Shown: positions 1 through 64,000 of the stretch, one piece after another
Position numbering within the stretch: the stretch's first letter is position 1
Layout of the letters: every line of letters begins with the position of its first letter
Assembly: GCF_000939975.1 (NCBI RefSeq)
Contig: NZ_LK391969.1
Coordinates: 2,177,953 to 2,241,952, forward strand
DNA: 64,000 bases
Direction: 5' to 3'
Origin: Pseudomonas saudimassiliensis
GTDB lineage: Bacteria; Pseudomonadota; Gammaproteobacteria; Pseudomonadales; Pseudomonadaceae
Made by a program: the position numbers and the translations under genes
Notes under the pieces: generated by a model
Seen by the model: only the letters and a program-made list of their open reading frames with translations
What the model was told of the DNA's origin: nothing
Database searches by the model: none

Positions 1-588
1 CCCCGCACCGTACTAGTGCCCGACGCCCTGCATATCTCGCGCAGCATGGCCAAGTTCCTGCGCAAGACGACCTTCAGGGTGACCTTCGACCGGGACTTCC
101 CTGCGGTAATGCAAGCCTGCGCCGAGCCCCGAAACTATACCGACGCCACCTGGATCACCCCCGATATGCAGAGCGCCTACCTGCGGCTGCACCAACGCAA
201 TATCGCGCACTCGGTGGAGGTCTGGGAAGGTAGCGAACTGGTTGGCGGACTCTATGGCGTGGCCCTGGGTGGGGTGTTCTTCGGCGAGTCCATGTTCAGC
301 CGCCGCAGCAATGCCTCGAAAACCGGCTTCATCTGCCTGGTCCGGACCCTGCAACAGCGCGGCTGCCAGTTGATCGACTGCCAGATGCCCACCGACCACC
401 TGGAAAGCCTGGGCGCCACGACGATCTCCCGCGCGGTATTCAGCCAGACGTTGGCCAGGTTGTGCGCTGAACACGTCCGCCCCTGCTGGCAGGACATGCC
501 CGAGGAGTATCCGATGGAAGGCGACGGTGCAGCTTCTATACTCAGGCAACCCACGGCAGACGATTCCAGAGCGACCTTCCATGACTGA
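1..588 (+). CDS. aat: Leucyl/phenylalanyl-tRNA--protein transferase, 5'-truncated by window edge
   Basis: Aat transfers Leu or Phe from aminoacyl-tRNA to the N-terminus of proteins starting with Lys or Arg, which marks them for ClpAP (N-degron pathway, cytoplasm). The frame is open from base 1, so the start lies left of the window. About 195 of the usual 225-235 residues are present. Recognisable stretches are the [13 protein letters not shown] segment near the visible start, [26 protein letters not shown] in the middle (the GNAT-like substrate pocket), and [13 protein letters not shown], all family hallmarks. The 3' end overlaps the start of bpt by 8 bases. Aat and Bpt act in the same pathway, so they are likely co-transcribed. 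Confidence 0.95.
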
Positions 589-1288
589 TCTGGCGCACCT
601 GAAATTCTATGCGACCCAGCCGCACCCTTGCAGTTACCTGAGCGACGAGCAGGCGGTGACGCTGTTCCTCGACCCGCAGCAACCACTGGACCCGGAGACC
701 TACAGCCAGCTGTCCGAGCTGGGCTTCCGGCGCAGCGGCGAGCACCTGTATCGCCCCCACTGCGCCCAGTGCCGCGCCTGTGTGCCGGCGCGCATACCGG
801 CCGCCGACTTCGTGCCCAACCGTCAGCAGAAGCGGATTCTCAAGCGCAACAGCGACCTGCAGGTGACCCGCCGGCGCCCGGCCATGACCGAGGAGCTCTA
901 CCAGCTGTATTCCCGCTATATCATCGCCCGTCACAGCGATGGCGACATGTATCCACCGAGCCGGGAACAGTTTCGCTCCTTTCTGGTCAGTGAAGACGGG
1001 TTTTGCGAATTCAACGAGTTCCGGCTGGATGGCCGCCTGCTGGCGGTAGCCGTGACCGACCGGCTGAACAACGGGCTGTCGGCGGTCTACACCTTCTTCG
1101 ATCCCGACGAGGCGCCCCGCAGTCTAGGCCGCTATGCGATCCTCTGGCAGATCGAGCAGGCCCGCCAGGTCGGCTTGCCCGCGGTCTATCTCGGGTACTG
1201 GATCCGCAACTGCCGAAAAATGAGCTACAAGACCGAATATCGGCCCCTGGAAATGCTCATCAACCAGCGCTGGGTGCGGGTCAACTAG
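581..1288 (+). CDS. bpt: Aspartate/glutamate leucyltransferase (Bpt/Ate family)
   Basis: This 235-residue cytoplasmic enzyme adds Leu (Bpt type) or Arg (Ate type) to proteins with N-terminal acidic residues. Gammaproteobacterial members are generally Bpt. Visible features are the N-terminal Cys cluster at C17, C61, C64 and C67 (CAQCRAC), the [10 protein letters not shown] region, and [18 protein letters not shown] near the C-terminus, where the conserved pocket lies. The ATG at 581 sits inside the end of aat. An upstream in-frame start at 527 would add 18 residues unlike the family, so 581 was chosen. The Shine-Dalgarno match is weak, which fits translational coupling to aat. Confidence 0.93.
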
Positions 1289-1416
1289 CCCGGCCCGGGC
1301 AAAAATACCGGCAAAACTTGGCTGTTGCCGCCTTTTGAGGCACAATTGCTCACCTTTTTTGCGGGCTCTCATTCCGACGGCCCGCCTAATGCAACAAATT
1401 GAGAGGCCTTTGCTTA

Positions 1417-1635
1417 ATGGCGAAAGAAGACAGTATTGAAATGGAAGGCACCATCGTGGACACCCTGCCCAACACCATGTTCCGTGTTGAGCTGGAAAAC
1501 GGCCACGTCGTGACTGCCCACATTTCAGGCAAGATGCGCAAGAACTACATCCGCATCCTGACCGGTGACAAGGTGCGTGTTGAGTTGACGCCCTACGACC
1601 TGACCAAGGGTCGCATCACCTACCGCGCCCGCTGA
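1417..1635 (+). CDS. infA: Translation initiation factor IF-1
   Basis: IF-1 binds the ribosomal A site during 30S initiation. The protein is 72 residues, the standard length, starting [19 protein letters not shown] and ending GRITYRAR. It is a single S1-like OB fold. The ATG at 1417 is preceded by GAGAGG about ten bases upstream; a start at 1399 would add six residues not found in the family. The gene follows aat-bpt, the usual Pseudomonas order, but has its own 128-base leader. It is followed on the other strand by an acyl-CoA dehydrogenase gene rather than the clpA/clpS group I would expect nearby in P. aeruginosa. Confidence 0.97.
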
Positions 1636-1779
1636 TTCTCAGCGCAGCGTATCCGTAACGCCCCGGCGACCTGTCAGGGGCGATGGTTGATTCCCGCCGG
1701 CTCTACCCTCCTCTGGTGAACGCAGAAAACCGCGTGCAAACTGGCGTCTGCACACGGCTTGGGCTGCCTGACAGCGGTA

Positions 1780-2988
1780 TCAGCGCGGCATGTACTTACC
1801 CAGCTCGATCTTGCCGATCGAAGCGCGGTGCACCTCATCCGGCCCATCGGCCAAGCGCAGGGTCCGCTGCATGGCATACATATGGGCCAGCGGCGTATCC
1901 TCGGACACCCCTGCCCCGCCATGCATCTGGATGGCCCGATCAATCACCCGCAGGGCGACGTTCGGCGCTACTACCTTGATCTGTGCGATTTCGCTCTTGG
2001 CCACCTTGTTACCCACGGTATCCATCATGTAGGCCGCGTTCAGCGTCAACAGCCGCGCCTGGTTGATCTCGATGCGGGATTCGGCGATCAGGTCGATATT
2101 GCCACCCAACTGGGCCAGGCGACGGCCGAAGGCTTCCCGCTCCACTGAGCGCCGGCACATCAACTCCAGCGCCCGCTCGGCGGCGCCAATCGACCGCATG
2201 CAGTGGTGGATACGCCCTGGCCCCAAGCGACCCTGGGCAATCTCGAACCCCCGCCCCTCGCCCAGCAGCACGTTGGTATAGGGTACGCGCACGTTTTCCA
2301 GGATGACTTCGGCGTGCCCATGGGGCGCGTCGTCGTAGCCGAACACCGGCAGCGGACGCAGCACCTTCAGCCCGGGGGCATCCATCGGCACCAGGATCAT
2401 CGAGTGCTGCTGGTGGCGCGGCGCGTCCGGATTGGTCAGGCCCATGAAGATCATCACCTTGCAGCGCGGATCGCAGGCGCCGGAGGTCCACCACTTGCGG
2501 CCATTGATCACCCACTCGTCACCCTCGCGACGGGCGTTGGCCTGCATATTGGTCGCATCCGAGGACGCCACGCCCGGCTCGGTCATGCCGAAGCAGGAGC
2601 GGATCTCGCCGGCCAGCAGCGGCTCCAGCCACTGCTTCTTGTGCTCCTCGGTGCCGTAGCGCACCAACACCTCCATGTTGCCGGTGTCCGGCGCGCTGCA
2701 GTTGAAAGCCTCGGACGCCAGGCCCGAACGCCCCATGAGTTCAGCCAGCGGAGCGTATTCGAGGTTGGTCAGGCCGGCGCCCAACTCCGACTCGGGCAGG
2801 AACAGGTTCCACAGTCCCGCCGCCCGCGCCTTCTCCTTCAGCTCTTCGACAATGGCGGTGGGCTGCCAACGATCACCTTCGGCTACCTGCTGGTGGAAAA
2901 TCGCTTCCGCAGGAAACACATGCTCCTGCATGAAGGCATCAACCTGCTCGCGCAGCTGGGCAACCTTGGGGGAGTATCCGAAATTCAT
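1780..2988 (-). CDS. Acyl-CoA dehydrogenase family protein
   Basis: This FAD enzyme introduces the alpha-beta double bond into an acyl-CoA in fatty-acid or branched-acid catabolism. The roughly 402-residue protein has the three-domain acyl-CoA dehydrogenase layout: an N-terminal helical part, the FAD/substrate motif [16 protein letters not shown] near residue 140, the beta-domain, and a C-terminal helical domain with [34 protein letters not shown]. The sequence resembles the ACAD10/11-like bacterial subgroup more than FadE, so the chain length is not predictable. The ATG at 2988 has AAGG nine bases upstream; the ATG at 2994 is closer than ideal to that site. The divergent LysR gene suggests local control. 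Confidence 0.9.
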
Positions 2989-3166
2989 AGTCATGCGCCT
3001 TTTTCTGTTTTGTTATGCATATGTATCTGAGTCATGAAAAAGGTAGATGAGGCGGGGGAATTTATCTAACCTATTTTCGGCGTGTATAAAGATTCATAAG
3101 CCATATATACTCGACCCCGTCTGTATCTATAAGAGCCTATAAACAAGCCCAATGAAGGACCCAGCG

Positions 3167-4114
3167 ATGAACCTCAGTAAAGTGGACCTGAACCTGTTCA
3201 TTGTTTTTGATGCCATCTACACCGAAGCGAACCTGACCCGCGCCGGGCAGATCGTCGGCATTACCCAGCCTGCGGTGAGCAATGCCTTGGCACGCCTGCG
3301 CGACACCTTCAATGACCCGCTGTTCGTACGTACCGCCCAGGGAATGGTGCCGACACCCATGGCGCAGAACATCATCACGCCCGTGCGCCATGCCCTGCAG
3401 CTGCTGCGTGTATCGGTTCAGGAGAGCCGCAGCTTCAATCCCGACCAGGCCAACAAGACCTACCGCATCAGCATGACCGACCTCACCGAGGCGGTGATTC
3501 TGCCGCACCTGGCGGCACGCATCCGCCGCCTGGCGCCCAGCATCAATATCGACAGCTTCCTCACCCGCCGGCGGGAAACCACCAAGGAACTGGCCGCAGG
3601 TCGCCTGGATTTCGCCATCGACGCACCCTTGAACACCGATACTCAGGTGCGCCACGTCAAGCTGTTCGAAGACCGTTACGTGTGCATCATGCGCAAGGGG
3701 CACCCGCTGGCCAGCAAGGACAAGATCACCCTGGACGATTACCTGGGGCAGTCGCACATCCACATCTCCAGCCGCCGTAACGGCCTCGGCCATGTAGACC
3801 TGGCGTTGGGCAAGATGGGGATCCAGCGGCGGGTGGTGCTGCGCTCGCAGCATTACCAGATGGCGCCGCTGGTGCTGGAGTCGACAGACATGGTCATGAC
3901 GGTCAGCGAACGCTTCGCCCTGCGCCACAATCTGCACTGGGTGAAGCTGCCGATTGATGATATCCCGCCGATCCAGACCCACCTGTTCTGGCATGAGAGC
4001 ACGGATCAGGATCCGGCCAACCGCTGGATGCGTGAGCAGATCATCGAGTTGTCGCAGCAGCTCGAGCGCAAGATGAACAAGGAGCGGGAAGCAGAGCTGC
4101 TGCCCCAGAGCTGA
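3167..4114 (+). CDS. LysR-family transcriptional regulator
   Basis: This 315-residue DNA-binding regulator has an N-terminal winged helix-turn-helix (DLNLFIVFDAIYTEANLTRAGQIVGITQPAVSNALARLRD, residues about 5-42) and a C-terminal periplasmic-binding-like effector domain. The wording of the HTH and the following DPLFVRTAQGMVPTPMA places it in the NahR/LeuO-like branch. AAGGA lies eight bases before the ATG at 3167, which is better placed than the in-frame ATG at 3152. It is divergent from the acyl-CoA dehydrogenase gene across an AT-rich 178-base intergenic region. By the usual LysR arrangement it may control that gene and itself. The effector is unknown. Confidence 0.92.
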   Translation: MNLSKVDLNLFIVFDAIYTEANLTRAGQIVGITQPAVSNALARLRDTFNDPLFVRTAQGMVPTPMAQNIITPVRHALQLLRVSVQESRSFNPDQANKTYRISMTDLTEAVILPHLAARIRRLAPSINIDSFLTRRRETTKELAAGRLDFAIDAPLNTDTQVRHVKLFEDRYVCIMRKGHPLASKDKITLDDYLGQSHIHISSRRNGLGHVDLALGKMGIQRRVVLRSQHYQMAPLVLESTDMVMTVSERFALRHNLHWVKLPIDDIPPIQTHLFWHESTDQDPANRWMREQIIELSQQLERKMNKEREAELLPQS

Positions 4115-4125
4115 GCCGCCTCCGG

Positions 4126-4977
4126 CTATTCGAGCGTCGGCGCCTCTGGCTGGGGCGCCGGCGCAAACTGGCCCTCCCAGATCACCCGATACTTCTCCAG
4201 CAGTTTTCTCGGCTCACCCTGGCCGGCCAGCCGGTGCATACCCTGGGCCAGTGCTGCCCGCAGCGCCGGCGAGTTGCACGCCGAGTTATGCGACACCGTG
4301 AAATACAGCGCCTCGGTGATCAGTGAGCCCTCAATGATATCCAGTTGATCCCGGATACCCAGCTGCGCGGCCAGGGCCAGCCCCTGGTGCCGCTCGTAGA
4401 TTACATAGTCGACCCGCTCGCGAACCAGCAGTTCGAAGGATTGCTGGATGGAGGGCACCATGCGGATATCCAGATGATCGGCCGCATAGGTATCGAAGGA
4501 ATCGCCGAAGCTGTTGTTGACCAGGGAGCTGCCGCGCTTGCCACGCAGGTCATCCCAGCCGCCATAGGGAAACGCCTTGCCCCGTTTGACGAAGATGACG
4601 CTGGGCACCTCCATGTACGGCGGGTGCACATAGTCCATGTCACCCAGGCGGGTGGGCGTAAGGAAGGCACCGGCGAGCATGTCCACCCGTCCGCTGCGTA
4701 CTTCTTCCTGGGCGCGGGACCAGGGGCCCACGTGCAGGGCCTCCACGTGAATACCGCTGCCGTCTAGCACCTTCTCCAGCAGCTCGACGGCGGCACCGGT
4801 GAGGCGCTTGGGATCCTCGGGGTCTACCCAGAGCACTGGCGGGTATTGCGCATTGCCAGTCACCACGATGCGCTCGCAGACGCCGCCGGCCGCCAACACG
4901 GGTGCAGCTCCCAGCCACGCCAGCATCCCCGCTGCCGCGACCATAAGCCCGCGCCTGCCCTTCCCCTGTCGCCCCAT
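4126..4977 (-). CDS. Periplasmic amino-acid-type solute-binding protein (SBP_bac_3)
   Basis: This 283-residue exported protein has a basic start, a hydrophobic core and an AXA site (LMVAAAGMLAWLGAAPVLA, cleavage near residue 29). The mature part looks like a family 3 extracellular binding protein: an early lobe with YPPVLWVDPEDPKRLTGAAVELLEKVL, then DMLAGAFLTPTRLGDMDYVHPPYMEVPSVIFVKRG. No permease or ATPase genes are adjacent. It may therefore be an orphan receptor-type domain or a partner of a distant ABC system; many short orphan proteins of this kind exist in Pseudomonas. GGGAG is seven bases before the ATG. It converges with the LysR gene across 11 bases. The ligand is unknown. Confidence 0.85.
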   Translation of the reverse strand: MGRQGKGRRGLMVAAAGMLAWLGAAPVLAAGGVCERIVVTGNAQYPPVLWVDPEDPKRLTGAAVELLEKVLDGSGIHVEALHVGPWSRAQEEVRSGRVDMLAGAFLTPTRLGDMDYVHPPYMEVPSVIFVKRGKAFPYGGWDDLRGKRGSSLVNNSFGDSFDTYAADHLDIRMVPSIQQSFELLVRERVDYVIYERHQGLALAAQLGIRDQLDIIEGSLITEALYFTVSHNSACNSPALRAALAQGMHRLAGQGEPRKLLEKYRVIWEGQFAPAPQPEAPTLE

Positions 4978-5021
4978 TGCCGCTCTCCCGGTGCCGTTAC
5001 TGTCCGCAGTATAGCGAGGAA

Positions 5022-5633
5022 TCAGGCGGCGGCCTCGACCGCTCCGCTGTGGAAGCGAAATTCCGCATCATCCTCGACGATGGCCTGCGCCTCCACGGCA
5101 GCGAACAGAGCGATACGCTCGTCGATAGACCCGTCAGCATAATCCCGGGCGAGCTTGAGGTAATCCTGATAGTGCCGCGCTTCGGACTTGAGCAGCGAGC
5201 GATAGAAGTCGCCCAGCTCCTCGTCCAGGTGGGGCGCCAGCTTGGCGAAGCGCTCGCAGGAGCGCGCCTCGATAAAGGCACCGACAATCAGCGTATCCAC
5301 CAACCGCCCCGGCTCCACCGTGCGCACATGCTGGCGCAGACGCTGGGCGTAATGGCTGGCGGACAACCCGCGGTAGACCACGCCGCGCTTGCCCATCAGT
5401 GCCGTGACCTGCTCGAAATGCCGCAGCTCCTCCCGGGCCAGTCGCGACATCTTCTGCAGCAGGTCTGGCTTGTCGATGTAGCGGAACATCAGGTTCAACG
5501 CTGTCGAGGCCGCCTTCTTTTCACAGTTGGCATGGTCAATCAGCAGCTCCTCGGGGTGCTGCAGCGCCTGTTGCACCCAGGCATCCGGGGTACGGCGCCC
5601 GAGAAAGGCGAGCAATTCGTCAGGGAGTGTCAT
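5022..5633 (-). CDS. miaE: tRNA-(ms2io6A)-hydroxylase MiaE
   Basis: MiaE is a non-haem di-iron mono-oxygenase that hydroxylates the isopentenyl group of ms2i6A-37 in tRNAs. The 203-residue protein is a four-helix ferritin-like bundle. Metal-ligand-like motifs are EELLIDHANCEKKAA, AREELRHFEQV, AFIEARSCERF and SEARHYQDY, which provide the Glu and E-x-x-H pattern of di-iron proteins. I chose the ATG at 5633 (MTLPDELLAFL) because it aligns with the usual family start; an in-frame ATG at 5645 would add four residues. It is divergent from the universal stress gene. Confidence 0.92.
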   Translation of the reverse strand: MTLPDELLAFLGRRTPDAWVQQALQHPEELLIDHANCEKKAASTALNLMFRYIDKPDLLQKMSRLAREELRHFEQVTALMGKRGVVYRGLSASHYAQRLRQHVRTVEPGRLVDTLIVGAFIEARSCERFAKLAPHLDEELGDFYRSLLKSEARHYQDYLKLARDYADGSIDERIALFAAVEAQAIVEDDAEFRFHSGAVEAAA

Positions 5634-5703
5634 GTCTTCACGCATTCAGTGGATCAACCGGCGATTATACGTTCATACCGTGCAGCCTGTCAGACCCGCC
5701 GCG

Positions 5704-5745
5704 TTGACCCACATCAACGGCAGGACCGGAAAAAGCGTCTACATT
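5704..5745 (+). promoter_or_regulatory. Candidate ANR/FNR-dependent promoter of the universal stress gene
   Basis: TTGACCCACATCAA at 5704-5717 matches the FNR/ANR consensus TTGAT-N4-ATCAA at nine of ten defined positions. A TACATT -10-like hexamer lies at 5740-5745. The box centre would fall about 41 bases before a start near 5752, the class II activator position, leaving a 50-base leader to the ATG at 5804. In P. aeruginosa several universal stress genes are ANR targets, which supports the reading. The site is read by eye and not tested. Confidence 0.6.
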
Positions 5746-5803
5746 GTTAATGAGGGAACCCGAAAGCCCGCAAGCACCATGCTCCGTTGAAAGGAAGAGT
5801 CCC

Positions 5804-6664
5804 ATGCAAGCCATCAAACGAATACTGGTTGTCATCGACCCCACCAGGGAGGATAACGTAGCGCTGGTAAGGTCCAGGCTGATCGCGGCCTTCATCGGTG
5901 CCGAGTTGCACCTGCTGGCATGCGAGAATCGGCGTGACCTCAAGCCGTTGTTGGCAGAGCTGTGCGCCGGCCTGGAAACCTCCGGGGTCACGGCCAGCTA
6001 TACCCAGGCGTGGCACTCCAACCTGACCGATACCATCATCCACACACTTCGCGCCCAGGGCTGCGGACTGGTGATCAAGCAGCACCTGCCGGACAACCCG
6101 CTGAAGAAGGCGCTGCTGACACCGGACGACTGGAAGCTGCTGCGCCAGTGCCCGGCGCCCGTGTTGCTGGCCAAGGACAGTGCCTCGTGGATGCATGGCA
6201 ATGTGCTCGCCGCCGTCGATCTCGGTAATCACGATGATCAACACCACGTGCTGCACGACACCATAGTGCGCTACGCCGCGGATATCGCCGAGATGGTCAA
6301 CGGCCAGATGCACCTGATCAGCGCGCACCCGGCGCCCATGCTGTCGGCCGCCAACCCGGTGTATCAGCTGCGTGAGAATATCGTGCGCATCTATACCGAC
6401 AAGGCAACTCGCTACCGCGACCAGTACGGCATTCCCGAAACCAACCTGCACATCGATGAAGGCCCGGCGGACACCTTGATTCCCAAGGTGGCGCAGCAGA
6501 TCGGTGCCAGTGTGACGGTGATCGGCACCGTTGCCCGTACCGGCATTTCCGGCGCCCTGATCGGCAATACCGCCGAGGTGGTGCTCGATCAGTTGGTGGG
6601 CGACGTACTGGTACTCAAGCCCGACGACATGATTGCCCATCTGGAAGAGCTGCTGGAAAAATAA
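5804..6664 (+). CDS. Tandem universal stress protein (UspE-like)
   Basis: This 286-residue cytoplasmic protein is built of two Usp folds, roughly residues 1-140 (starting MQAIKRILVVIDPTREDNVAL) and 150-286. The second half keeps the nucleotide-binding-type glycine run GTVARTGISGALIGNTAEVVL; the first half is less conserved. Tandem Usp proteins of this length serve in survival under anaerobic or energy stress in Pseudomonas. AAGGAAGAG sits about eight bases before the ATG at 5804. An in-frame start at 5744 would add 20 residues upstream of that site and is unlikely. The upstream ANR-type box suggests low-oxygen induction. A hairpin terminator follows. Confidence 0.92.
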   Translation: MQAIKRILVVIDPTREDNVALVRSRLIAAFIGAELHLLACENRRDLKPLLAELCAGLETSGVTASYTQAWHSNLTDTIIHTLRAQGCGLVIKQHLPDNPLKKALLTPDDWKLLRQCPAPVLLAKDSASWMHGNVLAAVDLGNHDDQHHVLHDTIVRYAADIAEMVNGQMHLISAHPAPMLSAANPVYQLRENIVRIYTDKATRYRDQYGIPETNLHIDEGPADTLIPKVAQQIGASVTVIGTVARTGISGALIGNTAEVVLDQLVGDVLVLKPDDMIAHLEELLEK

Positions 6665-6672
6665 ACCACCGC

Positions 6673-6702
6673 GTCGCGGCCTGTCCGGGGCCGCGACCTT
6701 TT
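6673..6702 (+). terminator. Rho-independent terminator of the universal stress gene
   Basis: Nine-base-pair GC-rich stem (GTCGCGGCC pairs with GGCCGCGAC, 6673-6681 with 6689-6697) with a seven-base loop, followed by CTTTT. It begins nine bases after the stop codon. Confidence 0.75.
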
Positions 6703-6745
6703 GCCCCTTGCCCTTTCCCTCGGCACAGGTTCTAGCGCGGCCAGC

Positions 6746-6774
6746 TTAACTTTGTGCCGGTAATCCTGTAGAAT
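6746..6774 (+). promoter_or_regulatory. Candidate sigma-70 promoter of acnB
   Basis: TTAACT (6746-6751, four of six to the -35 consensus), a 17-base spacer, then TAGAAT (6769-6774, five of six to the -10). It would give a leader of about 175 bases before acnB. The surrounding 280 bases hold no credible gene. Confidence 0.4.
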
Positions 6775-6917
6775 TCCTGCCCGCCGTGAGTGCATGTGTA
6801 CAGGCGTTTGCCCGCAACCATATTCTGTTACCCCAGTTACCAGGTTGCCCCCCACCAGATCGGGCCTGCGCTTGCACCCATCCCTATTTTCGGCATCCCA
6901 GGTCCGTGAGGATGACC

Positions 6918-6949
6918 GTTCCGTCACAAACGGAACAGACTGATGAGGG
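6918..6949 (+). promoter_or_regulatory. Leader hairpin and ribosome-binding site of acnB
   Basis: A perfect seven-base-pair hairpin (GTTCCGT 6918-6924, loop CACAA, ACGGAAC 6930-6936) stands eight bases before the Shine-Dalgarno GAGGGT (6944-6949). That site sits eight bases before a GTG start at 6958. The placement would allow control of initiation. In E. coli, AcnB binds its own mRNA and the transcript is a small-RNA target, but no such control is known for this hairpin. Confidence 0.35.
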
Positions 6950-6957
6950 TAATTATT

Positions 6958-9552
6958 GTGCTTGAAGCCTATCGCAAACACGTTGAAGAACGCGCCGCCC
7001 AAGGCGTCGTGCCTCAGCCGCTTAATGCCGAACAAACCGCTGGTCTGGTTGATCTCCTGAAGAACCCGCCGGCTGGCGAAGAAGAATTCCTGCTTGATCT
7101 GCTCACCAACCGCGTTCCGCCGGGAGTGGATGAAGCTGCCTACGTCAAGGCTGCCTTCCTGTCCGCAGTGGCCAAGGGCGAAGCCACTTCCCCGCTGCTG
7201 AACAAGGTCCGCGCCGTTGAGCTGCTGGGCACCATGCAGGGCGGCTACAACATTGCCACCCTGGTAGAGCTGCTCGACGACAGCGAGCTGGCTGCCACCG
7301 CCGCCGAACAACTCAAGCACACCCTGCTGATGTTCGACGCCTTCCACGATGTGGCCGACCGCGCCAAGAAAGGCAACCAGTATGCCCAGGCAGTCCTGCA
7401 GTCCTGGGCTGACGGCGAATGGTTCACCAACCGCCCGGCCGTTGCGGAAAAGATCAGCCTGACCGTATTCAAGGTCCCCGGCGAAACCAACACCGATGAC
7501 CTGTCCCCTGCTCCGGATGCCTGGTCGCGTCCTGACATCCCGCTGCACGCCCAGGCCATGCTGAAAATGGCCCGTGACGGCATCGAGCCGGTCGAGCCAG
7601 GCGTCATCGGCCCGCTGAAACAGATCGAAGCCATGAAGGCCAAGGGCCTGCCCGTTGCCTACGTCGGTGACGTGGTTGGTACCGGTTCCTCCCGCAAGTC
7701 CGCCACCAACTCGGTGCTGTGGTTCTTCGGCGACGATATTCCCTACGTACCGAACAAGCGCGCCGGTGGTTTCTGCTTCGGCACCAAGATCGCCCCCATC
7801 TTCTACAACACCATGGAAGACGCTGGCGCCCTGCCGATCGAGTTCGACTGCAACGACCTGAACATGGGCGACGCCATCGACGTCTACCCCTATGAAGGTA
7901 AAGTCTGCAAGCACGGCACTGACGAAGTCATCACCACCTTCGAACTGAAGACCCAGGTGCTGCTCGACGAAGTGCGTGCCGGTGGCCGTATCCCGCTGAT
8001 CATCGGCCGTGGCCTGACTGACAAAGCCCGCGCTGAACTGGGCCTGGGTGCCAGCGACCTGTTCCGCAAGCCGGTCGCTCCGGCCGACAGCAACAAGGGT
8101 TACACCCTGGCGCAGAAGATGGTCGGCAAGGCCTGTGGCGTCGAGGGCGTTCGCCCTGGTACCTACTGCGAGCCAAAGATGACCACCGTCGGTTCCCAGG
8201 ACACTACTGGCCCGATGACCCGTGACGAGCTGAAGGACCTGGCGTGCCTGGGCTTCTCCGCTGACCTGGTGATGCAGTCCTTCTGCCACACTGCGGCCTA
8301 TCCGAAGCCGATCGACGTCAACACCCACCACACCCTGCCCGACTTCATCCACAACCGTGGTGGTGTCGCGCTGCGTCCGGGTGACGGCATCATCCACAGC
8401 TGGCTGAACCGCATGCTGCTGCCCGACACCGTCGGCACCGGTGGCGACTCCCACACCCGCTTCCCGATGGGCATCTCCTTCCCGGCCGGTTCCGGTCTGG
8501 TCGCCTTCGCTGCTGCCACCGGCGTCATGCCGCTGGATATGCCGGAATCGGTACTGGTGCGCTTCAAGGGTGAAATGCAGCCGGGTATCACCCTGCGCGA
8601 CCTGGTCCATGCCATCCCCTACTACGCGATCCAGGAAGGCCTGCTGACCGTCGAGAAGAAAGGCAAGAAGAACATCTTCTCCGGCCGCATTCTCGAGATC
8701 GAAGGTCTCACCGGTCTGACCGTTGAACAGGCGTTCGAGCTGTCTGACGCCTCCGCCGAGCGTTCTGCTGCAGGTTGCACCATCAAGCTGCCGGAAGAGG
8801 CCATTGCCGAGTACCTCAAGTCCAACATCACCCTGCTGCGCTGGATGATTGCCAACGGTTACGACGACGCCCGCACCATCGAACGTCGCGCCCAGGCCAT
8901 GGAAGCCTGGCTGGAAAAGCCCGAGCTGATGGAGGCCGATGCCGACGCCGAGTACGCAGCGGTCATCGAAATCGACCTGGCCGATATCCGCGAGCCGATC
9001 CTCTGCGCGCCGAACGATCCGGACGACGCCCGTCTGCTGTCCGAGGTACAGGGCCGGCAGATCGACGAGGTGTTCATTGGTTCGTGCATGACCAACATCG
9101 GTCACTTCCGTGCCGCTGGCAAGCTGCTCGAGAAGAACAAGAACGCCCTGCCGACTCGCCTGTGGCTGGCGCCGCCGACCAAGATGGATCAGTTCCAGCT
9201 GACCGAGGAAGGCTACTACGGCATCTACGGCAAGGCTGGTGCGCGCATGGAAATGCCCGGCTGCTCGCTGTGCATGGGTAACCAGGCGCGGATCAAGGCG
9301 AACTCGACTGCGGTCTCCACCTCCACGCGGAACTTCCCGAACCGCCTGGGCGATGGCGCCGACGTCTTCCTCGCCTCGGCCGAACTGGCCTCGGTTGCCG
9401 CTATCCTGGGCCGCCTGCCGAATGTCGACGAGTACATGACCTACGCGTCGGACCTCAACAGCATGTCTGCCGAGGTGTACCGCTACATGAATTTCAACGA
9501 AATCGAGTCCTACCAGAAGGCTGCCGCCAGCATTCCGGTAACCGAAATCTGA
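6958..9552 (+). CDS. acnB: Bifunctional aconitate hydratase 2 / 2-methylisocitrate dehydratase
   Basis: AcnB interconverts citrate and isocitrate in the TCA cycle and handles 2-methyl-cis-aconitate in the methylcitrate cycle. The 864-residue protein begins (M)[29 protein letters not shown], the classic AcnB HEAT-like N-terminus. Next come the swivel domain ([14 protein letters not shown] region) and the [4Fe-4S] core, with cysteines in [18 protein letters not shown] and [14 protein letters not shown] at 6958 is the start best supported by spacing from GAGGGT; the ATG at 6943 would add five residues that are not family-like. It is followed by a very strong terminator, so it is monocistronic. 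Codon use is highly biased, as expected for an abundant protein. Confidence 0.97.
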
Positions 9553-9572
9553 GAGTCCTGTAATCGGTAAAA

Positions 9573-9603
9573 GAAACCCCGCCTCGTGCGGGGTTTCTTT
9601 TTT
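9573..9603 (+). terminator. Strong Rho-independent terminator after acnB
   Basis: A perfect ten-base-pair stem (GAAACCCCGC 9573-9582 with GCGGGGTTTC 9588-9597), a five-base loop, then six T residues. It lies 20 bases after the acnB stop. Confidence 0.95.
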
Positions 9604-9694
9604 GCGTTATATCAAGCGGAACCGGAAGCTGCAGATTCTTGTCAGATTTTCTGTACTTGCACTGATTAATTGACGCAAACAAGAGGACTACAAC

Positions 9695-9913
9695 ATGAAG
9701 AAATGGTTAATTGCCACGGTCTGCATCTCCGGAATGTTTGCTCTGGTGGGCTGCTCCAATGATCACCTGATTCGGACCAGCGAAGGTCAGATCATCGAAG
9801 CGGACAACAAGCCGGAAATCGATGAGGACACCGGCATGATCGAATACGAAGACCACAGTGGTCGCGACAACCAGATTCCGCAGGGCGATGTGCGCGAAAT
9901 CAAGGAACGTTGA
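9695..9913 (+). CDS. Small YgdI/YgdR-type (DUF903) lipoprotein
   Basis: This 72-residue protein has a lipoprotein signal, MKKWLIATVCISGMFALVGC, with lipidation expected at the Cys of the LVGC box (residue 20). The mature 50 residues are short, acidic and SH3-like (IRTSEGQIIEADNKPEIDEDTGMIEYEDHSGRDNQIPQGDVREI), which fits the YgdI/YgdR family of unknown function. Its mature part contains the usual T-x-x-G and Y-D-x-x-G-x-x-x-I-x-x-x-D-V-x-x-I style pattern. AAGAGGA precedes the ATG. It lies just after the acnB terminator and is therefore probably a separate transcript. Confidence 0.88.
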   Translation: MKKWLIATVCISGMFALVGCSNDHLIRTSEGQIIEADNKPEIDEDTGMIEYEDHSGRDNQIPQGDVREIKER

Positions 9914-9994
9914 ACGTGCCATGCCCTGCGGGGCTTCCCGCGGGGCGCCTGTCGCTGACAAACTCTTTCCCATAACCACAACAAGGGAACAACC

Positions 9995-10144
9995 ATGGCA
10001 AATGTACGGCGCTCCCGGACGCGTCGGAAATCCCGCAGAAGACGTGCCCGCCGGCGCACTTATCTATTATTCCTCGATCGACAGATAGCGTCCTGGCGTG
10101 AACGTGGCGTACTGCTGGATCGCCTGCGGCGCAAGAGAAAATAG
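9995..10144 (+). CDS. Arginine-rich 49-residue small ORF, function unknown
   Basis: ATG at 9995 follows a good Shine-Dalgarno (AAGGGA, 9983-9988, six-base spacing), and the frame stays open to TAG at 10142-10144. The predicted peptide has 19 Arg and 3 Lys in 49 residues. Twelve of the first 21 residues are Arg (MANVRRSRTRRKSRRRRARR), then comes a short hydrophobic stretch TYLLFLDRQIASW, and a basic end LLDRLRRKRK. The strong ribosome site, the location between genes and the coherent layout favour a real gene. It could bind nucleic acid or ribosomes. I do not recognise a family; a chance ORF in GC-rich DNA cannot be excluded. Confidence 0.5.
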   Translation: MANVRRSRTRRKSRRRRARRRTYLLFLDRQIASWRERGVLLDRLRRKRK

Positions 10145-10192
10145 CCCTGACACGATCTCCGAGGTCGGGCAGCAGCTCGACCCGACGTCCCG

Positions 10193-10576
10193 CTACTGCA
10201 GAAGAAAGCCCGCCGCCTTGCCCTCGAATACCACCAGTCTGGCCAGGGTATCGTCGCCACCGTCGGCAAAGCTGATCTTCCAGATCTCCACCCGGTACCC
10301 CTGCTGGTTCAAGTGAGTGAGATAGTCCGCCTCGTATCCCTGCTGTACCCGATCGGCCATGGCATCAACCACCCGATTGAATTCAGCCTCGGGAATGGCT
10401 GCCTGGAAGTCGGCCGTACCCAATGTGCGAAACGCCTGGTAATCCTCTTCAGCCACTGTCGTCAGCAGACTGGACAGCAGCTGGCGCGCTTGCGCGGGCT
10501 CGCTATCGGCCCAGGCGGCGACCGGCAGCAGAAGCGCCGCGACGATGACGGCGTAACGCAGCAAGGTTGAGTGCAT
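10193..10576 (-). CDS. Exported hypothetical protein
   Basis: This 127-residue protein has a clear Sec signal (MHSTLLRYAVIVAALLLPVAAWA, cleavage near residue 23), so it is likely periplasmic. The mature region is helical at first (EPAQARQLLSSLLTTVAEEDYQAFRTLGTADFQAAIPEAEFNRVVDAMADRV), then beta-rich (YRVEIWKISFADGGDDTLARLVVFEGKAAGFLL). This resembles an NTF2/DUF4440-like fold, an inference from pattern alone. The ATG at 10576 has GGAG seven bases upstream; the longer frame to 10636 lacks a signal-like start. It is divergent from rimO. No functional neighbour. Confidence 0.75.
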   Translation of the reverse strand: MHSTLLRYAVIVAALLLPVAAWADSEPAQARQLLSSLLTTVAEEDYQAFRTLGTADFQAAIPEAEFNRVVDAMADRVQQGYEADYLTHLNQQGYRVEIWKISFADGGDDTLARLVVFEGKAAGFLLQ

Positions 10577-10737
10577 GGGAAGCTCCGAATAGTAAAAAGA
10601 TGGGAGAAAGTATAGTCGCGACACCGACGGGAACATAACGGCGCAATCAGCGACCGACGGCCGCCTCGGCTATAGCGCGGCGCAGGGCCACGCGGCTAGA
10701 ATACGCGACGTTTTTTCCTGACACCCATGGCTCCCTG

Positions 10738-12084
10738 ATGACAGACACTCTTGCCTCAACCAAGAACAGCGCCCCCAGTGTAGGGTTCATATCCCTCGGC
10801 TGCCCGAAAGCACTCGTCGATTCCGAACGCATCCTTACCCAGCTTCGCATCGAGGGCTACCAGGTCGTACCGACCTACCAAGGAGCTGACGTGGTGGTGG
10901 TCAACACCTGCGGTTTCATCGACTCGGCCAAGGCCGAATCCCTGGACGCCATTGGCGAAGCCATTGCCGAGAACGGTCGGGTTATCGTGACCGGCTGCAT
11001 GGGTGTGGAAGAAGGGGCCATCCGCGACGTGCACCCCAGCGTGCTGGCGGTGACCGGGCCGCAGCAGTACGAGCAGGTGGTCAATGCCGTCCATGAAGTC
11101 GTGCCGCCCCGGGCTGACCACAATCCGCTGATCGATCTGGTACCGCCCCAGGGCGTCAAGCTGACGCCACGCCACTATGCCTATCTGAAGATTTCCGAAG
11201 GCTGCAACCACAGCTGCAGCTTCTGCATCATTCCGTCCATGCGTGGCAAGTTGGTCAGCCGGCCGGTGGGTGAGGTGCTCGGCGAAGCCGAACGCCTGGT
11301 CAAGTCGGGGGTCAAGGAGCTGCTGGTCATCTCCCAGGACACCAGCGCCTACGGTGTGGATATCAAGTACCGCACCGGCTTCTGGAATGGCCGCCCGGTC
11401 AAGTCTCGCATGACCGAGATGTGCGAGGCGCTGAGCGAGCTGGGCGTGTGGGTACGGTTGCACTACGTATACCCCTACCCGCACGTCGACGAGCTGATCC
11501 CGCTGATGGCCGAGGGTAAGATCCTGCCCTACCTGGATATCCCCTTCCAGCACGCCAGCCCCAAGGTACTCAAGGCCATGAAGCGCCCGGCCTTCGAAGA
11601 CAAGACCCTGGCCCGCATCAGGAAGTGGCGGGAGATCTGCCCGGAACTGACCATTCGCTCCACCTTCATTGTCGGCTTCCCCGGCGAGACCGAGGAGGAC
11701 TTCCAGTACCTGCTTGACTGGCTGACCGAAGCGCAGCTCGATCGCGTTGGTTGCTTCCAGTATTCCCCAGTGGACGGCGCGCCCGCCGAGGCGCTGGGCC
11801 TGGAAGCCGTGCCGGATGAGATCAAGCAGGAGCGCTGGGACCGGTTCATGGCCCATCAGCAGGCCATTTCCACCGCCCGCCTGCAGCTCAAGATCGGCAA
11901 GACCATCCAGGTGCTGATCGACGAAGTGGATGAGGAAGGTCCGATCGCCCGCTCCATGGCCGATGCCCCGGAAATCGACGGCAATGTCTATATCGACAGC
12001 GATGAGCCGCTCAAGCCCGGCGATATCGTCAGCGTGCGGGTCACTGCGGCCGACGAATATGACCTCTGGGCCGAGCTGGTCTGA
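10738..12084 (+). CDS. rimO: Ribosomal protein S12 methylthiotransferase RimO
   Basis: RimO is a radical-SAM enzyme that beta-methylthiolates Asp88 of ribosomal protein S12. The 448 residues show the UPF0004 N-terminal domain with cluster cysteines C22 ([12 protein letters not shown]), C58 (VNTCGF) and C87 (TGCMG). The radical-SAM CxxxCxxC is at C156, C160 and C163 (CNHSCSFC), and a C-terminal TRAM domain ends near [19 protein letters not shown] and the IIPSMRG motif separate it from MiaB. It is monocistronic, followed by a strong terminator. Confidence 0.97.
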
Positions 12085-12094
12085 GCTGAAGCGC

Positions 12095-12123
12095 ACCGGG
12101 GCCATGGCCCCGGTTTTCGTTTG
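12095..12123 (+). terminator. Rho-independent terminator of rimO
   Basis: A perfect 20-base palindrome (ACCGGGGCCA then TGGCCCCGGT, 12095-12114) ends in TTTTCGTTT. It starts ten bases after the rimO stop. Confidence 0.9.
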
Positions 12124-12242
12124 ACCCCCTGCCCTGCGGTTGCCGATTCGGGGCACCCGAGCCGGCAAATACAGTCCAAGCTGTACCGGCCCGCGAGCCG
12201 GAGGCAGAATGTGCTGCCGTTCCGATCACTCAGGAGGATGCC

Positions 12243-12569
12243 ATGGCGATGATAACCAGCTACTCGGAAGAGGCCCCTTCCCGCGAGGAAGTCGACGCGC
12301 TACCGGGGGCGACCCTGGTGGAATTCGGCACCGACTGGTGCGGTCACTGCCGCGCCGCCCAGGCGCCGCTGCAACAGGCCTTCGCGGCCCATCCCGAGCT
12401 GCGCCATATCAAGGTGGAGGATGGTCCCGGCCGGCGCCTCGGTCGTTCGTTCCGGGTAAAACTCTGGCCGACGCTGATTTTCCTGCGTAATGGCGAGGAA
12501 GTAGAACGCCTGGTGCGACCGCGGGATGCCGAGTCGATCCTGCAGGCCATGGGCAAGCTCTGCAGCTGA
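12243..12569 (+). CDS. Thioredoxin-family protein
   Basis: This 108-residue single thioredoxin fold has the active site DWCGHC at C33 and C36 (FGTDWCGHCRAAQ) and the cis-proline loop KLWPTLIF. CGHC is the PDI-like variant of CGPC. There is no signal peptide, so it is cytoplasmic. It differs from TrxA, with a shorter N-terminus and a basic GPGRRLGRSFRVK stretch, and may be a specialised thiol reductant or chaperone-like variant. AGGAGG is six bases before the ATG at 12243. It stands alone, with a thioesterase gene 80 bases downstream on the same strand. Confidence 0.9.
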   Translation: MAMITSYSEEAPSREEVDALPGATLVEFGTDWCGHCRAAQAPLQQAFAAHPELRHIKVEDGPGRRLGRSFRVKLWPTLIFLRNGEEVERLVRPRDAESILQAMGKLCS

Positions 12570-12649
12570 ACTGCCCCGCTGGCGTAGCCTTTTAGCGTCC
12601 TGACGGGCACACTATTGCCTTGCTCCGGATGATCAGAACAAGGCATTTC

Positions 12650-13144
12650 ATGACAACACAGGCATTGCAGGACCTTCTCGCGCCCCACGGCGTCTGTTTC
12701 GGCTGTGGCGGCGCCAACCCCCATGGGTTGCAGATCAAGAGCCATTGGGACCCGGACGGCGTCCATGTAGTCACGCGACATTTGCCGGAGGCCAGGTACT
12801 GCGGCTGGCCTGACCTGGTCTATGGCGGATTATTGGCGATGTTGGTGGACTGCCATTCCAACTGGACCGCCATGGCCTATCACCTGCGCACGGAACAGGC
12901 GCTGGGCAACGCTCCGAACGAGATCAACTGTGTGACCGGCGAGCTGGGCATCAAGTACATCAAGCCGACCCCCATGGGGGTGGAGTTGAGCTTGCGCGCC
13001 CGGGTGGAGGGCCCCCTCGCCCGCAAGAGCCGCATCATCTGCGAGATCTATGCCGGCGATGTGCTGACAGCCATTGGCGACTCCACCTTCGTGCGGGTCG
13101 ACGCCGGCAAGCTGGCCGCCCAAGCCCATGGGCGCGACGCCTAG
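12650..13144 (+). CDS. PaaI-like hotdog-fold thioesterase
   Basis: This 164-residue protein looks like a PaaI/4HBT hotdog acyl-CoA thioesterase: GVCFGCGGANPHGLQIKSHW near the N-terminus, a central helix region DLVYGGLLAMLVDCHSNWTAM and the closing strands YIKPTPMGVELSLRARVEG and SRIICEIYAGDVLTAIGDSTFVRV. The Cys pair CFGC and the D in the central helix are typical of this subgroup. The substrate is not predictable. The start at 12650 has AAGG seven bases upstream; the in-frame ATG at 12620 lacks a site. It converges with the AEC carrier gene across 13 bases. Confidence 0.87.
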   Translation: MTTQALQDLLAPHGVCFGCGGANPHGLQIKSHWDPDGVHVVTRHLPEARYCGWPDLVYGGLLAMLVDCHSNWTAMAYHLRTEQALGNAPNEINCVTGELGIKYIKPTPMGVELSLRARVEGPLARKSRIICEIYAGDVLTAIGDSTFVRVDAGKLAAQAHGRDA

Positions 13145-13157
13145 CGCCCCGGGCTGA

Positions 13158-14045
13158 TCAGCCGACCATCGGCAGCAGGAAGGCCAGCAATAGCGGAATC
13201 AGCAGAAACGACAGCAGGGTCGAGCAGATGACCAGGCTGGCGACGGTTTCCGGTGACCGGTTGGCCTTTACCGCAAACAGATAGTTGAACACCGCGACCG
13301 GCATCGCCGCCTGCAGTATCAGTACCCCCTGGGCCAGCGGCGGCAGGTCCAGGGCCAGCGCAATGGCCCAGCCAATAAGGGCGCCGCAGAGCATGCGCAG
13401 CCCGCCCAGGGCCATGCCCTTGCCTACCTGTTTCGGTCGAATGCTGGCCAGCGATACCCCCAGGGTCAGCAGCATCATGGGAATGCTCATGCTCCCCAGC
13501 AGATCGATGGTATTACCGAGCCAACGGGGCAACTGCAGGTCAAGCAGCAGTACCACCAGCGCCACGCCCAGGCTGACGATCACCGGATTGAGCAGCAACC
13601 GCCGCCAGGATTCGGCCGCGCCCGCCAGGATCATGCCGACACTGAAATGCCCTATCGACAGCACCACAAAGAACGCCACGGCCAGCGCCAACCCCGGCTC
13701 GCCAAAGGCGTACAGGCTGATCGGCAGGCCCATGTTGCCGGTGTTGGGGAACATGTAAGCCGGCACCAGCACCTTGGGGTCGGCATTGATCGTCCGGCTC
13801 AGCACCCAGCCGACCATCGCCATCAACAGGGTGATCGCTACACAGCCCAGGGCTATCTGCCCGAAGACCTGCACATCGACCTCGGCGCGGCTCAGGGTCG
13901 AAAGCACCAGGCAGGGCGTGCTGACGTTGAGGACCAGGCGGGTGACGAATTCAGTGGGATAGGCCTGGCCCGAACGCGCCCAGCCGTAGCCGATCCCGGC
14001 GACGATGAGTACCGGGGCCATTACTGCAAAGAGTTCAATGAACAT
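13158..14045 (-). CDS. AEC (auxin efflux carrier) family transporter
   Basis: This roughly 295-residue inner-membrane protein has about ten hydrophobic helices in two five-helix repeats. The family crossover motif NTGNMGLPIS lies in the first repeat (after YMFP) and a related proline break, LQAAMPVAVFNYLFA, in the second. Bacterial members move organic anions such as malate or malonate; the cargo here is unknown. The ATG at 14045 is preferred over a TTG nine bases upstream. It starts five bases after the stop of the upstream 93-residue gene, so the two are probably co-transcribed. Confidence 0.9.
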   Translation of the reverse strand: MFIELFAVMAPVLIVAGIGYGWARSGQAYPTEFVTRLVLNVSTPCLVLSTLSRAEVDVQVFGQIALGCVAITLLMAMVGWVLSRTINADPKVLVPAYMFPNTGNMGLPISLYAFGEPGLALAVAFFVVLSIGHFSVGMILAGAAESWRRLLLNPVIVSLGVALVVLLLDLQLPRWLGNTIDLLGSMSIPMMLLTLGVSLASIRPKQVGKGMALGGLRMLCGALIGWAIALALDLPPLAQGVLILQAAMPVAVFNYLFAVKANRSPETVASLVICSTLLSFLLIPLLLAFLLPMVG

Positions 14046-14050
14046 GGATA

Positions 14051-14332
14051 TCAACTCAACGATCGTTGACGCAGCTGCTGGTAACCACGGCGGGTCAGCA
14101 GCAGGAGATGGCGGGTACCGGGATAGACCTTGCCGCTGGCCTTGAGGCTGTCGATCAGCGCCCCATGGTCATCGGCCGGCAACAGGAAGTAATCCACGCC
14201 TTCAGCCAGTTGCGCTTCGCAGACCTTGAACCAGCGGAAGGTAGTGCCCTTGGGTTGGGCGTTGAGCTCATCGAGCTGGCGCAGACTCAGGGTCTCGGTC
14301 CCGGCGTAGGGAATCGGATCGGCAGTGGACAT
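14051..14332 (-). CDS. Conserved-looking small hypothetical protein
   Basis: This 93-residue soluble protein starts MSTADPIPYAGTETLSLRQLDELNAQPKGTTFRWFKVCEAQL and ends LLLLTRRGYQQLRQRSLS. The TFRWFKVCEAQLAEGVDYFLLPAD and TRHLLLLTRRGYQQL pieces resemble the DNA-binding N-domain of phage-type antirepressor proteins (ORF6N-like) in pattern, but the protein is too short to be sure. CGGGA lies six bases before the ATG at 14332; an ATG at 14338 is an alternative. It is directly upstream of the AEC carrier gene and may be co-transcribed. Function unknown. Confidence 0.65.
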   Translation of the reverse strand: MSTADPIPYAGTETLSLRQLDELNAQPKGTTFRWFKVCEAQLAEGVDYFLLPADDHGALIDSLKASGKVYPGTRHLLLLTRRGYQQLRQRSLS

Positions 14333-14467
14333 GGGCATTCCCGGCAAGCAAAACAGGTGGCAACCATACCAGAATCAAGCACTTCCCGGGGCTCGCGATC
14401 GCACACAAGCCGCACTTTCAGCAGCCGCTCTGGTCTGAATGGACAGCGACTGGAAACGGGAGAGACC

Positions 14468-15028
14468 ATGCCGAGTGAGAAAAGCAAGATGCTGGCCGGT
14501 GAGCTGTACGACGGGCAGGATCCCGAGCTGGTGGCCGACCGGCGCCGAGCCCGTGAGTTAACCCAGGGCTTGCTCACCCTGCCGCCGGATGCCGACGCCG
14601 AACGCGCCGAGCTGCTGGCGCAACTGTTCCACGCCCCGACCGATGCGGTCATCATGCCGCCGTTCTTCTGTGACTACGGTTGGAACATCAGCCTGGGTCG
14701 CCAGGTCTTTTTCAACGTCAACTGCATCATCCTGGATGTCGCCCCGGTAACCATCGGCAACAACGTGTTGCTCGGCCCGGCGGTGCAACTCAATACCCCG
14801 TTGCACCCAATGGACGCTGCCGAGCGCCGGAGCGGGCTGGAGTATGCCCGCCCGATAACGGTCGGTGACGACGTCTGGATCGGCGGCGGGGCGATCATCT
14901 GCCCGGGCGTGACCATCGGGCCGCGTTCGGTGGTTGGCGCCGGCAGCGTGGTCGTCAAGGACGTACCGCCGGATGTACTGGTGGCGGGTAATCCCGCGCG
15001 CGTTATCCGTCCGCTGGTGCCCCAGTAA
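14468..15028 (+). CDS. Maltose/galactoside O-acetyltransferase-like hexapeptide protein
   Basis: This 186-residue member of the LacA/Maa group transfers acetyl from acetyl-CoA to a sugar. The N-terminal Mac domain reads MLAGELYDGQDPELVADRRRARELTQ. Next come left-handed beta-helix hexapeptide turns (NISLGRQVFFNVNCIILDVAPVTIGNNVLLGPAVQL), the catalytic-type His in NTPLHPMDAAERRSGLEYARPI, and the C-terminal IGGGAIICPGVTIGPRSVVGAGSVVVKDVPP. GGGAGA precedes the ATG at 14468. A much longer open frame upstream is not coding-like. The acceptor is unknown; it is not in the sugar operon 5 kb away. Confidence 0.92.
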   Translation: MPSEKSKMLAGELYDGQDPELVADRRRARELTQGLLTLPPDADAERAELLAQLFHAPTDAVIMPPFFCDYGWNISLGRQVFFNVNCIILDVAPVTIGNNVLLGPAVQLNTPLHPMDAAERRSGLEYARPITVGDDVWIGGGAIICPGVTIGPRSVVGAGSVVVKDVPPDVLVAGNPARVIRPLVPQ

Positions 15029-15066
15029 CGCACCCGTGACTTCCCAAGCAACCAGGAGGCCTGCTG

Positions 15067-15786
15067 TTGAAGACCGCCCTGTTCCGTCTGCTGAAATGGC
15101 TATTGGTGCTGGGGATTATTGCCGCAGCCGTGTTGACTCGCCCCTGGGACCACATCCCGCCCGAATGGCATCCCTGGCAACCCCTGGCTATCGACCACCC
15201 CATGACGGTAGTGAGCAAATGGAAGCTGGCGCAGCTCAGGGATGATCCCCAGCAATGCCTGGCTGTGCTGGAGACGGCCCCGGATGGCGCCATCGACTAC
15301 CTGGCGCTGGACGACTACACCCCAGTCGCCGGCTGTCCTCTTAGCAATGTGGTGCGGGTCACGCGCACCGGGGTGCGCTTCAGCTCCACCTTCACCGTCA
15401 CCTGCCCCGTCGCCGTGGCCTGGGTCATGTTCGAGCGTCAACAGTTGCAGCCCCTGGCGCAGCAGCATCTGGCTAGCCCGCTGGTACGGGTCGACCATCT
15501 GGGCAGCTTCGCCTGCCGCAATATCTACCACCGAGAGGGTGCGCGCCGCAGTCAGCATGCGACGGCCAATGCCTTCGATGTGGCCGGGTTTCGCTTCGAG
15601 AATGGCGAGCAGGTATCGGTGTTGAAGCACTGGGATGATCAGGATGCCGCCAACAAGTCGGCATTCCTCAAGCAGGCCCATGAGGCTGCCTGTGGTTACT
15701 TCGGTACGGTATTGGGCCCCGATTACAACCAGCCCCACGAAAACCACTTCCACTTCGATGCCAGCGGCTTCGGCTTCTGCCGCTGA
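15067..15786 (+). CDS. Extensin-like C-terminal domain protein (TTG start)
   Basis: This 239-residue protein has an N-terminal membrane segment (LFRLLKWLLVLGIIAAAVL) and a periplasmic extensin_C domain. Hallmarks are paired cysteines (C85-type VAGCPLSNVVRV, SFACRNIYHRE), the HATANAFDVAGF strand and the terminal QPHENHFHFDASG with clustered His. The fold resembles D-Ala-D-Ala carboxypeptidase/LAS metallopeptidases (His, Asp, His zinc site), so a cell-wall peptidase role is plausible but unproved. AGGAGG seven bases upstream points to TTG at 15067 as the start. A strong shared terminator follows. Confidence 0.88.
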   Translation: MKTALFRLLKWLLVLGIIAAAVLTRPWDHIPPEWHPWQPLAIDHPMTVVSKWKLAQLRDDPQQCLAVLETAPDGAIDYLALDDYTPVAGCPLSNVVRVTRTGVRFSSTFTVTCPVAVAWVMFERQQLQPLAQQHLASPLVRVDHLGSFACRNIYHREGARRSQHATANAFDVAGFRFENGEQVSVLKHWDDQDAANKSAFLKQAHEAACGYFGTVLGPDYNQPHENHFHFDASGFGFCR

Positions 15787-15807
15787 GGGCCAGACGATAT
15801 GCACAGA

Positions 15808-15835
15808 AAAGCCGACCCGTGGGGTCGGCTTTCTG
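15808..15835. terminator. Bidirectional terminator between extensin-like and polyester hydrolase genes
   Basis: A perfect eleven-base-pair stem (AAAGCCGACCC 15808-15818 with GGGTCGGCTTT 15822-15832) and a three-base loop. The flanks give TTTCT on the plus strand and TTTTCT on the minus strand, so it can end both converging genes. Confidence 0.88.
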
Positions 15836-15848
15836 TTCACTCCCGGGA

Positions 15849-16757
15849 TCAGTACGGGCAGTTGCCGCGGTACTCCGAGATTTTCCGGTCAGACTCGTGG
15901 CGCGGGCCACACAGGAACTGGCTGTAGCGGGTGTCGTTGTCCAGGAAGCGCTTCATCCAGGACACACCGAAACGACTCAGCACATCGTTGTTCAGCCCGC
16001 CGCCGTTGGCGCAGTAATGCGAGCCGTTGTTGATCTCGACATAGGCCTTGTCGATGTCGTTCGGCAGTTGGTTATAGAACGGCGAGGCGTGACTGCGCAC
16101 CGGCGCAATGAGGTCGGACTCACAGGCAAAGATCAGCGTCGGCGCCTGTACGCCGCTGAAGCGGGTGGTATCCCAGGGTGCGAGCGGGATGGCTGCCTTG
16201 ATGCGCCCTTCGCTGGCGACGCGCAGGGTGCCGCCACCGCCCATGGACCAGCCGATGACCCCAAGGCGCTCGGTATCGATCATGCCGTTGACCGGGCTGG
16301 TGCGAGAGCTGTTCTGATCCACCAGATAGTCCAGCGCGTTGTTGATCTGCCGGGCGCGGCTCGGTGGCTGGTCGAAGCCGGTGTTGGTGTCGATGGTCAT
16401 GACCACGAAGCCATGGGACGCCAGCTTGGGGCCCCACCAGTCGATGGAGGACTCGGCAGACACAAACCCGGGGATGACTACTATCGCCGCCATGGTGCCG
16501 GTGGTACCCGTTGGGTAGTGGATGGTACCGCCACCGAAGCCGCTGACCAGCCCGGACACCCGGCTGGTGCGCACGCTGTACGGGCCGCTGGAAGCCTCAA
16601 GGAAGGCTACGGTCGGATCTGGGCCACGTTCATAGGATTGGCCTGGGTTGGTTGGCTCGTCGGTGGGTGGATTGGTTGCAAAGACGGAAGCGGAGAACAT
16701 CAGCGCACCCGCGGCTGCCATTGAGAGCAGCGTTTGGGATAGTTTCTTATTAATCAT
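15849..16757 (-). CDS. Secreted PET-hydrolase-like polyester hydrolase (cutinase-like, type IIa)
   Basis: This 302-residue alpha/beta hydrolase has a Sec signal (cleavage near residue 27, FSASVFA then TNPP). The triad reads S171 (GWSMGG), D215 (ACESD) and H247 (NNGSHYC), with oxyanion residues F98 and M172. Two Cys pairs are expected: C212-C249 beside the active site, which marks type II PET hydrolases, and C283-C300 at the C-terminus. Tyr248 after the catalytic His, instead of the Ser of Ideonella PETase, suggests type IIa. From memory the sequence is close to PE-H of Halopseudomonas aestusnigri, an enzyme shown to hydrolyse amorphous PET film. Natural substrates are probably cutin-like or aliphatic polyesters. 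It is a single gene with TGGAG before the ATG. Confidence 0.93.
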
Positions 16758-17107
16758 TATTACTCCAGGGATAGTTTCAAATTATTGTTAATTGCATATA
16801 CCGCCAAGTGCTGATGTCCCGAATAAGAGAACTTCCATCAACAGCACAGAAGTATTTGAGCTGCTGTCCGGTGCGTCAATGCCGAACCGGAAAGTTCACC
16901 CGCATGGGTTAAGTGCGCGGCGCAGATAGTTATAAGCGCAACCGAACAACCAGATAATACGAAATTAAAACAAGGGGTTATATTTTGCCACATCACTCTT
17001 TCGAGTGATGGCGAAACCACCGCCAATCACATGGTCGCAATACTTGGCGCAATCTTGTTGAACTCCGGAATATCACCGCCTCTAACTCTTCACAGGAGGA
17101 TATGCCA
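16758..17107. other. AT-rich intergenic region between polyester hydrolase and MBL-fold genes
   Basis: This 350-base divergent spacer has no credible gene. It is clearly more AT-rich than its surroundings and must hold the promoters of both flanking genes. It contains a perfect eight-base-pair hairpin with a TTTC loop (CATCACTC 16991-16998 with GAGTGATG 17003-17010), about 100 bases before the MBL gene. The hairpin could be an operator or a leader structure. AGGAGG at 17094-17099 is the ribosome site of the MBL gene. I see no confident -35/-10 pair. Confidence 0.5.
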
Positions 17108-17953
17108 ATGCGAATTCATCATTTGAACTGCGGTTGCATGTGTCCGGTCGGTGGCGCGCTGTTTGATGGTTTCAGCAAGGGGCTGACGGCGAGCCTGGTC
17201 TGCCACTGCCTGTTGATCGAAACGGATAATCACGGGCTGGTGCTGGTTGACACCGGTTTTGGCACCAGCGATGTTCTTCATCCCCATCGGCGGCTGAGTC
17301 GTTTTTTTACCGTATTCAACAATATCCAGTTCGAGGAGCGGTATACGGCGCTGGCCCAGGTCCGGCAATTGGGCTTCGCTGCCGAAGACGTTCGGCATAT
17401 CGTGTTGACCCATCTGGATTTCGACCATGCCGGCGGTCTGTCCGACTTTCCCCAGGCGGTGGTCCATGTCATGCAGCGGGAAATCGATGCCGCTCGCAGC
17501 GCTGGCGGTTTCATCGGCAGCAAGCGTTATCGGGGGCAGCAATGGGCCCATGGGGTCAACTGGCAGTTCTATCAAGCTGCCGGCCAGCCCTGGCACGGGT
17601 TCGATGCCGTACGTGATCTGATCGGCCTGCCTCCCGAAATCCTGCTGATCCCCCTGGCCGGGCATACCCAGGGCCACGCGGGTATCGCCATCGACACCGG
17701 AGACAGCTGGCTGCTGCATGCGGGTGATGCCTACTTCTACCGTGGCGAAATTGGCCAGCGCGAGCGCAGCTGCACCCCGGGGCTGCGCTTCTATCAAACC
17801 ATGATGGAGGCCGACCGCCGCCAGCGCCTGGAGAACCAGCGGCGGCTGCGCGACCTATCGGTGGACCACCGCGGCGAGGTACGCATTTTCTGCAGCCATG
17901 ACGCGGTGGAGCTGGATCAGTTGCGTGCAGGCGCGGCCTCAGGTCAGGGGTAG
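17108..17953 (+). CDS. Metallo-beta-lactamase-fold hydrolase
   Basis: This 281-residue cytoplasmic protein has the MBL motif in the form THLDFDHAGG (H102, D104, D106, H107). The middle ligand His of the classic HxHxDH motif is Asp. Further ligands are the His residues in GHTQGHAG and the Asp in HAGDAYFY. The length and the early segment LLIETDNHGLVLVDTGFGT resemble the AHL-lactonase/AhlD-like branch, but the substrate is unknown. AGGAGG lies eight bases before the ATG at 17108; the ATG at 17102 is too close to that site. It converges on, and overlaps by ten bases, the ABC exporter gene. Confidence 0.88.
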   Translation: MRIHHLNCGCMCPVGGALFDGFSKGLTASLVCHCLLIETDNHGLVLVDTGFGTSDVLHPHRRLSRFFTVFNNIQFEERYTALAQVRQLGFAAEDVRHIVLTHLDFDHAGGLSDFPQAVVHVMQREIDAARSAGGFIGSKRYRGQQWAHGVNWQFYQAAGQPWHGFDAVRDLIGLPPEILLIPLAGHTQGHAGIAIDTGDSWLLHAGDAYFYRGEIGQRERSCTPGLRFYQTMMEADRRQRLENQRRLRDLSVDHRGEVRIFCSHDAVELDQLRAGAASGQG

Positions 17954-19737
17954 TCCTCCGCCGGATCACGGTTGAAACCTTCGGCCTGCATCCGCCACAG
18001 CGCGTCGAACTCACCGCCGCGCTGACGTAGCTCCTGGGGCGTGCCCTCCTCCACCAGCCGGCCATCGCGGAGCACGACGATACGGTCGAAGGAGGCAAGC
18101 GTGGACAGCCGGTGGGCCACAGCCACCACGGTGCGGTTGTGCATCAGGTCGTTGAGCGCGATCTGGATCTCGGCCTCCGATTGGCTGTCCAGCGCCGAGG
18201 TGGCCTCGTCCAGGATCAGCAGCGGAGTATCCTTGAGGAAGGCCCGGGCGATGCCCAGGCGCTGCCGCTGCCCGCCGGACAGCATCACCCCGCGCTCCCC
18301 TACCAGGGTGTCATAGCCCTGGGGCAGCTCACGGATGAAGCCATCGCAGTAGGCCTGGCGTGCGGCGGCTATCACCTCGTCATCGGTGGCCTCCGGGCGG
18401 CCGTAGCGGATATTCTCGCGGATGCTGCGGTTGAACAGGGCCGTTTCCTGCGGCACCACGGCGATTTTGTCCCGCAGGCTGTCCTGATTGACGGTGCGAA
18501 TATCCTGGCGGTCGATGAGGATCCTGCCGTTCTGCACATCATCGAGCCGCTGGATCAGGCTGATCAGCGTGGATTTGCCGGCGCCCGACGCGCCGACGAT
18601 GCCCACTTTCTGCCCGGCCGGAATATGCAGGCTGAAATCATCGAATACCCGGCGCCCGTCGGGGTAACTGTAGCCGATATGCTCGATGCTGATTTCACCC
18701 GCTGCCAGCGCCAACTTCACCTGCGGATCATCCAGCGCGTGGGGCTGCACTATGATGCGCAGGGTGTCGTCGATGGCGCCGACCTGTTGGGTTGCATCCA
18801 CCAGCGCCAGGGCGAGGTCCCGGGAGCCATGCAGGATGCGGAAGGTCAGCGCACTGACCAACACCACGTCGCCAGCCGTCACCTGCCCGTCCAGCCACAG
18901 GGAAATCGCCCAGACCAGCATGCCCCCGGCCATCAAGGCCAGGCAGATATCGTGCAGCACCCGGGCCTTTTCCAGGTACATCCAGCTGCGCCGCTGGGCC
19001 TGCGCCTCATAGCCGATCTCATGGGCCAGGCGTTCGCTTTCCCGGTCCCGGGCGGCGAAGGCCTTGATGGTCCAGACATTGGACACCGCATCCACCAGCT
19101 CGCCGCCCACCCGTGCCGCCTGGGCGGCGAAGCGCTGGTGCTTGGAACGCCCCCGAATGCCGAAGCCGGTGATCAGCACCGCGACGATCGCCACGAAGAT
19201 CACCAGCGCCAGCGCCATGCGTGGGTCGACGGTGAGCAGCAGCACCACGGCGCCGAGAAAGTCCACCACTGGCGGGATGATCTTCCAGGCGAGACCGCCA
19301 TAGATGGCCCCCGCGGCGGCCCCCAAGGCGGAAATGCGGTTACCCAGGGAGCCGGCAAAGTGCTCGTTGAAGTAGCGCATCGGGTGGCCGGTGAGGTGGC
19401 GGAACAGATCGACGCGGATATCGACGACGCTGGCGACCACAGTGCGGCAGCCTAGCCAGCCAGCCAGGCGCCAGAGAATGTTCTCCAGCACGATCAGCCC
19501 AAGAAACAGCAGCAGCGGCGTCCAGACCGACGCCTGCCGGGTGTCCGCGGCCATGGCGTCCACCAGCAGCTTCATGCCGTATTGCACCGCCACGGCGCAG
19601 CCAGCGGCACCGATGACCAGGGCCATGAGGCCGCCGAAATGCCAGGGGCGCGTGGTCACGTAGTGCCAGAGGAAAGGGACTGTACGGTTGGGCAGGGGCG
19701 GCTCCCGGGCCGCTGAATGATTCTGCAGTACGCTCAT
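17944..19737 (-). CDS. ABC transporter, fused permease and ATPase (ABCB/MsbA-like exporter)
   Basis: This 597-residue half-transporter has an N-terminal six-helix membrane domain (residues about 25-330) and a C-terminal ATPase with Walker A GASGAGKST, signature LSGGQRQR, Walker B LLILDEATSALD and the switch His in AHRLS. Such proteins work as homodimers exporting lipids, glycolipids, peptides or drugs. The ATG overlaps the stop of the glycoside hydrolase gene by four bases, so the two are translationally coupled. The neighbouring glycosyltransferase and UDP-galactopyranose mutase suggest it exports a glycoconjugate (inference). Confidence 0.92.
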   Translation of the reverse strand: MSVLQNHSAAREPPLPNRTVPFLWHYVTTRPWHFGGLMALVIGAAGCAVAVQYGMKLLVDAMAADTRQASVWTPLLLFLGLIVLENILWRLAGWLGCRTVVASVVDIRVDLFRHLTGHPMRYFNEHFAGSLGNRISALGAAAGAIYGGLAWKIIPPVVDFLGAVVLLLTVDPRMALALVIFVAIVAVLITGFGIRGRSKHQRFAAQAARVGGELVDAVSNVWTIKAFAARDRESERLAHEIGYEAQAQRRSWMYLEKARVLHDICLALMAGGMLVWAISLWLDGQVTAGDVVLVSALTFRILHGSRDLALALVDATQQVGAIDDTLRIIVQPHALDDPQVKLALAAGEISIEHIGYSYPDGRRVFDDFSLHIPAGQKVGIVGASGAGKSTLISLIQRLDDVQNGRILIDRQDIRTVNQDSLRDKIAVVPQETALFNRSIRENIRYGRPEATDDEVIAAARQAYCDGFIRELPQGYDTLVGERGVMLSGGQRQRLGIARAFLKDTPLLILDEATSALDSQSEAEIQIALNDLMHNRTVVAVAHRLSTLASFDRIVVLRDGRLVEEGTPQELRQRGGEFDALWRMQAEGFNRDPAEDYP

Positions 19738-20882
19738 GGGCTGCTGGTCAGGATGGCGGGTTCGGTGTGGGGATTGAAGCGCACCTGCTGCGCTTGCAAT
19801 TCGTCTGCCAGCCCTTGGTGCAGCGGGCGTTCGCCGTTGGCATCGGGGAAGCCGAACAAACCCACCGGGCAGTGACGGTCATCGGTCCAACCGGGATAAT
19901 CCACCACGGGATAGAGACAGATGCCCTCCACCGGCACGCCTTGCTGCATCGCCAGCCATACCTGCTCACTCACATAGTGCAGCCAGTCGCCACGCACATC
20001 CCCTTCGGCCCCTGTTTCGGCGACCAGCAACGGGCGGCGATACCGATGGTGGATCTCCGCGAGGATACCGCGGAACGGCCGGTAATCCGGGCTGTTGCGC
20101 TCGATTGGCGGCCCGTTCAGATACCACTGGTTATCCGAGTAATAGTTGACCCCGACGATATCCAGGTATTCCGGTCCCCCGCCGAGCCCCGGCCAGAGTG
20201 TGCCGCACAGCATATCCCAGGCCTGGAACTGGGACAGGCGGAAATCCTCGGCCTCGCGCACCGGGCCCGGCCGGTCGTTGGGCGCCACCACGTGGATGGC
20301 CGGATCCACTTGCACGAAACGGGCCCGCGGGTCGACCTCCCGTATGGCGTCGATGGCGGCAATGGTGGCGCGCACCAGTTGATGCTTGAGCTCGAAGCCG
20401 CGGCCCCTTGCCATCGGGTTGAAGTAGGCGACGTCGCCACCCGCCCAGGACCAGAAGGAAATTTCGTTCAATGGCGAGTAGAACGGCACCCGGTCACTCT
20501 CATCCTTGACCAACTGCGCCACCGCTGCGGCATAGCGGGCAAAATGCTCGACAAAGCCCGGGCGCCAGATATCGATGTGATCTGGCCAGCCGTAGTGGCA
20601 CAGATCCCAGATGATCTGGCTACCCTGCCGCTCTGCGGCCTGCAGCATCGGCAGGAAGCTCGACCAGTCATACTGCCCCGGCGTCGGCTCGATCAGGTGC
20701 CAGCGCAGCCCGTCGCGGATGCTGCGCAGGCCGTGCTGGCGCAGCAGCGCGTAATCCTGTTCGGCCCACTGTTCATGACCGGTCACGTCGATCAGGTCCA
20801 GCCGTCGCCCATCGCTGCGCCGGTGGTTCGAGCACTCGAAGCCGCCGAGAAAAAAACTGTCAAACAGACTCGCTTGGTGCAT
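19734..20882 (-). CDS. Clan A-type glycoside hydrolase (GH1-like), function unresolved
   Basis: This 382-residue protein has no signal peptide. It looks like a (beta/alpha)8 retaining glycosidase: likely acid/base E140 in YSPLNEISF and nucleophile E289 in LLVAETGAEG, with a GH1-like beginning FLGGFECSNH and WHLIEPTPGQYDW. It is shorter than true GH1 beta-glucosidases (about 450 residues) and the rest is divergent. It lies between glf and the ABC gene: 25 bases after glf, four-base overlap with the exporter. A role in trimming or remodelling the glycan made by this operon is plausible, and it may also be a non-catalytic or transferase-like relative. Confidence 0.8.
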   Translation of the reverse strand: MHQASLFDSFFLGGFECSNHRRSDGRRLDLIDVTGHEQWAEQDYALLRQHGLRSIRDGLRWHLIEPTPGQYDWSSFLPMLQAAERQGSQIIWDLCHYGWPDHIDIWRPGFVEHFARYAAAVAQLVKDESDRVPFYSPLNEISFWSWAGGDVAYFNPMARGRGFELKHQLVRATIAAIDAIREVDPRARFVQVDPAIHVVAPNDRPGPVREAEDFRLSQFQAWDMLCGTLWPGLGGGPEYLDIVGVNYYSDNQWYLNGPPIERNSPDYRPFRGILAEIHHRYRRPLLVAETGAEGDVRGDWLHYVSEQVWLAMQQGVPVEGICLYPVVDYPGWTDDRHCPVGLFGFPDANGERPLHQGLADELQAQQVRFNPHTEPAILTSSP

Positions 20883-20907
20883 CCAGATTCCTCTTGTGCG
20901 TTGCCGT

Positions 20908-22164
20908 CTAGATACCCTGTTTTACCAGACTACGGGACGACGCCTCGTCCGTACCGGCCCGGGCGCGCTCCTCGATACGCTTGTACAGCGCCAGCGCCTG
21001 GCCAACCACCTGATCCATGTTGTAGTACTTGTAGGTGCCAAGCCGGCCGAGGAAGGTGACATCCTCCAGGCTGTCGGCCAACTGCTGATAACGCTTGTAC
21101 AGCTCGGCGTTTTCCGGGCGCGGCACCGGGTAGTAGGGGTCGCCCTGATCGGAGGGATACTCATAGGTGATGCTGGTCTTGGGGTGCACCTGCCCGGTCA
21201 TGTGCTTGTATTCGCTGATCCGCGTATAGGGCACGCTCTCGTCCGGGTAGTTGACCACGGCCACCGACTGGAAATGCTCCTGATCCAGGCTGACGTGCTT
21301 GAACTGGAGGGAGCGGTACGGCAGTTTGCCGAAGCGGTAGTCGAAAAACTCGTCGATGGGGCCGCAGTAGACCAGATGGTCGTAGTCGACTTCGTTACGG
21401 ATTTCCCGGTAGTCGGTATTGAGCATGACCTTGATGTTCGGATGCGCGAGCATCCGCTCGAACATTCGGGTATAGCCATGCTTGGGCATCTGCTGGAAGG
21501 TGTCGGTGAAATAACGGTCATCGGTGTTGGTGCGGGTCGGCACCCGGGAGGTGACCATCTTGTCCAGTTGCGAAGGGTCCAGCCCCCACTGCTTGCGGGT
21601 ATAGCCGCGGAAGAACTTCTGGTACAGCTCGCTGCCGATCTGGTTGATGACCACATCCTCACTGGTACGGATATGCTCCACCGGCTCCGCGCGGCTGGCC
21701 AGGAACGCCTCCGCGTCAGCCTCGCTGGCCAGGTCCAGTGCGTAGAGCTTGTTCAGCGTGGTGCGGTTGATCGGGATCGGCAGTTGCTGCCCGTCGACCT
21801 CGGCCAGCACCCGGTGTTCGTAGGGACGCCACTCGGTGAAGCGCGACAGGTAATCGACAATGCGCTGGGAGTTGGTATGGAAGATATGGGGTCCGTAGCG
21901 GTGGATGAGGACCCCGGCATCGTCATGGTAATCGTAGGCATTGCCACCAATGTGCGGACGGCGATCCACCACCAGCACCCGCTTGTTCAGCCCGCTGGCC
22001 AGTCGCTCGGCCAGCACGCTGCCGGCGAACCCCGCGCCGACCACCAGATAATCGAAGCCGCGACTGCGCACCGGTACGGGTTCCTTGAGCACACCCGGAA
22101 AGTGCGTGGGGGAAAGACCCGACAGTGAATCATGACCGTTACCGCGCATGGTTACATTGCCCAT
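20908..22164 (-). CDS. glf: UDP-galactopyranose mutase
   Basis: Glf is an FAD enzyme that converts UDP-galactopyranose to UDP-galactofuranose, the donor for Galf-containing glycans. The 418 residues include the dinucleotide motif FDYLVVGAGFAGSVLAERLA near residue 38, HIGGNAYDYHD, RYGPHIFHTNSQ, FFRGYTRKQWG and VPTRTNTDDRYFTD with its conserved Arg, and the C-terminal FLGRLGTYKYYNMDQVVGQAL. It carries an N-terminal extension of about 35 residues compared with typical Glf. GGAG lies eight bases before the ATG at 22164, which overlaps the end of the glycosyltransferase gene by 13 bases. The mutase implies Galf in a surface or secreted product. Confidence 0.95.
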   Translation of the reverse strand: MGNVTMRGNGHDSLSGLSPTHFPGVLKEPVPVRSRGFDYLVVGAGFAGSVLAERLASGLNKRVLVVDRRPHIGGNAYDYHDDAGVLIHRYGPHIFHTNSQRIVDYLSRFTEWRPYEHRVLAEVDGQQLPIPINRTTLNKLYALDLASEADAEAFLASRAEPVEHIRTSEDVVINQIGSELYQKFFRGYTRKQWGLDPSQLDKMVTSRVPTRTNTDDRYFTDTFQQMPKHGYTRMFERMLAHPNIKVMLNTDYREIRNEVDYDHLVYCGPIDEFFDYRFGKLPYRSLQFKHVSLDQEHFQSVAVVNYPDESVPYTRISEYKHMTGQVHPKTSITYEYPSDQGDPYYPVPRPENAELYKRYQQLADSLEDVTFLGRLGTYKYYNMDQVVGQALALYKRIEERARAGTDEASSRSLVKQGI

Positions 22165-23336
22165 TTCATTTTCTCCATCATCAAGCTCCAGGTGTGATCC
22201 CAGGACATATCGCCGAGGACTGAATCAGCCGCAGTGAGGAAGCGATCGCGGTCGGCTGCCGCCGCCAGTGCCTGTTCCGCTGCGGTAACGAATTCGGCCG
22301 GGGTGGCGGCAATGTGCACCACCTCGGTATCGCCATAGGTACGCACCACATCGCGGATCGGCGTGGACACCACGGGGCAGCCGCCGGCAAGGTATTCCGG
22401 GGTCTTGGTGGGGCTGATAAAGCGGGTCGACTCGTTCAACGCGAAGGGCATGATCGCCACATCCCAGCTGGACAGGTACGCCGGCAGCTCCTCGTAGGTC
22501 CGGGCCCCGGGATAATGCAGGTTGGCGCGCTGAGGCAGCGCTGCCGGATCGATCTTGACCACCGGGCCGACCAGCACTATGTGCCAGTCGGGGCGCAGCT
22601 GGGCGACCTGGTCCAGCAATTCGATATCCAGGCGCTCGTCGATCACGCCATAGAAACCCAAGCGCGGCTTGGGAATGGGCTGCATGTCCTGCGGCTCGTC
22701 CTGGCGCGCCCTGGCCCTGGCAAAGTGGTCGATATCGACACTGCTCGGAAAGGCGTGGACGTTATCGTGCAGGGCCTTCTTGGCTTCCCATAGGCTGTAG
22801 CCGCCGGTAAATACCAGGTCCGCCCGTTGCAGCAGGGCCTGCTCCCGCTCGACCAGTTCCGGCGGCGCGCCGCGAAAGGCCGACAGCTCATCCATGCAGT
22901 CATAGACGATCAGGGACGCCGGCAGGTGCCCGGCGATATCCAGGGCCATGGGGGTGTAGAACCAGAGCATGGGACTGTCGACCTGCAGCCTTGCCAGGTA
23001 GTCATCCAGCATGGCGCGCTGCAATGCCCGGGCGGCTTCGCCCTGGCATTCCTCGGGCAGCCGCGGGATCAGCACCTGCACCCCGTTCTCCTCGCTGCGC
23101 ACCTCGAGTCGCGGCTGGCCGTCTTCGCTGGGAATCGGCTCCTCAAAGAACAAGACGTTGAACTCCCGGGCAAACCGCGACATCAGGTGTTGCGGCCGCT
23201 GATACACGAAACTCCAGCGCAGGTGGGACAGGACGAGCAAGGTCGGGCGCTGCCGATCGAATGCGAGCTCGCCGGGCGGCAGCCGCGGCTCGCGGGATTT
23301 ACCGATGTCGTACTGGAAGGGTCCTGCCCAGCTCAT
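22152..23336 (-). CDS. Glycosyltransferase, GT-B fold (family 1/4 type)
   Basis: This roughly 394-residue cytoplasmic glycosyltransferase has an N-terminal Rossmann half with VLSHLRWSFVYQRPQHLMSRFA and LIVYDCMDELSAFRGAPPELVEREQ. The C-terminal nucleotide-sugar half has YPGARTYEELPAYLSSWDVAIMPFALNESTRFISPTKTPEYLAGGCPVVSTPI. The E-x7-E-like SPTKTPEYLAGG segment matches GT4 enzymes. The start at 23336 has GAGGTG about nine bases upstream; an ATG at 23360 is possible. It is first in the glycosyltransferase-glf-GH-ABC operon, all on one strand with overlaps or very short gaps. Whether it uses UDP-Galf is inference. Confidence 0.9.
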   Translation of the reverse strand: MSWAGPFQYDIGKSREPRLPPGELAFDRQRPTLLVLSHLRWSFVYQRPQHLMSRFAREFNVLFFEEPIPSEDGQPRLEVRSEENGVQVLIPRLPEECQGEAARALQRAMLDDYLARLQVDSPMLWFYTPMALDIAGHLPASLIVYDCMDELSAFRGAPPELVEREQALLQRADLVFTGGYSLWEAKKALHDNVHAFPSSVDIDHFARARARQDEPQDMQPIPKPRLGFYGVIDERLDIELLDQVAQLRPDWHIVLVGPVVKIDPAALPQRANLHYPGARTYEELPAYLSSWDVAIMPFALNESTRFISPTKTPEYLAGGCPVVSTPIRDVVRTYGDTEVVHIAATPAEFVTAAEQALAAAADRDRFLTAADSVLGDMSWDHTWSLMMEKMKWAM

Positions 23337-23625
23337 GAATATGCACCTCGTCGTACTCATGGGGCCTATGGAGTCCTTTCCAGACGCACACGATCAGGTC
23401 ATCCGAGAAGCCGGAAGCTCTGCTACAGAATTGCTTATATGTATTCTCGGGAGTCCCTGGAGAAGCCCGCACAGCCCTGCGCGGGAGTCAAGAAAGGGGG
23501 GAAATGTCACCACCCAGATTTATTGACGCAGCCAGAACGCATTCGGTTCAGACTTTCTACGGTGCTTGTTTGCAGCTCTGCTACCATCCCCACGTGATCG
23601 AGCACACCCAGCCAAAGGCATACCG

Positions 23626-24021
23626 ATGAAGCATTGCAAGGTTCTACCCCTCCTGGTACTGCTGGCCAGTTGCAGCAGCGCCGACGAGTCCACCACAGAT
23701 TGCAGTGATGCCCTGACCACCCAGCAGATCAACGCCTGCACCGGGGCGCAACAGGAGCAGACCGAAGCCCGGCTCAATGCGGTATACCAGCAGCTCATGG
23801 ACCAGCTGGCAGCGCCGGATGCGGGCCTGGACAATGCCAAGGCGGTACAGGGACAGGTACGGGCGGCCCAGCGCCTGTGGCTGGCCTATCGCAAGGCTGA
23901 CTGTGACGCGCAGTTTTCCCTGTACGCCGGTGGCAGTATCCGCACCGCTGTGTACCTCAATTGCATGGAGGCCAGGGCTGCCCAGCGCATTACCGAGCTG
24001 GAGGCGTATTTTCCCTACTGA
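23626..24021 (+). CDS. LprI/DUF1311-domain lipoprotein
   Basis: This 131-residue protein has a lipoprotein signal (MKHCKVLPLLVLLASC, lipobox LLASC) and a mature DUF1311 domain: paired Cys, QTEARLNAVYQQLMDQL, and the hallmark AAQRLWLAYRKADCDAQFSLYAGGSIRTAVYLNCMEARAAQRITEL. Relatives include LprI-type lysozyme inhibitors and many periplasmic stress proteins. Lysozyme inhibition here is only a family-based possibility. The ATG at 23626 is preferred to an in-frame start at 23566 because it begins the signal peptide and AAAGG precedes it. Confidence 0.88.
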   Translation: MKHCKVLPLLVLLASCSSADESTTDCSDALTTQQINACTGAQQEQTEARLNAVYQQLMDQLAAPDAGLDNAKAVQGQVRAAQRLWLAYRKADCDAQFSLYAGGSIRTAVYLNCMEARAAQRITELEAYFPY

Positions 24022-24100
24022 GCGGAGCTGCGCGCATCGATTGACGGCGCTCCCATGACAGCAGATCATTCCTGCCTGACTGTAACCAGGGATACGCAAC

Positions 24101-24982
24101 ATGTTTGACAATGTGGATTGGCTGCCGGACAACTTCGTCATTTCCGACGGCGTTTTGAGCCTGCTGGCGAGCTCGCTCATCCTGATCGTGACGGTGGTCA
24201 TCCTGCGGGCACTGACCACCCGCTTCATCCAGCGCACGGTGAATTCACCCGAATTGCGTGGCCGCTGGCTGGTCAATTCGCGCAACGGCTTCCTGCTGCT
24301 GTTGCTGCTCGGTCTGGTGATGATCTGGGGCGAGGAGCTGCGGACCCTGGCGCTGTCCATCGTCGCCATCGCGGTGGCCTTCGTGGTCGCGACCAAGGAG
24401 TTGATCCTGTGCTTTACCGGCTCGCTGCTCAAGAGTGGTTCACGCTCCTTTGTGCTCGGCGATCGGATCCAGATCAAGGATCTGCGCGGCGATGTGATCG
24501 ACCAGAATCTGCTGGCCACGACCATTCTCGAGGTCGGCCCCGGCAAGCATCTGCATCAGCGCACCGGGCGCCGCATCGTCATTCCCAATGCCCTGTTCGT
24601 CTCGGAGCCGGTGATCAACGAAAGCTTCACGACCCACTACGACTTCCACGTGTTCACCGTGCCCTTCAAGCGCGAGGACAACTGGCAGGCGGCGCAACAG
24701 GCGCTGCTGGCCTCGGCTGCCCGCCATTGCGAACCCTATCTGGAGTTGGTGCGCCGCTACATGAGCAAGATCGGCAACCAGCGCGGCCTGATGATGCCCT
24801 CGGTCGACCCCCGGGTGACCATCCAGGTCCCGGTCGCCGGTGAAATCCACCTGACGGTACGGATTCCGGCCAAGGCCGGTGAGCGCAACTTCATCGAACA
24901 GGCCATTCTCACCGAAGTATTCTCCGAGAACGATTTTTCCCGCCGCCGCGAACCGGCGGAGCAGCCAGTTGCGGCCGACTGA
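24101..24982 (+). CDS. Small mechanosensitive channel (MscS family)
   Basis: This 293-residue inner-membrane channel subunit is expected to open under hypo-osmotic stress. It has hydrophobic segments near residues 17-37, 63-82 and 84-110. The last is an amphipathic pore helix leading to the beta domain (SRSFVLGDRIQIKDLRGDVIDQNLLATTILEVGPG). The soluble part has the IVIPNALFVSEPVINES motif seen in MscS proteins, and a basic tail. It is a minimal MscS without sensor domains. It is followed 32 bases later by the CopD-like gene on the same strand. Confidence 0.92.
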   Translation: MFDNVDWLPDNFVISDGVLSLLASSLILIVTVVILRALTTRFIQRTVNSPELRGRWLVNSRNGFLLLLLLGLVMIWGEELRTLALSIVAIAVAFVVATKELILCFTGSLLKSGSRSFVLGDRIQIKDLRGDVIDQNLLATTILEVGPGKHLHQRTGRRIVIPNALFVSEPVINESFTTHYDFHVFTVPFKREDNWQAAQQALLASAARHCEPYLELVRRYMSKIGNQRGLMMPSVDPRVTIQVPVAGEIHLTVRIPAKAGERNFIEQAILTEVFSENDFSRRREPAEQPVAAD

Positions 24983-25014
24983 CCCGCCTGGGCGTACACC
25001 AGCAAGGAAGTGTC

Positions 25015-25458
25015 ATGTACAAATACGTATTGGTTCTGCATATCGTCTCCGCCACCCTCTGGACCGGCGGGCACCTGGTACTCGCCCTGGCGCTGCTGCC
25101 GCGCATCCTACGGGAACGGTCGCTTGCCGACCTGCTGGCCTTTGAAGGCGCCTACGAGAAATGGGGCATGGCGGCCCTGGCGACCCAGGTGGTTACCGGT
25201 CTCTGGCTGGCCCATACCCTGATACCGGATGTCAGCGCCTGGTTCGCGGGTGACAACTTCGTCACCCGACTGATATTGATGAAACTCACGCTGCTGGCCC
25301 TGACCCTGGCGATTGCCCTGGATGCCCGCATTCGGGTGATCCCCAACCTCACAGCCGATACCCTGCCGGTCATGGCCCGGCGTATCCGCCTGATTACGTT
25401 GCTCGGGGTCGCGTTCGTGGTGGTCGGTACCACTTTCCGTACCGGACCCTGGTTGTAG
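25015..25458 (+). CDS. CopD-like integral membrane protein
   Basis: This 147-residue protein is predicted to have four transmembrane helices (LVLHIVSATLWTGGHLVLALALLP, MAALATQVVTGLWLAHTL, LILMKLTLLALTLAIAL, LITLLGVAFVVVGTTF). His9 in HIVSATLWTGGH and the second His at the end of that motif resemble the CopD/DUF2269-type family, whose members bind haem or copper. No copper genes are adjacent, so the role is open. AAGGAAG is seven bases before the ATG. It is likely transcribed with mscS. Confidence 0.8.
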   Translation: MYKYVLVLHIVSATLWTGGHLVLALALLPRILRERSLADLLAFEGAYEKWGMAALATQVVTGLWLAHTLIPDVSAWFAGDNFVTRLILMKLTLLALTLAIALDARIRVIPNLTADTLPVMARRIRLITLLGVAFVVVGTTFRTGPWL

Positions 25459-25516
25459 CCGACTGACCCGCCCGGGCGGCATATCCAGGCATTCCACGGC
25501 GTGTTATGATTTCGGT

Positions 25517-25543
25517 CCAATTAGCTTGGATTCAAATCATTGG
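25517..25543. promoter_or_regulatory. Candidate MarR operator
   Basis: Two nested, nearly concentric inverted repeats cover the translation start of the marR gene: outer CCAAT (25517-25521) with ATTGG (25539-25543) and inner TTGGATTCAA (25526-25535). MarR proteins often bind such 15-20 base dyads next to their own start to self-repress. Symmetry is imperfect, so the call is tentative. Confidence 0.3.
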
Positions 25544-26007
25544 TCATACATACACCCTGCCCGCGCAACCGGTTCGGCATCCACTTCGTCATGTTGTCCC
25601 GCCTATGGCGGCGCAGCCTCGACCAGAAGATGGCCGCGGCCGGTTTCGCCGATATCAGTTGGTCGCCCCTCATCCACCTGGCCGAATCCGGTGATGGGGT
25701 CAGCCAGAAGGCCCTCGCCGCGCTGGTCGGCATCGACGGCTCCAGCCTGGTGCGGCTGTTGGACACCCTCGAGAGCCGGGGCCATATCCAGCGCTGCCCC
25801 TGCCCCGATGATCGCCGGGTCAAGCTGGTCATGCTCACCGCCGATGGACAGCAGATGGTCCACACTATCCGCGATCACCTGGAGCGTATCGAACGGGAGA
25901 TGCTGCAGGACCTGGATGATGAACAATTGCTCGCCATGCTCGGCGGCTTCGACCGCATCAAGGACCGTCTGGCGCTGATGGCCGAGAGCACCGGCCATGG
26001 GCAATAG
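25540..26007 (+). CDS. MarR-family transcriptional regulator (TTG start)
   Basis: This 155-residue winged-helix protein reads SPLIHLAESGDGVSQKALAALVGIDGSSLVRLLDTLESRGHIQRCPCPDDRRVKLVMLT, the recognition helix and wing of MarR. The long C-terminal helix follows for dimerisation. No ATG precedes the conserved first helix (FGIHFVMLSRLWRRSLDQ) in frame, so the start is most likely TTG at 25540, with an in-frame TAG just upstream. It overlaps the start of the first FUSC exporter gene by 11 bases, the standard layout where a MarR repressor controls an aromatic-acid or drug exporter. Confidence 0.88.
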   Translation: MVIHTPCPRNRFGIHFVMLSRLWRRSLDQKMAAAGFADISWSPLIHLAESGDGVSQKALAALVGIDGSSLVRLLDTLESRGHIQRCPCPDDRRVKLVMLTADGQQMVHTIRDHLERIEREMLQDLDDEQLLAMLGGFDRIKDRLALMAESTGHGQ

Positions 26008-27916
26008 AATATATGCCCAGCTGTCACGCTTTGGCTTCGACATACCCCGCTGGAACTTTGCGCTGCGCACTGCGCTGGCCTCCGGCCTGGCCCTGGTGCT
26101 GGCCTGGCTGATCGGCCTGGAGCATCCCCAATGGTCAGCCATGACCGTGTGGGCGGTTTCCCAGCCGGTACGCGGCATGCTGGTGGAGAAAAGCCTGTTC
26201 CGCGCCGTTGGTACGGTGGTGGGTACCGCGTTCGGCATCGGCCTGGTGCTGGTCGCCGGCGATAACCTGCCGCTGCTGGTCATCAGCCTGTCCCTGTGGG
26301 TTGGCCTCTGTGTGGGCGTCGGCAATCTGCTGCATGGCCTGATTTCCTACGGCGCCCTGCTTTCCGGCTATTCGGCAAGCATGGTAGCGCTACTCCATAC
26401 CCAGCAACCGGCGGGACAGATCATGGCACTCGGCAGCGACCGGCTGTTGACCGTCATGACCGGGGTCCTGGTGGGCCTGCTGGTGGGGTTGCTCTGTACG
26501 TCCCGGCGTGCCGAGGATCCTCTCAGCGGCCGGGTACGCCGGACCACCGCCCAGCTGCTGCAGGACATGGCCGCCCGCTTTACCGGGTCGGACCAGCGCG
26601 CCCGGGCTGATGTCGCCCACACCCTGTTGCAGGAGATCGCCAGCGCCGAGGAGAATTTTGCCAGCAGCCAGGCCGGATCGCTGCGCAACCACCGCCGCGT
26701 CCGCGCGCTGCGCGCACTCGTGCAGGCCCAGGTGAGTGGCGTGTATTGGCTGCGCAACTCACTTAACCTGCCCGCCAATACCGGTCTGGCCGAGGCGCTG
26801 GCGCAAGCGGCCCGGGCGCTGGACCTCAATGGTTGGGGCGATGACTGCCTGCAGGCCCTCGAGACGGCCCTGACCCGGTGTGCCGACGACGCAGTGACCG
26901 CCGCGGTGCTGTGCCAGCTGCGCGATGCACTGCGGGACAATGCGGCGCTGGAGGGCACCGGCAGCGGGTCGATGCCGCTGCGCAGCAAGGTAGTATTGCA
27001 CCGCGACTGGATCGGCGCGCGCCAGGCCATGTGCCGTGCCACCGGCCTGTTGCTGGTGGTGGGCGGGGTCTGGGTGGTGACCGGCTGGGGCGTGGGAGCC
27101 TACCTGATGCTGGGCGTGTCGGTGATGATCGCGCTGTTTTCCACCTTCGAAACGCCCGCCCATATCATGGGGCATATCTTCATCTGGCAGGCGGTCGCCG
27201 CCGTTGCGGCCCTTGGCTGCCATTGGCTGGTCTGGCCGCACCTCACGGCGGAATGGCAACTGGTGGCGACCCTGATCCCCTTCATTGTGCTGATCACGCC
27301 CTTCTACGCACACCCACGCTGGATGACCGGGTCGATGGATTACGTGATGGCACTGTTGCTGCTGTCCCGCCCGCTCTATCCGCTGAGTGACAGCTTCACC
27401 ACCTCGGCCAGCACCGCTGCGGCGGTGGTCTGTGGACCGCTGCTGGCCTACCTTGCCTTCAAGACCATCTGGCCGACCGATGCCCGGCGCCGCCAGTGTC
27501 ATCTGACCGATCTGATGTTGCGGGAACTGGCCGCCATGGTGAGCCGCCAGACCGCAACCGAGCGCCAGGCGATCCGCCAGGCCCGCCTGTACCACCGGAT
27601 ACTCAAACTGATCCAGCACACCGGGCGCACCGGTGATCCACTGCGCCCGGTTACCGACGGCGCCCTGGCGGCCATGGCAGTGAGTAATGCGATCCCGCTG
27701 CTCCATGAGCTGCGTCAAGTTCCGGATGATGAGCTGGTCCAACGGGGCGCCACCACCACGCTCCGGCGTTTACAGCGACTGCGGCAGGACCCGGAGGCGG
27801 CCGCCGCCGCGCTGCGGCAACTGGCTAGCCATCTGTGGGGCACCGGCCACCCGGCGGCCTGGGAGGTGGAGAACGCCGCCCGCAGTCTGCAGGCCCAGGC
27901 CGTGTTTTTCCGCTGA
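25997..27916 (+). CDS. FUSC-family inner-membrane exporter (AaeB-like)
   Basis: This 639-residue protein has two membrane blocks (residues about 20-165 and 340-480), each with several short helices separated by a soluble helical region, the fusaric-acid-resistance layout. The opening IPRWNFALRTALASGLALVLAWLIGLEHPQWSAMTVWAVSQPVRGMLVEKSLFRAVGTVVGTAFG is a strong FUSC signature. AaeB relatives export hydroxylated aromatic acids and usually need a membrane-fusion partner such as AaeA, which is not seen nearby. The ATG overlaps the marR gene, so the two are co-transcribed and probably under MarR control. Confidence 0.92.
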   Translation: MGNRIYAQLSRFGFDIPRWNFALRTALASGLALVLAWLIGLEHPQWSAMTVWAVSQPVRGMLVEKSLFRAVGTVVGTAFGIGLVLVAGDNLPLLVISLSLWVGLCVGVGNLLHGLISYGALLSGYSASMVALLHTQQPAGQIMALGSDRLLTVMTGVLVGLLVGLLCTSRRAEDPLSGRVRRTTAQLLQDMAARFTGSDQRARADVAHTLLQEIASAEENFASSQAGSLRNHRRVRALRALVQAQVSGVYWLRNSLNLPANTGLAEALAQAARALDLNGWGDDCLQALETALTRCADDAVTAAVLCQLRDALRDNAALEGTGSGSMPLRSKVVLHRDWIGARQAMCRATGLLLVVGGVWVVTGWGVGAYLMLGVSVMIALFSTFETPAHIMGHIFIWQAVAAVAALGCHWLVWPHLTAEWQLVATLIPFIVLITPFYAHPRWMTGSMDYVMALLLLSRPLYPLSDSFTTSASTAAAVVCGPLLAYLAFKTIWPTDARRRQCHLTDLMLRELAAMVSRQTATERQAIRQARLYHRILKLIQHTGRTGDPLRPVTDGALAAMAVSNAIPLLHELRQVPDDELVQRGATTTLRRLQRLRQDPEAAAAALRQLASHLWGTGHPAAWEVENAARSLQAQAVFFR

Positions 27917-28009
27917 AAACTGTTCCCCGGCGCGCCTGTGCCAAGGCACCGTAGCTTCCCAGCGCAGGGGGACGTCTATGCTATTGGAATCAGCTGTGAA
28001 GGGGCATCC

Positions 28010-30208
28010 ATGAATAGGCGGTTCGACAAGGCGCTGCGGGTATTACTGAGTTCCCAGGTCACTACCGGGGTATCCGCCGGCTTCGGTTTGTTGCTGGTCT
28101 CAGCCGGCACCTTCCTGCTGTTTGGCCAGTTCCCGGCCTCGGTCGCCACAGTGGGCGCCATCATCTGTATTCCGCCGGATCACGCCCTGCCCCGCCGGGG
28201 CAAGCTGCTCAGCCTGCTGCCCGCAGCGCTGCTGGGGCTGCCGCTGTTTCTCAGCGTCCAGGCGCTGCTCAGCCAACCGCTGTACCTGGGCATGCTGCTG
28301 GTGCCGGCGACCTTCTGCGCCTTCCTGGCGGGCGCCTGGGGTCAGCGCGGGGTGCCCATCGTGATCTCCATCATGTTTGCCATGATCTTCTCCATGGCAG
28401 TGCCCCAGCATCTCAACCAGGGCTCGCTGATCCAGACCGGCCTGTATTTCGCCCTCGGGTCGACCTGCTATGTGGTGTATTCGACCCTGGCCAACATGCT
28501 GCTCAACGGGCGCTATCGAGTGCAACTGCTGGCCCAGTCGATGCTGTCGCTGAGCCAGCTGATGCGCACCCAGGCAGACCGTTTCGACCCCGCCACGGAC
28601 ACTCCATCGGCCGGGCAACTGATGCGCCAGCAGGCGGCGCTGGCCGACCAATTGCAGGCCGCCCGTGACCTGCTGTTGGAATCACCCCGCACCCGCCAGC
28701 GGCAACGCCTGGCGGCGATGCTGATCAACGTGCTGGAAATGCGCGACCACCTGCTGGCCAGCGAACTGGACCTGGACCTGATCAAGTCCCGGCCCGAGGC
28801 GGCCGCAGCCCTCACGTCCATCCGCGGGGTCATCGACCAGATGGCCGATGAGGTCGATATCATGGCCGATGCCCTGCTCCGTGGTCGCAAGCCGGCTCCG
28901 CTGAGCGACCTGCGCCCGGCGTTGGCGGCACTCAACCGTCTGCAACTGGAATCGCCGGAACACTCCTCTCACCGGCCCTCGCCTACCACTCTGATGCGGG
29001 GACTGACCAACCGGGTGGGCAATATCAATGACGAGATCCTGCGGCTCAATCGGTTGGCCCGCGGCGATGTCGAGCCGGATCTGGCAGCGGTACGCACCGC
29101 CTGGCAGCTGTTTGTCAGCCCGACCAACTGGTCCCTGCGCCCGGTATTGGTGCTCTGGCGCTGGGATGCCCCGCCACTGCGCCATGCGCTGCGCGGGGCG
29201 CTGGCGGTGGGGGTCGGCTACCTACTTTCCCTCGCGCTGCCCTGGGCCACCCATGGCTACTGGATCCTGGTCACCATCGTCGTGGTCCTGCGCGGAAGCC
29301 TGTCGCAGACCCTGGAGCGGCGTAACAGCCGGGTCGCCGGCACCCTGCTGGGATGCGTCCTGGCCGGCGCGATCCTGTCCAGTGGCGCACCCACCTGGGC
29401 GCTGCTGGTGATAGTGCCCATTGCCCAGGCCGTGTCGCATTCCTTCGCCATCCGCCGCTATCTGGTCACCGCCGTGTCGGCCACGGTACTGAGCCTGGTG
29501 CAGGCGCACCTGCTCAGCGCCGCCGACGTGCCGGTATTCAATGCGCTGGAACGTATTGCCGACACCTTGATCGGCGTCGGTATCGCCTGGGCCTTCAGCT
29601 ATGTACTTCCGTCCTGGGAGCGCGGGCAGATTCCTTCGCTGGTCAACCGCACACTGGCAGCGCAGGCGCGGCACGCGCAGATCACCCTGAACCTGGGTTA
29701 TCTCAACGCGGTGGATGACGAGCCGGAGCTGGAGTGGCGGCTGGCGCGCAAGGAGACCTATGACAGCCTGTCAGCGTTGGTGCAGGCCACCCGTAGATCG
29801 CTCGCCGAGCCACGGGCGGTGCGGCCGAACCTGGAAGCGCTGGAGGCCTTTCTCGGCCATGGGTATCAGTTGCTCGCGCAGCTGACCACGGTCAAGACCA
29901 TGCTGTTGCAACTGCGGCTGCAGCAGGGACAGGAACAGATCCAGGAGGCCTTGCAACTGGCCGGAAACGAGATCAATGACAGGTTGCTGGCGGGCAGGCC
30001 CCAGGCGGAAGCCGGAGCGTCGCTCAGTGCGGGGGCGTGGCTGGAGGAAACTGCTTTTACTGATCCCTTCGTCTACGACCTGCGGCCGTGGATATTGCGA
30101 CGTCTGGATCTGGCGTGTGAGATGGCCCAACGTATCCGCAACGATGCGGACGCGGCCTTGCAGGCCGGGGACGGCGGGGAGCCCGAAGGCTCACCCGCCC
30201 GACCGTGA
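28010..30208 (+). CDS. Second FUSC/YccS-like membrane protein
   Basis: This 732-residue protein again has two membrane blocks (about residues 15-165 and 385-535) around a long soluble helical region. RRNSRVAGTLLGCVLAGAI and HGYWILVTIVVVLRGSLSQTLERR are YccS/FUSC motifs. The ATG at 28010 follows GAAGGGG; the frame upstream to 27938 has no site. It lies 93 bases after the first FUSC gene on the same strand and may belong to the same transcript. It is not a simple duplicate: length and sequence differ, so the pair may have different substrates or form a complex. Confidence 0.88.
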   Translation: MNRRFDKALRVLLSSQVTTGVSAGFGLLLVSAGTFLLFGQFPASVATVGAIICIPPDHALPRRGKLLSLLPAALLGLPLFLSVQALLSQPLYLGMLLVPATFCAFLAGAWGQRGVPIVISIMFAMIFSMAVPQHLNQGSLIQTGLYFALGSTCYVVYSTLANMLLNGRYRVQLLAQSMLSLSQLMRTQADRFDPATDTPSAGQLMRQQAALADQLQAARDLLLESPRTRQRQRLAAMLINVLEMRDHLLASELDLDLIKSRPEAAAALTSIRGVIDQMADEVDIMADALLRGRKPAPLSDLRPALAALNRLQLESPEHSSHRPSPTTLMRGLTNRVGNINDEILRLNRLARGDVEPDLAAVRTAWQLFVSPTNWSLRPVLVLWRWDAPPLRHALRGALAVGVGYLLSLALPWATHGYWILVTIVVVLRGSLSQTLERRNSRVAGTLLGCVLAGAILSSGAPTWALLVIVPIAQAVSHSFAIRRYLVTAVSATVLSLVQAHLLSAADVPVFNALERIADTLIGVGIAWAFSYVLPSWERGQIPSLVNRTLAAQARHAQITLNLGYLNAVDDEPELEWRLARKETYDSLSALVQATRRSLAEPRAVRPNLEALEAFLGHGYQLLAQLTTVKTMLLQLRLQQGQEQIQEALQLAGNEINDRLLAGRPQAEAGASLSAGAWLEETAFTDPFVYDLRPWILRRLDLACEMAQRIRNDADAALQAGDGGEPEGSPARP

Positions 30209-30217
30209 ACGGCGGAC

Positions 30218-30349
30218 TTATACCATGTCCGCGTTGGTGCGTTTGGCTTCGCGATAGTCCCGGACCACCGCGTAGCTGATCAGCCCGAGCATGCCCAGGG
30301 TGATCGCCGGCCAGACCAGAATGTAAGAACCCAGAACGATAGTTTCCAT
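30218..30349 (-). CDS. Small transporter subunit (single helix), partner of the symporter
   Basis: This 43-residue protein starts METIVLGSYILVWPAITLGMLGLISYAVVRDY and has one transmembrane helix and a short charged tail (REAKRTNADMV). AAGGAG is seven bases before the ATG at 30349. Proteins of this kind are found next to sodium:solute symporters and are annotated as putative transporter small subunits. Here it follows the symporter gene by 58 bases on the same strand. A longer frame to 30427 would have no site. Its role in assembly or stability of the symporter is inferred from context. Confidence 0.8.
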   Translation of the reverse strand: METIVLGSYILVWPAITLGMLGLISYAVVRDYREAKRTNADMV

Positions 30350-30407
30350 ATTATTCTCCTTGCTAGATAAAGATACCGCCCCCGTTCCGGGGACGGATAA
30401 CGGATCC

Positions 30408-32081
30408 TCAGCGGGTAACGACTGCATCGACCGCCGCAGGTTGGTCTTCCGCGGGCAGGTTGTAGTCAGTCACACGCTGCTGGATCAAATCGAAGTCGAA
30501 GCGTTCACTGCTCATCAGGCTGACCCCGATGCAGACCAGGGTGCTCACGCCATAGGCGGTGAGGGAGGACAACAGCACGGTGAACTCGCGCAGGTTACCT
30601 ACCCCAATCCAGGCCACCACCGCCGTGGCGATGAAGAACGCAATGACGCCCATGCGCTTGCCGAAGAAACCAAAGGTCATCAGTCCACCGACCACGCCGG
30701 CACCGACCGCGGCGAGCAACTCGACGCCAATCGCCAGCACGCCGGTCATGGCCAGCAGCTCGAAGCGCACCAGGCAGAAGATCGCCAGGGCGACGATCAC
30801 CGCCCAGGTAAAGGCTGCGTTGGTTACCCGGTTCCAGAAGCAGCTGGCAATGACCGGGAACACCACGGCGCCCCACAGCGCACCAACGAACACCAGCATC
30901 ACCAGGATATCCAGCGAGAAGCTCGCGAAGATCATGCCCAGCACAGTGGCGGTAATCATGGTCATGCGTCCGATCAGCAGCATCTTCTTCGGGTTGGCCC
31001 GGCCCTTGGCGATGTTCTTGCCGTAGACATCCGCCATCATGATCGCTGACAGCGCCGACAGGTCCGAGTCGGCAGTGGACGACAGCGAACCGATCACCAG
31101 GATGAAGAACAGCGCGATGAATGCCGGCGGCAGATAGCTGGACACCATCTGCGGGATAAGGTTGTTCATGTTGCCATCCAGCGGCTCGACACCCAGGGTC
31201 AAGGCCATCAGACCAATCATGCCCAGGCCGATGACGATGGCGCCGTAGCTGATGGTGGCGGTGATGAAGGTGGGCTTGATATGCGATTCGTCCACGGCGA
31301 ACAGCCGCTGGGATATGGTCTGGTTACCGATAGCGTAGGCCAGCACCGCCACAAAATAGGGTGCCCCCTGGTGGAGGAAGGCTTCGGTGGAGAAGATATT
31401 GACCTGCTCGGCCGTCAGGTTCGACAGGTTATCCGCCATGACCGCCGGCCCGCCCATGGCGAACAGCACCGCGGGGATGATCACCACGGCAATCGCCATC
31501 ATCGCCATCAGCTGCGCAAAATCGGTGAACACCGACGCCCGGAAGCCCGAATACAGCGTATAGCTGAGCACACCCAGGCCGGCGATCACTATCCCCGCCT
31601 GGAAGGACAGCGGCGACAATACCGACACCAGGGCCCCCGCGGCGGTGAGGTTGACCATCAGGCTGATGATGCTGCCAAGGATATTGGAGAACGCCAGAAT
31701 CAATTGGCTGGAGGCCCCGTGGCGCGCATGGATAAGCTCGCCCAGGGTGTGGGCGTTGGGGGCCAGTTCGCGGAAACGGCGTCCGAAGGGATAGATGAAC
31801 AGGATCATCAGCGCGCCCCAGAAGCCGTAGTGCAGCGGGCCGGAGACGCCGTAGGTATAGCCGGAGGTGGCTGCCGCATAGAATGAGGCCGCCCAGATCC
31901 AGGTGGCCGTCATGCTCGCCGCCCCCATACCCAGGCCGATACGCTGGTTGGCGACCATGAAACCGTCGGCATCACCGTCATCCTGCTTGATCCGGGTGGA
32001 CAGGAGATAGGTACCGCCGTAGAAGGCGATCAACAACAGCAGCACTGTCGTGGTGGAAAATTGAAACAACTCGGAATTCAC
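30408..32081 (-). CDS. Sodium:solute symporter (SSS family, DUR3-like)
   Basis: This 557-residue inner-membrane symporter has about 13-15 predicted helices, starting (M)NSELFQFSTTTVLLLLIAFYGGTYLLS. Features include MVANQRIGLGMGAASMTATWIWAASFYAAATSGYTYGVSGPLHYGFWGALM and SSTADSDLSALSAIMMADVYGKNI, the conserved sodium-site region of this family. The early motifs remind me of DUR3-type urea/polyamine symporters, but the substrate is unproved. The start is GTG at 32081: GAGGT sits seven bases upstream, whereas the longer frame to 32195 has no site and non-membrane sequence. It is upstream of the 43-residue partner. Confidence 0.9.
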   Translation of the reverse strand: MNSELFQFSTTTVLLLLIAFYGGTYLLSTRIKQDDGDADGFMVANQRIGLGMGAASMTATWIWAASFYAAATSGYTYGVSGPLHYGFWGALMILFIYPFGRRFRELAPNAHTLGELIHARHGASSQLILAFSNILGSIISLMVNLTAAGALVSVLSPLSFQAGIVIAGLGVLSYTLYSGFRASVFTDFAQLMAMMAIAVVIIPAVLFAMGGPAVMADNLSNLTAEQVNIFSTEAFLHQGAPYFVAVLAYAIGNQTISQRLFAVDESHIKPTFITATISYGAIVIGLGMIGLMALTLGVEPLDGNMNNLIPQMVSSYLPPAFIALFFILVIGSLSSTADSDLSALSAIMMADVYGKNIAKGRANPKKMLLIGRMTMITATVLGMIFASFSLDILVMLVFVGALWGAVVFPVIASCFWNRVTNAAFTWAVIVALAIFCLVRFELLAMTGVLAIGVELLAAVGAGVVGGLMTFGFFGKRMGVIAFFIATAVVAWIGVGNLREFTVLLSSLTAYGVSTLVCIGVSLMSSERFDFDLIQQRVTDYNLPAEDQPAAVDAVVTR

Positions 32082-32145
32082 TGCATGACCTCGTGGCTTC
32101 CCGCGGCAACGGACATCCACCCCGAAGGGGGCGCAACCGAACCGC

Positions 32146-32192
32146 AAAAAAAGAACAGGATCGTGCCGCTGCGCATAAGGGGAAGCGCACGA
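32146..32192 (-). promoter_or_regulatory. Possible attenuator-like structure before the symporter
   Basis: Read on the minus strand, two competing stems overlap. The outer one pairs 32187-32192 with 32161-32166 (TCGTGC with GCACGA) and the inner one pairs 32185-32189 with 32170-32174 (TGCGC with GCGCA). A run of seven U follows at 32146-32152, about eight bases after the outer stem. This lies between a 31-residue ORF and the symporter start. It resembles an attenuator but could be chance. Confidence 0.25.
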
Positions 32193-32343
32193 CAAACGAC
32201 GATGACAAGGATGCTCTGGAAAACGCAGCGTGCCGGGACCCGGCTGAATACAATGGAGCGCCTGGTTCAGGCTCTGGAAACTATCAGCACGGCCGAGCGA
32301 TATCGCTGTTCAGAGATTCCTACAGCAGAGGGCAACAGGAATG

Positions 32344-32439
32344 CTAATGGTAGCCTTTGTAGGCCGAAAGGTTGGAAAACGCGGTCTTCAGACTGAAGTT
32401 TGAAACTAATGCACTATCACGGTAGTTGAACATAGACAT
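32344..32439 (-). CDS. 31-residue small ORF, possible leader peptide of the symporter operon
   Basis: GGAG (32448-32451) stands eight bases before an ATG at 32439, and the frame runs to TAG at 32344-32346. The peptide begins MSMFNYRDSALVSNFS and ends SNLSAYKGYH, 31 residues rich in Phe, Tyr, Asn and Ser. It is not hydrophobic and not a signal peptide. It sits about 260 bases upstream of the symporter on the same strand, with a hairpin-plus-U-run in between, so a regulatory leader is possible. I do not recognise it. The strong ribosome site in a local AT-rich stretch is the main support. Confidence 0.45.
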   Translation of the reverse strand: MSMFNYRDSALVSNFSLKTAFSNLSAYKGYH

Positions 32440-32872
32440 TATTTATTCTCCGATGTTACTTCTGTCCATTTTATATGGCTGGCTTTACGAACATCTCCTG
32501 AAGTGATGCAAACATAACCAAACACTTATCGGGTTGATCACCCGGGTTTTTCTCTGGCAAACAATGAAATAGCCTGGGCCGACATGCAGTGAAGTGCAAC
32601 CTGAAACATGTTTTTTCAACTGCATCAGGGGCTGCGCAGAACCTCTGCTTCAGCGTCATGCCGACCTGGCCGATGGACGGATTCTACAGTACCACCCCCG
32701 TTGCTACAACCTTGGCTCCTGGCCACGGCCGCCGACAGCCGCTGCGTAAAGGTCTGCAGCCCCCATGGGGCGGGCCCTGTAAATGGACAAGGCTCCCCCT
32801 GCATGGTAGTGTCCGCGCCAGCCCAGCAAGGTTCCCAGGCTCTCCGAGCCAGCTTCCGAAGAAGGTAATATC
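32440..32872. other. Long intergenic stretch with no recognised gene
   Basis: These 433 bases lie between the 31-residue ORF and the YjdM-like gene. Short open frames here (for example 32471-32659 on the minus strand and 32589-32876 on the plus strand) have no ribosome site or family-like sequence. The part at 32400-32620 is AT-rich and probably carries the promoter of the symporter operon and possibly that of yjdM. ATATAAAA near 32470-32477 is the best -10-like string, with no good -35 partner. Confidence 0.5.
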
Positions 32873-33214
32873 ATGAGTACGCTTCCTAACTGTCCCTCCT
32901 GCAACTCCGCCTATACCTATGAAGATGGCGCCATGTATGTTTGCCCGGAGTGCGCCCACGAATGGTCGAAAGAGGCTAACCACGACGCCGCTAGTGATGA
33001 ACGCGTTATTACCGATGCGCACGGCAATGTTCTTCAGGACGGCGACTCGGTTACCGTGATCAAGGACCTGAAGATCAAGGGTTCTTCTTCCGTAGTAAAG
33101 GTAGGGACCAAGGTAAAGAACATTCGACTGGTCGACGGCGACCACGATATTGACTGCAAGATTGACGGTATCGGCGCGATGAAACTCAAGTCCGAGTTCG
33201 TCAAGAAGAGCTGA
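32873..33214 (+). CDS. yjdM: YjdM/PhnA-family zinc-ribbon protein
   Basis: This 113-residue protein has an N-terminal zinc ribbon (CPSC...[32 protein letters not shown]). The C-terminal PhnA domain reads [68 protein letters not shown]. Despite the historical name PhnA, this family does not belong to phosphonate breakdown and its role is unknown. AAGG precedes the ATG. It is monocistronic, with a hairpin terminator shared with the DUF3429 gene. Confidence 0.95.
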
Positions 33215-33220
33215 GCCGGT

Positions 33221-33251
33221 CCCGATGCAGCACTATCACTACTGCATCGGG
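33221..33251. terminator. Bidirectional hairpin terminator
   Basis: A perfect ten-base-pair stem (CCCGATGCAG 33221-33230 with CTGCATCGGG 33242-33251) lies in the 47-base gap between two converging genes. The T-run is poor, so efficiency is uncertain. Confidence 0.55.
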
Positions 33252-33261
33252 TGTCCCAGCG

Positions 33262-33726
33262 CTAGCCTTTCACCAGGGTGGCTGCCCAGGCCACCGCCAT
33301 CGAGCCGACGGCAACCAGGCTGAAGGGTTTGCGCAGGGTGGTATACCAGGCCGGCGCCAGGCCATGCCGGACCGCCCAGATATCTGCGTAATAGAGGGCG
33401 GCGAAGGCGAAGAAGAACAGCGGTACAGCCAGATCGATCGGTAGGCTCAGGGCCAGCCAGCCAAGCAGCGGGGGAATGACCGACAATCCCAATTGCACGG
33501 GTGCGTCGCGGCTCGACTCGTCGGCACGCATCGCCAGCCCCCAATGCAGCGCCCCCATGAAGGCCAGCATGACAGCGGCAAAGGACATCAACTCTTCCAT
33601 CACCCAGATACGCCAGCCTTCGGGAATCACCCAGAGACCCAACGCACCCGTGACAAAGGGCAGCAATCCAGCCATGGCCAGCCCAATGGCGAGCCCGGGT
33701 GGGCGTGAGGCATTGAAAGGGTGCAC
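33262..33726 (-). CDS. DUF3429 membrane protein
   Basis: This 154-residue protein has four or five hydrophobic helices (GLAIGLAMAGLLPFVTGALGLWVI, MSFAAVMLAFMGALHWGLAM, LGLSVIPPLLGWLALSL, AVPLFFFAFAALYYADIWA, PFSLVAVGSMAVAWAATLV). FMGALHWGLAM and the ALYYADIWAVRHGLAPAWYTTLRKPFS segment match DUF3429. Function unknown. The start is GTG at 33726, with GGAG eight bases upstream. It is 39 bases after the tgpA-like gene on the same strand, so it may be the last gene of that operon. Confidence 0.85.
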   Translation of the reverse strand: MHPFNASRPPGLAIGLAMAGLLPFVTGALGLWVIPEGWRIWVMEELMSFAAVMLAFMGALHWGLAMRADESSRDAPVQLGLSVIPPLLGWLALSLPIDLAVPLFFFAFAALYYADIWAVRHGLAPAWYTTLRKPFSLVAVGSMAVAWAATLVKG

Positions 33727-33765
33727 TGATGGCTCCTGTCTGACCCTGCAATAGAGCGCATCACA

Positions 33766-35811
33766 TTACAACCGCGGCCCCTCTCCAGGCAAGTCCAACG
33801 GCGTGATGGGCCGCCGCGGACGGGTGCGTGGCAAGGCTTGCAGCAGGGCCCGCAGGGCCAGGTTGAGTTGGGTGGCCGCTGGCGTGGGGGCACCGGGCGG
33901 GGTGGCATAACCCAGCCGCACATATTCATCGAAGAAAGCGCCCAGTTCGTCCCGTTGTGCCGGCAGCGCGTGTTCCAGGCGCTGTTGCCAGGCGCGGGGG
34001 CCTTCACCGGTAGCTGCCTGCAATTGCAGACGGCCCAGCCGCCGGTTCAGCTTGACCCAGGCGCGCCGCTGCGGGTCGCGGGGCTGACGATCCGGCCGCA
34101 GGATCCACAGGGCCATGGGCAAGGCTATCAACAGCGACAGCCCCAGGGAGATCAGCCCGACCCGCTGCCAATCGGTGGTGCCCAGCCAGCGGCGGAAGAA
34201 GTCCAGCTGCCGTTCGCTCTGGTAGCCCAGCACCCGCAGCTGCCACTGGTAGTTGATATCGTCCCAGAACAACCGCATATCGTTGATCCAGCCAATGTTG
34301 CGATAACGCGCGGCCGCCAGGGGCGAATCCTCGAGAAAGCTGCCCTCCCCGGCCAACGCTTCCTGCAGCCCCCGCTCGATGCGCTCAGGGGCCACCTGGA
34401 AGGTCGGATCGACCGATACCCAGCCCTGCCCCGGCAACCAGGCCTCCACCCAGGCGTGGGCGTCGAACTGGTGGACCAGGACGTAATTGCCCCGGGGATT
34501 CATTTCACCGCCCTGGTAGCCGGCGACGATCCGCGCCGGAATTCCCGCCGCCCGCAATACGAAGGTCATGGCGCCGGCAAAATGCACGCAGAAACCACGC
34601 GGGCTATCGAACAGGAACTCATCATTGGAATGCTGCCCCAAGGGTGAGGGGCGCAGGGTGTAATGGAAGGGTTCCCGGTTGAAATGACGTAACAGCGCCT
34701 GTACCAGGGCCGCATCATCAGGATAAGCCTGGCGCAGCTGGGCGGCAAAGGCACGACTGCGCGGATCACCCTGCTCCGGCAACTGCAGATTGATCCGCTG
34801 CTGCAGTGGGTCCAGTCCGCCGGGCTGCAACAAACTGTCCAGCCGTGAACTGGCGCCATAGGACATCGCCTGGGCCAGGGGGCGCCGCGCCTGCAGCAGG
34901 TAATCGCCGGTCAGTACCAGGCGTTCATCCGTTGAACTCGCCCCGCGCAGACTGAACACCCAGGGCTGGTTGCTGGCCGGGGCCACCACCCGGTAACTGA
35001 CCGGATCGCCCTGCGGCTCCCAGTCCGGTGGCGTGCCGGCCGAATTGAAGCGCGAGCGGCTCCAGCTGCGCCCGTCGAAGCGACTGAGCGTCAGGGCCCG
35101 CCAGTACAACTGTGGCTGCGCCGGCACCGCGCCGTCGAAGGCCGCGCGGAACGCCAGCTCCCCGGAACGGGCCAGCTCGGCAATATCCCCGGGGGCCATG
35201 CTCTCCGCCAGGCCGGTCCGGGCCTGCTGACCCGGCGCATTGACCGACCACAGTGGCCCCATGCGCGGGAACAGCACAAACAGCACCACCATCAAAGGCA
35301 CAGCCTGCAACAGCAGGAGTGCGCCGGTGCGCATGGCCCGCGCCGGATCGTTGCGCCCCGGCGTCTGCTGCAGACCTACCAGCGCGGCGACCAGCACCAG
35401 CAAGGAAAAGCACTGGAACAGGGCCAGGGGAATGCTCTGGTCAAACAAGAAGGCGGTGGCGACGATGAAGAAGCCCAAGTAGATGACCACCAGTGCATCA
35501 CGGGGCCGGCGCATCTCCAGCAGCTTGAGCATGAACAGCATGAGCAGCAGCATGACCGCGGCATCCAGGCCGATCAGCGTGCCCTGGGCCAGGAATACCC
35601 CACCGGTGACCAGCAGCAGCGCCAGCACACGCACCAGCAATCCCGGGTAGCGCCAGCGCATACGCTGGATCTGCACCCGCCACAGGGCGCAACCCAGCCA
35701 CAATACGGCCACCCAGAGCGGCAGCCGGGGCAGGTGCGGAGCGAGGGCCACCACCTGCGCAGTAAGCAGCCAGACCAGGCTGTTGCGCGGGATCAGTGCA
35801 TGGCCGGTCAT
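33766..35811 (-). CDS. tgpA: Membrane-anchored transglutaminase-like protein (TgpA)
   Basis: This 681-residue protein has an N-terminal block of about six helices (DUF3488, residues 1-180), a periplasmic transglutaminase core, one more helix near residue 550 and a cytoplasmic DUF4129-like tail. The core has the catalytic Cys in SPRGFCVHFAGAMTFVLRAAGIPARIVAGYQGG, His in FDAHAWVEAWLPGQGW and Asp in VSVDPTF. The P. aeruginosa homologue TgpA is reported as important for viability. The start overlaps the DUF58 gene by four bases, so it is third in the moxR-DUF58-tgpA operon. Confidence 0.93.
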   Translation of the reverse strand: MTGHALIPRNSLVWLLTAQVVALAPHLPRLPLWVAVLWLGCALWRVQIQRMRWRYPGLLVRVLALLLVTGGVFLAQGTLIGLDAAVMLLLMLFMLKLLEMRRPRDALVVIYLGFFIVATAFLFDQSIPLALFQCFSLLVLVAALVGLQQTPGRNDPARAMRTGALLLLQAVPLMVVLFVLFPRMGPLWSVNAPGQQARTGLAESMAPGDIAELARSGELAFRAAFDGAVPAQPQLYWRALTLSRFDGRSWSRSRFNSAGTPPDWEPQGDPVSYRVVAPASNQPWVFSLRGASSTDERLVLTGDYLLQARRPLAQAMSYGASSRLDSLLQPGGLDPLQQRINLQLPEQGDPRSRAFAAQLRQAYPDDAALVQALLRHFNREPFHYTLRPSPLGQHSNDEFLFDSPRGFCVHFAGAMTFVLRAAGIPARIVAGYQGGEMNPRGNYVLVHQFDAHAWVEAWLPGQGWVSVDPTFQVAPERIERGLQEALAGEGSFLEDSPLAAARYRNIGWINDMRLFWDDINYQWQLRVLGYQSERQLDFFRRWLGTTDWQRVGLISLGLSLLIALPMALWILRPDRQPRDPQRRAWVKLNRRLGRLQLQAATGEGPRAWQQRLEHALPAQRDELGAFFDEYVRLGYATPPGAPTPAATQLNLALRALLQALPRTRPRRPITPLDLPGEGPRL

Positions 35812-36770
35812 GGCGCCACCCCATGCAGTGCCAGGGCGCGCAGGCAGCTGTCCCGGTGGGCCTCACCCTGGCCAGGGCCGATGCGCTGCTCGCCCAAGGC
35901 CAGGGCGTAGGGCCGGCGCAGGCTTTCCAGTTGCAGCACCCAGCCGGCCAGGCAGCTCAGTTGCTGTTCTACCGAGGAGCCGGGGGTGTGCGCCAGGTCC
36001 AGCCACAGGCTGTCCTGCTGGGGTTCGGCGAAGACCTTGCTGTGCAGACCCTGCCCCCGGGACCAGGCGCGCCAGTCGAGCCGTTTCCTCGAATCGCCGG
36101 GCTGGTAGGCCCGCAGCCCCTGGAAATCATCGACCCCTTCGGCGAGCAACTGATGACCATCGCCCGCTTCCGCCGCCCGGCTACCGGGCAAGGGCAGCGT
36201 CAGGGGTTGCGGATACACCAATACCCGCCAGTCCAGGTCGACCAGGCTCCAGGCGACGAACCAGCCCAGCGGATAGCGGGTTTCCACCCGCAGGCGGCCC
36301 GGCCGCAACCAGCCGCGCTGGGTGGTGGGATGATACAGCGGCAAGGCCGCCCCCAATTCACGCTCGACGTCCACCTGGCGGCGATCGGTACCCGGCCAGA
36401 ACAGGGTAATAGCCTGGTATTCCCGCCGGGGGGCGAGCAACGTCAGGGGCAGCTCCGCCGCCTCGCCGGCGAAGACGGGCAGACTGCCGCCGGCCTGCAG
36501 TTCCAGGCCGGCAAGATTGCGATAGGTATGGTGCAGCCCGATCCAGAACAGACTGCCGAGCAGGAACACCACCGCGTAGACCAGGCTGTTCTGGTAGTTG
36601 ATCGCACCGATCAGCATGATCACCAACAGCAATAGCAGCCCCATTCCGGCGCGGGTGGGCATGATGAAGATGCGCCGGTGATTCAGCCGTACCCGGCTGG
36701 CCGCCGGAATGCGCCTGGTCAACCAGCGCTGGAACAGGGCACTGGTCTGGCCGCTCAGCCGAGCCATCAA
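35808..36770 (-). CDS. DUF58 domain protein
   Basis: This 320-residue protein has two N-terminal helices (GMGLLLLLVIMLIGAINYQNSLVYAVVFLLGSLFWIGL) and a C-terminal DUF58 domain. Its hallmark, DFQGLRAYQPGDSRKRLDWRAWSRGQGLHSKVF, is part of a von Willebrand A-like region. DUF58 proteins are regularly encoded with MoxR ATPases and are thought to work with them in assembly or metal insertion; the specific client here is unknown, though TgpA is the natural candidate. Overlaps of four bases with both neighbours indicate translational coupling. Confidence 0.92.
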   Translation of the reverse strand: MMARLSGQTSALFQRWLTRRIPAASRVRLNHRRIFIMPTRAGMGLLLLLVIMLIGAINYQNSLVYAVVFLLGSLFWIGLHHTYRNLAGLELQAGGSLPVFAGEAAELPLTLLAPRREYQAITLFWPGTDRRQVDVERELGAALPLYHPTTQRGWLRPGRLRVETRYPLGWFVAWSLVDLDWRVLVYPQPLTLPLPGSRAAEAGDGHQLLAEGVDDFQGLRAYQPGDSRKRLDWRAWSRGQGLHSKVFAEPQQDSLWLDLAHTPGSSVEQQLSCLAGWVLQLESLRRPYALALGEQRIGPGQGEAHRDSCLRALALHGVAP

Positions 36771-37684
36771 ACCGCCGGGACCTCATTCAGCAGCCGCTGG
36801 GCCAGGCTGCCACCGCCGTGCCCGGCAGGGTCGTCACTGGCCCGCAGCCGGTGGCTGACCACCGCCGGCAGCACCGCCTGGACATCCTCCGGGATCACGT
36901 AGGCCCGGTGTTCCAGCATGGCCCAGGCGCGCGCCGCCGCCAGCAACCCGAGACTGGCCCGGGGCGACAGCCCCCAGGCGCAGAGCTTGCTTTCCCGGGT
37001 GCGCGCGACCAGCCGCAGGATGTAATCGATAACCGCCTCGCTTGCCGTTACCTGCGGCACGGCAGCCTGCAGCGCCAGCAACTGGGCACGGGTGAGCGCT
37101 GGGGTGAGATCGTCCAGGCGTGCCCGGCCGGTACCGCCCAGCAGCAGGGTCTTTTCCGCTGCCGCGGCCGGATAGCCGAGGGACAGGCGCATCAGGAAGC
37201 GGTCCAGCTGGGATTCGGGCAGCGCGAAGGTGCCGCCCTGGGACGCCGGGTTCTGGGTGGCGATGACAAAGAAGGGGTCGGGCAGCGGTCGGGTGGCGCC
37301 ATCCACCGTGACCTGCCCCTCCTCCATGGCCTCCAGCAGGGCGCTCTGGCTCTTGGGCGTGGCCCGGTTGATCTCATCCGCCAACACCAGCTCGGCAAAT
37401 ATCGGCCCCGGATGGAAGACAAAGGCGCCGGTATTGCGATCAAACACCGAGGTGCCGAGAATGTCCCCGGGCAGCAGGTCGCTGGTGAACTGGATGCGCT
37501 GATAGCTCAGCCCCATCACCCGGGCCAGGGCCTGGGACAGGGTCGTCTTGCCCATCCCCGGCAGATCCTCGATCAGCAGATGCCCCCGCGCCAGTATGCA
37601 GGCCACCGCCAGCTTGACCGCATGCTGTTTGCCCAGCAGTACGTGGTTGATTGCGTCCGTTGCCTTGCTCAACACATCCTTCAT
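36767..37684 (-). CDS. MoxR-family AAA+ ATPase
   Basis: This 305-residue ATPase has Walker A DLPGMGKTT (near residue 45), Walker B LVLADEINRATPKSQSALLEAMEE and sensor I FVIATQNPASQGG. The C-terminal AAA lid is SPRASLGLLAAARAWAMLEHRAYVIPEDVQAVLPAVVSHRL. MoxR ATPases act as chaperones for maturation of partner proteins. GAGAGGTG is about six bases before the ATG at 37684, which is favoured over an in-frame start at 37708. It is first in the operon with DUF58 and TgpA. Confidence 0.95.
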   Translation of the reverse strand: MKDVLSKATDAINHVLLGKQHAVKLAVACILARGHLLIEDLPGMGKTTLSQALARVMGLSYQRIQFTSDLLPGDILGTSVFDRNTGAFVFHPGPIFAELVLADEINRATPKSQSALLEAMEEGQVTVDGATRPLPDPFFVIATQNPASQGGTFALPESQLDRFLMRLSLGYPAAAAEKTLLLGGTGRARLDDLTPALTRAQLLALQAAVPQVTASEAVIDYILRLVARTRESKLCAWGLSPRASLGLLAAARAWAMLEHRAYVIPEDVQAVLPAVVSHRLRASDDPAGHGGGSLAQRLLNEVPAV

Positions 37685-37781
37685 GTTCACCTCTCGTTTG
37701 GCTGCCACCTCATCTTAGACCAGCCCGCTGCGGTTGAAACCCCGGGCAACGAATGGATACACACCGTGGACTCAGCGGCGG

Positions 37782-39122
37782 TCAGCCCGCGGATGCGCCA
37801 GACTCATCGCGCATCTGCCGTAACCGGCTGATCATGTACCCCACGTGCAGATGCAGGCTGTAGAGTTCATGAGCATAGGACAAGGGCACGTCAACCCGGG
37901 TCAGTTCGTCCTCCAGCCTCACCAGGCTGTCGATCTCCCGCTCCAGCACCTGGTTGATGCCGCCGGTGTGGATCAACTTGTCCACCCGGCGCAGGTCGGC
38001 GTACCAGCGGTAGACCCGAGCACGCATGCGCCAGGTATACAGCGGCCCCATGCTCTTGAGCAGCGGCAGCATGATGACGATAAAGGGAATCAGCAGCACC
38101 ACGTAGCGATCGAAGATGGAGGCAATCCAGAACGGCAGGTAGCGCTGCAGCAGCGGTACGCCATGCTCGTGGTAGTAGGCCGCCTCACCGGTCAGCTCCA
38201 GCTCCATGGGCGTGGCGGCGGGAAAGCTGCCCGGCGGGTCGAGCAGGCTGCCCTGGCGCAGCACCTCGGCGGTTGCCCTGAGTACCAGCGAAGTGAGCGC
38301 CGGATGCAGCGTTTCGTTGGCCACCAGGGTTGCTACCGGCGACAACAATTCAGTGCGTTGGGCGGGGATATCACGGCCCAGGTCCAGCAACCCCCGGGGG
38401 ATGCTCAGGATATCCAGGAAAGGTAGCCGTGCGGCCAGGGCTTCGGTCTGCTGCAGGTCGACCAGCTCCAGCTCCGGGTCAGCCAACAATTGTTGCACCG
38501 TCGCATTGGCCACCGGCAGGACAAAGAAGGCGGCATCAAGCTCGCCGCTGCGCAGCCCGTTGAGCGAGGCCGTGGCTGATAGCCGCTGCCAATGGCCAGC
38601 GGCAATATCCGCCTCGCCGACCTGCTCGCCGTACTGGTTGAATAGACTGCGCACCACCGCCCAGGTGCCACTGCCGAGGCTGCCGACCGACAACCGCCGG
38701 CCGTGCAGATCCGATAACTGGGTAATGCCCGCGCCCCGCCGCTGGAACAGCCAGAGCGGCTCATGGTAGATCGCGGCGAGCCCGGTCAATTGCTCGCGCT
38801 GGCGCTGCTCGACCAAGCCGGTGGTGCCGCTCTGGATCAGTCCCAGCTGCACGGCGCCGCTGCCATCGGTCAGGCGCTCCAGATTCTCCACTGAACCGCT
38901 GCTGGTCAGCAGTTCCAGCGTCAGCCCCTCCTCGGCCAGCCGCTCCTGCAGGGCCAGGGCAAAGCTGTGATAGCCGCCGGATTCCACCCCCGTGGTCATC
39001 ACCAGACTGCGCGGCGGCGCCGGATCGAGAAAGCGGAACAGCCCCCAGGCGATCAACAACGCCAGCGGCACTATCCATAGATTGGTGCGCACGAACAGCG
39101 CTACCTGCTTCATCACTCGCAT
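37782..39122 (-). CDS. TAXI-family solute-binding protein with membrane anchors
   Basis: This 446-residue protein has an N-terminal helix (LWIVPLALLIAWGLFRFL), a TAXI-type binding domain (TTGVESGGYHSFALALQERLAEEGLTLELLTSSGSVENLERL, QLGLIQSGTT, LSVGSLGSGTWAVVRSLFNQYG) and a second membrane segment YVVLLIPFIVIMLPLLKSMG, then a cytoplasmic helical tail. Classical TAXI proteins deliver substrates to TRAP transporters, but no TRAP permease genes are adjacent, and the C-terminal anchor is not typical of free binding proteins. It may be a sensor-like member. AAGG precedes the ATG at 39122. Confidence 0.85.
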   Translation of the reverse strand: MRVMKQVALFVRTNLWIVPLALLIAWGLFRFLDPAPPRSLVMTTGVESGGYHSFALALQERLAEEGLTLELLTSSGSVENLERLTDGSGAVQLGLIQSGTTGLVEQRQREQLTGLAAIYHEPLWLFQRRGAGITQLSDLHGRRLSVGSLGSGTWAVVRSLFNQYGEQVGEADIAAGHWQRLSATASLNGLRSGELDAAFFVLPVANATVQQLLADPELELVDLQQTEALAARLPFLDILSIPRGLLDLGRDIPAQRTELLSPVATLVANETLHPALTSLVLRATAEVLRQGSLLDPPGSFPAATPMELELTGEAAYYHEHGVPLLQRYLPFWIASIFDRYVVLLIPFIVIMLPLLKSMGPLYTWRMRARVYRWYADLRRVDKLIHTGGINQVLEREIDSLVRLEDELTRVDVPLSYAHELYSLHLHVGYMISRLRQMRDESGASAG

Positions 39123-39309
39123 CTCACCTTCCCCATCATCAACGCCGGTCTGAAATCGGCGGCGGTCCGCCAGCAAAACCGGCGGGGAGCTTGCAAGAAG
39201 TCTTCTTTCTGGTACTGTCTATCCATGCCGATGTCCTGTTGGCTTCTTTACCTGTATTTCCCAACTGCCGATTCTTTATTGTTCTTTACAAGGAGTAATG
39301 CTGTTCGCC

Positions 39310-39717
39310 ATGAGCAAATCACCCTCTATCGTGCTCACCCGTCTGGATGTCCAACGCCTGGATGAGGTGTTGAATACCATGGACGCGCCGATCGATCTGC
39401 TGGAGGCACTCGAAAACGAGATGCTGCGAGCGAAGGTCGTAAGTCACACGCGCGTCGCTCCGGATGTGGTCACCATGAATTCCACGGTGCGCTTCGCGGA
39501 TGAAACCAGCGGCCGCGAAATGGTCTTGACCCTGGTCTACCCCGACAAGGCCGGAAAGGAAGGTACCATCTCGGTCCTCGCCCCGGTGGGCATCGCTTTG
39601 CTGGGCCTGAAGAAAGGCCAGAGCATCGACTGGGCCGGCCCCAATGGCCGTCCTCTCAAGCTCAAGATCATCGACATCGAATACCAGCCCGAAGCCAGCG
39701 GCGACTTCCATCTGTAA
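39310..39717 (+). CDS. rnk: Nucleoside diphosphate kinase regulator Rnk
   Basis: Rnk is a GreA/GreB-like RNA-polymerase-interacting protein that in E. coli and Pseudomonas affects Ndk levels. The 135 residues have an N-terminal coiled-coil (RLDVQRLDEVLNTMDAPIDLLEALENEMLRAKVV) and the FKBP-like C-terminal domain (VVTMNSTVRFADETSGREMVLTLVYPDKAGKEGTISVLAPVGIALLGLKKGQSIDW). AGGAG at 39291-39295 is only two bases from an ATG at 39298 and 14 from the ATG at 39310. I chose 39310 (MSKSPSIVLTRLD) because homologues start there. It is followed by a hairpin shared with rmuC. Confidence 0.9.
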   Translation: MSKSPSIVLTRLDVQRLDEVLNTMDAPIDLLEALENEMLRAKVVSHTRVAPDVVTMNSTVRFADETSGREMVLTLVYPDKAGKEGTISVLAPVGIALLGLKKGQSIDWAGPNGRPLKLKIIDIEYQPEASGDFHL

Positions 39718-39719
39718 AG

Positions 39720-39744
39720 CCCGGCGCCCTGCCGGGTTTCTCTC
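39720..39744. terminator. Bidirectional terminator between rnk and rmuC
   Basis: Six-base-pair stem CCCGGC (39720-39725) with GCCGGG (39731-39736), then TTTCTCTCTT on the plus strand. The minus-strand copy ends in a short CTTT. Confidence 0.6.
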
Positions 39745-39758
39745 TTCCCTAGCGAATC

Positions 39759-41318
39759 TCAACCCAGCGTATCCGCTGCCGGTGTATCGTGGCCGAGCTC
39801 AAGCTCGGCACGATCAGTCCAGTGCTCGCCCAATTCACCCTTGACCGACACGCCCAACTCCTTGAAATCCTGCACCTGCTTAACCAAGTTGCCACGGCCA
39901 TTGAGCAGTTGGTCGCGGGCCCGGCGATAGGCGTCCCCGGCCCGGTCGAGGCCCTTCTCGATCTGGTCCATGCTGCCGAGGAAGGTGCGCAACTTGTCGT
40001 GGATGCGCGCCGCCCGCTCGGCCAGCTCGGCGGTGTGGCGGTTCTGGTCCTCGAAGCGCCATAGCTGGCGCACGATATTCAGGCTGGTCAGCAGGGTGGT
40101 CGGGGTCGCCACCAGCACATTCTGCTCGATGGCTTTCTGGAACAGGGTCTCGTCGGCTCTCAGGGCTTCGACGAAGGCTGATTCGATGGGTACGAACATG
40201 AACACCATCTCCGGCGCGTTGAGTCCCGGCAGATCGAAATAATTGCGCTCGGCCAGCTCGCGGATCCGCTGGCCGAAGGCATGCACGTGCTCGGCCAGGG
40301 CGACACGCCGCTCGGTTTCGTCTTCACTATTGATGTAGCGGGTATAGGCGTTGAGCGACACCTTGGCGTCGATGATCAGGTGCTTGCCCTGGGGCAGGTA
40401 GACGAGCGCATCGGGACGCTGGCGCTGGCCATCGCTGGCGGTCATGCTCACTTCGCGCTTGAAGTCGACGCCGGCGCGCAGGCCGGAGCGCTCCAGTACG
40501 TTTTCCAGAATCAGCTCGCCCCAGTTACCCTGGGTTTTCTTCTGGCCGCGCAGCGCGGTACTCAGGTCGTGGGCTTCCTGGGTGATCTGCTGGTTGAGCT
40601 GTTTGAGGTGCTGCAGTTCCTGGGCCAGGGCCGCCTGCTGCTGGGTATCCTTGTGATGGATATCCTCGACCTTGCTGCGAAACTGGTCGATCTGCTCGCG
40701 GAAGGGCTTGAGCAGCGCATCCAGCGATTGCTGGCTGGTCTGGGTGAAGGTCTGGCCCTTGGCTTCGAAGATACGCCCGGCCAGTTGCTCGAACTCCAGC
40801 TTGAGCTGCTCGCGGCTGTCCTTGAGCAGTTGCTGCTGTTCGTCGAAATGCTGCTGGCGCTGGTTCAGGGTGGTCTGCAGGGTGGAGTGCTCCACCCGCA
40901 GTTGCTCATGAACCTGCTGCAGCTGCTGCAGCCGTTGGTCCAGGGCGCTGCGTTCGCGCTGCAACTGCTCGCTCTGGCGCTGCTGCTCCTGCGCCTGCGC
41001 CTGGTAGCGCTCGGCGGTACGCTGCCACTCGTTGCACTGGGTCTCGGCATCGGCCAGGCGTACGGCCAGCCGGTCACGTTCGGCGTCCAGGCGGGTCACG
41101 GATTCCTGCAGGTGCTCGAGCCGGGTTTCCAGGCTCAACTGGCCTCCCAGTTGCTGGTGCAGCTCCAGTTGCTGGGCGCGGTTCTCTTCCAGCAGATGAT
41201 CAAGGCGATCTTGCAGGCGCCGCTCGCGACCCAGTAATACCCAGCCGGTCACCAGCCAGCCACCCAGCAGGGCCAGGCACAGCATGGGCAATAGGAATGG
41301 GGCTTGATTCAGGGGCAT
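39759..41318 (-). CDS. rmuC: DNA recombination protein RmuC
   Basis: RmuC limits inversions and rearrangements at repeats in E. coli and carries a PD-(D/E)xK nuclease-like fold. The 519-residue protein has an N-terminal helix (FLLPMLCLALLGGWLVTGWVLLG), a long Gln-rich coiled coil (residues about 30-230) and the RmuC domain with QGNWGELILENVLERSGLRAGVDF, RPDALVYLPQGKHLIIDAKVSLNAY and FDLPGLNAPEMVFMFVPIESAF. AAGGAG is eight bases before the ATG at 41318; the longer frame to 41456 is out of family length. Confidence 0.94.
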   Translation of the reverse strand: MPLNQAPFLLPMLCLALLGGWLVTGWVLLGRERRLQDRLDHLLEENRAQQLELHQQLGGQLSLETRLEHLQESVTRLDAERDRLAVRLADAETQCNEWQRTAERYQAQAQEQQRQSEQLQRERSALDQRLQQLQQVHEQLRVEHSTLQTTLNQRQQHFDEQQQLLKDSREQLKLEFEQLAGRIFEAKGQTFTQTSQQSLDALLKPFREQIDQFRSKVEDIHHKDTQQQAALAQELQHLKQLNQQITQEAHDLSTALRGQKKTQGNWGELILENVLERSGLRAGVDFKREVSMTASDGQRQRPDALVYLPQGKHLIIDAKVSLNAYTRYINSEDETERRVALAEHVHAFGQRIRELAERNYFDLPGLNAPEMVFMFVPIESAFVEALRADETLFQKAIEQNVLVATPTTLLTSLNIVRQLWRFEDQNRHTAELAERAARIHDKLRTFLGSMDQIEKGLDRAGDAYRRARDQLLNGRGNLVKQVQDFKELGVSVKGELGEHWTDRAELELGHDTPAADTLG

Positions 41319-41497
41319 GGGTTGTCTCCTTTGGCTGCCCGCTATTATCCCTGCGTATGACTGAATATGTAACCGTTGGGCGGCTGCCTGCCGCTCAACC
41401 CCCGGATGGGTGATCAAGAGGTTGCGGTCTGGCGGGCATCTGCTATGTTCAGGCAACGCCCCCGCACAATAATAACGTCATCGAACGAAGGATCGTC

Positions 41498-42823
41498 ATG
41501 CTGGACGTGGCCAATACGTCACCCCACCGGTTATTGCTGGTGGACCCCTGTAGCGACTGCCTGGACCTGCATACGCGACTGAGTGATGCTGGCTGGCAAG
41601 TGCTCACCGCCACGCTGGAGCAGTTGGGCCAGCCGCACTGCGACCTGGGCCTGCTCAGGCTGCAGGCCGCCCACCTGGCCAACCTCGGCCGGCTCAAGCA
41701 TGTGCTCAGCCAGACCGGTATCCAGTGGGTGGTGGCAATCCCGCCAGACCTGCTGGAACAACCCGGAGTGGCACAGTTCGTTGCCGAGTGGTTCCTCGAT
41801 TACCACACCCTGCCCTTCGACAACTCGCGGATTCATATTGCCCTCGGCCGCGCCTGCGGCATGGCCCGCTTGCGACGACGCTATCAGCAGCAGGCCTGGC
41901 CCAGCGAGGAGCTCTTTCTCGGCACCAGCGACAAGGCCCGGGCACTGCGCAACCTGGTGATGCGTATAGCCCCTACCGACTCGCCGGTGATGATCCGCGG
42001 CGAAAGCGGCTCTGGCAAGGAATTGGTGGCCCGCGGCCTGCATGCCGGCTCGCGCCGCAAACACGGCCCCTTCATTGCGGTGAACTGCGGCGCCATTCCG
42101 GAGCACCTGATCCAGTCGGAACTCTTCGGCCATGAACGTGGCGCCTTCACCGGTGCCCATCAGCGCAAGGTCGGCCGTATCGAGTCCGCCCATGGCGGCA
42201 CCCTGTTCCTGGATGAGATCGGCGACCTGCCCCTCGAACTGCAAGCCAACCTGCTGCGTTTCCTGCAGGAAATGCAGATCGAACGTGTGGGCGGTACCTG
42301 CCCCCTCAGCGTGGATGTGCGGGTGCTTGCGGCGACCCATGTGGATCTGGAACAGGCAATCAGTGCCGGGCAATTCCGCGAGGACCTGTATTACCGACTG
42401 AATGTACTGGAAGTCCGCACCGCTCCCCTGCGCGAGCGGCAGGCCGATATCGTGCCCATGGCCAGCCATTTCGCCAAACTCTATACCGCCGAAACCGGCT
42501 GTCGGCCGCGCAATTTCAGCAGCGATGCGATTGCTGCCATGTTACGCCATCCGTGGCCAGGCAATGCCCGGGAGCTGGCCAACCGGGTCCGGCGGGGCAT
42601 GGTGCTGGCAGAGGGGCGGGAGATCGAGGCGGCAGACCTCGGCCTGGCGGCCGCGGCGCAGCCCTGCGTCGACAGCCTGCAGACCTGGGTGTTGCGGGCC
42701 GAGCGTCAGGCACTGCATGCCGCCATTAGCCATTACCCCAACAACATGGGTCAGGTCGCCCGGCAACTGCAGATATCCCGCCCGACGCTGTATCGGCTGC
42801 TGCACAAGCACCAGCTGCGTTGA
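41498..42823 (+). CDS. Sigma-54-dependent transcriptional activator, candidate fap regulator
   Basis: This 441-residue enhancer-binding protein has an N-terminal degenerate receiver-like domain (HRLLLVDPCSDCLDLHTRLSDAGWQVLTAT) with no clear phosphorylation pocket. The AAA+ domain has Walker A GESGSGKE (168-175), GAFTGA (215-220) for sigma-54 contact and Walker B TLFLDE (235-240), and a Fis-type HTH (NNMGQVARQLQISRPTLYRLLHKHQLR) closes the protein. The architecture resembles FleQ/VpsR-type regulators, some of which bind c-di-GMP and control biofilm genes. Its gene converges on fapF with a gap of only three bases, which suggests a functional link with the amyloid operon (inference). Confidence 0.93.
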   Translation: MLDVANTSPHRLLLVDPCSDCLDLHTRLSDAGWQVLTATLEQLGQPHCDLGLLRLQAAHLANLGRLKHVLSQTGIQWVVAIPPDLLEQPGVAQFVAEWFLDYHTLPFDNSRIHIALGRACGMARLRRRYQQQAWPSEELFLGTSDKARALRNLVMRIAPTDSPVMIRGESGSGKELVARGLHAGSRRKHGPFIAVNCGAIPEHLIQSELFGHERGAFTGAHQRKVGRIESAHGGTLFLDEIGDLPLELQANLLRFLQEMQIERVGGTCPLSVDVRVLAATHVDLEQAISAGQFREDLYYRLNVLEVRTAPLRERQADIVPMASHFAKLYTAETGCRPRNFSSDAIAAMLRHPWPGNARELANRVRRGMVLAEGREIEAADLGLAAAAQPCVDSLQTWVLRAERQALHAAISHYPNNMGQVARQLQISRPTLYRLLHKHQLR

Positions 42824-42826
42824 TCC

Positions 42827-44068
42827 TCAGAAGTAATAGGGAAACTTCAGGCTCAAACTGAAGTCGGGCGCATCGGGCGTCAACCCCATCGACAGGTTAG
42901 GCACCACCGTCAGCCGATTGCTGGCCGCCAGCGTCATGCCGATATTGAAATAGGCCGCATTGGCATCGCTGCCATTGACCGTCTGCCAGCCGCCATCGGC
43001 ATAGCGGATGCGGCTACTGCGACTGATCAGCTCGGAAAATGACAGGGACAGGCTCATCCGCTCGTTCAGCGCAAAGGCCATGCCCAGGCCGAACTGGAAG
43101 TAATCACCGAGCTTGACGCTGCCGGGTACCTCGACATCGCGCTGGGCGCTGATGTCATCGAAGTCTTCGTCGAAATTATGGGTATAGGCCAGGTTGGCAA
43201 ACATGACCGCCGGATCCAGGGTCTTCACCAGCGAGACCCCCGCCGTCGCTGACCAGACCCCATTACCGGTGGGCAATGATTCCGGAACCGTCAGGTTATC
43301 ATTGCCGGGTACCTGGTCCAGCTTGATGCCGTAGGGATGATCGCCGGTCGGCGCCTTGACCCGCAAGCTCAGCACCGCATCCGGCCGGCCGGGCTGCTCA
43401 TCCATGAACTTGTAGGCTAGCCCGAAGCTGATATCACCCAGCTTCGGACCGCCCTCCACCATCTGCTCGCTGTACGTCGAACTGGCACCGCCAGCACCGG
43501 CCGAGCGGTAGGTGGTTTCCCGATAGATATAAGGCACGTTGACATCGAACTGCCAACGCTGGCGCCAGTTGTAGCGGGCGGTCAGATCAAAGGTAAAGGT
43601 ATCGGCATTGATTTCATCCACGCCGATATTACCGAGGAAGATCGCATCGAGGGCCAGGAAGCCATTGAGAAATAATTGACGGGTATCGTAATGACTGTAG
43701 GTAAACCCCGGCTCGAGACTGAAGCTGCCACCCCCGAAGAAACCGCTGGCTTCCTGGTACAGCGCTTCCACGCTGGGCGGCGGCTCCGCGTTGTCGCGCA
43801 GGGTCTGGCCGTAGCCCGCCGCGCTCCCACCCTGCCCCTGGCTGGCCGCCGCCACCCGCGCCGACGCTGGCGCTGCGGGCGCGGCGGCGCTTGATGCACC
43901 CTCAAGCTGGCGCAGGCGCTGCTCCAGGATCATCAAGGCGTTCTGTTGCGCCTCATAGCGCTGGCGCAGCAGGTCCAGTTCCTGCCGCAACAGCTGCTCA
44001 TCATTGCCTTGGGCCATCAGATTACCGGTCACTGCCAACAGCAGGACCCCACCCGCCACTCTGCGCAT
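42827..44068 (-). CDS. fapF: Functional amyloid outer-membrane export channel FapF
   Basis: FapF is the trimeric outer-membrane pore through which Fap subunits leave the cell. The 413 residues have a signal peptide ([19 protein letters not shown]), a coiled coil near residues 24-57 ([34 protein letters not shown]) that trimerises and gates the pore, an Ala/Ser-rich linker, and a 12-stranded barrel. The protein ends SLKFPYYF with terminal aromatic Phe, as barrel proteins do. AAGGAAG precedes the ATG. It is last in the fapABCDEF operon, 30 bases after fapE. Confidence 0.95.
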
Positions 44069-44098
44069 GATCTTCTTCCTTGTTCTGATTCTGGTTGT

Positions 44099-44842
44099 TC
44101 AGTAACCGCCGGGACGCAGTGCGCGCAGCTGCTCCAGAGTGCAATTGGCGAGATCCTGGCCCAGCGGCAGATCACGCAAGGCCACGTTCAGGGTCGCCAG
44201 GTTGCGGGCCGAATTAAGGTTGCCGCTGAAGTTGGCTTGCTGGGTGATATTGCCACCGCCGATGTGCTGTAACGTGTGGCCCTGGGCGCCTGCATCCAGC
44301 TGGATCTGCAAGCCGCCGTTGCGGGTGCTGACCAACACCTCGCCGGCGGCGCCGCTGAAGCCGGTGGCACCGCTCCAGGGTTGGGCGCCAGCGTCCCGCT
44401 CAATGGCCCCGCCTCCCTTGGTGATGACTATCTCCAGATTATTCAGCCCGTCATTGAAGTCGCCGGCGCTGCGCACGCTCTGGGAAATGCCCTGGACCCC
44501 GGTCAACCCCGCTCCCCCTACCACCTGGCCATTACCGGGAATTACCGCCCCACCCTGGGGTTGATCGTCTCCCGGGGGCGTTAATTGGGTGACGTGCAAG
44601 CTCGGCTGGGCCTGATCATCAAGCCGGAAGGTCACCTCGGCGCCGATCGTCTGACCGGCGCTGTTTTCCCAGAGGCTGCTCATGGTCACGCCGAAATGGA
44701 TGATCCGGCCTGGCATGACATAGCGTCCGCGCAACTGCGCCAGCTCCTCATCATCGAGTTCCGCGGCGCGGAAAGGATTGTCGGCGCTGGCCGGTACACT
44801 CAGGGCCATCATCCAGGCTGCCAGCCATACAAAAGACTTCAT
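44099..44842 (-). CDS. fapE: Functional amyloid component FapE
   Basis: FapE is a secreted, fibre-associated protein of the Fap system. The 247-residue protein has a signal peptide (MKSFVWLAAWMMALSVPASA), then a variable part and a conserved C-terminal region with HTLQHIGGGNITQQANFSGNLNSARNLATLNVALRDLP, an NQQ-type motif also seen in FapC. It contains one Cys (DLANCTLEQLRAL). It lies between fapD and fapF. Whether it nucleates or caps fibres is not settled in the literature as I know it. Confidence 0.93.
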   Translation of the reverse strand: MKSFVWLAAWMMALSVPASADNPFRAAELDDEELAQLRGRYVMPGRIIHFGVTMSSLWENSAGQTIGAEVTFRLDDQAQPSLHVTQLTPPGDDQPQGGAVIPGNGQVVGGAGLTGVQGISQSVRSAGDFNDGLNNLEIVITKGGGAIERDAGAQPWSGATGFSGAAGEVLVSTRNGGLQIQLDAGAQGHTLQHIGGGNITQQANFSGNLNSARNLATLNVALRDLPLGQDLANCTLEQLRALRPGGY

Positions 44843-44893
44843 GCTGCTTCTCCTTGCTTACCGTCATCCACCCGGGGAAATTCGCGGTGATGC

Positions 44894-45589
44894 TCAGAAA
44901 AAATCACTTTGCAGAAAACCGAACTCCATCAACTCGGCATCCTTCACCGGCGCAAACTGGTCCAGCCGGTGGCGGGCGGTCAGCGGCTCGGGCGGCGTGA
45001 GCAACGCGTTCTGCCGGTCATACCCGGGACCAATCAGGGCGAACACGATGCCGTTCCAGCCCTGGGCGAATTCTTCCAGCATCATTTTCTTGTGTCCCAA
45101 TACCGGATCGCCGACATACACCCAGCCATCGTTGCTGGTCTGCATGACCACGAAGTGCCGGTAGCCGCGGATGTCCATCAGCACGATGGCGGGGACTTTC
45201 ACTTCTATCAGTTGCTGGGGCTGCAATCGGTAGCCCCGTGCCCGCAACCCCAGCTCCTGGGCGTAGCGCTTCATGTCCAGCATGGAGAAGCCCATGGTGC
45301 GGACCTGCTGCGGGTCGGCCCCGGCCAGCATGCCCTGGATAACATCCTCTTCGCTGAACCGCCGGCCATAGGCTTCGTTCAGCAGGGTCGCCATGGCGGC
45401 TGCGCCACAGCTGAAATCGGTTTTCTGTTGCACCAGATTGGCGAAACGCCGCTCGCGCATGCTCATGACCGGCTTGAAGACCAGACCGCCACCGGGCAAG
45501 GCGGCAAAGGGTTTCGGTGTTGCCTGCGCGCCAGCGCAGCACAGCTGCAACAGCAGAACGGTCAATAGCAGGGCCAGTGGATAGGTCAT
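44894..45589 (-). CDS. fapD: Functional amyloid C39 peptidase FapD
   Basis: FapD is a papain-like C39-type cysteine protease required for Fap secretion or maturation. The 231-residue protein has a signal peptide (MTYPLALLLTVLLLQLCCAGAQA) and the catalytic Cys in KTDFSCGAAAMATLLNEAYG. The His is in YRHFVVMQTS and the Asp in VGDPVLGHKKM. The ATG at 45589 is chosen because it opens the signal peptide; a GTG at 45625 would add 12 residues. It lies between fapC and fapE with gaps of about 50 bases. Confidence 0.94.
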   Translation of the reverse strand: MTYPLALLLTVLLLQLCCAGAQATPKPFAALPGGGLVFKPVMSMRERRFANLVQQKTDFSCGAAAMATLLNEAYGRRFSEEDVIQGMLAGADPQQVRTMGFSMLDMKRYAQELGLRARGYRLQPQQLIEVKVPAIVLMDIRGYRHFVVMQTSNDGWVYVGDPVLGHKKMMLEEFAQGWNGIVFALIGPGYDRQNALLTPPEPLTARHRLDQFAPVKDAELMEFGFLQSDFF

Positions 45590-45642
45590 CGGCGTTGGTC
45601 CAGGATGGGAAAGGACCCGGGACACCCCGGGTCCGGTACCGC

Positions 45643-46437
45643 TTACGGGCAGGCGTAGCAGCCGGCTGCGATGGACAACGAGTTGCTCTGCTGGTTGGTA
45701 CCGCCAGCGGCGATGTTCACACCCACGTTGCCCGATACGCTGTTGAGCGAGCCGAGCAGGTTGGCGTTGTTCTGCACATCCTGGTTGGTGGTGGGTGAAC
45801 CGCCATGACCGCCACCCTGTCCGGGACGGCCCGCCGCGACCATGTCAAGGCTGTAGTCTCCCGCCTCGACACCGTTATAGGTGGTACTGGCCACCGCTAC
45901 CTGCAGCACCCCGACGGAGGCCTCGGCATTCTGCGCAGCTTCCGACGAGGCGATGGTCACGTCGTTCTTCTGCTGGTTGAAGGAGCCCGCCGCCACGTTC
46001 AATCCGAGGTTACCCGAATAGGTATTGGCGGTATTTTCGACGTTGGCGTTGTTGGTGACGTCAAGGTTAGCCAGGGCATTACCACCGTTGACCTGCCCGA
46101 TGGCGATGCTGGACGTCGCGGTATTGCCGAACACGAAGCTGGCATCCGCCGTGGAAATTGCCGCGGCGTTGGCCTGCTGGTTGGTATCACCCGCGGCGAC
46201 GTTGACCCCGGCGTTACCGGACGAGCTGTCCAGGGCGCCCTGGACCTTGGCGTTATTCTCCGTGCCTTCGTTCACCACGCTGTTGCCCAGACTCACCTGG
46301 ACATCAAGAATCGATGCCGTGGATTGGGAGGGCTCCCCCTCCGGCTCGTTGTTGTGACCGCCGCCGGCCATGGCACCGAATGACAGGGTGGCAGCGACTG
46401 CGAACGCGATGGGTGCAAGCTTGCTTGTTGTTTTCAT
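45643..46437 (-). CDS. fapC: Major functional amyloid subunit FapC
   Basis: FapC forms the extracellular fibre. The 264-residue protein has a signal peptide (MKTTSKLAPIAFAVAATLSFGAMA) and three imperfect amyloid repeats. Their hallmark strings are GNAGVNVAAGDTNQQAN (about 74-90), GNLGLNVAAGSFNQQKN (about 142-158) and GNVGVNIAAGGTNQQSN (about 236-252), separated by variable linkers. The C-terminus ends in the CxxC motif CYACP (C260, C263) reported for FapC, likely for disulphide handling. Gly and Asn are rich, charged residues few. It is third in the operon. Confidence 0.96.
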   Translation of the reverse strand: MKTTSKLAPIAFAVAATLSFGAMAGGGHNNEPEGEPSQSTASILDVQVSLGNSVVNEGTENNAKVQGALDSSSGNAGVNVAAGDTNQQANAAAISTADASFVFGNTATSSIAIGQVNGGNALANLDVTNNANVENTANTYSGNLGLNVAAGSFNQQKNDVTIASSEAAQNAEASVGVLQVAVASTTYNGVEAGDYSLDMVAAGRPGQGGGHGGSPTTNQDVQNNANLLGSLNSVSGNVGVNIAAGGTNQQSNSLSIAAGCYACP

Positions 46438-46489
46438 CGATCTATTCCTTGTGTGCTTACAATCAATTTCAGTAGGACTGCGTGTACAA

Positions 46490-47056
46490 CTACTCCACTA
46501 TCCGGATACCCAGGTTGTTGATCATGCGGTTGCCAACCCCGGCACCCTGATTCAGCTGAACCACCCCGCGGCTACCGGAAAAGGCCTGGTCATCGATTTC
46601 CACCAGTCGCTCCCCAACCCCAGGTGATTCCACAGCTGAACTGAACGACGACCCGGCGGCGCTCTGCGCCAGTACGGTGTCGTCGAGGCTTTCGGGCTGG
46701 TCTGCTGCCCCAAGCCGAAACCCATTGATCTGCTGGTTGCCCACGCCAGCCCCCTGATTGATGCCCAGGACACCACTGCCGCCACTGAACGAGGCGCCAC
46801 GGATACGGGCGCTAAAGTCGGCCGCGGCGTCGGCGGCGGTCAAGGCGCTGCGGTGTTGTTCCACCTTCAGTTCGGGCATGGCGCCGGCCGACACGGCCCG
46901 GGCATTGGCTTGCTGCTGGCTACCGCTGGCCTGGTTGATCATCAGCACCCCCTGATAACCCGCCGCGCTGCGGTCGATGGACGCCGTGCCATCGGCGGCC
47001 TGGGCCCCGACTGCCAGCATCACAGCGAGCCCCGCCAGCAGGCGTAAGCCGATCAT
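46490..47056 (-). CDS. fapB: Functional amyloid minor subunit/nucleator FapB
   Basis: FapB is a minor fibre protein thought to nucleate FapC. The 188-residue protein has a signal peptide (MIGLRLLAGLAVMLAVGAQA) and three repeats with the pattern GVxxINQxxGxxNQQxN: GVLMINQASGSQQQAN, GVLGINQGAGVGNQQIN and GVVQLNQGAGVGNRMIN. Its ATG at 47056 lies inside the last codons of fapA (ATGA overlap), so the two are translationally coupled. A longer open frame upstream to 47581 is the out-of-frame shadow of fapA and is excluded. Confidence 0.95.
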   Translation of the reverse strand: MIGLRLLAGLAVMLAVGAQAADGTASIDRSAAGYQGVLMINQASGSQQQANARAVSAGAMPELKVEQHRSALTAADAAADFSARIRGASFSGGSGVLGINQGAGVGNQQINGFRLGAADQPESLDDTVLAQSAAGSSFSSAVESPGVGERLVEIDDQAFSGSRGVVQLNQGAGVGNRMINNLGIRIVE

Positions 47057-47526
47057 TTGCCGCCACCCAGGATCTGCAGCGGGCGCAGCCCCTGCTGAAT
47101 ACTCCGATTGACCTGCCCCCCTGCCCGTCCCGCCGTACCACCCGCATGCCGCGCAGGGTTGAACCCCGCTGCGCCACCGCCGGCGGGCGCCGGATGGGAA
47201 GCGGAAACGCCAGCCGGTATGACATCGAAAGCGCCGGAGAAACGGCTGCCGCTGGTGATCCCGGCAAAGTCCCGGTCCGTGATTTCCGTGGGCGCCAGCC
47301 CCGACTCCAGGGCGCGCTCGAGCAGGACATCGCGCCGGGGGTTGACGACTTGCGGGTTGGGGTCCGGCACCAGCTCCTGCCGGGCGGCAGCACGCGGCTG
47401 GACCTGCCGGGACAGGATGATGTCGCCCTCGGCGCCGTGGACCGGCAACTGGGCCGCCACACCCAGGGCCAAACCCACGAGGCAAACCGGCAGTTGGATC
47501 AGCAATGCGGACAGCGTTGAGCTCAT
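47053..47526 (-). CDS. fapA: Functional amyloid chaperone-like protein FapA
   Basis: FapA is the first product of the Fap operon; it is periplasmic and influences fibre composition. The 157-residue protein has a signal peptide (MSSTLSALLIQLPVCLVGLALGVAAQLPVHG), then RQVQPRAAARQELVPDPNPQVVNPRRDVLLERALESGLAP and a Gly/Ala-rich end (GGTAGRAGGQVNRSIQQGLRPLQILGGGK). The ATG at 47526 has AGGGA nearby; an in-frame start at 47565 is out of line with a signal peptide. FapA is poorly conserved in general, so the call relies on position as well as sequence. Confidence 0.85.
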   Translation of the reverse strand: MSSTLSALLIQLPVCLVGLALGVAAQLPVHGAEGDIILSRQVQPRAAARQELVPDPNPQVVNPRRDVLLERALESGLAPTEITDRDFAGITSGSRFSGAFDVIPAGVSASHPAPAGGGAAGFNPARHAGGTAGRAGGQVNRSIQQGLRPLQILGGGK

Positions 47527-47654
47527 GGCAGGAAGTCCCTTTAGCAAACGGCTGCAACCGTACATGCCATGACCACAGCAAGGTCCGGGCCGGAATTTGA
47601 AAGGCTCGATAATTCAGAGAGTTAGAGATGTTTCAGCCGGCCGGCAGAAGACAG

Positions 47655-47674
47655 CTGTTTCAGAACTGAGACAG
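47655..47674. promoter_or_regulatory. Candidate activator-binding site upstream of fapA
   Basis: Two nine-base arms, CTGTTTCAG (47655-47663) and CTGAGACAG (47666-47674), separated by AA, form a dyad with eight of nine paired positions. The site is about 130 bases upstream of fapA, a distance typical for an enhancer of a sigma-54 promoter. TGTTTCA strings recur about 25 bases towards fapA and, inverted, near 47755-47762. Binding by the adjacent activator is only inferred. Confidence 0.35.
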
Positions 47675-47871
47675 GCCTGGCCGCCTGAACGGGTTAAGAG
47701 CGGGCAAACCCGCGCTGTGCTGCGCTTGCGGGGCTTCCCGGGAAGTCTCGAAATTGAAACAGTCCGGTGCCGATAGCCAGTTCAGTGGCCTACAGGGGGA
47801 TTGGGTGTATCAGATATGAGCGGAGCGACCGGCGAATGCCCGTCGGGATAAGGCAAGACACTGCGCCGGTC

Positions 47872-47892
47872 GCACCGGCGCAATGCATAGTC
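47872..47892 (-). terminator. Hairpin just downstream of nrdJb
   Basis: A perfect nine-base-pair stem (TGCGCCGGT 47872-47880 with ACCGGCGCA 47884-47892) with a three-base loop starts seven bases after the nrdJb stop. There is no U-run, so it may protect the 3' end or work with Rho. Confidence 0.4.
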
Positions 47893-47898
47893 AGGACA

Positions 47899-48594
47899 TC
47901 AACCGCACTTGCTATCGCCACAGGCCAGGCAGGTCATGCAGCCGTCCATCTGCACCGCGGCCTTGGTGTGGCACTTGCCGCACATCTGGGCACCGGGTGG
48001 ATAGACCTCTGCACTGTCATCGCAGTCAGCGGCGGTCTGCGCGGGGGCATTGACGCTGGTGAACTCGGCACGCTTCTGCTCGAGATAGGCGCGCTGGTGC
48101 TCATCCATCTCGTCTTCGATCATGCCGATGCGCTTGAGGTGGCGCTCCAGCACATCACCAATCTCCGCGACCAGGGAGGGCATCCAGCGCCCACCACGCT
48201 TCATGTAGCCACCCTTGGGGTCGAACACGCTGTTCAGCTCTTCGACCAGGAAGGTGCAGTCGCCACCCTTGCGGAAGACCGCGGAGATAATCAGCGTCAA
48301 CGCCGAAATCCACTGGTAATGCTCCATGTTCTTCGAGTTGATGAAGATCTCGAAGGGCCGGCGGGTCTCGTGGGCGCTGCCCGGGTTGAGCACCACGTCA
48401 TTGATGGTGACGTAGATGGCGTGCTCGGAGGTCGGGGTCTTGATCTTGTAGGTCGAACCTTCGAGAAACTCGGGGCGCTTGAGCTTCTCGTGCATCTCGA
48501 CATAGGCAGGCGCAGCCGCTTCGGGCGCCTTGGCCGGCTCGTCCGGCTTGACCACTGCGTAGTCAACAATCTTGCTGGTTATCTTGAGTGCCAT
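47899..48594 (-). CDS. nrdJb: Class II ribonucleotide reductase, NrdJb subunit (C-terminal part)
   Basis: In Pseudomonas the B12-dependent reductase is split into two genes, and NrdJb carries the C-terminal part. The 231-residue protein has a TSCPD-like domain (VTINDVVLNPGSAHETRRPFEIFINSKNMEHYQWISALTLIISAVFRKGGDCTFLVEEL). It ends in a Cys-rich tail, MCGKCHTKAAVQMDGCMTCLACGDSKCG, that provides the redox-active or zinc-bound cysteines that re-reduce the active site. It lies 75 bases after nrdJa on the same strand. GAGG precedes the ATG. Confidence 0.93.
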   Translation of the reverse strand: MALKITSKIVDYAVVKPDEPAKAPEAAAPAYVEMHEKLKRPEFLEGSTYKIKTPTSEHAIYVTINDVVLNPGSAHETRRPFEIFINSKNMEHYQWISALTLIISAVFRKGGDCTFLVEELNSVFDPKGGYMKRGGRWMPSLVAEIGDVLERHLKRIGMIEDEMDEHQRAYLEQKRAEFTSVNAPAQTAADCDDSAEVYPPGAQMCGKCHTKAAVQMDGCMTCLACGDSKCG

Positions 48595-48669
48595 TGTCCA
48601 TCATCCTCACCCCGCACATTGGCGGGGCTATATTGTCAGTTCAGCCGGGCGACGCAAGTCCCTGGCGGC

Positions 48670-50823
48670 TCAGAATTTGCCGTAGTAGCCTTCCTTGAGC
48701 GCATCATACAGGTTGGCCGCCGAGTGCATTTCGCCGTCGTACTCGATTTCTTCCCCACCCTTGGCCTCGATGATGCTGCCGTCTTCCAGCTTGAAGCGGT
48801 AGGTGGTGTTGGCCAGGTCCTGCTCCTTCACCAATACGCCCTGGAAGGCTTCCGGATTGAAGCGGAAGGTGGTGCAGCCCTTGAGGCCCTTATGATAGGC
48901 GTACAGGTAGATATCCTTGAAGTCCTCGTAGGGATAATCCGTCGGCACGTTGGCGGTCTTGGAGATCGACGAGTCGATCCATTTCTGCGCCGCTGCCTGC
49001 ACGTCCACGTGCTCGGTGGGCTTCACGTCATCGGCGGCGATGAAGTAGTCCGGCAGGTTGCGCGAGGCGGCCTGCATGTCCGGCAGCGCTTGCGGGTCGA
49101 TGAATTCCCGGTAGGCCAGCAGTTCGAAGCTGAACACATCGACCTTTTCCTTGGACTTCTTGCCTTCGCGGATCACGTTGCGGAAATAGTGATGGGCGAA
49201 ACTCGGCTCGATACCGTTGGAGGCGTTGTTGGCCAGCGACAGGGAAATGGTCCCGGTCGGGGCGATGGAGCTGTGATGGGTGAAACGGCAACCCTGCTCC
49301 GCCAGCGCCTCGACCAACGCCGCATCCTCGCCCGCGACCTGTTGCATGTAGCGGCTGTACTTGGCCCAGAGCACCTTGCCCTTGACCTTCTGACCAACCT
49401 TGAAGCCGTCCTTCTTCATTTCCGGACGCTTGGCCAGCATGGCGCCGGTCACGGTGAACTCTTCTTCCATGAGCGGGGCCGGGCCCTTCTCCTCACTGAG
49501 CTTGAGACCGGTGCGCCAGCCCTGCAGGGCCATCTCCCGGGAAACCTGCTCGGTGAACTCCAGCGAAGCGGCATCACCGTAGCGCATGCGCAGCATGGTC
49601 ATGGTCGAGCCCAGGCCCAGGAACCCCATACCGTGGCGGCGCTTGCGGAAGATCTCGTTGCGCTGCTCTTCCAGCGGCAGGCCGTTGATCTCGACGACGT
49701 TGTCCAGCATGCGGGTGAAGATGTCGACCACCTTGCGGTACTCGTCCCAATCGAAGCGGGCCCGCTCGGTAAAGGGGTCACGGACGAACAGGGTCAGGTT
49801 GATCGAACCCAGCAGGCAGGCACCGTAGGGCGGCAGCGGTTGCTCGCCACAGGGGTTGGTGGCGCGGATTTCTTCGCAGAACCAGTTGTTGTTCATCTCG
49901 TTGACGCGATCGATCAGGATGAAGCCCGGCTCGGCGAAATCGTAGGTGGAGGTCATGATCATGTCCCAGATGCGCCGCGCCTTCATGGTGCGGAACACGC
50001 GGCAGGCCACCAGGCCGTCGTCGCGGGTGACATAACGCTCGTTATTCGGCCATTCGCGCCAGATAACCTGCTCACCGTTATTGATGTCAATGCCGTCGGC
50101 TTCCGCTTCGCCCGCGCTCAACGGGAAGGCCAGTTTCCATTCACTGTCCGACTCCACCGCCTGCATGAACTCCTCGGTGATCAGCAGCGACAGGTTGAAC
50201 TGCCGCAGCCGGCCGCCCTCGCGCTTGGCGCGGATGAAGTCGGCCACATCTGGATGACCGACATCGAAGGTGGCCATCTGTGCACCACGGCGGCCACCAG
50301 CAGAGGACACGGTAAAGCACATCTTGTCGTAGATATCCATGAACGACAGCGGGCCGGAGGTGTAGGCACCGGCGCCGGAGACGTAGGCGCCCCGCGGTCG
50401 CAGGGTGGAAAATTCGTAGCCGATGCCGCAGCCGGCCTTAAGGGTCAGCCCGGCTTCATGCAGCTTGGACAGGATGTCATCCATCGAGTCGCCGATGGTC
50501 GCCGACACGGTGCAGTTGATCGTCGAGGTGGCCGGCTTGTGTTCCAGCGCGCCGGCGTTGGAGGTAATGCGGCCGGCGGGGATGGCGCCATGGCGCAGGG
50601 CCCAGAGAAACTTCTCGTACCACTCCTCGCGCAACTCCGGTGCTTCGACTTCGGCCAGCGCGCGGGCGACCCGCTGATAGGTCTCATCGACGGTCTGGTC
50701 GATGGCAACACCGTCCTTGGTCTTGAGCCGATATTTGGTATCCCAGATATCTTCCGAGGCCGGCTGCATGGGGATGGCGGTGACGACGTTATGCAGACGT
50801 TGAACCTTGGCTGTTTGACTCAT
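48670..50823 (-). CDS. nrdJa: Class II (adenosylcobalamin) ribonucleotide reductase, NrdJa subunit
   Basis: NrdJa reduces ribonucleotides to deoxyribonucleotides using adenosylcobalamin, with or without oxygen. The 717-residue protein contains ITSNAGALEHKPATSTINCTVSATIGDSMDDI (substrate-site Cys), AGLTLKAGCGIGYEFSTLRPRGAYVSGAGAYTSGP, the NPCGEQPLPPYGACLLGSINL motif with catalytic Cys and Glu, and APTGTISLSLANNASNGIEPSF. The ATG at 50823 has AGGAG six bases upstream; the ATG at 50826 is an alternative. With nrdJb it forms a two-gene operon, the known Pseudomonas split. Confidence 0.95.
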   Translation of the reverse strand: MSQTAKVQRLHNVVTAIPMQPASEDIWDTKYRLKTKDGVAIDQTVDETYQRVARALAEVEAPELREEWYEKFLWALRHGAIPAGRITSNAGALEHKPATSTINCTVSATIGDSMDDILSKLHEAGLTLKAGCGIGYEFSTLRPRGAYVSGAGAYTSGPLSFMDIYDKMCFTVSSAGGRRGAQMATFDVGHPDVADFIRAKREGGRLRQFNLSLLITEEFMQAVESDSEWKLAFPLSAGEAEADGIDINNGEQVIWREWPNNERYVTRDDGLVACRVFRTMKARRIWDMIMTSTYDFAEPGFILIDRVNEMNNNWFCEEIRATNPCGEQPLPPYGACLLGSINLTLFVRDPFTERARFDWDEYRKVVDIFTRMLDNVVEINGLPLEEQRNEIFRKRRHGMGFLGLGSTMTMLRMRYGDAASLEFTEQVSREMALQGWRTGLKLSEEKGPAPLMEEEFTVTGAMLAKRPEMKKDGFKVGQKVKGKVLWAKYSRYMQQVAGEDAALVEALAEQGCRFTHHSSIAPTGTISLSLANNASNGIEPSFAHHYFRNVIREGKKSKEKVDVFSFELLAYREFIDPQALPDMQAASRNLPDYFIAADDVKPTEHVDVQAAAQKWIDSSISKTANVPTDYPYEDFKDIYLYAYHKGLKGCTTFRFNPEAFQGVLVKEQDLANTTYRFKLEDGSIIEAKGGEEIEYDGEMHSAANLYDALKEGYYGKF

Positions 50824-50920
50824 CATATTCTCCTGGAATCAGTGCTTTACGGGCTTGACAAACGCGCACGCCTTCTCTTCCCTGCGCCCGAAAACCACTA
50901 CTGGTTGTGCGTAAGTGCGA

Positions 50921-50949
50921 ATCCTAGTCCCAGATATGGTAAATATCAA
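50921..50949 (-). promoter_or_regulatory. Candidate sigma-70 promoter of nrdJab
   Basis: On the minus strand TTGATA (50944-50949, five of six to -35) is separated by 17 bases from TAGGAT (50921-50926, four of six to -10). It would give a leader of about 90 bases before nrdJa. No clear NrdR-box pair is seen in the 184-base gap. Confidence 0.45.
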
Positions 50950-51007
50950 CTGGAAATCGCCGACGCTTTTTACCTCCAGGGTATTGACTTTGCCCAAGGC
51001 GCACAGC

Positions 51008-51598
51008 TCAGGCGCTGGCCGGTGCGCCATCTATCGGAAAGAACTTTCCATCGCTCCAGACACCTACCCGCGGCTGGCCATCGACCTGTTCCTCGACGGC
51101 CAGATCTGCCAGCTCGTAGAACACATTGCGGTGGATCAGCGCCTGCAGATTGCTGCGCACCAGCACGTAGGGCGACGGCTCGCCGGTCGCGGCATCGGTC
51201 GTCACGGTGATGGGGTGCGCCTCGCCTGCCAGGATGCTGTGGCCGAGACTGGTGGTGAAGGTCAGGCGCTGTTCGCTGCCCTGCCCTTCTACCGCCAGGC
51301 GCACCGCCACGAAGGGCACATCGTCCACCTTGATGGCCCAGCGCTCCACGGGCGTGACCAGATAGTAGCGCCCATCCTCGTCCAGCCGCAGGATGCCGGA
51401 AAACAGCTGCGCCAGGGACTTGCGGGTGATGGGCCCACCTTCGTGATACCAGGTGCCGTCACGGGTGATGCGCATGTCCAGCTCGCCGCTGAGTTCCGGC
51501 TGCCACAGGTGCACCGGGGCCGGCTCGCTCGGGTCGGCGGTGATCGATTCCGGCAGGCTGTCGAGCAGTGATTGGGGTGGGAGTTGTCGATTGTCCAT
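51008..51598 (-). CDS. DUF1285 protein
   Basis: This 196-residue soluble protein contains MRITRDGTWYHEGGPITRKSLAQLFSGILRLDEDGRYYLVTPVERWAIKVDDVPFVAVRL, the DUF1285 signature. The beta-rich fold ends FYELADLAVEEQVDGQPRVGVWSDGKFFPI. The function is unknown in the family. It is upstream of nrdJa on the same strand but separated by 184 bases with a promoter candidate, so it is probably independent. It lies 30 bases after the DUF4823 gene and may be transcribed with it. Confidence 0.9.
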   Translation of the reverse strand: MDNRQLPPQSLLDSLPESITADPSEPAPVHLWQPELSGELDMRITRDGTWYHEGGPITRKSLAQLFSGILRLDEDGRYYLVTPVERWAIKVDDVPFVAVRLAVEGQGSEQRLTFTTSLGHSILAGEAHPITVTTDAATGEPSPYVLVRSNLQALIHRNVFYELADLAVEEQVDGQPRVGVWSDGKFFPIDGAPASA

Positions 51599-51628
51599 GG
51601 ATTGCCTCGCTATCTGGAATTCAGGCCG

Positions 51629-52243
51629 TCAGCGGCTACCCAGCAGTTGACGGGTGTAGTCTTCCATCGGTTCCCGCAGCAGGTATTCTGGACGGGACTT
51701 GTAGAAGGCCAGGAAACCGGTGCGGCTGGTGACCGTGGCAAAATCGATCAGCCGCTCGGTGCCGGCTTCCAGCAGCATCAGCTGCAGCACCACCTCGTCC
51801 CGGCCCACATGGCCCTCGCTGGCCTGCTGGGGCGTCGGTTGCGCCCCGGCGCTGCTCTGGGCACTGGCAAAACGGGTGTAGAGCAGATAGTCGAGCCCGT
51901 ACTGGCGCGCCTGCATCAGCGCCTCATTCAGTCCCAGCGGCTGCTCGGCCCGGCGCACCATGGGGAACACCTGTACCGCCGCAGCGAGCCCCTCCTCGGC
52001 GAGGATGTTGGGTCGTGCGTAGGCATGGCCGACCGGCACGAAGTGGCTCTGGGCAATATACAGCCGGGAGTCGGCCTGGAGCCGGAAATTGCCGCTGCGG
52101 CGAATCTGATAGTGATCCAGCAGCCCCGCATCGCTGAGATAGAAACGCCCTTCTTCCTTCATCTGCGAGGGGGTGCAGGCAGCCAACAGCAACGCAGCCA
52201 TCAGTGCGAACAGGCAATGCGGAATAACGCGGAAGGCGGTCAT
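51629..52243 (-). CDS. DUF4823 lipoprotein
   Basis: This 204-residue protein has a lipoprotein signal (MTAFRVIPHCLFALMAALLLAAC, lipobox LLAAC) and the DUF4823 mature part, with FRLQADSRLYIAQSHFVPVGHAYARPNILAEEGLAAAVQVFPMV and QARQYGLDYLLYTRFASAQ. Family function is not known. The ATG at 52243 overlaps the TGA of the radical SAM gene (ATGA), so the two are translationally coupled; the in-frame start at 52258 adds only five residues before the signal. Confidence 0.88.
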   Translation of the reverse strand: MTAFRVIPHCLFALMAALLLAACTPSQMKEEGRFYLSDAGLLDHYQIRRSGNFRLQADSRLYIAQSHFVPVGHAYARPNILAEEGLAAAVQVFPMVRRAEQPLGLNEALMQARQYGLDYLLYTRFASAQSSAGAQPTPQQASEGHVGRDEVVLQLMLLEAGTERLIDFATVTSRTGFLAFYKSRPEYLLREPMEDYTRQLLGSR

Positions 52244-53139
52244 AGGCCGCGCATCCATTCCGGTCGCAGCCCAGCATGGTCAGGGTGCGCGATTGCGGTA
52301 CGCACCTGGGCCAGCATGCGCGCCTTGTCAGCTCCCAATACGCCCTTGAGCACCAGGTAATTGGACGCGTGGTCACTGCGAAAGACCGTGTTGTCCAGCT
52401 CCAGGGCGGCCAGGAACTGCTCCATCTCGCGGAACAGGTCAGCCTGGTCCAGTGGCTGGAAATCCGGAAACTGCTCCCGGTAGCGCTCCAGCCCATTAGG
52501 GAAACTGACCACCAGGGTGGACAGGTACTCCGGCTGGGCGAGATTCATCAGCCGGGCAGAGTTGGCCGCGTGCTGCTCGCTCAGCGAGCGCCCGCCCAGG
52601 CCATTGAGAATCATCACCGAGGTCTGGATCCCGGCCTCCCTGGCCTTGAGTAATGCTTCGGCCGTGGAATCGAAGGTCTCGCCCTTGTTCACCCGCCGCA
52701 GCACCTCGTCATCCCCGGACTCGGCGCCGACATAGAGCATCCGCAGGCCAGCCTGCCGCAGGGCCTTGAGCTCCTCCACCGACTTGCGCCGTAGATTGCG
52801 GGGCAAGCAGTAGGACGTGACCCGGTGTACTTCCGGCATATGCTCGGCAATCGCCTGGAGAATCCGCAGCAACCGATGGGTCGGCAGCACCATGGCGTCA
52901 CCGTCAGCGAGGAACACCCGCTGCACCAGGAGTTGCTCCCCACAACGACGTATCTCATCCAGCACCTGTTGCTCGTCACGGGCGCGAAACTTTTTCTGGG
53001 GCGCCGTATACATGTCGCAGAAGGTGCACTGGTTCCAGGAGCAGCCGTTGGTGACCGGCAGGATCAGGGAGTGCGCCTCGCTCGGTGGCCGGAAGACCGG
53101 TTCGACATAGGCAATGGGGAAGTGGGACTGGGCAGACAT
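52240..53139 (-). CDS. Radical SAM protein, HemN/ELP3-like fold
   Basis: This 299-residue protein has the radical SAM motif CSWNQCTFC (CxxxCxxC) near residue 33, after SLILPVTNGC. Further core motifs are RVFLADGDAMVLPTHRLLRIL and LYVGAESGDDEVLRRVNKGET. It has no extra cluster-binding domain and ends soon after the barrel. The reaction is unknown; the wording resembles the group of B12-independent radical SAM proteins annotated near tRNA or coproporphyrinogen enzymes. GGAGG lies four bases before the ATG. It is coupled to the DUF4823 lipoprotein. Confidence 0.9.
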   Translation of the reverse strand: MSAQSHFPIAYVEPVFRPPSEAHSLILPVTNGCSWNQCTFCDMYTAPQKKFRARDEQQVLDEIRRCGEQLLVQRVFLADGDAMVLPTHRLLRILQAIAEHMPEVHRVTSYCLPRNLRRKSVEELKALRQAGLRMLYVGAESGDDEVLRRVNKGETFDSTAEALLKAREAGIQTSVMILNGLGGRSLSEQHAANSARLMNLAQPEYLSTLVVSFPNGLERYREQFPDFQPLDQADLFREMEQFLAALELDNTVFRSDHASNYLVLKGVLGADKARMLAQVRTAIAHPDHAGLRPEWMRGL

Positions 53140-53321
53140 GCGACCTCCAAATCACGATGCGACGGGCAGTCTACAGGATAGCGGCCCACTGTATCGAGCA
53201 CGGCGGCGCCGCCATCACCCGAATGGGTTTGGCGCAGCTGGGGCGATTTCTTTTAATGTCTCCCCTACGGAGCAGGCATTGTGCCATTGAGAACTAATAA
53301 CAACATATACGGAACATAACG

Positions 53322-55010
53322 ATGCAAAAGAACAGGACCAAACCCACCGGCTTCATGCTGTCAACTGTATCGGCGGTCGTGCTGGCCGTCAGTCTGAGCG
53401 GCTGTTTATCGAGCGGCGGCGGTGGCAGCAGCAAGAGTGAGCGCGATCCACTGAGGGTCAGCACCGCCCAGGGCGATTACGTGGGCATCAACGCATCCGG
53501 CATGAAAGTCTATCGTGGCATCCGCTATGGCGTCGCGGAACGCTTTGGCAGTCCGGAATTCCCGCCTGCCCACAGCAAGGCAATCCAGCTCGACGAGTCC
53601 TTTGGCAGCGCCTGTCCGCAGCTTGCCAGCCCCTTCGGCGAGGCCAGTGTCAATGAGGATTGTCTGTTTCTCAACGTTTACGCTCCCGAGGAGCCCGGCG
53701 AATATCCTGTGATGGTATGGATTCACGGTGGCGCCTTTATCTATGGCGACGGCGGAGAGACCTATGACCCACAGCGTCTGGTCGAGAAAGGCGTCGTAGT
53801 CGTTACCCTGAATTACCGCCTGGGAGCGTTGGGCTTCCTGCCGCACGCCGATCTTGAGAACTCCAACTTCGGCCTGCAGGACCAGCAACTGGCCCTGCGC
53901 TGGGTTCAGGAGAATATCGCGGCCTTTGATGGCGATCCGGACAACGTAACCCTGTTCGGTGAGTCCGCAGGTGGCCACAGCGTTGCCAGTCAGATTGCCT
54001 CACCGGGGGCGGAGGGGCTGTTCCACAAGGCCATTATCCAGAGCGGCGCGTACAACGGCACCCAGCTGCCTCTGGCTGCGGGTCAATATGCCTTCGCCAC
54101 CGAAACACTGGCCAAACTCGGCTGCGCCACATCAGATGACCTGCTGGGCTGCTTGCGTAGCCAGACCGTGGAGGACATCCTGGCGGCGCAGGCAGGAAAT
54201 TATCTGCCCGTGACCGGGACCCCGACCCTGCCTGTATCCATCATTGAGGCGCTTGCCACAGGCGACTTCAATAAAGTCCCGGTTATCTCCGGAAGCAACC
54301 TGGAAGAGGGTTCGCTATTTACCCTGCTTGCGCTGGCAGATGCGGACGACGCCCTCCGTGCCGTGCTGGCCCCTGCTTTAAGCGACGCGGTGAAGGATGC
54401 CAGCTACGCCAATTCGGTTGGCACTTTATTGCAAGAAGACCCGAGGCTCGATGCTGAGCAGATTGCCAGCGACTATCTCGCCAGGTTCGCGTCATTGCCG
54501 GCCCCGGATAAATACATCGCTGCACACGCTGCGATTGGTACCGACTGGCGCTTCAACTGTCCTAACAGCACCCAATGGCAATTGCTAAAGGATCAGGTAC
54601 CCACATGGGGCTACTGGTTCACCGAGCGCAACGCACCGGCATTGCCTGGCTTAGCGGCGCCCTTCCCGCTGGGCGCCACCCACACGGCTGAAATTCAGTT
54701 TGTGCTGAGTTCCAACGAGACTTTGACGGAGCGCGGGGCTACCGAGGACCATCTTGCTCTCGCTGAGCATATGGCCTCGTACTGGACCAACTTCGCGCGC
54801 TATGGGGACGACCCAGCTATCGGCCCGAACGGCACCGATGGCAGCGGTAGCCTACCGGCATGGGATCCTGTGTCCGACGCCGGCTTTGTTAACAATCTTG
54901 TCGCGCCGACCCCCACGGCCTCATCCAAGGCTGCTTTCGACGCAGCTCACCAGTGTGGCTACTGGAACGCGCCACCGGTACTGCCTGAAGAAGATGTATT
55001 ACCTCAGTGA
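53322..55010 (+). CDS. Type B carboxylesterase, lipoprotein
   Basis: This 562-residue alpha/beta hydrolase has a lipoprotein signal ending in LSLSGC (Cys28), followed by a Gly/Ser linker, so it is probably anchored in the outer membrane. The type B signatures are clear: GMKVYRGIRYG, EDCLFLNVY, the oxyanion HGGAFIYGDG near residue 135, the nucleophile S215 in FGESAGGHS, and a late His in GATHTAEIQFV. GGAA precedes the ATG. Local base composition is somewhat more AT-rich than in flanking genes. It is not the tannase-type MHETase family. The substrate (aliphatic or aromatic ester) is unknown. Confidence 0.92.
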   Translation: MQKNRTKPTGFMLSTVSAVVLAVSLSGCLSSGGGGSSKSERDPLRVSTAQGDYVGINASGMKVYRGIRYGVAERFGSPEFPPAHSKAIQLDESFGSACPQLASPFGEASVNEDCLFLNVYAPEEPGEYPVMVWIHGGAFIYGDGGETYDPQRLVEKGVVVVTLNYRLGALGFLPHADLENSNFGLQDQQLALRWVQENIAAFDGDPDNVTLFGESAGGHSVASQIASPGAEGLFHKAIIQSGAYNGTQLPLAAGQYAFATETLAKLGCATSDDLLGCLRSQTVEDILAAQAGNYLPVTGTPTLPVSIIEALATGDFNKVPVISGSNLEEGSLFTLLALADADDALRAVLAPALSDAVKDASYANSVGTLLQEDPRLDAEQIASDYLARFASLPAPDKYIAAHAAIGTDWRFNCPNSTQWQLLKDQVPTWGYWFTERNAPALPGLAAPFPLGATHTAEIQFVLSSNETLTERGATEDHLALAEHMASYWTNFARYGDDPAIGPNGTDGSGSLPAWDPVSDAGFVNNLVAPTPTASSKAAFDAAHQCGYWNAPPVLPEEDVLPQ

Positions 55011-55019
55011 GTCCTCACA

Positions 55020-55045
55020 GCGGCGCTGACTAACGTCGGCGCCGC
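55020..55045. terminator. Weak hairpin between converging esterase and amidohydrolase genes
   Basis: Seven-base-pair stem GCGGCGC with GCGCCGC (55020-55026 with 55039-55045) in the 40-base gap between two converging genes. There is no T-run. Confidence 0.35.
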
Positions 55046-55050
55046 GCCTC

Positions 55051-56073
55051 TTACTCTCCCCGCCCGGGCAATATCGCCAGGAAGTTATCCCGGGCCACCT
55101 TGCGGGCCACATTTTCATCCAGCGCATTCAGAAACACATCGAAAGCCTGTATGTGCTTGCCCAGATTATCGAAGCGACCTACCACATCCGAGCCGATCAT
55201 GAAGCGATCCGGATATCGCTCCACCAGCTTCACCCAGTCAGGCTCCGGCTTTCCGTTCTTGTCCAGCATATAGGGTTCCAGCACGGTCCAGGACAGGTCG
55301 ATATACAGATTGGGGTATAGGCCGAGCATCCGCTCCAGCTCTTCGAAGAGAAAGTCCAGCTTCTGCTGATGCCGGTGTATTTCCTTGCTGGTGCCCGCGT
55401 GCGCCCAGATGAACCGCACCGAGGGGTGATCACGCAATGCCACTTCAAATTCGGGAAGATAGAGGGGGTTGCGCTCGCGCTTGGACGTTATGTTGCTATG
55501 GATCATGACCGGCAGATCATGTTCGGCGGCCAGGTGATAGATACGTATCAGCGCCTCGCTGTTGGCCCGGGGTGTTTCGCTCTGGGTGAGGGCCGTCAGG
55601 TCGTCATGGCGGGTGAAAATTTCACCTATCCCTTTCCACATTCCCGGATAGGTTTCCAGGAGCCGACGTACATGTTCATCCGAATTCTTGTCGTTGGGAT
55701 TGAAACCGGTCAGAAACGGATGAAAACGCTTGCGTTGCTCCGCATCCAGCTCTTGCAGGGCATGGGCAACAATATGATCGGTGGCGCTGTACCAATAGGC
55801 ACCAGCATCGTCACCGGCATAGTAGCGAGGCCGGCGGGGCTCGTCCTCATGCCACTTCTTGGCGACCGAGATGCCACTGAGCATCGCATGCTCGATGTCG
55901 TGCTCATCCATCTGCTTCAACAGCTTGGCCATGCCGTCGGTTTCCTGGAAGAAATCGACATAATGCAGATGGGCGTCGGCGTATTCGTAGTCACGTGCCT
56001 GGGCTGGCAACACCGCCAGCGCAGCGAGCAGGCACAGGGCGGAACGGAATGGGGGCAAGCGGGTACTCCTCAT
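55051..56073 (-). CDS. Exported amidohydrolase-family (TIM-barrel) protein
   Basis: This 340-residue protein has a signal peptide (LPPFRSALCLLAALAVLPAQA) and an amidohydrolase_2-like barrel. Metal-type motifs are DAHLHYVDF near the start, PVMIHSNITS, RFIWAHAGTSKEIHRH and FMIGSDVVG. Relatives include lactone hydrolases and decarboxylases acting on aromatic or lactone substrates. No clear substrate is suggested by the neighbours (an esterase lipoprotein converging, a TetR regulator upstream). It is 51 bases from the TetR gene on the same strand, so the two may share a transcript. Confidence 0.88.
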   Translation of the reverse strand: MRSTRLPPFRSALCLLAALAVLPAQARDYEYADAHLHYVDFFQETDGMAKLLKQMDEHDIEHAMLSGISVAKKWHEDEPRRPRYYAGDDAGAYWYSATDHIVAHALQELDAEQRKRFHPFLTGFNPNDKNSDEHVRRLLETYPGMWKGIGEIFTRHDDLTALTQSETPRANSEALIRIYHLAAEHDLPVMIHSNITSKRERNPLYLPEFEVALRDHPSVRFIWAHAGTSKEIHRHQQKLDFLFEELERMLGLYPNLYIDLSWTVLEPYMLDKNGKPEPDWVKLVERYPDRFMIGSDVVGRFDNLGKHIQAFDVFLNALDENVARKVARDNFLAILPGRGE

Positions 56074-56124
56074 TGAATCGGCTGTCCGAATAGACCCGCC
56101 GCTTCGTCTGGAGTTCAGCGCTGC

Positions 56125-56763
56125 TCAGGCAGGCTCGCCGTCACGCCGGCGCTTGGAGCGATTGCCCATGCGCACCCCGATGTCCATCAGGAACTGCATA
56201 TAGCCCTCCTTATCCTTGATCACCTCCTGCCAGAATGGCGAGTGATACATTGACATGGCGCCATGCACCAGCGCCCAGGCCGCGCAGTAGTGGAAATACG
56301 CAGGCACGTCTTCCAGCTTGCCATCATCGATACGGACCTGGATAACCCCGGTCAGGTGATTGAAATTGGACGCGCGTATGCGATGCAGCTCCTCGACGAG
56401 CTCCGGCATCTGATTGGTCTTGAGGACCTTCTCCTCCAGCCGGTCGAACAGCCGGTAGCGCTCGGGATCGCTCATGCGGAACGCGAAATATTCCCGGGAC
56501 AGGGCCTCACGGTCGGTCTCGATGGTTTCCGAATGCAGCAATTCTGCCAGGTCGCGCTCGTAATCGAGCATCAGCCGCAGGTAGATTTCGGCCTTGGATT
56601 TGAAATGCTTGTAAATGGTGCCCTTGCCGATACCCACGTCATCGGCAATCATCTCGACGGTGACACTGTCCTCTCCCTGCTCCAGGAACAACCGCAGCGC
56701 CGAAGCGAGGATTTCCTGTTCGCGGCGGCGGAACTCCCGGACCTTGCGTGACTCATTCTGCAT
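56125..56763 (-). CDS. TetR-family transcriptional repressor
   Basis: This 212-residue protein has the TetR HTH (REQEILASALRLFLEQGEDSVTVEMIADDVGIGKGTIYKHFKSKAEIYLRLML, residues about 15-68) and a helical ligand domain. The ligand domain has FHYCAAWALVHGAMSMYHSPF, typical of acyl-CoA- or lipid-sensing members. AGGAAG is about seven bases before the ATG at 56763; the in-frame start at 56799 is less likely. It is divergent from a class V aminotransferase gene, with a strong inverted repeat in between. Confidence 0.92.
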   Translation of the reverse strand: MQNESRKVREFRRREQEILASALRLFLEQGEDSVTVEMIADDVGIGKGTIYKHFKSKAEIYLRLMLDYERDLAELLHSETIETDREALSREYFAFRMSDPERYRLFDRLEEKVLKTNQMPELVEELHRIRASNFNHLTGVIQVRIDDGKLEDVPAYFHYCAAWALVHGAMSMYHSPFWQEVIKDKEGYMQFLMDIGVRMGNRSKRRRDGEPA

Positions 56764-56826
56764 ATGGCTTCCTGCGTGGGCGTGACGAAGAGTAGGCATT
56801 ATGCCAATTTCATGACCCGTTGCACA

Positions 56827-56851
56827 CTTTCGGTATTAATATGACCGAAAG
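56827..56851. promoter_or_regulatory. Candidate TetR operator: perfect 8-9-8 inverted repeat
   Basis: CTTTCGGT (56827-56834) and ACCGAAAG (56844-56851) are perfect inverted arms around a nine-base AT-rich spacer. It lies 64 bases upstream of the TetR gene and about 85 bases upstream of the aminotransferase gene, the place expected for a shared operator. The AT-rich spacer looks like part of overlapping -10 regions. Confidence 0.65.
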
Positions 56852-56935
56852 GCCATGGCTTTTCTGTGATCAGGTTCCGTTTCCCCCCAGGCGCGCTATT
56901 ATCCAGAGCAATACGCACCCGCACAGGACCCGACC

Positions 56936-58087
56936 ATGCTCCATGAACTGCAATGGGATGATGAATTTCCCCAGGACCCCGCCATCTGCTATCTGAACCA
57001 CGCGGCGGTCGCCCCCTGGCCCAAGCGTGCCGCGGAGGCAGTAACGGCCTTTGCCCAGGAAAACATCCATCGGGGCGCGACGGATTACCCGCGCTGGATC
57101 CAACTGGAACATCGCCTGCGCGGGCAATTGCAGACCCTGCTCAACGCGCCGAGCAAGGGTGACATTGCCCTGGTGAAGAACACCTCCGAGGCGTTATCGC
57201 TGGTGGCGATGGGGCTGGACTGGGCCGAGGGCGACGAGATCCTGATCAGCGATCAGGAATTTCCCTCCAACCGGATCCCCTGGCAGGCATTGGAGGGCCG
57301 TGGCGTCACCGTGCGCCAGGTCAGCCTCGACGGCGATGATCCGGAGGCCGCGCTGATTGCGGCCATGGGCCCCGCCACCCGGCTGCTGAGCATCAGCTCT
57401 GTGCAATACGCCAGCGGCCTGCGGATGGACCTGGTGCGCCTGGGTCAAGCTTGCCGCGAGCGCAATATTCTCTACTGTGTGGATGCAATCCAGTCCCTGG
57501 GCGCCCTGCCATTGGATGTCCAGGCCATCGATTGCGATTTCGCCATGGCCGATGGTCACAAGTGGTTGCTTGGGCCCGAAGGCCTCGGCGTGTTCTATTG
57601 CCGCCGCACGGCCCGGGAACGCCTGAAGCTGCTGCAGTTCGGCTGGCATATGGTCGAAGCCATGGGCGACTATGACCGGGAGGACTGGGTGCCAGCCACT
57701 ACCGCGCGCCGCTTCGAACCGGGTAGCCCCAATACCCTTGCCCAGCAGGCGCTGTCGGCCAGCCTTGAGCTGCTGCTCGAGGTTGGGGAGCGGCGAATCC
57801 AGGAGGCCCTGCAACAACGCACAGCCTACCTGTTGCAGGCGCTGGGGCGTTTGCCCGGCCTGCGTATCCTCAGCCCGGTCACACCCGAGCGCCGCGCTGG
57901 TATTGTGACCTTCCAGGTCGACGGCTGCGATACCGACTGGTTGTTCCAGCAGTTGAAGGAAGCGGGAGTGATATGCGCAGCCCGGGGCGGTGGTATTCGC
58001 TGGTCGCCCCATTTCTACACGCCCCAGGGGGTGTTGGACCGGGCGCTGGATATCCTGCGGGATGTCCTATCCCGTCGCCCGGTGTGA
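56936..58087 (+). CDS. Class V aminotransferase-fold PLP protein
   Basis: This 383-residue PLP enzyme has the Schiff-base Lys in FAMADGHKWLLGPEG. Class V features at the N-terminus are YLNHAAVAPWPKRA and VKNTSEALSLVAMGLDW. It resembles the isopenicillin-N-epimerase/CsdA-like branch, but the mobile Cys loop of true cysteine desulphurases (GHHC or CRSG) is missing. The corresponding C-terminal part reads VICAARGGGIRWSPHFYTP. I therefore would not call it a desulphurase. The substrate is unknown. It is divergent from the TetR gene and faces the shared operator candidate. Confidence 0.88.
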   Translation: MLHELQWDDEFPQDPAICYLNHAAVAPWPKRAAEAVTAFAQENIHRGATDYPRWIQLEHRLRGQLQTLLNAPSKGDIALVKNTSEALSLVAMGLDWAEGDEILISDQEFPSNRIPWQALEGRGVTVRQVSLDGDDPEAALIAAMGPATRLLSISSVQYASGLRMDLVRLGQACRERNILYCVDAIQSLGALPLDVQAIDCDFAMADGHKWLLGPEGLGVFYCRRTARERLKLLQFGWHMVEAMGDYDREDWVPATTARRFEPGSPNTLAQQALSASLELLLEVGERRIQEALQQRTAYLLQALGRLPGLRILSPVTPERRAGIVTFQVDGCDTDWLFQQLKEAGVICAARGGGIRWSPHFYTPQGVLDRALDILRDVLSRRPV

Positions 58088-58405
58088 ACTGGTCACGATA
58101 AGCCTGTGCACCTTATTTCGAATAGGTTTAAACACGGCGACAAACTGACTGGAAATGCGGCAAATCTCGGCAATACTTTGCATAACAGGCGCGGCGTATC
58201 CCCCACATGCCGCTCCTGGCAGAACCGGCACTGCCCGATTCTGTATCACTCCTAATGGTCTTGACCCGAATTTCTCCCCCGGAATTCGGGTTTTTTTTGA
58301 CCCAGGGATACATCGAAATGGTCGATATGTCTGACAGGGATTTTGCGTTGTTTATTACCGGCGGCCTGATAGATCATTGCGTGCATCATTACCCCGGAGG
58401 CAGCC
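58088..58405 (+). other. Intergenic region with a strong terminator, possible small-RNA locus
   Basis: These 318 bases hold no credible protein gene; a 96-codon frame at 58207-58497 has no family-like content. A strong terminator at 58265-58298 lies 178 bases after the aminotransferase stop, further than usual for a simple operon end, so a small RNA ending there is possible. The part after 58298 should hold the pirin promoter. I find no clear -35/-10 pair for either. Confidence 0.4.
58265..58298 (+). terminator. Strong Rho-independent terminator
   Basis: Stem CCCGAATT (58265-58272) with AATTCGGG (58283-58290), ten-base loop, then eight T residues. It ends the aminotransferase transcript or a small RNA in the preceding 178 bases. 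Confidence 0.85.
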
Positions 58406-59104
58406 ATGATCGAACTACGCCCCTATCAGCAATTGGGAAGCGCCCAGCACGGTTGGCTGGATACTCGCTACCATTTCTCCTTCGCCAACTACCATGACCC
58501 GCATCGCATGCATTGGGGCCGACTACGGGTGTGGAATGACGACACCATTGCGCCCCATTCCGGCTTCCCGGGACACCCCCATCGGGATATGGAGATCATT
58601 ACCTACGTGCGTGAAGGCGCCATTACTCACCAGGACAGCATGGGTAACCAGGGGCGCACCCGGGCCGGTGACGTACAGGTGATGAGCGCCGGGACCGGCA
58701 TCACCCACAGTGAATACAATCTGGAAGACGAGGCAACCCGCCTGTTCCAGATCTGGATTCTGCCGGATGAAAAGGGCCTGCCGCCCTCCTGGGGTACCCG
58801 CCCCTTTCCGCGGGGCGAGCGCAGTGGTGCCTTCGTCGCCCTGGCCAGTGGCCTTGCCGACGATAGCGACGCCCTGCCCATCCGCGCCAACGCACGCCTG
58901 GTAGCTGCTACGCTCAAGGCAGGACAAGCGGCCGAATACCTTGTCGCACCGGGGCGCAAGGTCTACCTGGTCCCCGCCAGCGGACGGATCGACATCAACG
59001 GGGTCACGGCCAGCGCTGGCGACGGCGTGGCCATACGGGATGAAAGCCGCCTGCAGGTGACCGCCGAAGAGGACAGCGAAATCGTTCTGGTAGACGTAAT
59101 CTGA
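58406..59104 (+). CDS. Pirin-family cupin protein (YhhW-like)
   Basis: This 232-residue bicupin has all four metal ligands of pirins: H57 and H59 (GHPHRDMEI), H101 and E103 (GITHSEYN). Other landmarks are ITYVREGAITHQDSMGN and PRAGDVQVMSAGTGI-like RAGDVQVMSAGTGITHSE. Bacterial members such as YhhW have quercetin 2,3-dioxygenase activity; others act as redox-sensing regulators. GGAGG precedes the ATG. It is followed 76 bases later by wrbA on the same strand, and a shared role in quinone or oxidative-stress handling is plausible. Confidence 0.93.
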   Translation: MIELRPYQQLGSAQHGWLDTRYHFSFANYHDPHRMHWGRLRVWNDDTIAPHSGFPGHPHRDMEIITYVREGAITHQDSMGNQGRTRAGDVQVMSAGTGITHSEYNLEDEATRLFQIWILPDEKGLPPSWGTRPFPRGERSGAFVALASGLADDSDALPIRANARLVAATLKAGQAAEYLVAPGRKVYLVPASGRIDINGVTASAGDGVAIRDESRLQVTAEEDSEIVLVDVI

Positions 59105-59180
59105 GACGGATCAAATTCGACGAAACCAACGCTTCCGCTGGCCTTACCTGGCGGCGGCAACCCAGTCAGAGGAGTAGGAC

Positions 59181-59780
59181 ATGACCAAGGTGCTAGTGCT
59201 CTATCATTCCATGTACGGCCATATCGAGACCATGGCCCAGGCGATTGCCGAGGGCGCCCGCAGCGTGGCCGGCGCCGAGGTAACCATCAAGCGGGTGCCC
59301 GAAACGATGCCTGCCGAGGTATTCGCGGCGGCCGGCGGCAAGACCGACCAGCCGGCGCCCGAAGCCAGCCCGGCCGAGCTGGGGGATTACGATGCGCTTA
59401 TCGTCGGCACCCCTACCCGGTTCGGCAATATGTCGGGCCAGATGCGCACCTTCTTCGACCAGACCGGCGGCCTCTGGGCCAAGGGCGCGTTGGCCGGCAA
59501 GGTGGCCAGCGTGTTCACCTCCACCGGCACTGGCGGTGGCGAGGAAATGACCATCACCTCAACCTGGACCACCCTGGCCCACCACGGCATGGTGATAGTG
59601 CCAACCGGCTATACCACGCCGGAACTGTTCGACATTTCCCAGGTGGGCGGCGGCACGCCCTATGGCGCCTCGACTATCGCCGGTGGCGACGGCTCACGCC
59701 AGCCGGACGAGCGCGAGCTGGCCATCGCCCGCCACCAGGGCAAGATGGTGACCGAGGTAGCTGCCAAACTGAAAGGTTGA
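59181..59780 (+). CDS. wrbA: NAD(P)H:quinone oxidoreductase WrbA
   Basis: WrbA is an FMN flavodoxin-like enzyme that reduces quinones by two electrons and so limits redox cycling. The 199-residue protein has the FMN phosphate loop [20 protein letters not shown] at the N-terminus, then [45 protein letters not shown] and [12 protein letters not shown]. The length and the [25 protein letters not shown] motif are diagnostic. GAGGAG precedes the ATG. It converges with the tatD-type gene over four bases. Confidence 0.96.
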
Positions 59781-59784
59781 ATAC

Positions 59785-60564
59785 TCAGGCGGCCGTCAGC
59801 GGGAACAACCGGTGGAAATTGGCGGTGGTGGTGGCCCACAGCTGCTCTACCGGCTCCCCACGCAGTTCGGCAAGGAACGCCGCCACCTCGCAGACAAACT
59901 GCGGCTCGTTGGGCTTGCCGCGATGTGGCACCGGCGCGAGATAGGGCGAGTCCGTTTCGACCAGCAGGCGGTCGGCCGGAATGCGCCGGGCCACATCCCG
60001 AAGGGCGTCAGCATTGCGGAAGGTCACGATGCCCGACAACGAGATGTAATACCCCATGTCCAGTGCGGCCCGGGCCATGTCCCAGTCTTCGGTAAAGCAG
60101 TGCAGCACGCCGGCATTCGCCAGGTCCGCCTCACGCAGCATTGCCAGGGTATCTTCCCGCGCCTCCCGGGTGTGGATGATCACCGGTTTGCCGGTGGTCG
60201 CCGCTGCCTGCAGATGATAACGGAAGGAGTCCCGCTGGGCCTCGGCCATCTCCGGCTGGTAATGATAGTCCAGCCCGGTCTCGCCGATGGCAGCCACCCG
60301 GGGATGGTCCAGCGCCTGCAGCAGCCAGACAAGATCGGTCGGGTCGTTGCGGGACAGGTCCAGCGGGTGGATCCCGACGCTGCACCAGACATCGTCGTAT
60401 TGCTCCGCCAATGCCTTGACCACCGGCGCATTGGCGGCGTCTACCCCGATACAGAGGAACTTGCCGACACCCCGCGCCCGCGCGGCATTGAGGGCATTGT
60501 CGAGGGAGCCGTCGTGGGCGGTGAGGTCAAGGCGGTCGAGATGGCAGTGGGAATCTATCAGCAT
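59785..60564 (-). CDS. TatD-family metal-dependent DNase (YcfH-like)
   Basis: This 259-residue TIM-barrel hydrolase has the metal motif DSHCHLD at the N-terminus, the bridging Glu in AAIGETGLDY, and His in PVIIHTREA and LHCFTED. The C-terminal ETDSPYLAPVPHRGKPNEP completes the TatD/YcfH set. Family members have 3'-5' exonuclease or D-aminoacyl-tRNA deacylase activity. The ATG at 60564 lies two bases after the stop of pilZ; a GTG at 60570 is possible. It follows pilZ, the usual Pseudomonas order. Confidence 0.94.
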   Translation of the reverse strand: MLIDSHCHLDRLDLTAHDGSLDNALNAARARGVGKFLCIGVDAANAPVVKALAEQYDDVWCSVGIHPLDLSRNDPTDLVWLLQALDHPRVAAIGETGLDYHYQPEMAEAQRDSFRYHLQAAATTGKPVIIHTREAREDTLAMLREADLANAGVLHCFTEDWDMARAALDMGYYISLSGIVTFRNADALRDVARRIPADRLLVETDSPYLAPVPHRGKPNEPQFVCEVAAFLAELRGEPVEQLWATTTANFHRLFPLTAA

Positions 60565-60566
60565 GG

Positions 60567-60923
60567 TCACATGGTATGGGTCGGGCGGTCGGACTTGAGC
60601 GCGCCGGCCAGGTAGGTTTCGATTTTGCTACGGGCGGTATTGTCCTGGTCACTGAACTGCACGCCGATGCCGGCCGCACGGTTGCCTTGGGCACCCCGTG
60701 GAGTGATCCAGATGACCTTGCCAGCGACGGGAATCTTCTCCGGCTCCTCCATCAGGTTGAGCAACATGAAGACCTCATCGCCCAGGCGATAGGACTTGTT
60801 GGTGGGAATGAACATCCCGCCGTGTTTGACAAAGGGCATGTAGGCCGCATACAGCACTGACTTGTCCTTGATGGTCAGTGAAAGAATGCCGTTGCGGGGT
60901 CCTGGCGCAGTCGCAATGCTCAT
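60567..60923 (-). CDS. pilZ: Type IV pilus assembly protein PilZ
   Basis: This 118-residue single-domain PilZ protein is the founding type needed for type IV pilus assembly in P. aeruginosa. It has the beta-barrel core (GILSLTIKDKSVLYAAYMPFVKHGGMFIPTNKSYRLGDEVFMLLNLMEEPEKIPVAGKVIWITPRGAQGNRAAGIGVQF) but no RxxxR c-di-GMP switch at the N-terminus. This agrees with reports that PilZ itself does not bind c-di-GMP and works with FimX/PilB. It lies between holB and tatD in a conserved operon. Confidence 0.96.
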   Translation of the reverse strand: MSIATAPGPRNGILSLTIKDKSVLYAAYMPFVKHGGMFIPTNKSYRLGDEVFMLLNLMEEPEKIPVAGKVIWITPRGAQGNRAAGIGVQFSDQDNTARSKIETYLAGALKSDRPTHTM

Positions 60924-60974
60924 ATCGGTGTCCTTGTTTGATACGTCGGCATGGGGGCAGCCCCCGTGACAAGA

Positions 60975-63659
<2,685 letters not shown>

Positions 63660-63667
63660 GAAAAACT

Positions 63668-64000
63668 TCAACTCAAGACCTGCTTTGCAAGGGCCTGGAT
63701 CCGCCGTGTCTGCGTCCCTACTGCCCACTGGTGATCGGCCAGGGCTATCACCGGCCAGACGCCAAACACGCTGTTGCAGCAAAAGATTTCCGTGCTGCGC
63801 AGCAATTCATCATGTTTCACCTGGCGCTGCGTCACCGCTTCGCCCTGCTCCGCGAGTTGATCAATCAGGTAGTCCCGCATCACGCCGCGCACACCGCAGT
63901 GATCCAGTGCCGGGGTGATCCAGGCATCATCCAGGCGAATGAACAGGTTGCTCATGGTGCCTTCGACCGGATTACCGACCAGATCAAGGACCAACCCCTC
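63668..64000 (-). CDS. pabC: Aminodeoxychorismate lyase, 3' part only
   Basis: PabC converts 4-amino-4-deoxychorismate to p-aminobenzoate and pyruvate in folate synthesis (PLP fold type IV). The frame stays open through base 64000, so the gene starts beyond the window; about 110 C-terminal residues are visible. The piece GNPVEGTMSNLFIRLDDAWITPALDHCGVRGVMRDYLIDQLAEQ is the diagnostic fold-IV C-terminal motif with the PLP-phosphate contact Thr/Ser. It is eight bases upstream of mltG, as in other Pseudomonas. Confidence 0.93.
   Translation of the reverse strand, partial: EGLVLDLVGNPVEGTMSNLFIRLDDAWITPALDHCGVRGVMRDYLIDQLAEQGEAVTQRQVKHDELLRSTEIFCCNSVFGVWPVIALADHQWAVGTQTRRIQALAKQVLS

Follow-up and report, generated by a model that had tools for sequence, protein, structure and literature searches.

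The gene at positions 15849–16757 of a Pseudomonas saudimassiliensis sequence encodes PsCut, a known type IIa PET hydrolase with a loop of naturally variable length

The window, a 64,000-nucleotide stretch of the Pseudomonas saudimassiliensis genome (3,344,211 bases in three contigs), carries on its minus strand an open reading frame of 302 codons that starts with ATG and encodes a predicted secreted hydrolase. We refer to the product as PsCut, after the enzyme with which it proves to be identical. Its main features, in window coordinates, are as follows.

15849–16757, minus strand: PsCut gene, putative secreted type IIa PET hydrolase/cutinase of 302 aa (open reading frame; 302/302 match to PDB 8AIS; Pfam PETase, 424.9 bits)
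16677–16757, minus strand: probable Sec signal peptide, residues 1–27, ending in SVFA (translation, by eye)
16242–16250, minus strand: codons for W170-S171-M172 in the nucleophile elbow GWSMG (translation; Ser at 171 in 85/85 homologue rows)
16140–16172, minus strand: loop residues 196–206, two residues shorter than in PE-H (alignments)
16113–16115, minus strand: codon for D215, the catalytic acid (translation; Asp in 85/85 homologue rows)
16017–16019, minus strand: codon for H247, the catalytic His, preceding Y248 and C249 (translation; His in 85/85 homologue rows)

The initial annotation of this gene, which left the strand unnamed, had described a signal peptide, an S171/D215/H247 triad, an oxyanion hole formed by F98 and M172, a Trp (W170) beside the nucleophile and two cysteine pairs, C212-C249 and C283-C300. 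The translation and alignments bear out each of these elements. The N terminus, read by eye without a predictor, resembles a signal peptide ending in SVFA and followed by TN; F98, W170, S171, M172, D215 and H247 are all present; and there are no cysteines beyond the four at 212, 249, 283 and 300, which occupy PE-H-equivalent positions and are predicted to form the two bonds. The triad is kept in all 85 homologue rows obtained from the best 80 of 103 relatives' stretches. A plus-strand frame that mirrors the gene (15819–16724, 301 aa) was judged to be a spurious antisense reading frame.

The PsCut gene appears to stand alone. Downstream and convergent with it lies an extensin-like gene (15067–15786, plus strand; Extensin-like_C PF06904, 189.7 bits), and upstream and divergent from it lies a gene for a protein with a metallo-β-lactamase fold (17102–17953, plus strand); further neighbours encode a maltose-acetyltransferase-type protein, a PF03547 membrane transport protein and an ABC transporter. 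The extensin-like neighbour recurs at 6 of 47 loci (L004–L007, L037 and L046), that is, in close relatives, when scored at ≥35% identity over 60 residues and with some loci ending at contig ends. Between the convergent stop codons, a perfect inverted repeat with 11-base arms and a 3-base loop (15808–15832) looks by eye like a bidirectional terminator, and it is not listed by the terminator scan. Promoter and terminator scans gave no clear signal for promoter-like sites (2, against a shuffled mean of 0.8, s.d. 1.0) or for terminator-like sites (2, against a shuffled mean of 1.2, s.d. 1.1). Elsewhere in the window (19734–22164), two genes lie on the minus strand, as does the ABC transporter: a 382-aa frame that is glycosidase-like by eye but draws nothing from Pfam at 1e-5, and one for a UDP-galactopyranose-mutase-like protein (PF03275, 284 bits); these genes and the transporter possibly form a polysaccharide gene cluster.

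PsCut matches the Pfam PETase family (PF12740) with 424.9 bits (E 1.5e-127), where the gathering cut-off is 28 bits, a profile match that is far above chance. The model is nevertheless a broad one, since among 14 control genomes 6 give matches and 4 of these exceed the cut-off, and the Pfam DLH model also exceeds its cut-off for PsCut (27.6 versus 21 bits). The NCBIfam equivalog for bis(hydroxyethyl) terephthalate hydrolase (NF051441) scores 338 bits, below its cut-off of 520, which marks PsCut as homologous to that family but not a member of it. The breadth of the PETase model and the DLH match are what could recommend a generic dienelactone-hydrolase-like esterase lacking polyesterase character. 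We give that reading next to no chance of being correct, given the size of the PETase score and the nearest sequences in the PDB. A phmmer search of PDB sequences found 179 distinct matches at E ≤ 0.001, and among the best 60, which we examined, the top entry was 8AIS, followed by 8AIT (a cutinase) and then by the polyester hydrolase PE-H (6SBN/6SCD).

The match to 8AIS is perfect, with 302 of 302 residues identical over residues 1–302 (E 1.2e-208), and this identity to a catalogued polyesterase itself speaks against a generic esterase. The crystallised chain, deposited under the molecule name ‘Lipase 1’, has 310 residues; the 8 that extend beyond the match to our 302-residue query are presumably a tag. 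A figure legend and table of one paper identify 8AIS as PsCut of P. saudimassiliensis, EC 3.1.1.1, UniProt A0A078MGG8 (PMC13072011), and the protein encoded here does not differ from that enzyme at any position. A table in a second paper lists PsCut of P. saudimassiliensis, 8AIS, as a ‘PETase’ and gives Avilan et al. 2023, ChemSusChem, as the source (PMC10495362). That entry, as it stands in the table, is the activity evidence for PsCut. In the text available to a literature search for PsCut together with PETase, these two papers and no others were found. PMC12442448 names PbauzCut from the Avilan 2023 work, not PsCut, and its accessible text does not contain ‘saudimassiliensis’, while the accessible portions of PMC13396203, PMC10963241, PMC11596728 and PMC11587651 hold nothing on PsCut. 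Because the sequence is fully identical to 8AIS and PsCut is listed as a PETase, the enzyme must be regarded as already crystallised and catalogued. Thus, judged by sequence, the protein is PsCut, and the find, though genuine, is not novel; the call originally made from the raw sequence was accurate, yet it fell on a known PETase with a solved structure.

Several features bear on the type of this enzyme. The marks of type II PET hydrolases are a pair of disulfides and, near the catalytic His, an extended loop (PMC7031157, PMC12442448, in the text available of each), and their lipase box reads GWSMG, as opposed to GHSMG in type I (PMC12442448, same portion). PE-H, as given in the available part of its description, has the triad S171/D217/H249, an oxyanion hole of F98 and M172 and disulfides C214-C251 and C285-C302 (PMC7031157). 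In PsCut, GWSMG occupies residues 169–173, the four cysteines align with those of PE-H and would form the corresponding disulfides, with one pair (C212-C249) beside the catalytic His, and the alignment reveals the extended loop after that His, a region that is shorter in the type I-like homologue L053 (FAPN---TPNTTIAK). The composition of the extended loop is GGGLNND in PsCut, GGSIYND in PE-H and SGNSNQA in the type IIb homologue L117, and the residue after the catalytic His is Tyr in PsCut and PE-H but Ser in L117. By these features PsCut is a type IIa enzyme, the class to which PbauzCut and PE-H are assigned in the accessible text of PMC12442448. The earlier description of a type IIa PET-hydrolase-like homologue of PE-H therefore agrees both with the features and with the tabulated PETase status of the identical 8AIS protein.

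The initial annotation had also pointed to a two-residue shortening between the nucleophile and the acid and had proposed that it may alter activity on polyesters. The shortening itself is correct. Alignment with 6SBN and the residue offset both place the acid two residues closer to S171 in PsCut than in PE-H (D215 versus D217); the PE-H segment is DTTSYYASRSQAP, and its PsCut counterpart has 11 residues. The proposal that this segment makes PsCut special or changes its activity fared less well, as the same length occurs in PbauzCut and in many other type II homologues and is labile on a tree of the family. Our survey took the best 80 of 103 relatives' stretches, which gave 79 distinct loci and 85 homologue rows, 68 of which were classed as type II by a Cys at position 212. 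Loci L083–L111, copies from the genome search, were left out of both the loop counts and the tree because many duplicate named loci. Among the 68 type II rows from these best 80 stretches, 28 have the PsCut length, divided equally between Psychrobacter (14) and Halopseudomonas-like Pseudomonadaceae (14), and 40 are two residues longer; in the 17 type I-like rows that do not have the type II cysteine pair, the loop is one residue longer than in PsCut. A deletion unique to PsCut was accordingly rejected as an explanation, both the survey and the tree placing the same length in many relatives.

For the tree, we used 69 rows (PsCut and the 68 rows with Cys at 212), dropped the 17 type I-like rows and excluded the loop columns themselves. 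On this quick tree, loop length requires a minimum of 5 changes, 3 of which are forced by the well-supported branches alone. Both states occur even in the eight-row clade that contains PsCut: the loop is short in H. bauzanensis, H. xiamenensis, MYb185 and Ca. P. excrementavium and long in H. formosensis, H. pertucinogena and L009. Functional specialization through the shorter loop, with altered polyester activity or specificity relative to PE-H, has in its favour that the two enzymes do differ in length, in the segment joining nucleophile and acid, and that short and long loops cluster on the tree (as few changes arose in 0 of 500 shuffles), although near-copies cause such clustering too. We consider specialization highly improbable all the same, as PbauzCut and 28 of the 68 type II rows from the best 80 relatives share the short loop, 5 length changes are needed on the tree, and the segment is absent from the five type-distinguishing loop regions in the available text of PMC7031157. 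Those regions, which differ between types I, IIa and IIb, are residues 68–71, 84–87, 97–102, 124–130 and 254–259, and three of the five are near the active site (PMC7031157, same portion). As far as alignments and the tree can tell, the short form of the loop, two residues below PE-H, falls within the ordinary range of natural variation. A broader version of the idea is that the W195–P206 loop changed length repeatedly in type IIa enzymes and tunes the mobility of the cleft, in which case short-loop enzymes (PsCut and PbauzCut) and long-loop enzymes (PE-H and the H. formosensis enzyme) would differ systematically in polyester activity or adsorption; we regard this as highly improbable. Any effect of this natural length variation among type IIa enzymes would be a minor comparative matter, which solved structures for both lengths (8AIS/8AIT and 6SBN) make easy to examine.

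The distribution of the gene bears on what the enzyme may do for the bacterium. Strong homologues (E ≤ 1.1e-128) turned up in 35 of the 36 further genomes from the same genus, the exception being genome G031 (best match 1.4e-12), and weak matches, the best at 1.3e-15, occur in 5 of 21 genomes from other genera of the order. Some relatives carry tandem copies of type II genes: three in H. sabulinigri HyVt-376 (locus L018, 5001 to about 8580) and two each at L017, L019, L031 and L041, with loop lengths alike within each of these loci.

Near genus-wide presence and ordinary neighbours suggest that the natural substrates of PsCut would be lipids or polyesters and that PET would be cleaved on the side. 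In keeping with this, PsCut may well serve as a general extracellular lipase/cutinase acting on lipids or polyesters of natural origin, with no role for PET cleavage in the life of the bacterium. We judge that account quite probable: the extensin-like, maltose-acetyltransferase-type, PF03547, metallo-β-lactamase-fold and ABC-transporter neighbours suggest no plastic pathway, a homologue occurs in nearly all of the other same-genus genomes compared, and the crystallised protein bears the name ‘Lipase 1’. We found no point against it, and it is compatible with the explanation we prefer, namely that PsCut is a type IIa PET hydrolase. The tannase/MHETase profile PF07519 had no match in this genome; as it was equally silent in all 14 control genomes, the result is uninformative on absence.

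We are almost certain that the gene encodes the known secreted type IIa PET hydrolase PsCut, a serine α/β hydrolase (PF12740) of a Halopseudomonas-group bacterium, with the short loop as ordinary variation; PET cleavage is probably a side activity. By analogy with its family, PsCut would be exported by the Sec pathway and probably released by a type II secretion system; the genome contains a type II secretion GspD (573.7 bits versus a cut-off of 351.35). The serine-hydrolase chemistry we propose is standard and established for the family. At a polyester surface, Ser171, activated by His247-Asp215, would attack the ester carbonyl, the oxyanion would be held by the backbone NH groups of F98 and M172, and the acyl enzyme would then be hydrolysed by water activated by His247-Asp215. 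The natural substrates are probably water-insoluble polyesters or lipids.

Two other PETase-family proteins are encoded in the same genome, outside the window. The first, L002 (G000:C1:2843692-2844465, minus strand; ORF 1438–2373, minus), is a close relative of type III PETases, matching HaloPETase1 (9HL5) with 437.8 bits over 267 residues and PmC (2FX5) with 401.3 bits; the genome thus pairs a type IIa enzyme with a type III-like one. The other, L003 (G000:C1:130480-131046, plus strand; ORF 1453–2301, plus), is a third, divergent protein with a Pfam PETase score of 42.1 bits, GHSRG in place of GWSMG and, as its best PDB match, HaloPETase1 (9HL5) at only 117.1 bits.

Among known systems, the closest relative of PsCut with a solved structure is PbauzCut of Halopseudomonas bauzanensis (8AIT), which gives a full-length match of 644.4 bits and has the same triad, cysteines and loop length. 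The homologous H. bauzanensis locus (L004) encodes a protein that is 92% identical to PsCut and keeps four of the downstream neighbours; if it encodes the same protein as 8AIT, then about 8% of residues differ between PbauzCut and PsCut. PE-H of Halopseudomonas aestusnigri (6SBN; locus L025 in strain VGXO14) is about 77% identical to PsCut and shares its triad, F98/M172 oxyanion hole, two cysteine pairs, Tyr beside the catalytic His and an extended loop of equal length, with S171/D217/H249, C214-C251 and C285-C302 of PE-H corresponding to S171/D215/H247, C212-C249 and C283-C300 of PsCut; it differs in having two more residues in the loop between nucleophile and acid, placed after APWDTT. Type IIb enzymes, typified by IsPETase and represented here by L117 on a Piscinibacter gummiphilus plasmid (annotated as ‘poly(ethylene terephthalate) hydrolase’), also share GWSMG and the two cysteine pairs, but L117 is 50% identical to PsCut, has Ser rather than Tyr after the catalytic His and has a loop one residue longer. 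The type III PETases HaloPETase1 (9HL5) and PmC (2FX5) are α/β hydrolases like PsCut, although neither is among the best 60 of its 179 PDB matches, and their close relative L002 likewise matches the Pfam PETase family while sharing 31% identity with PsCut.
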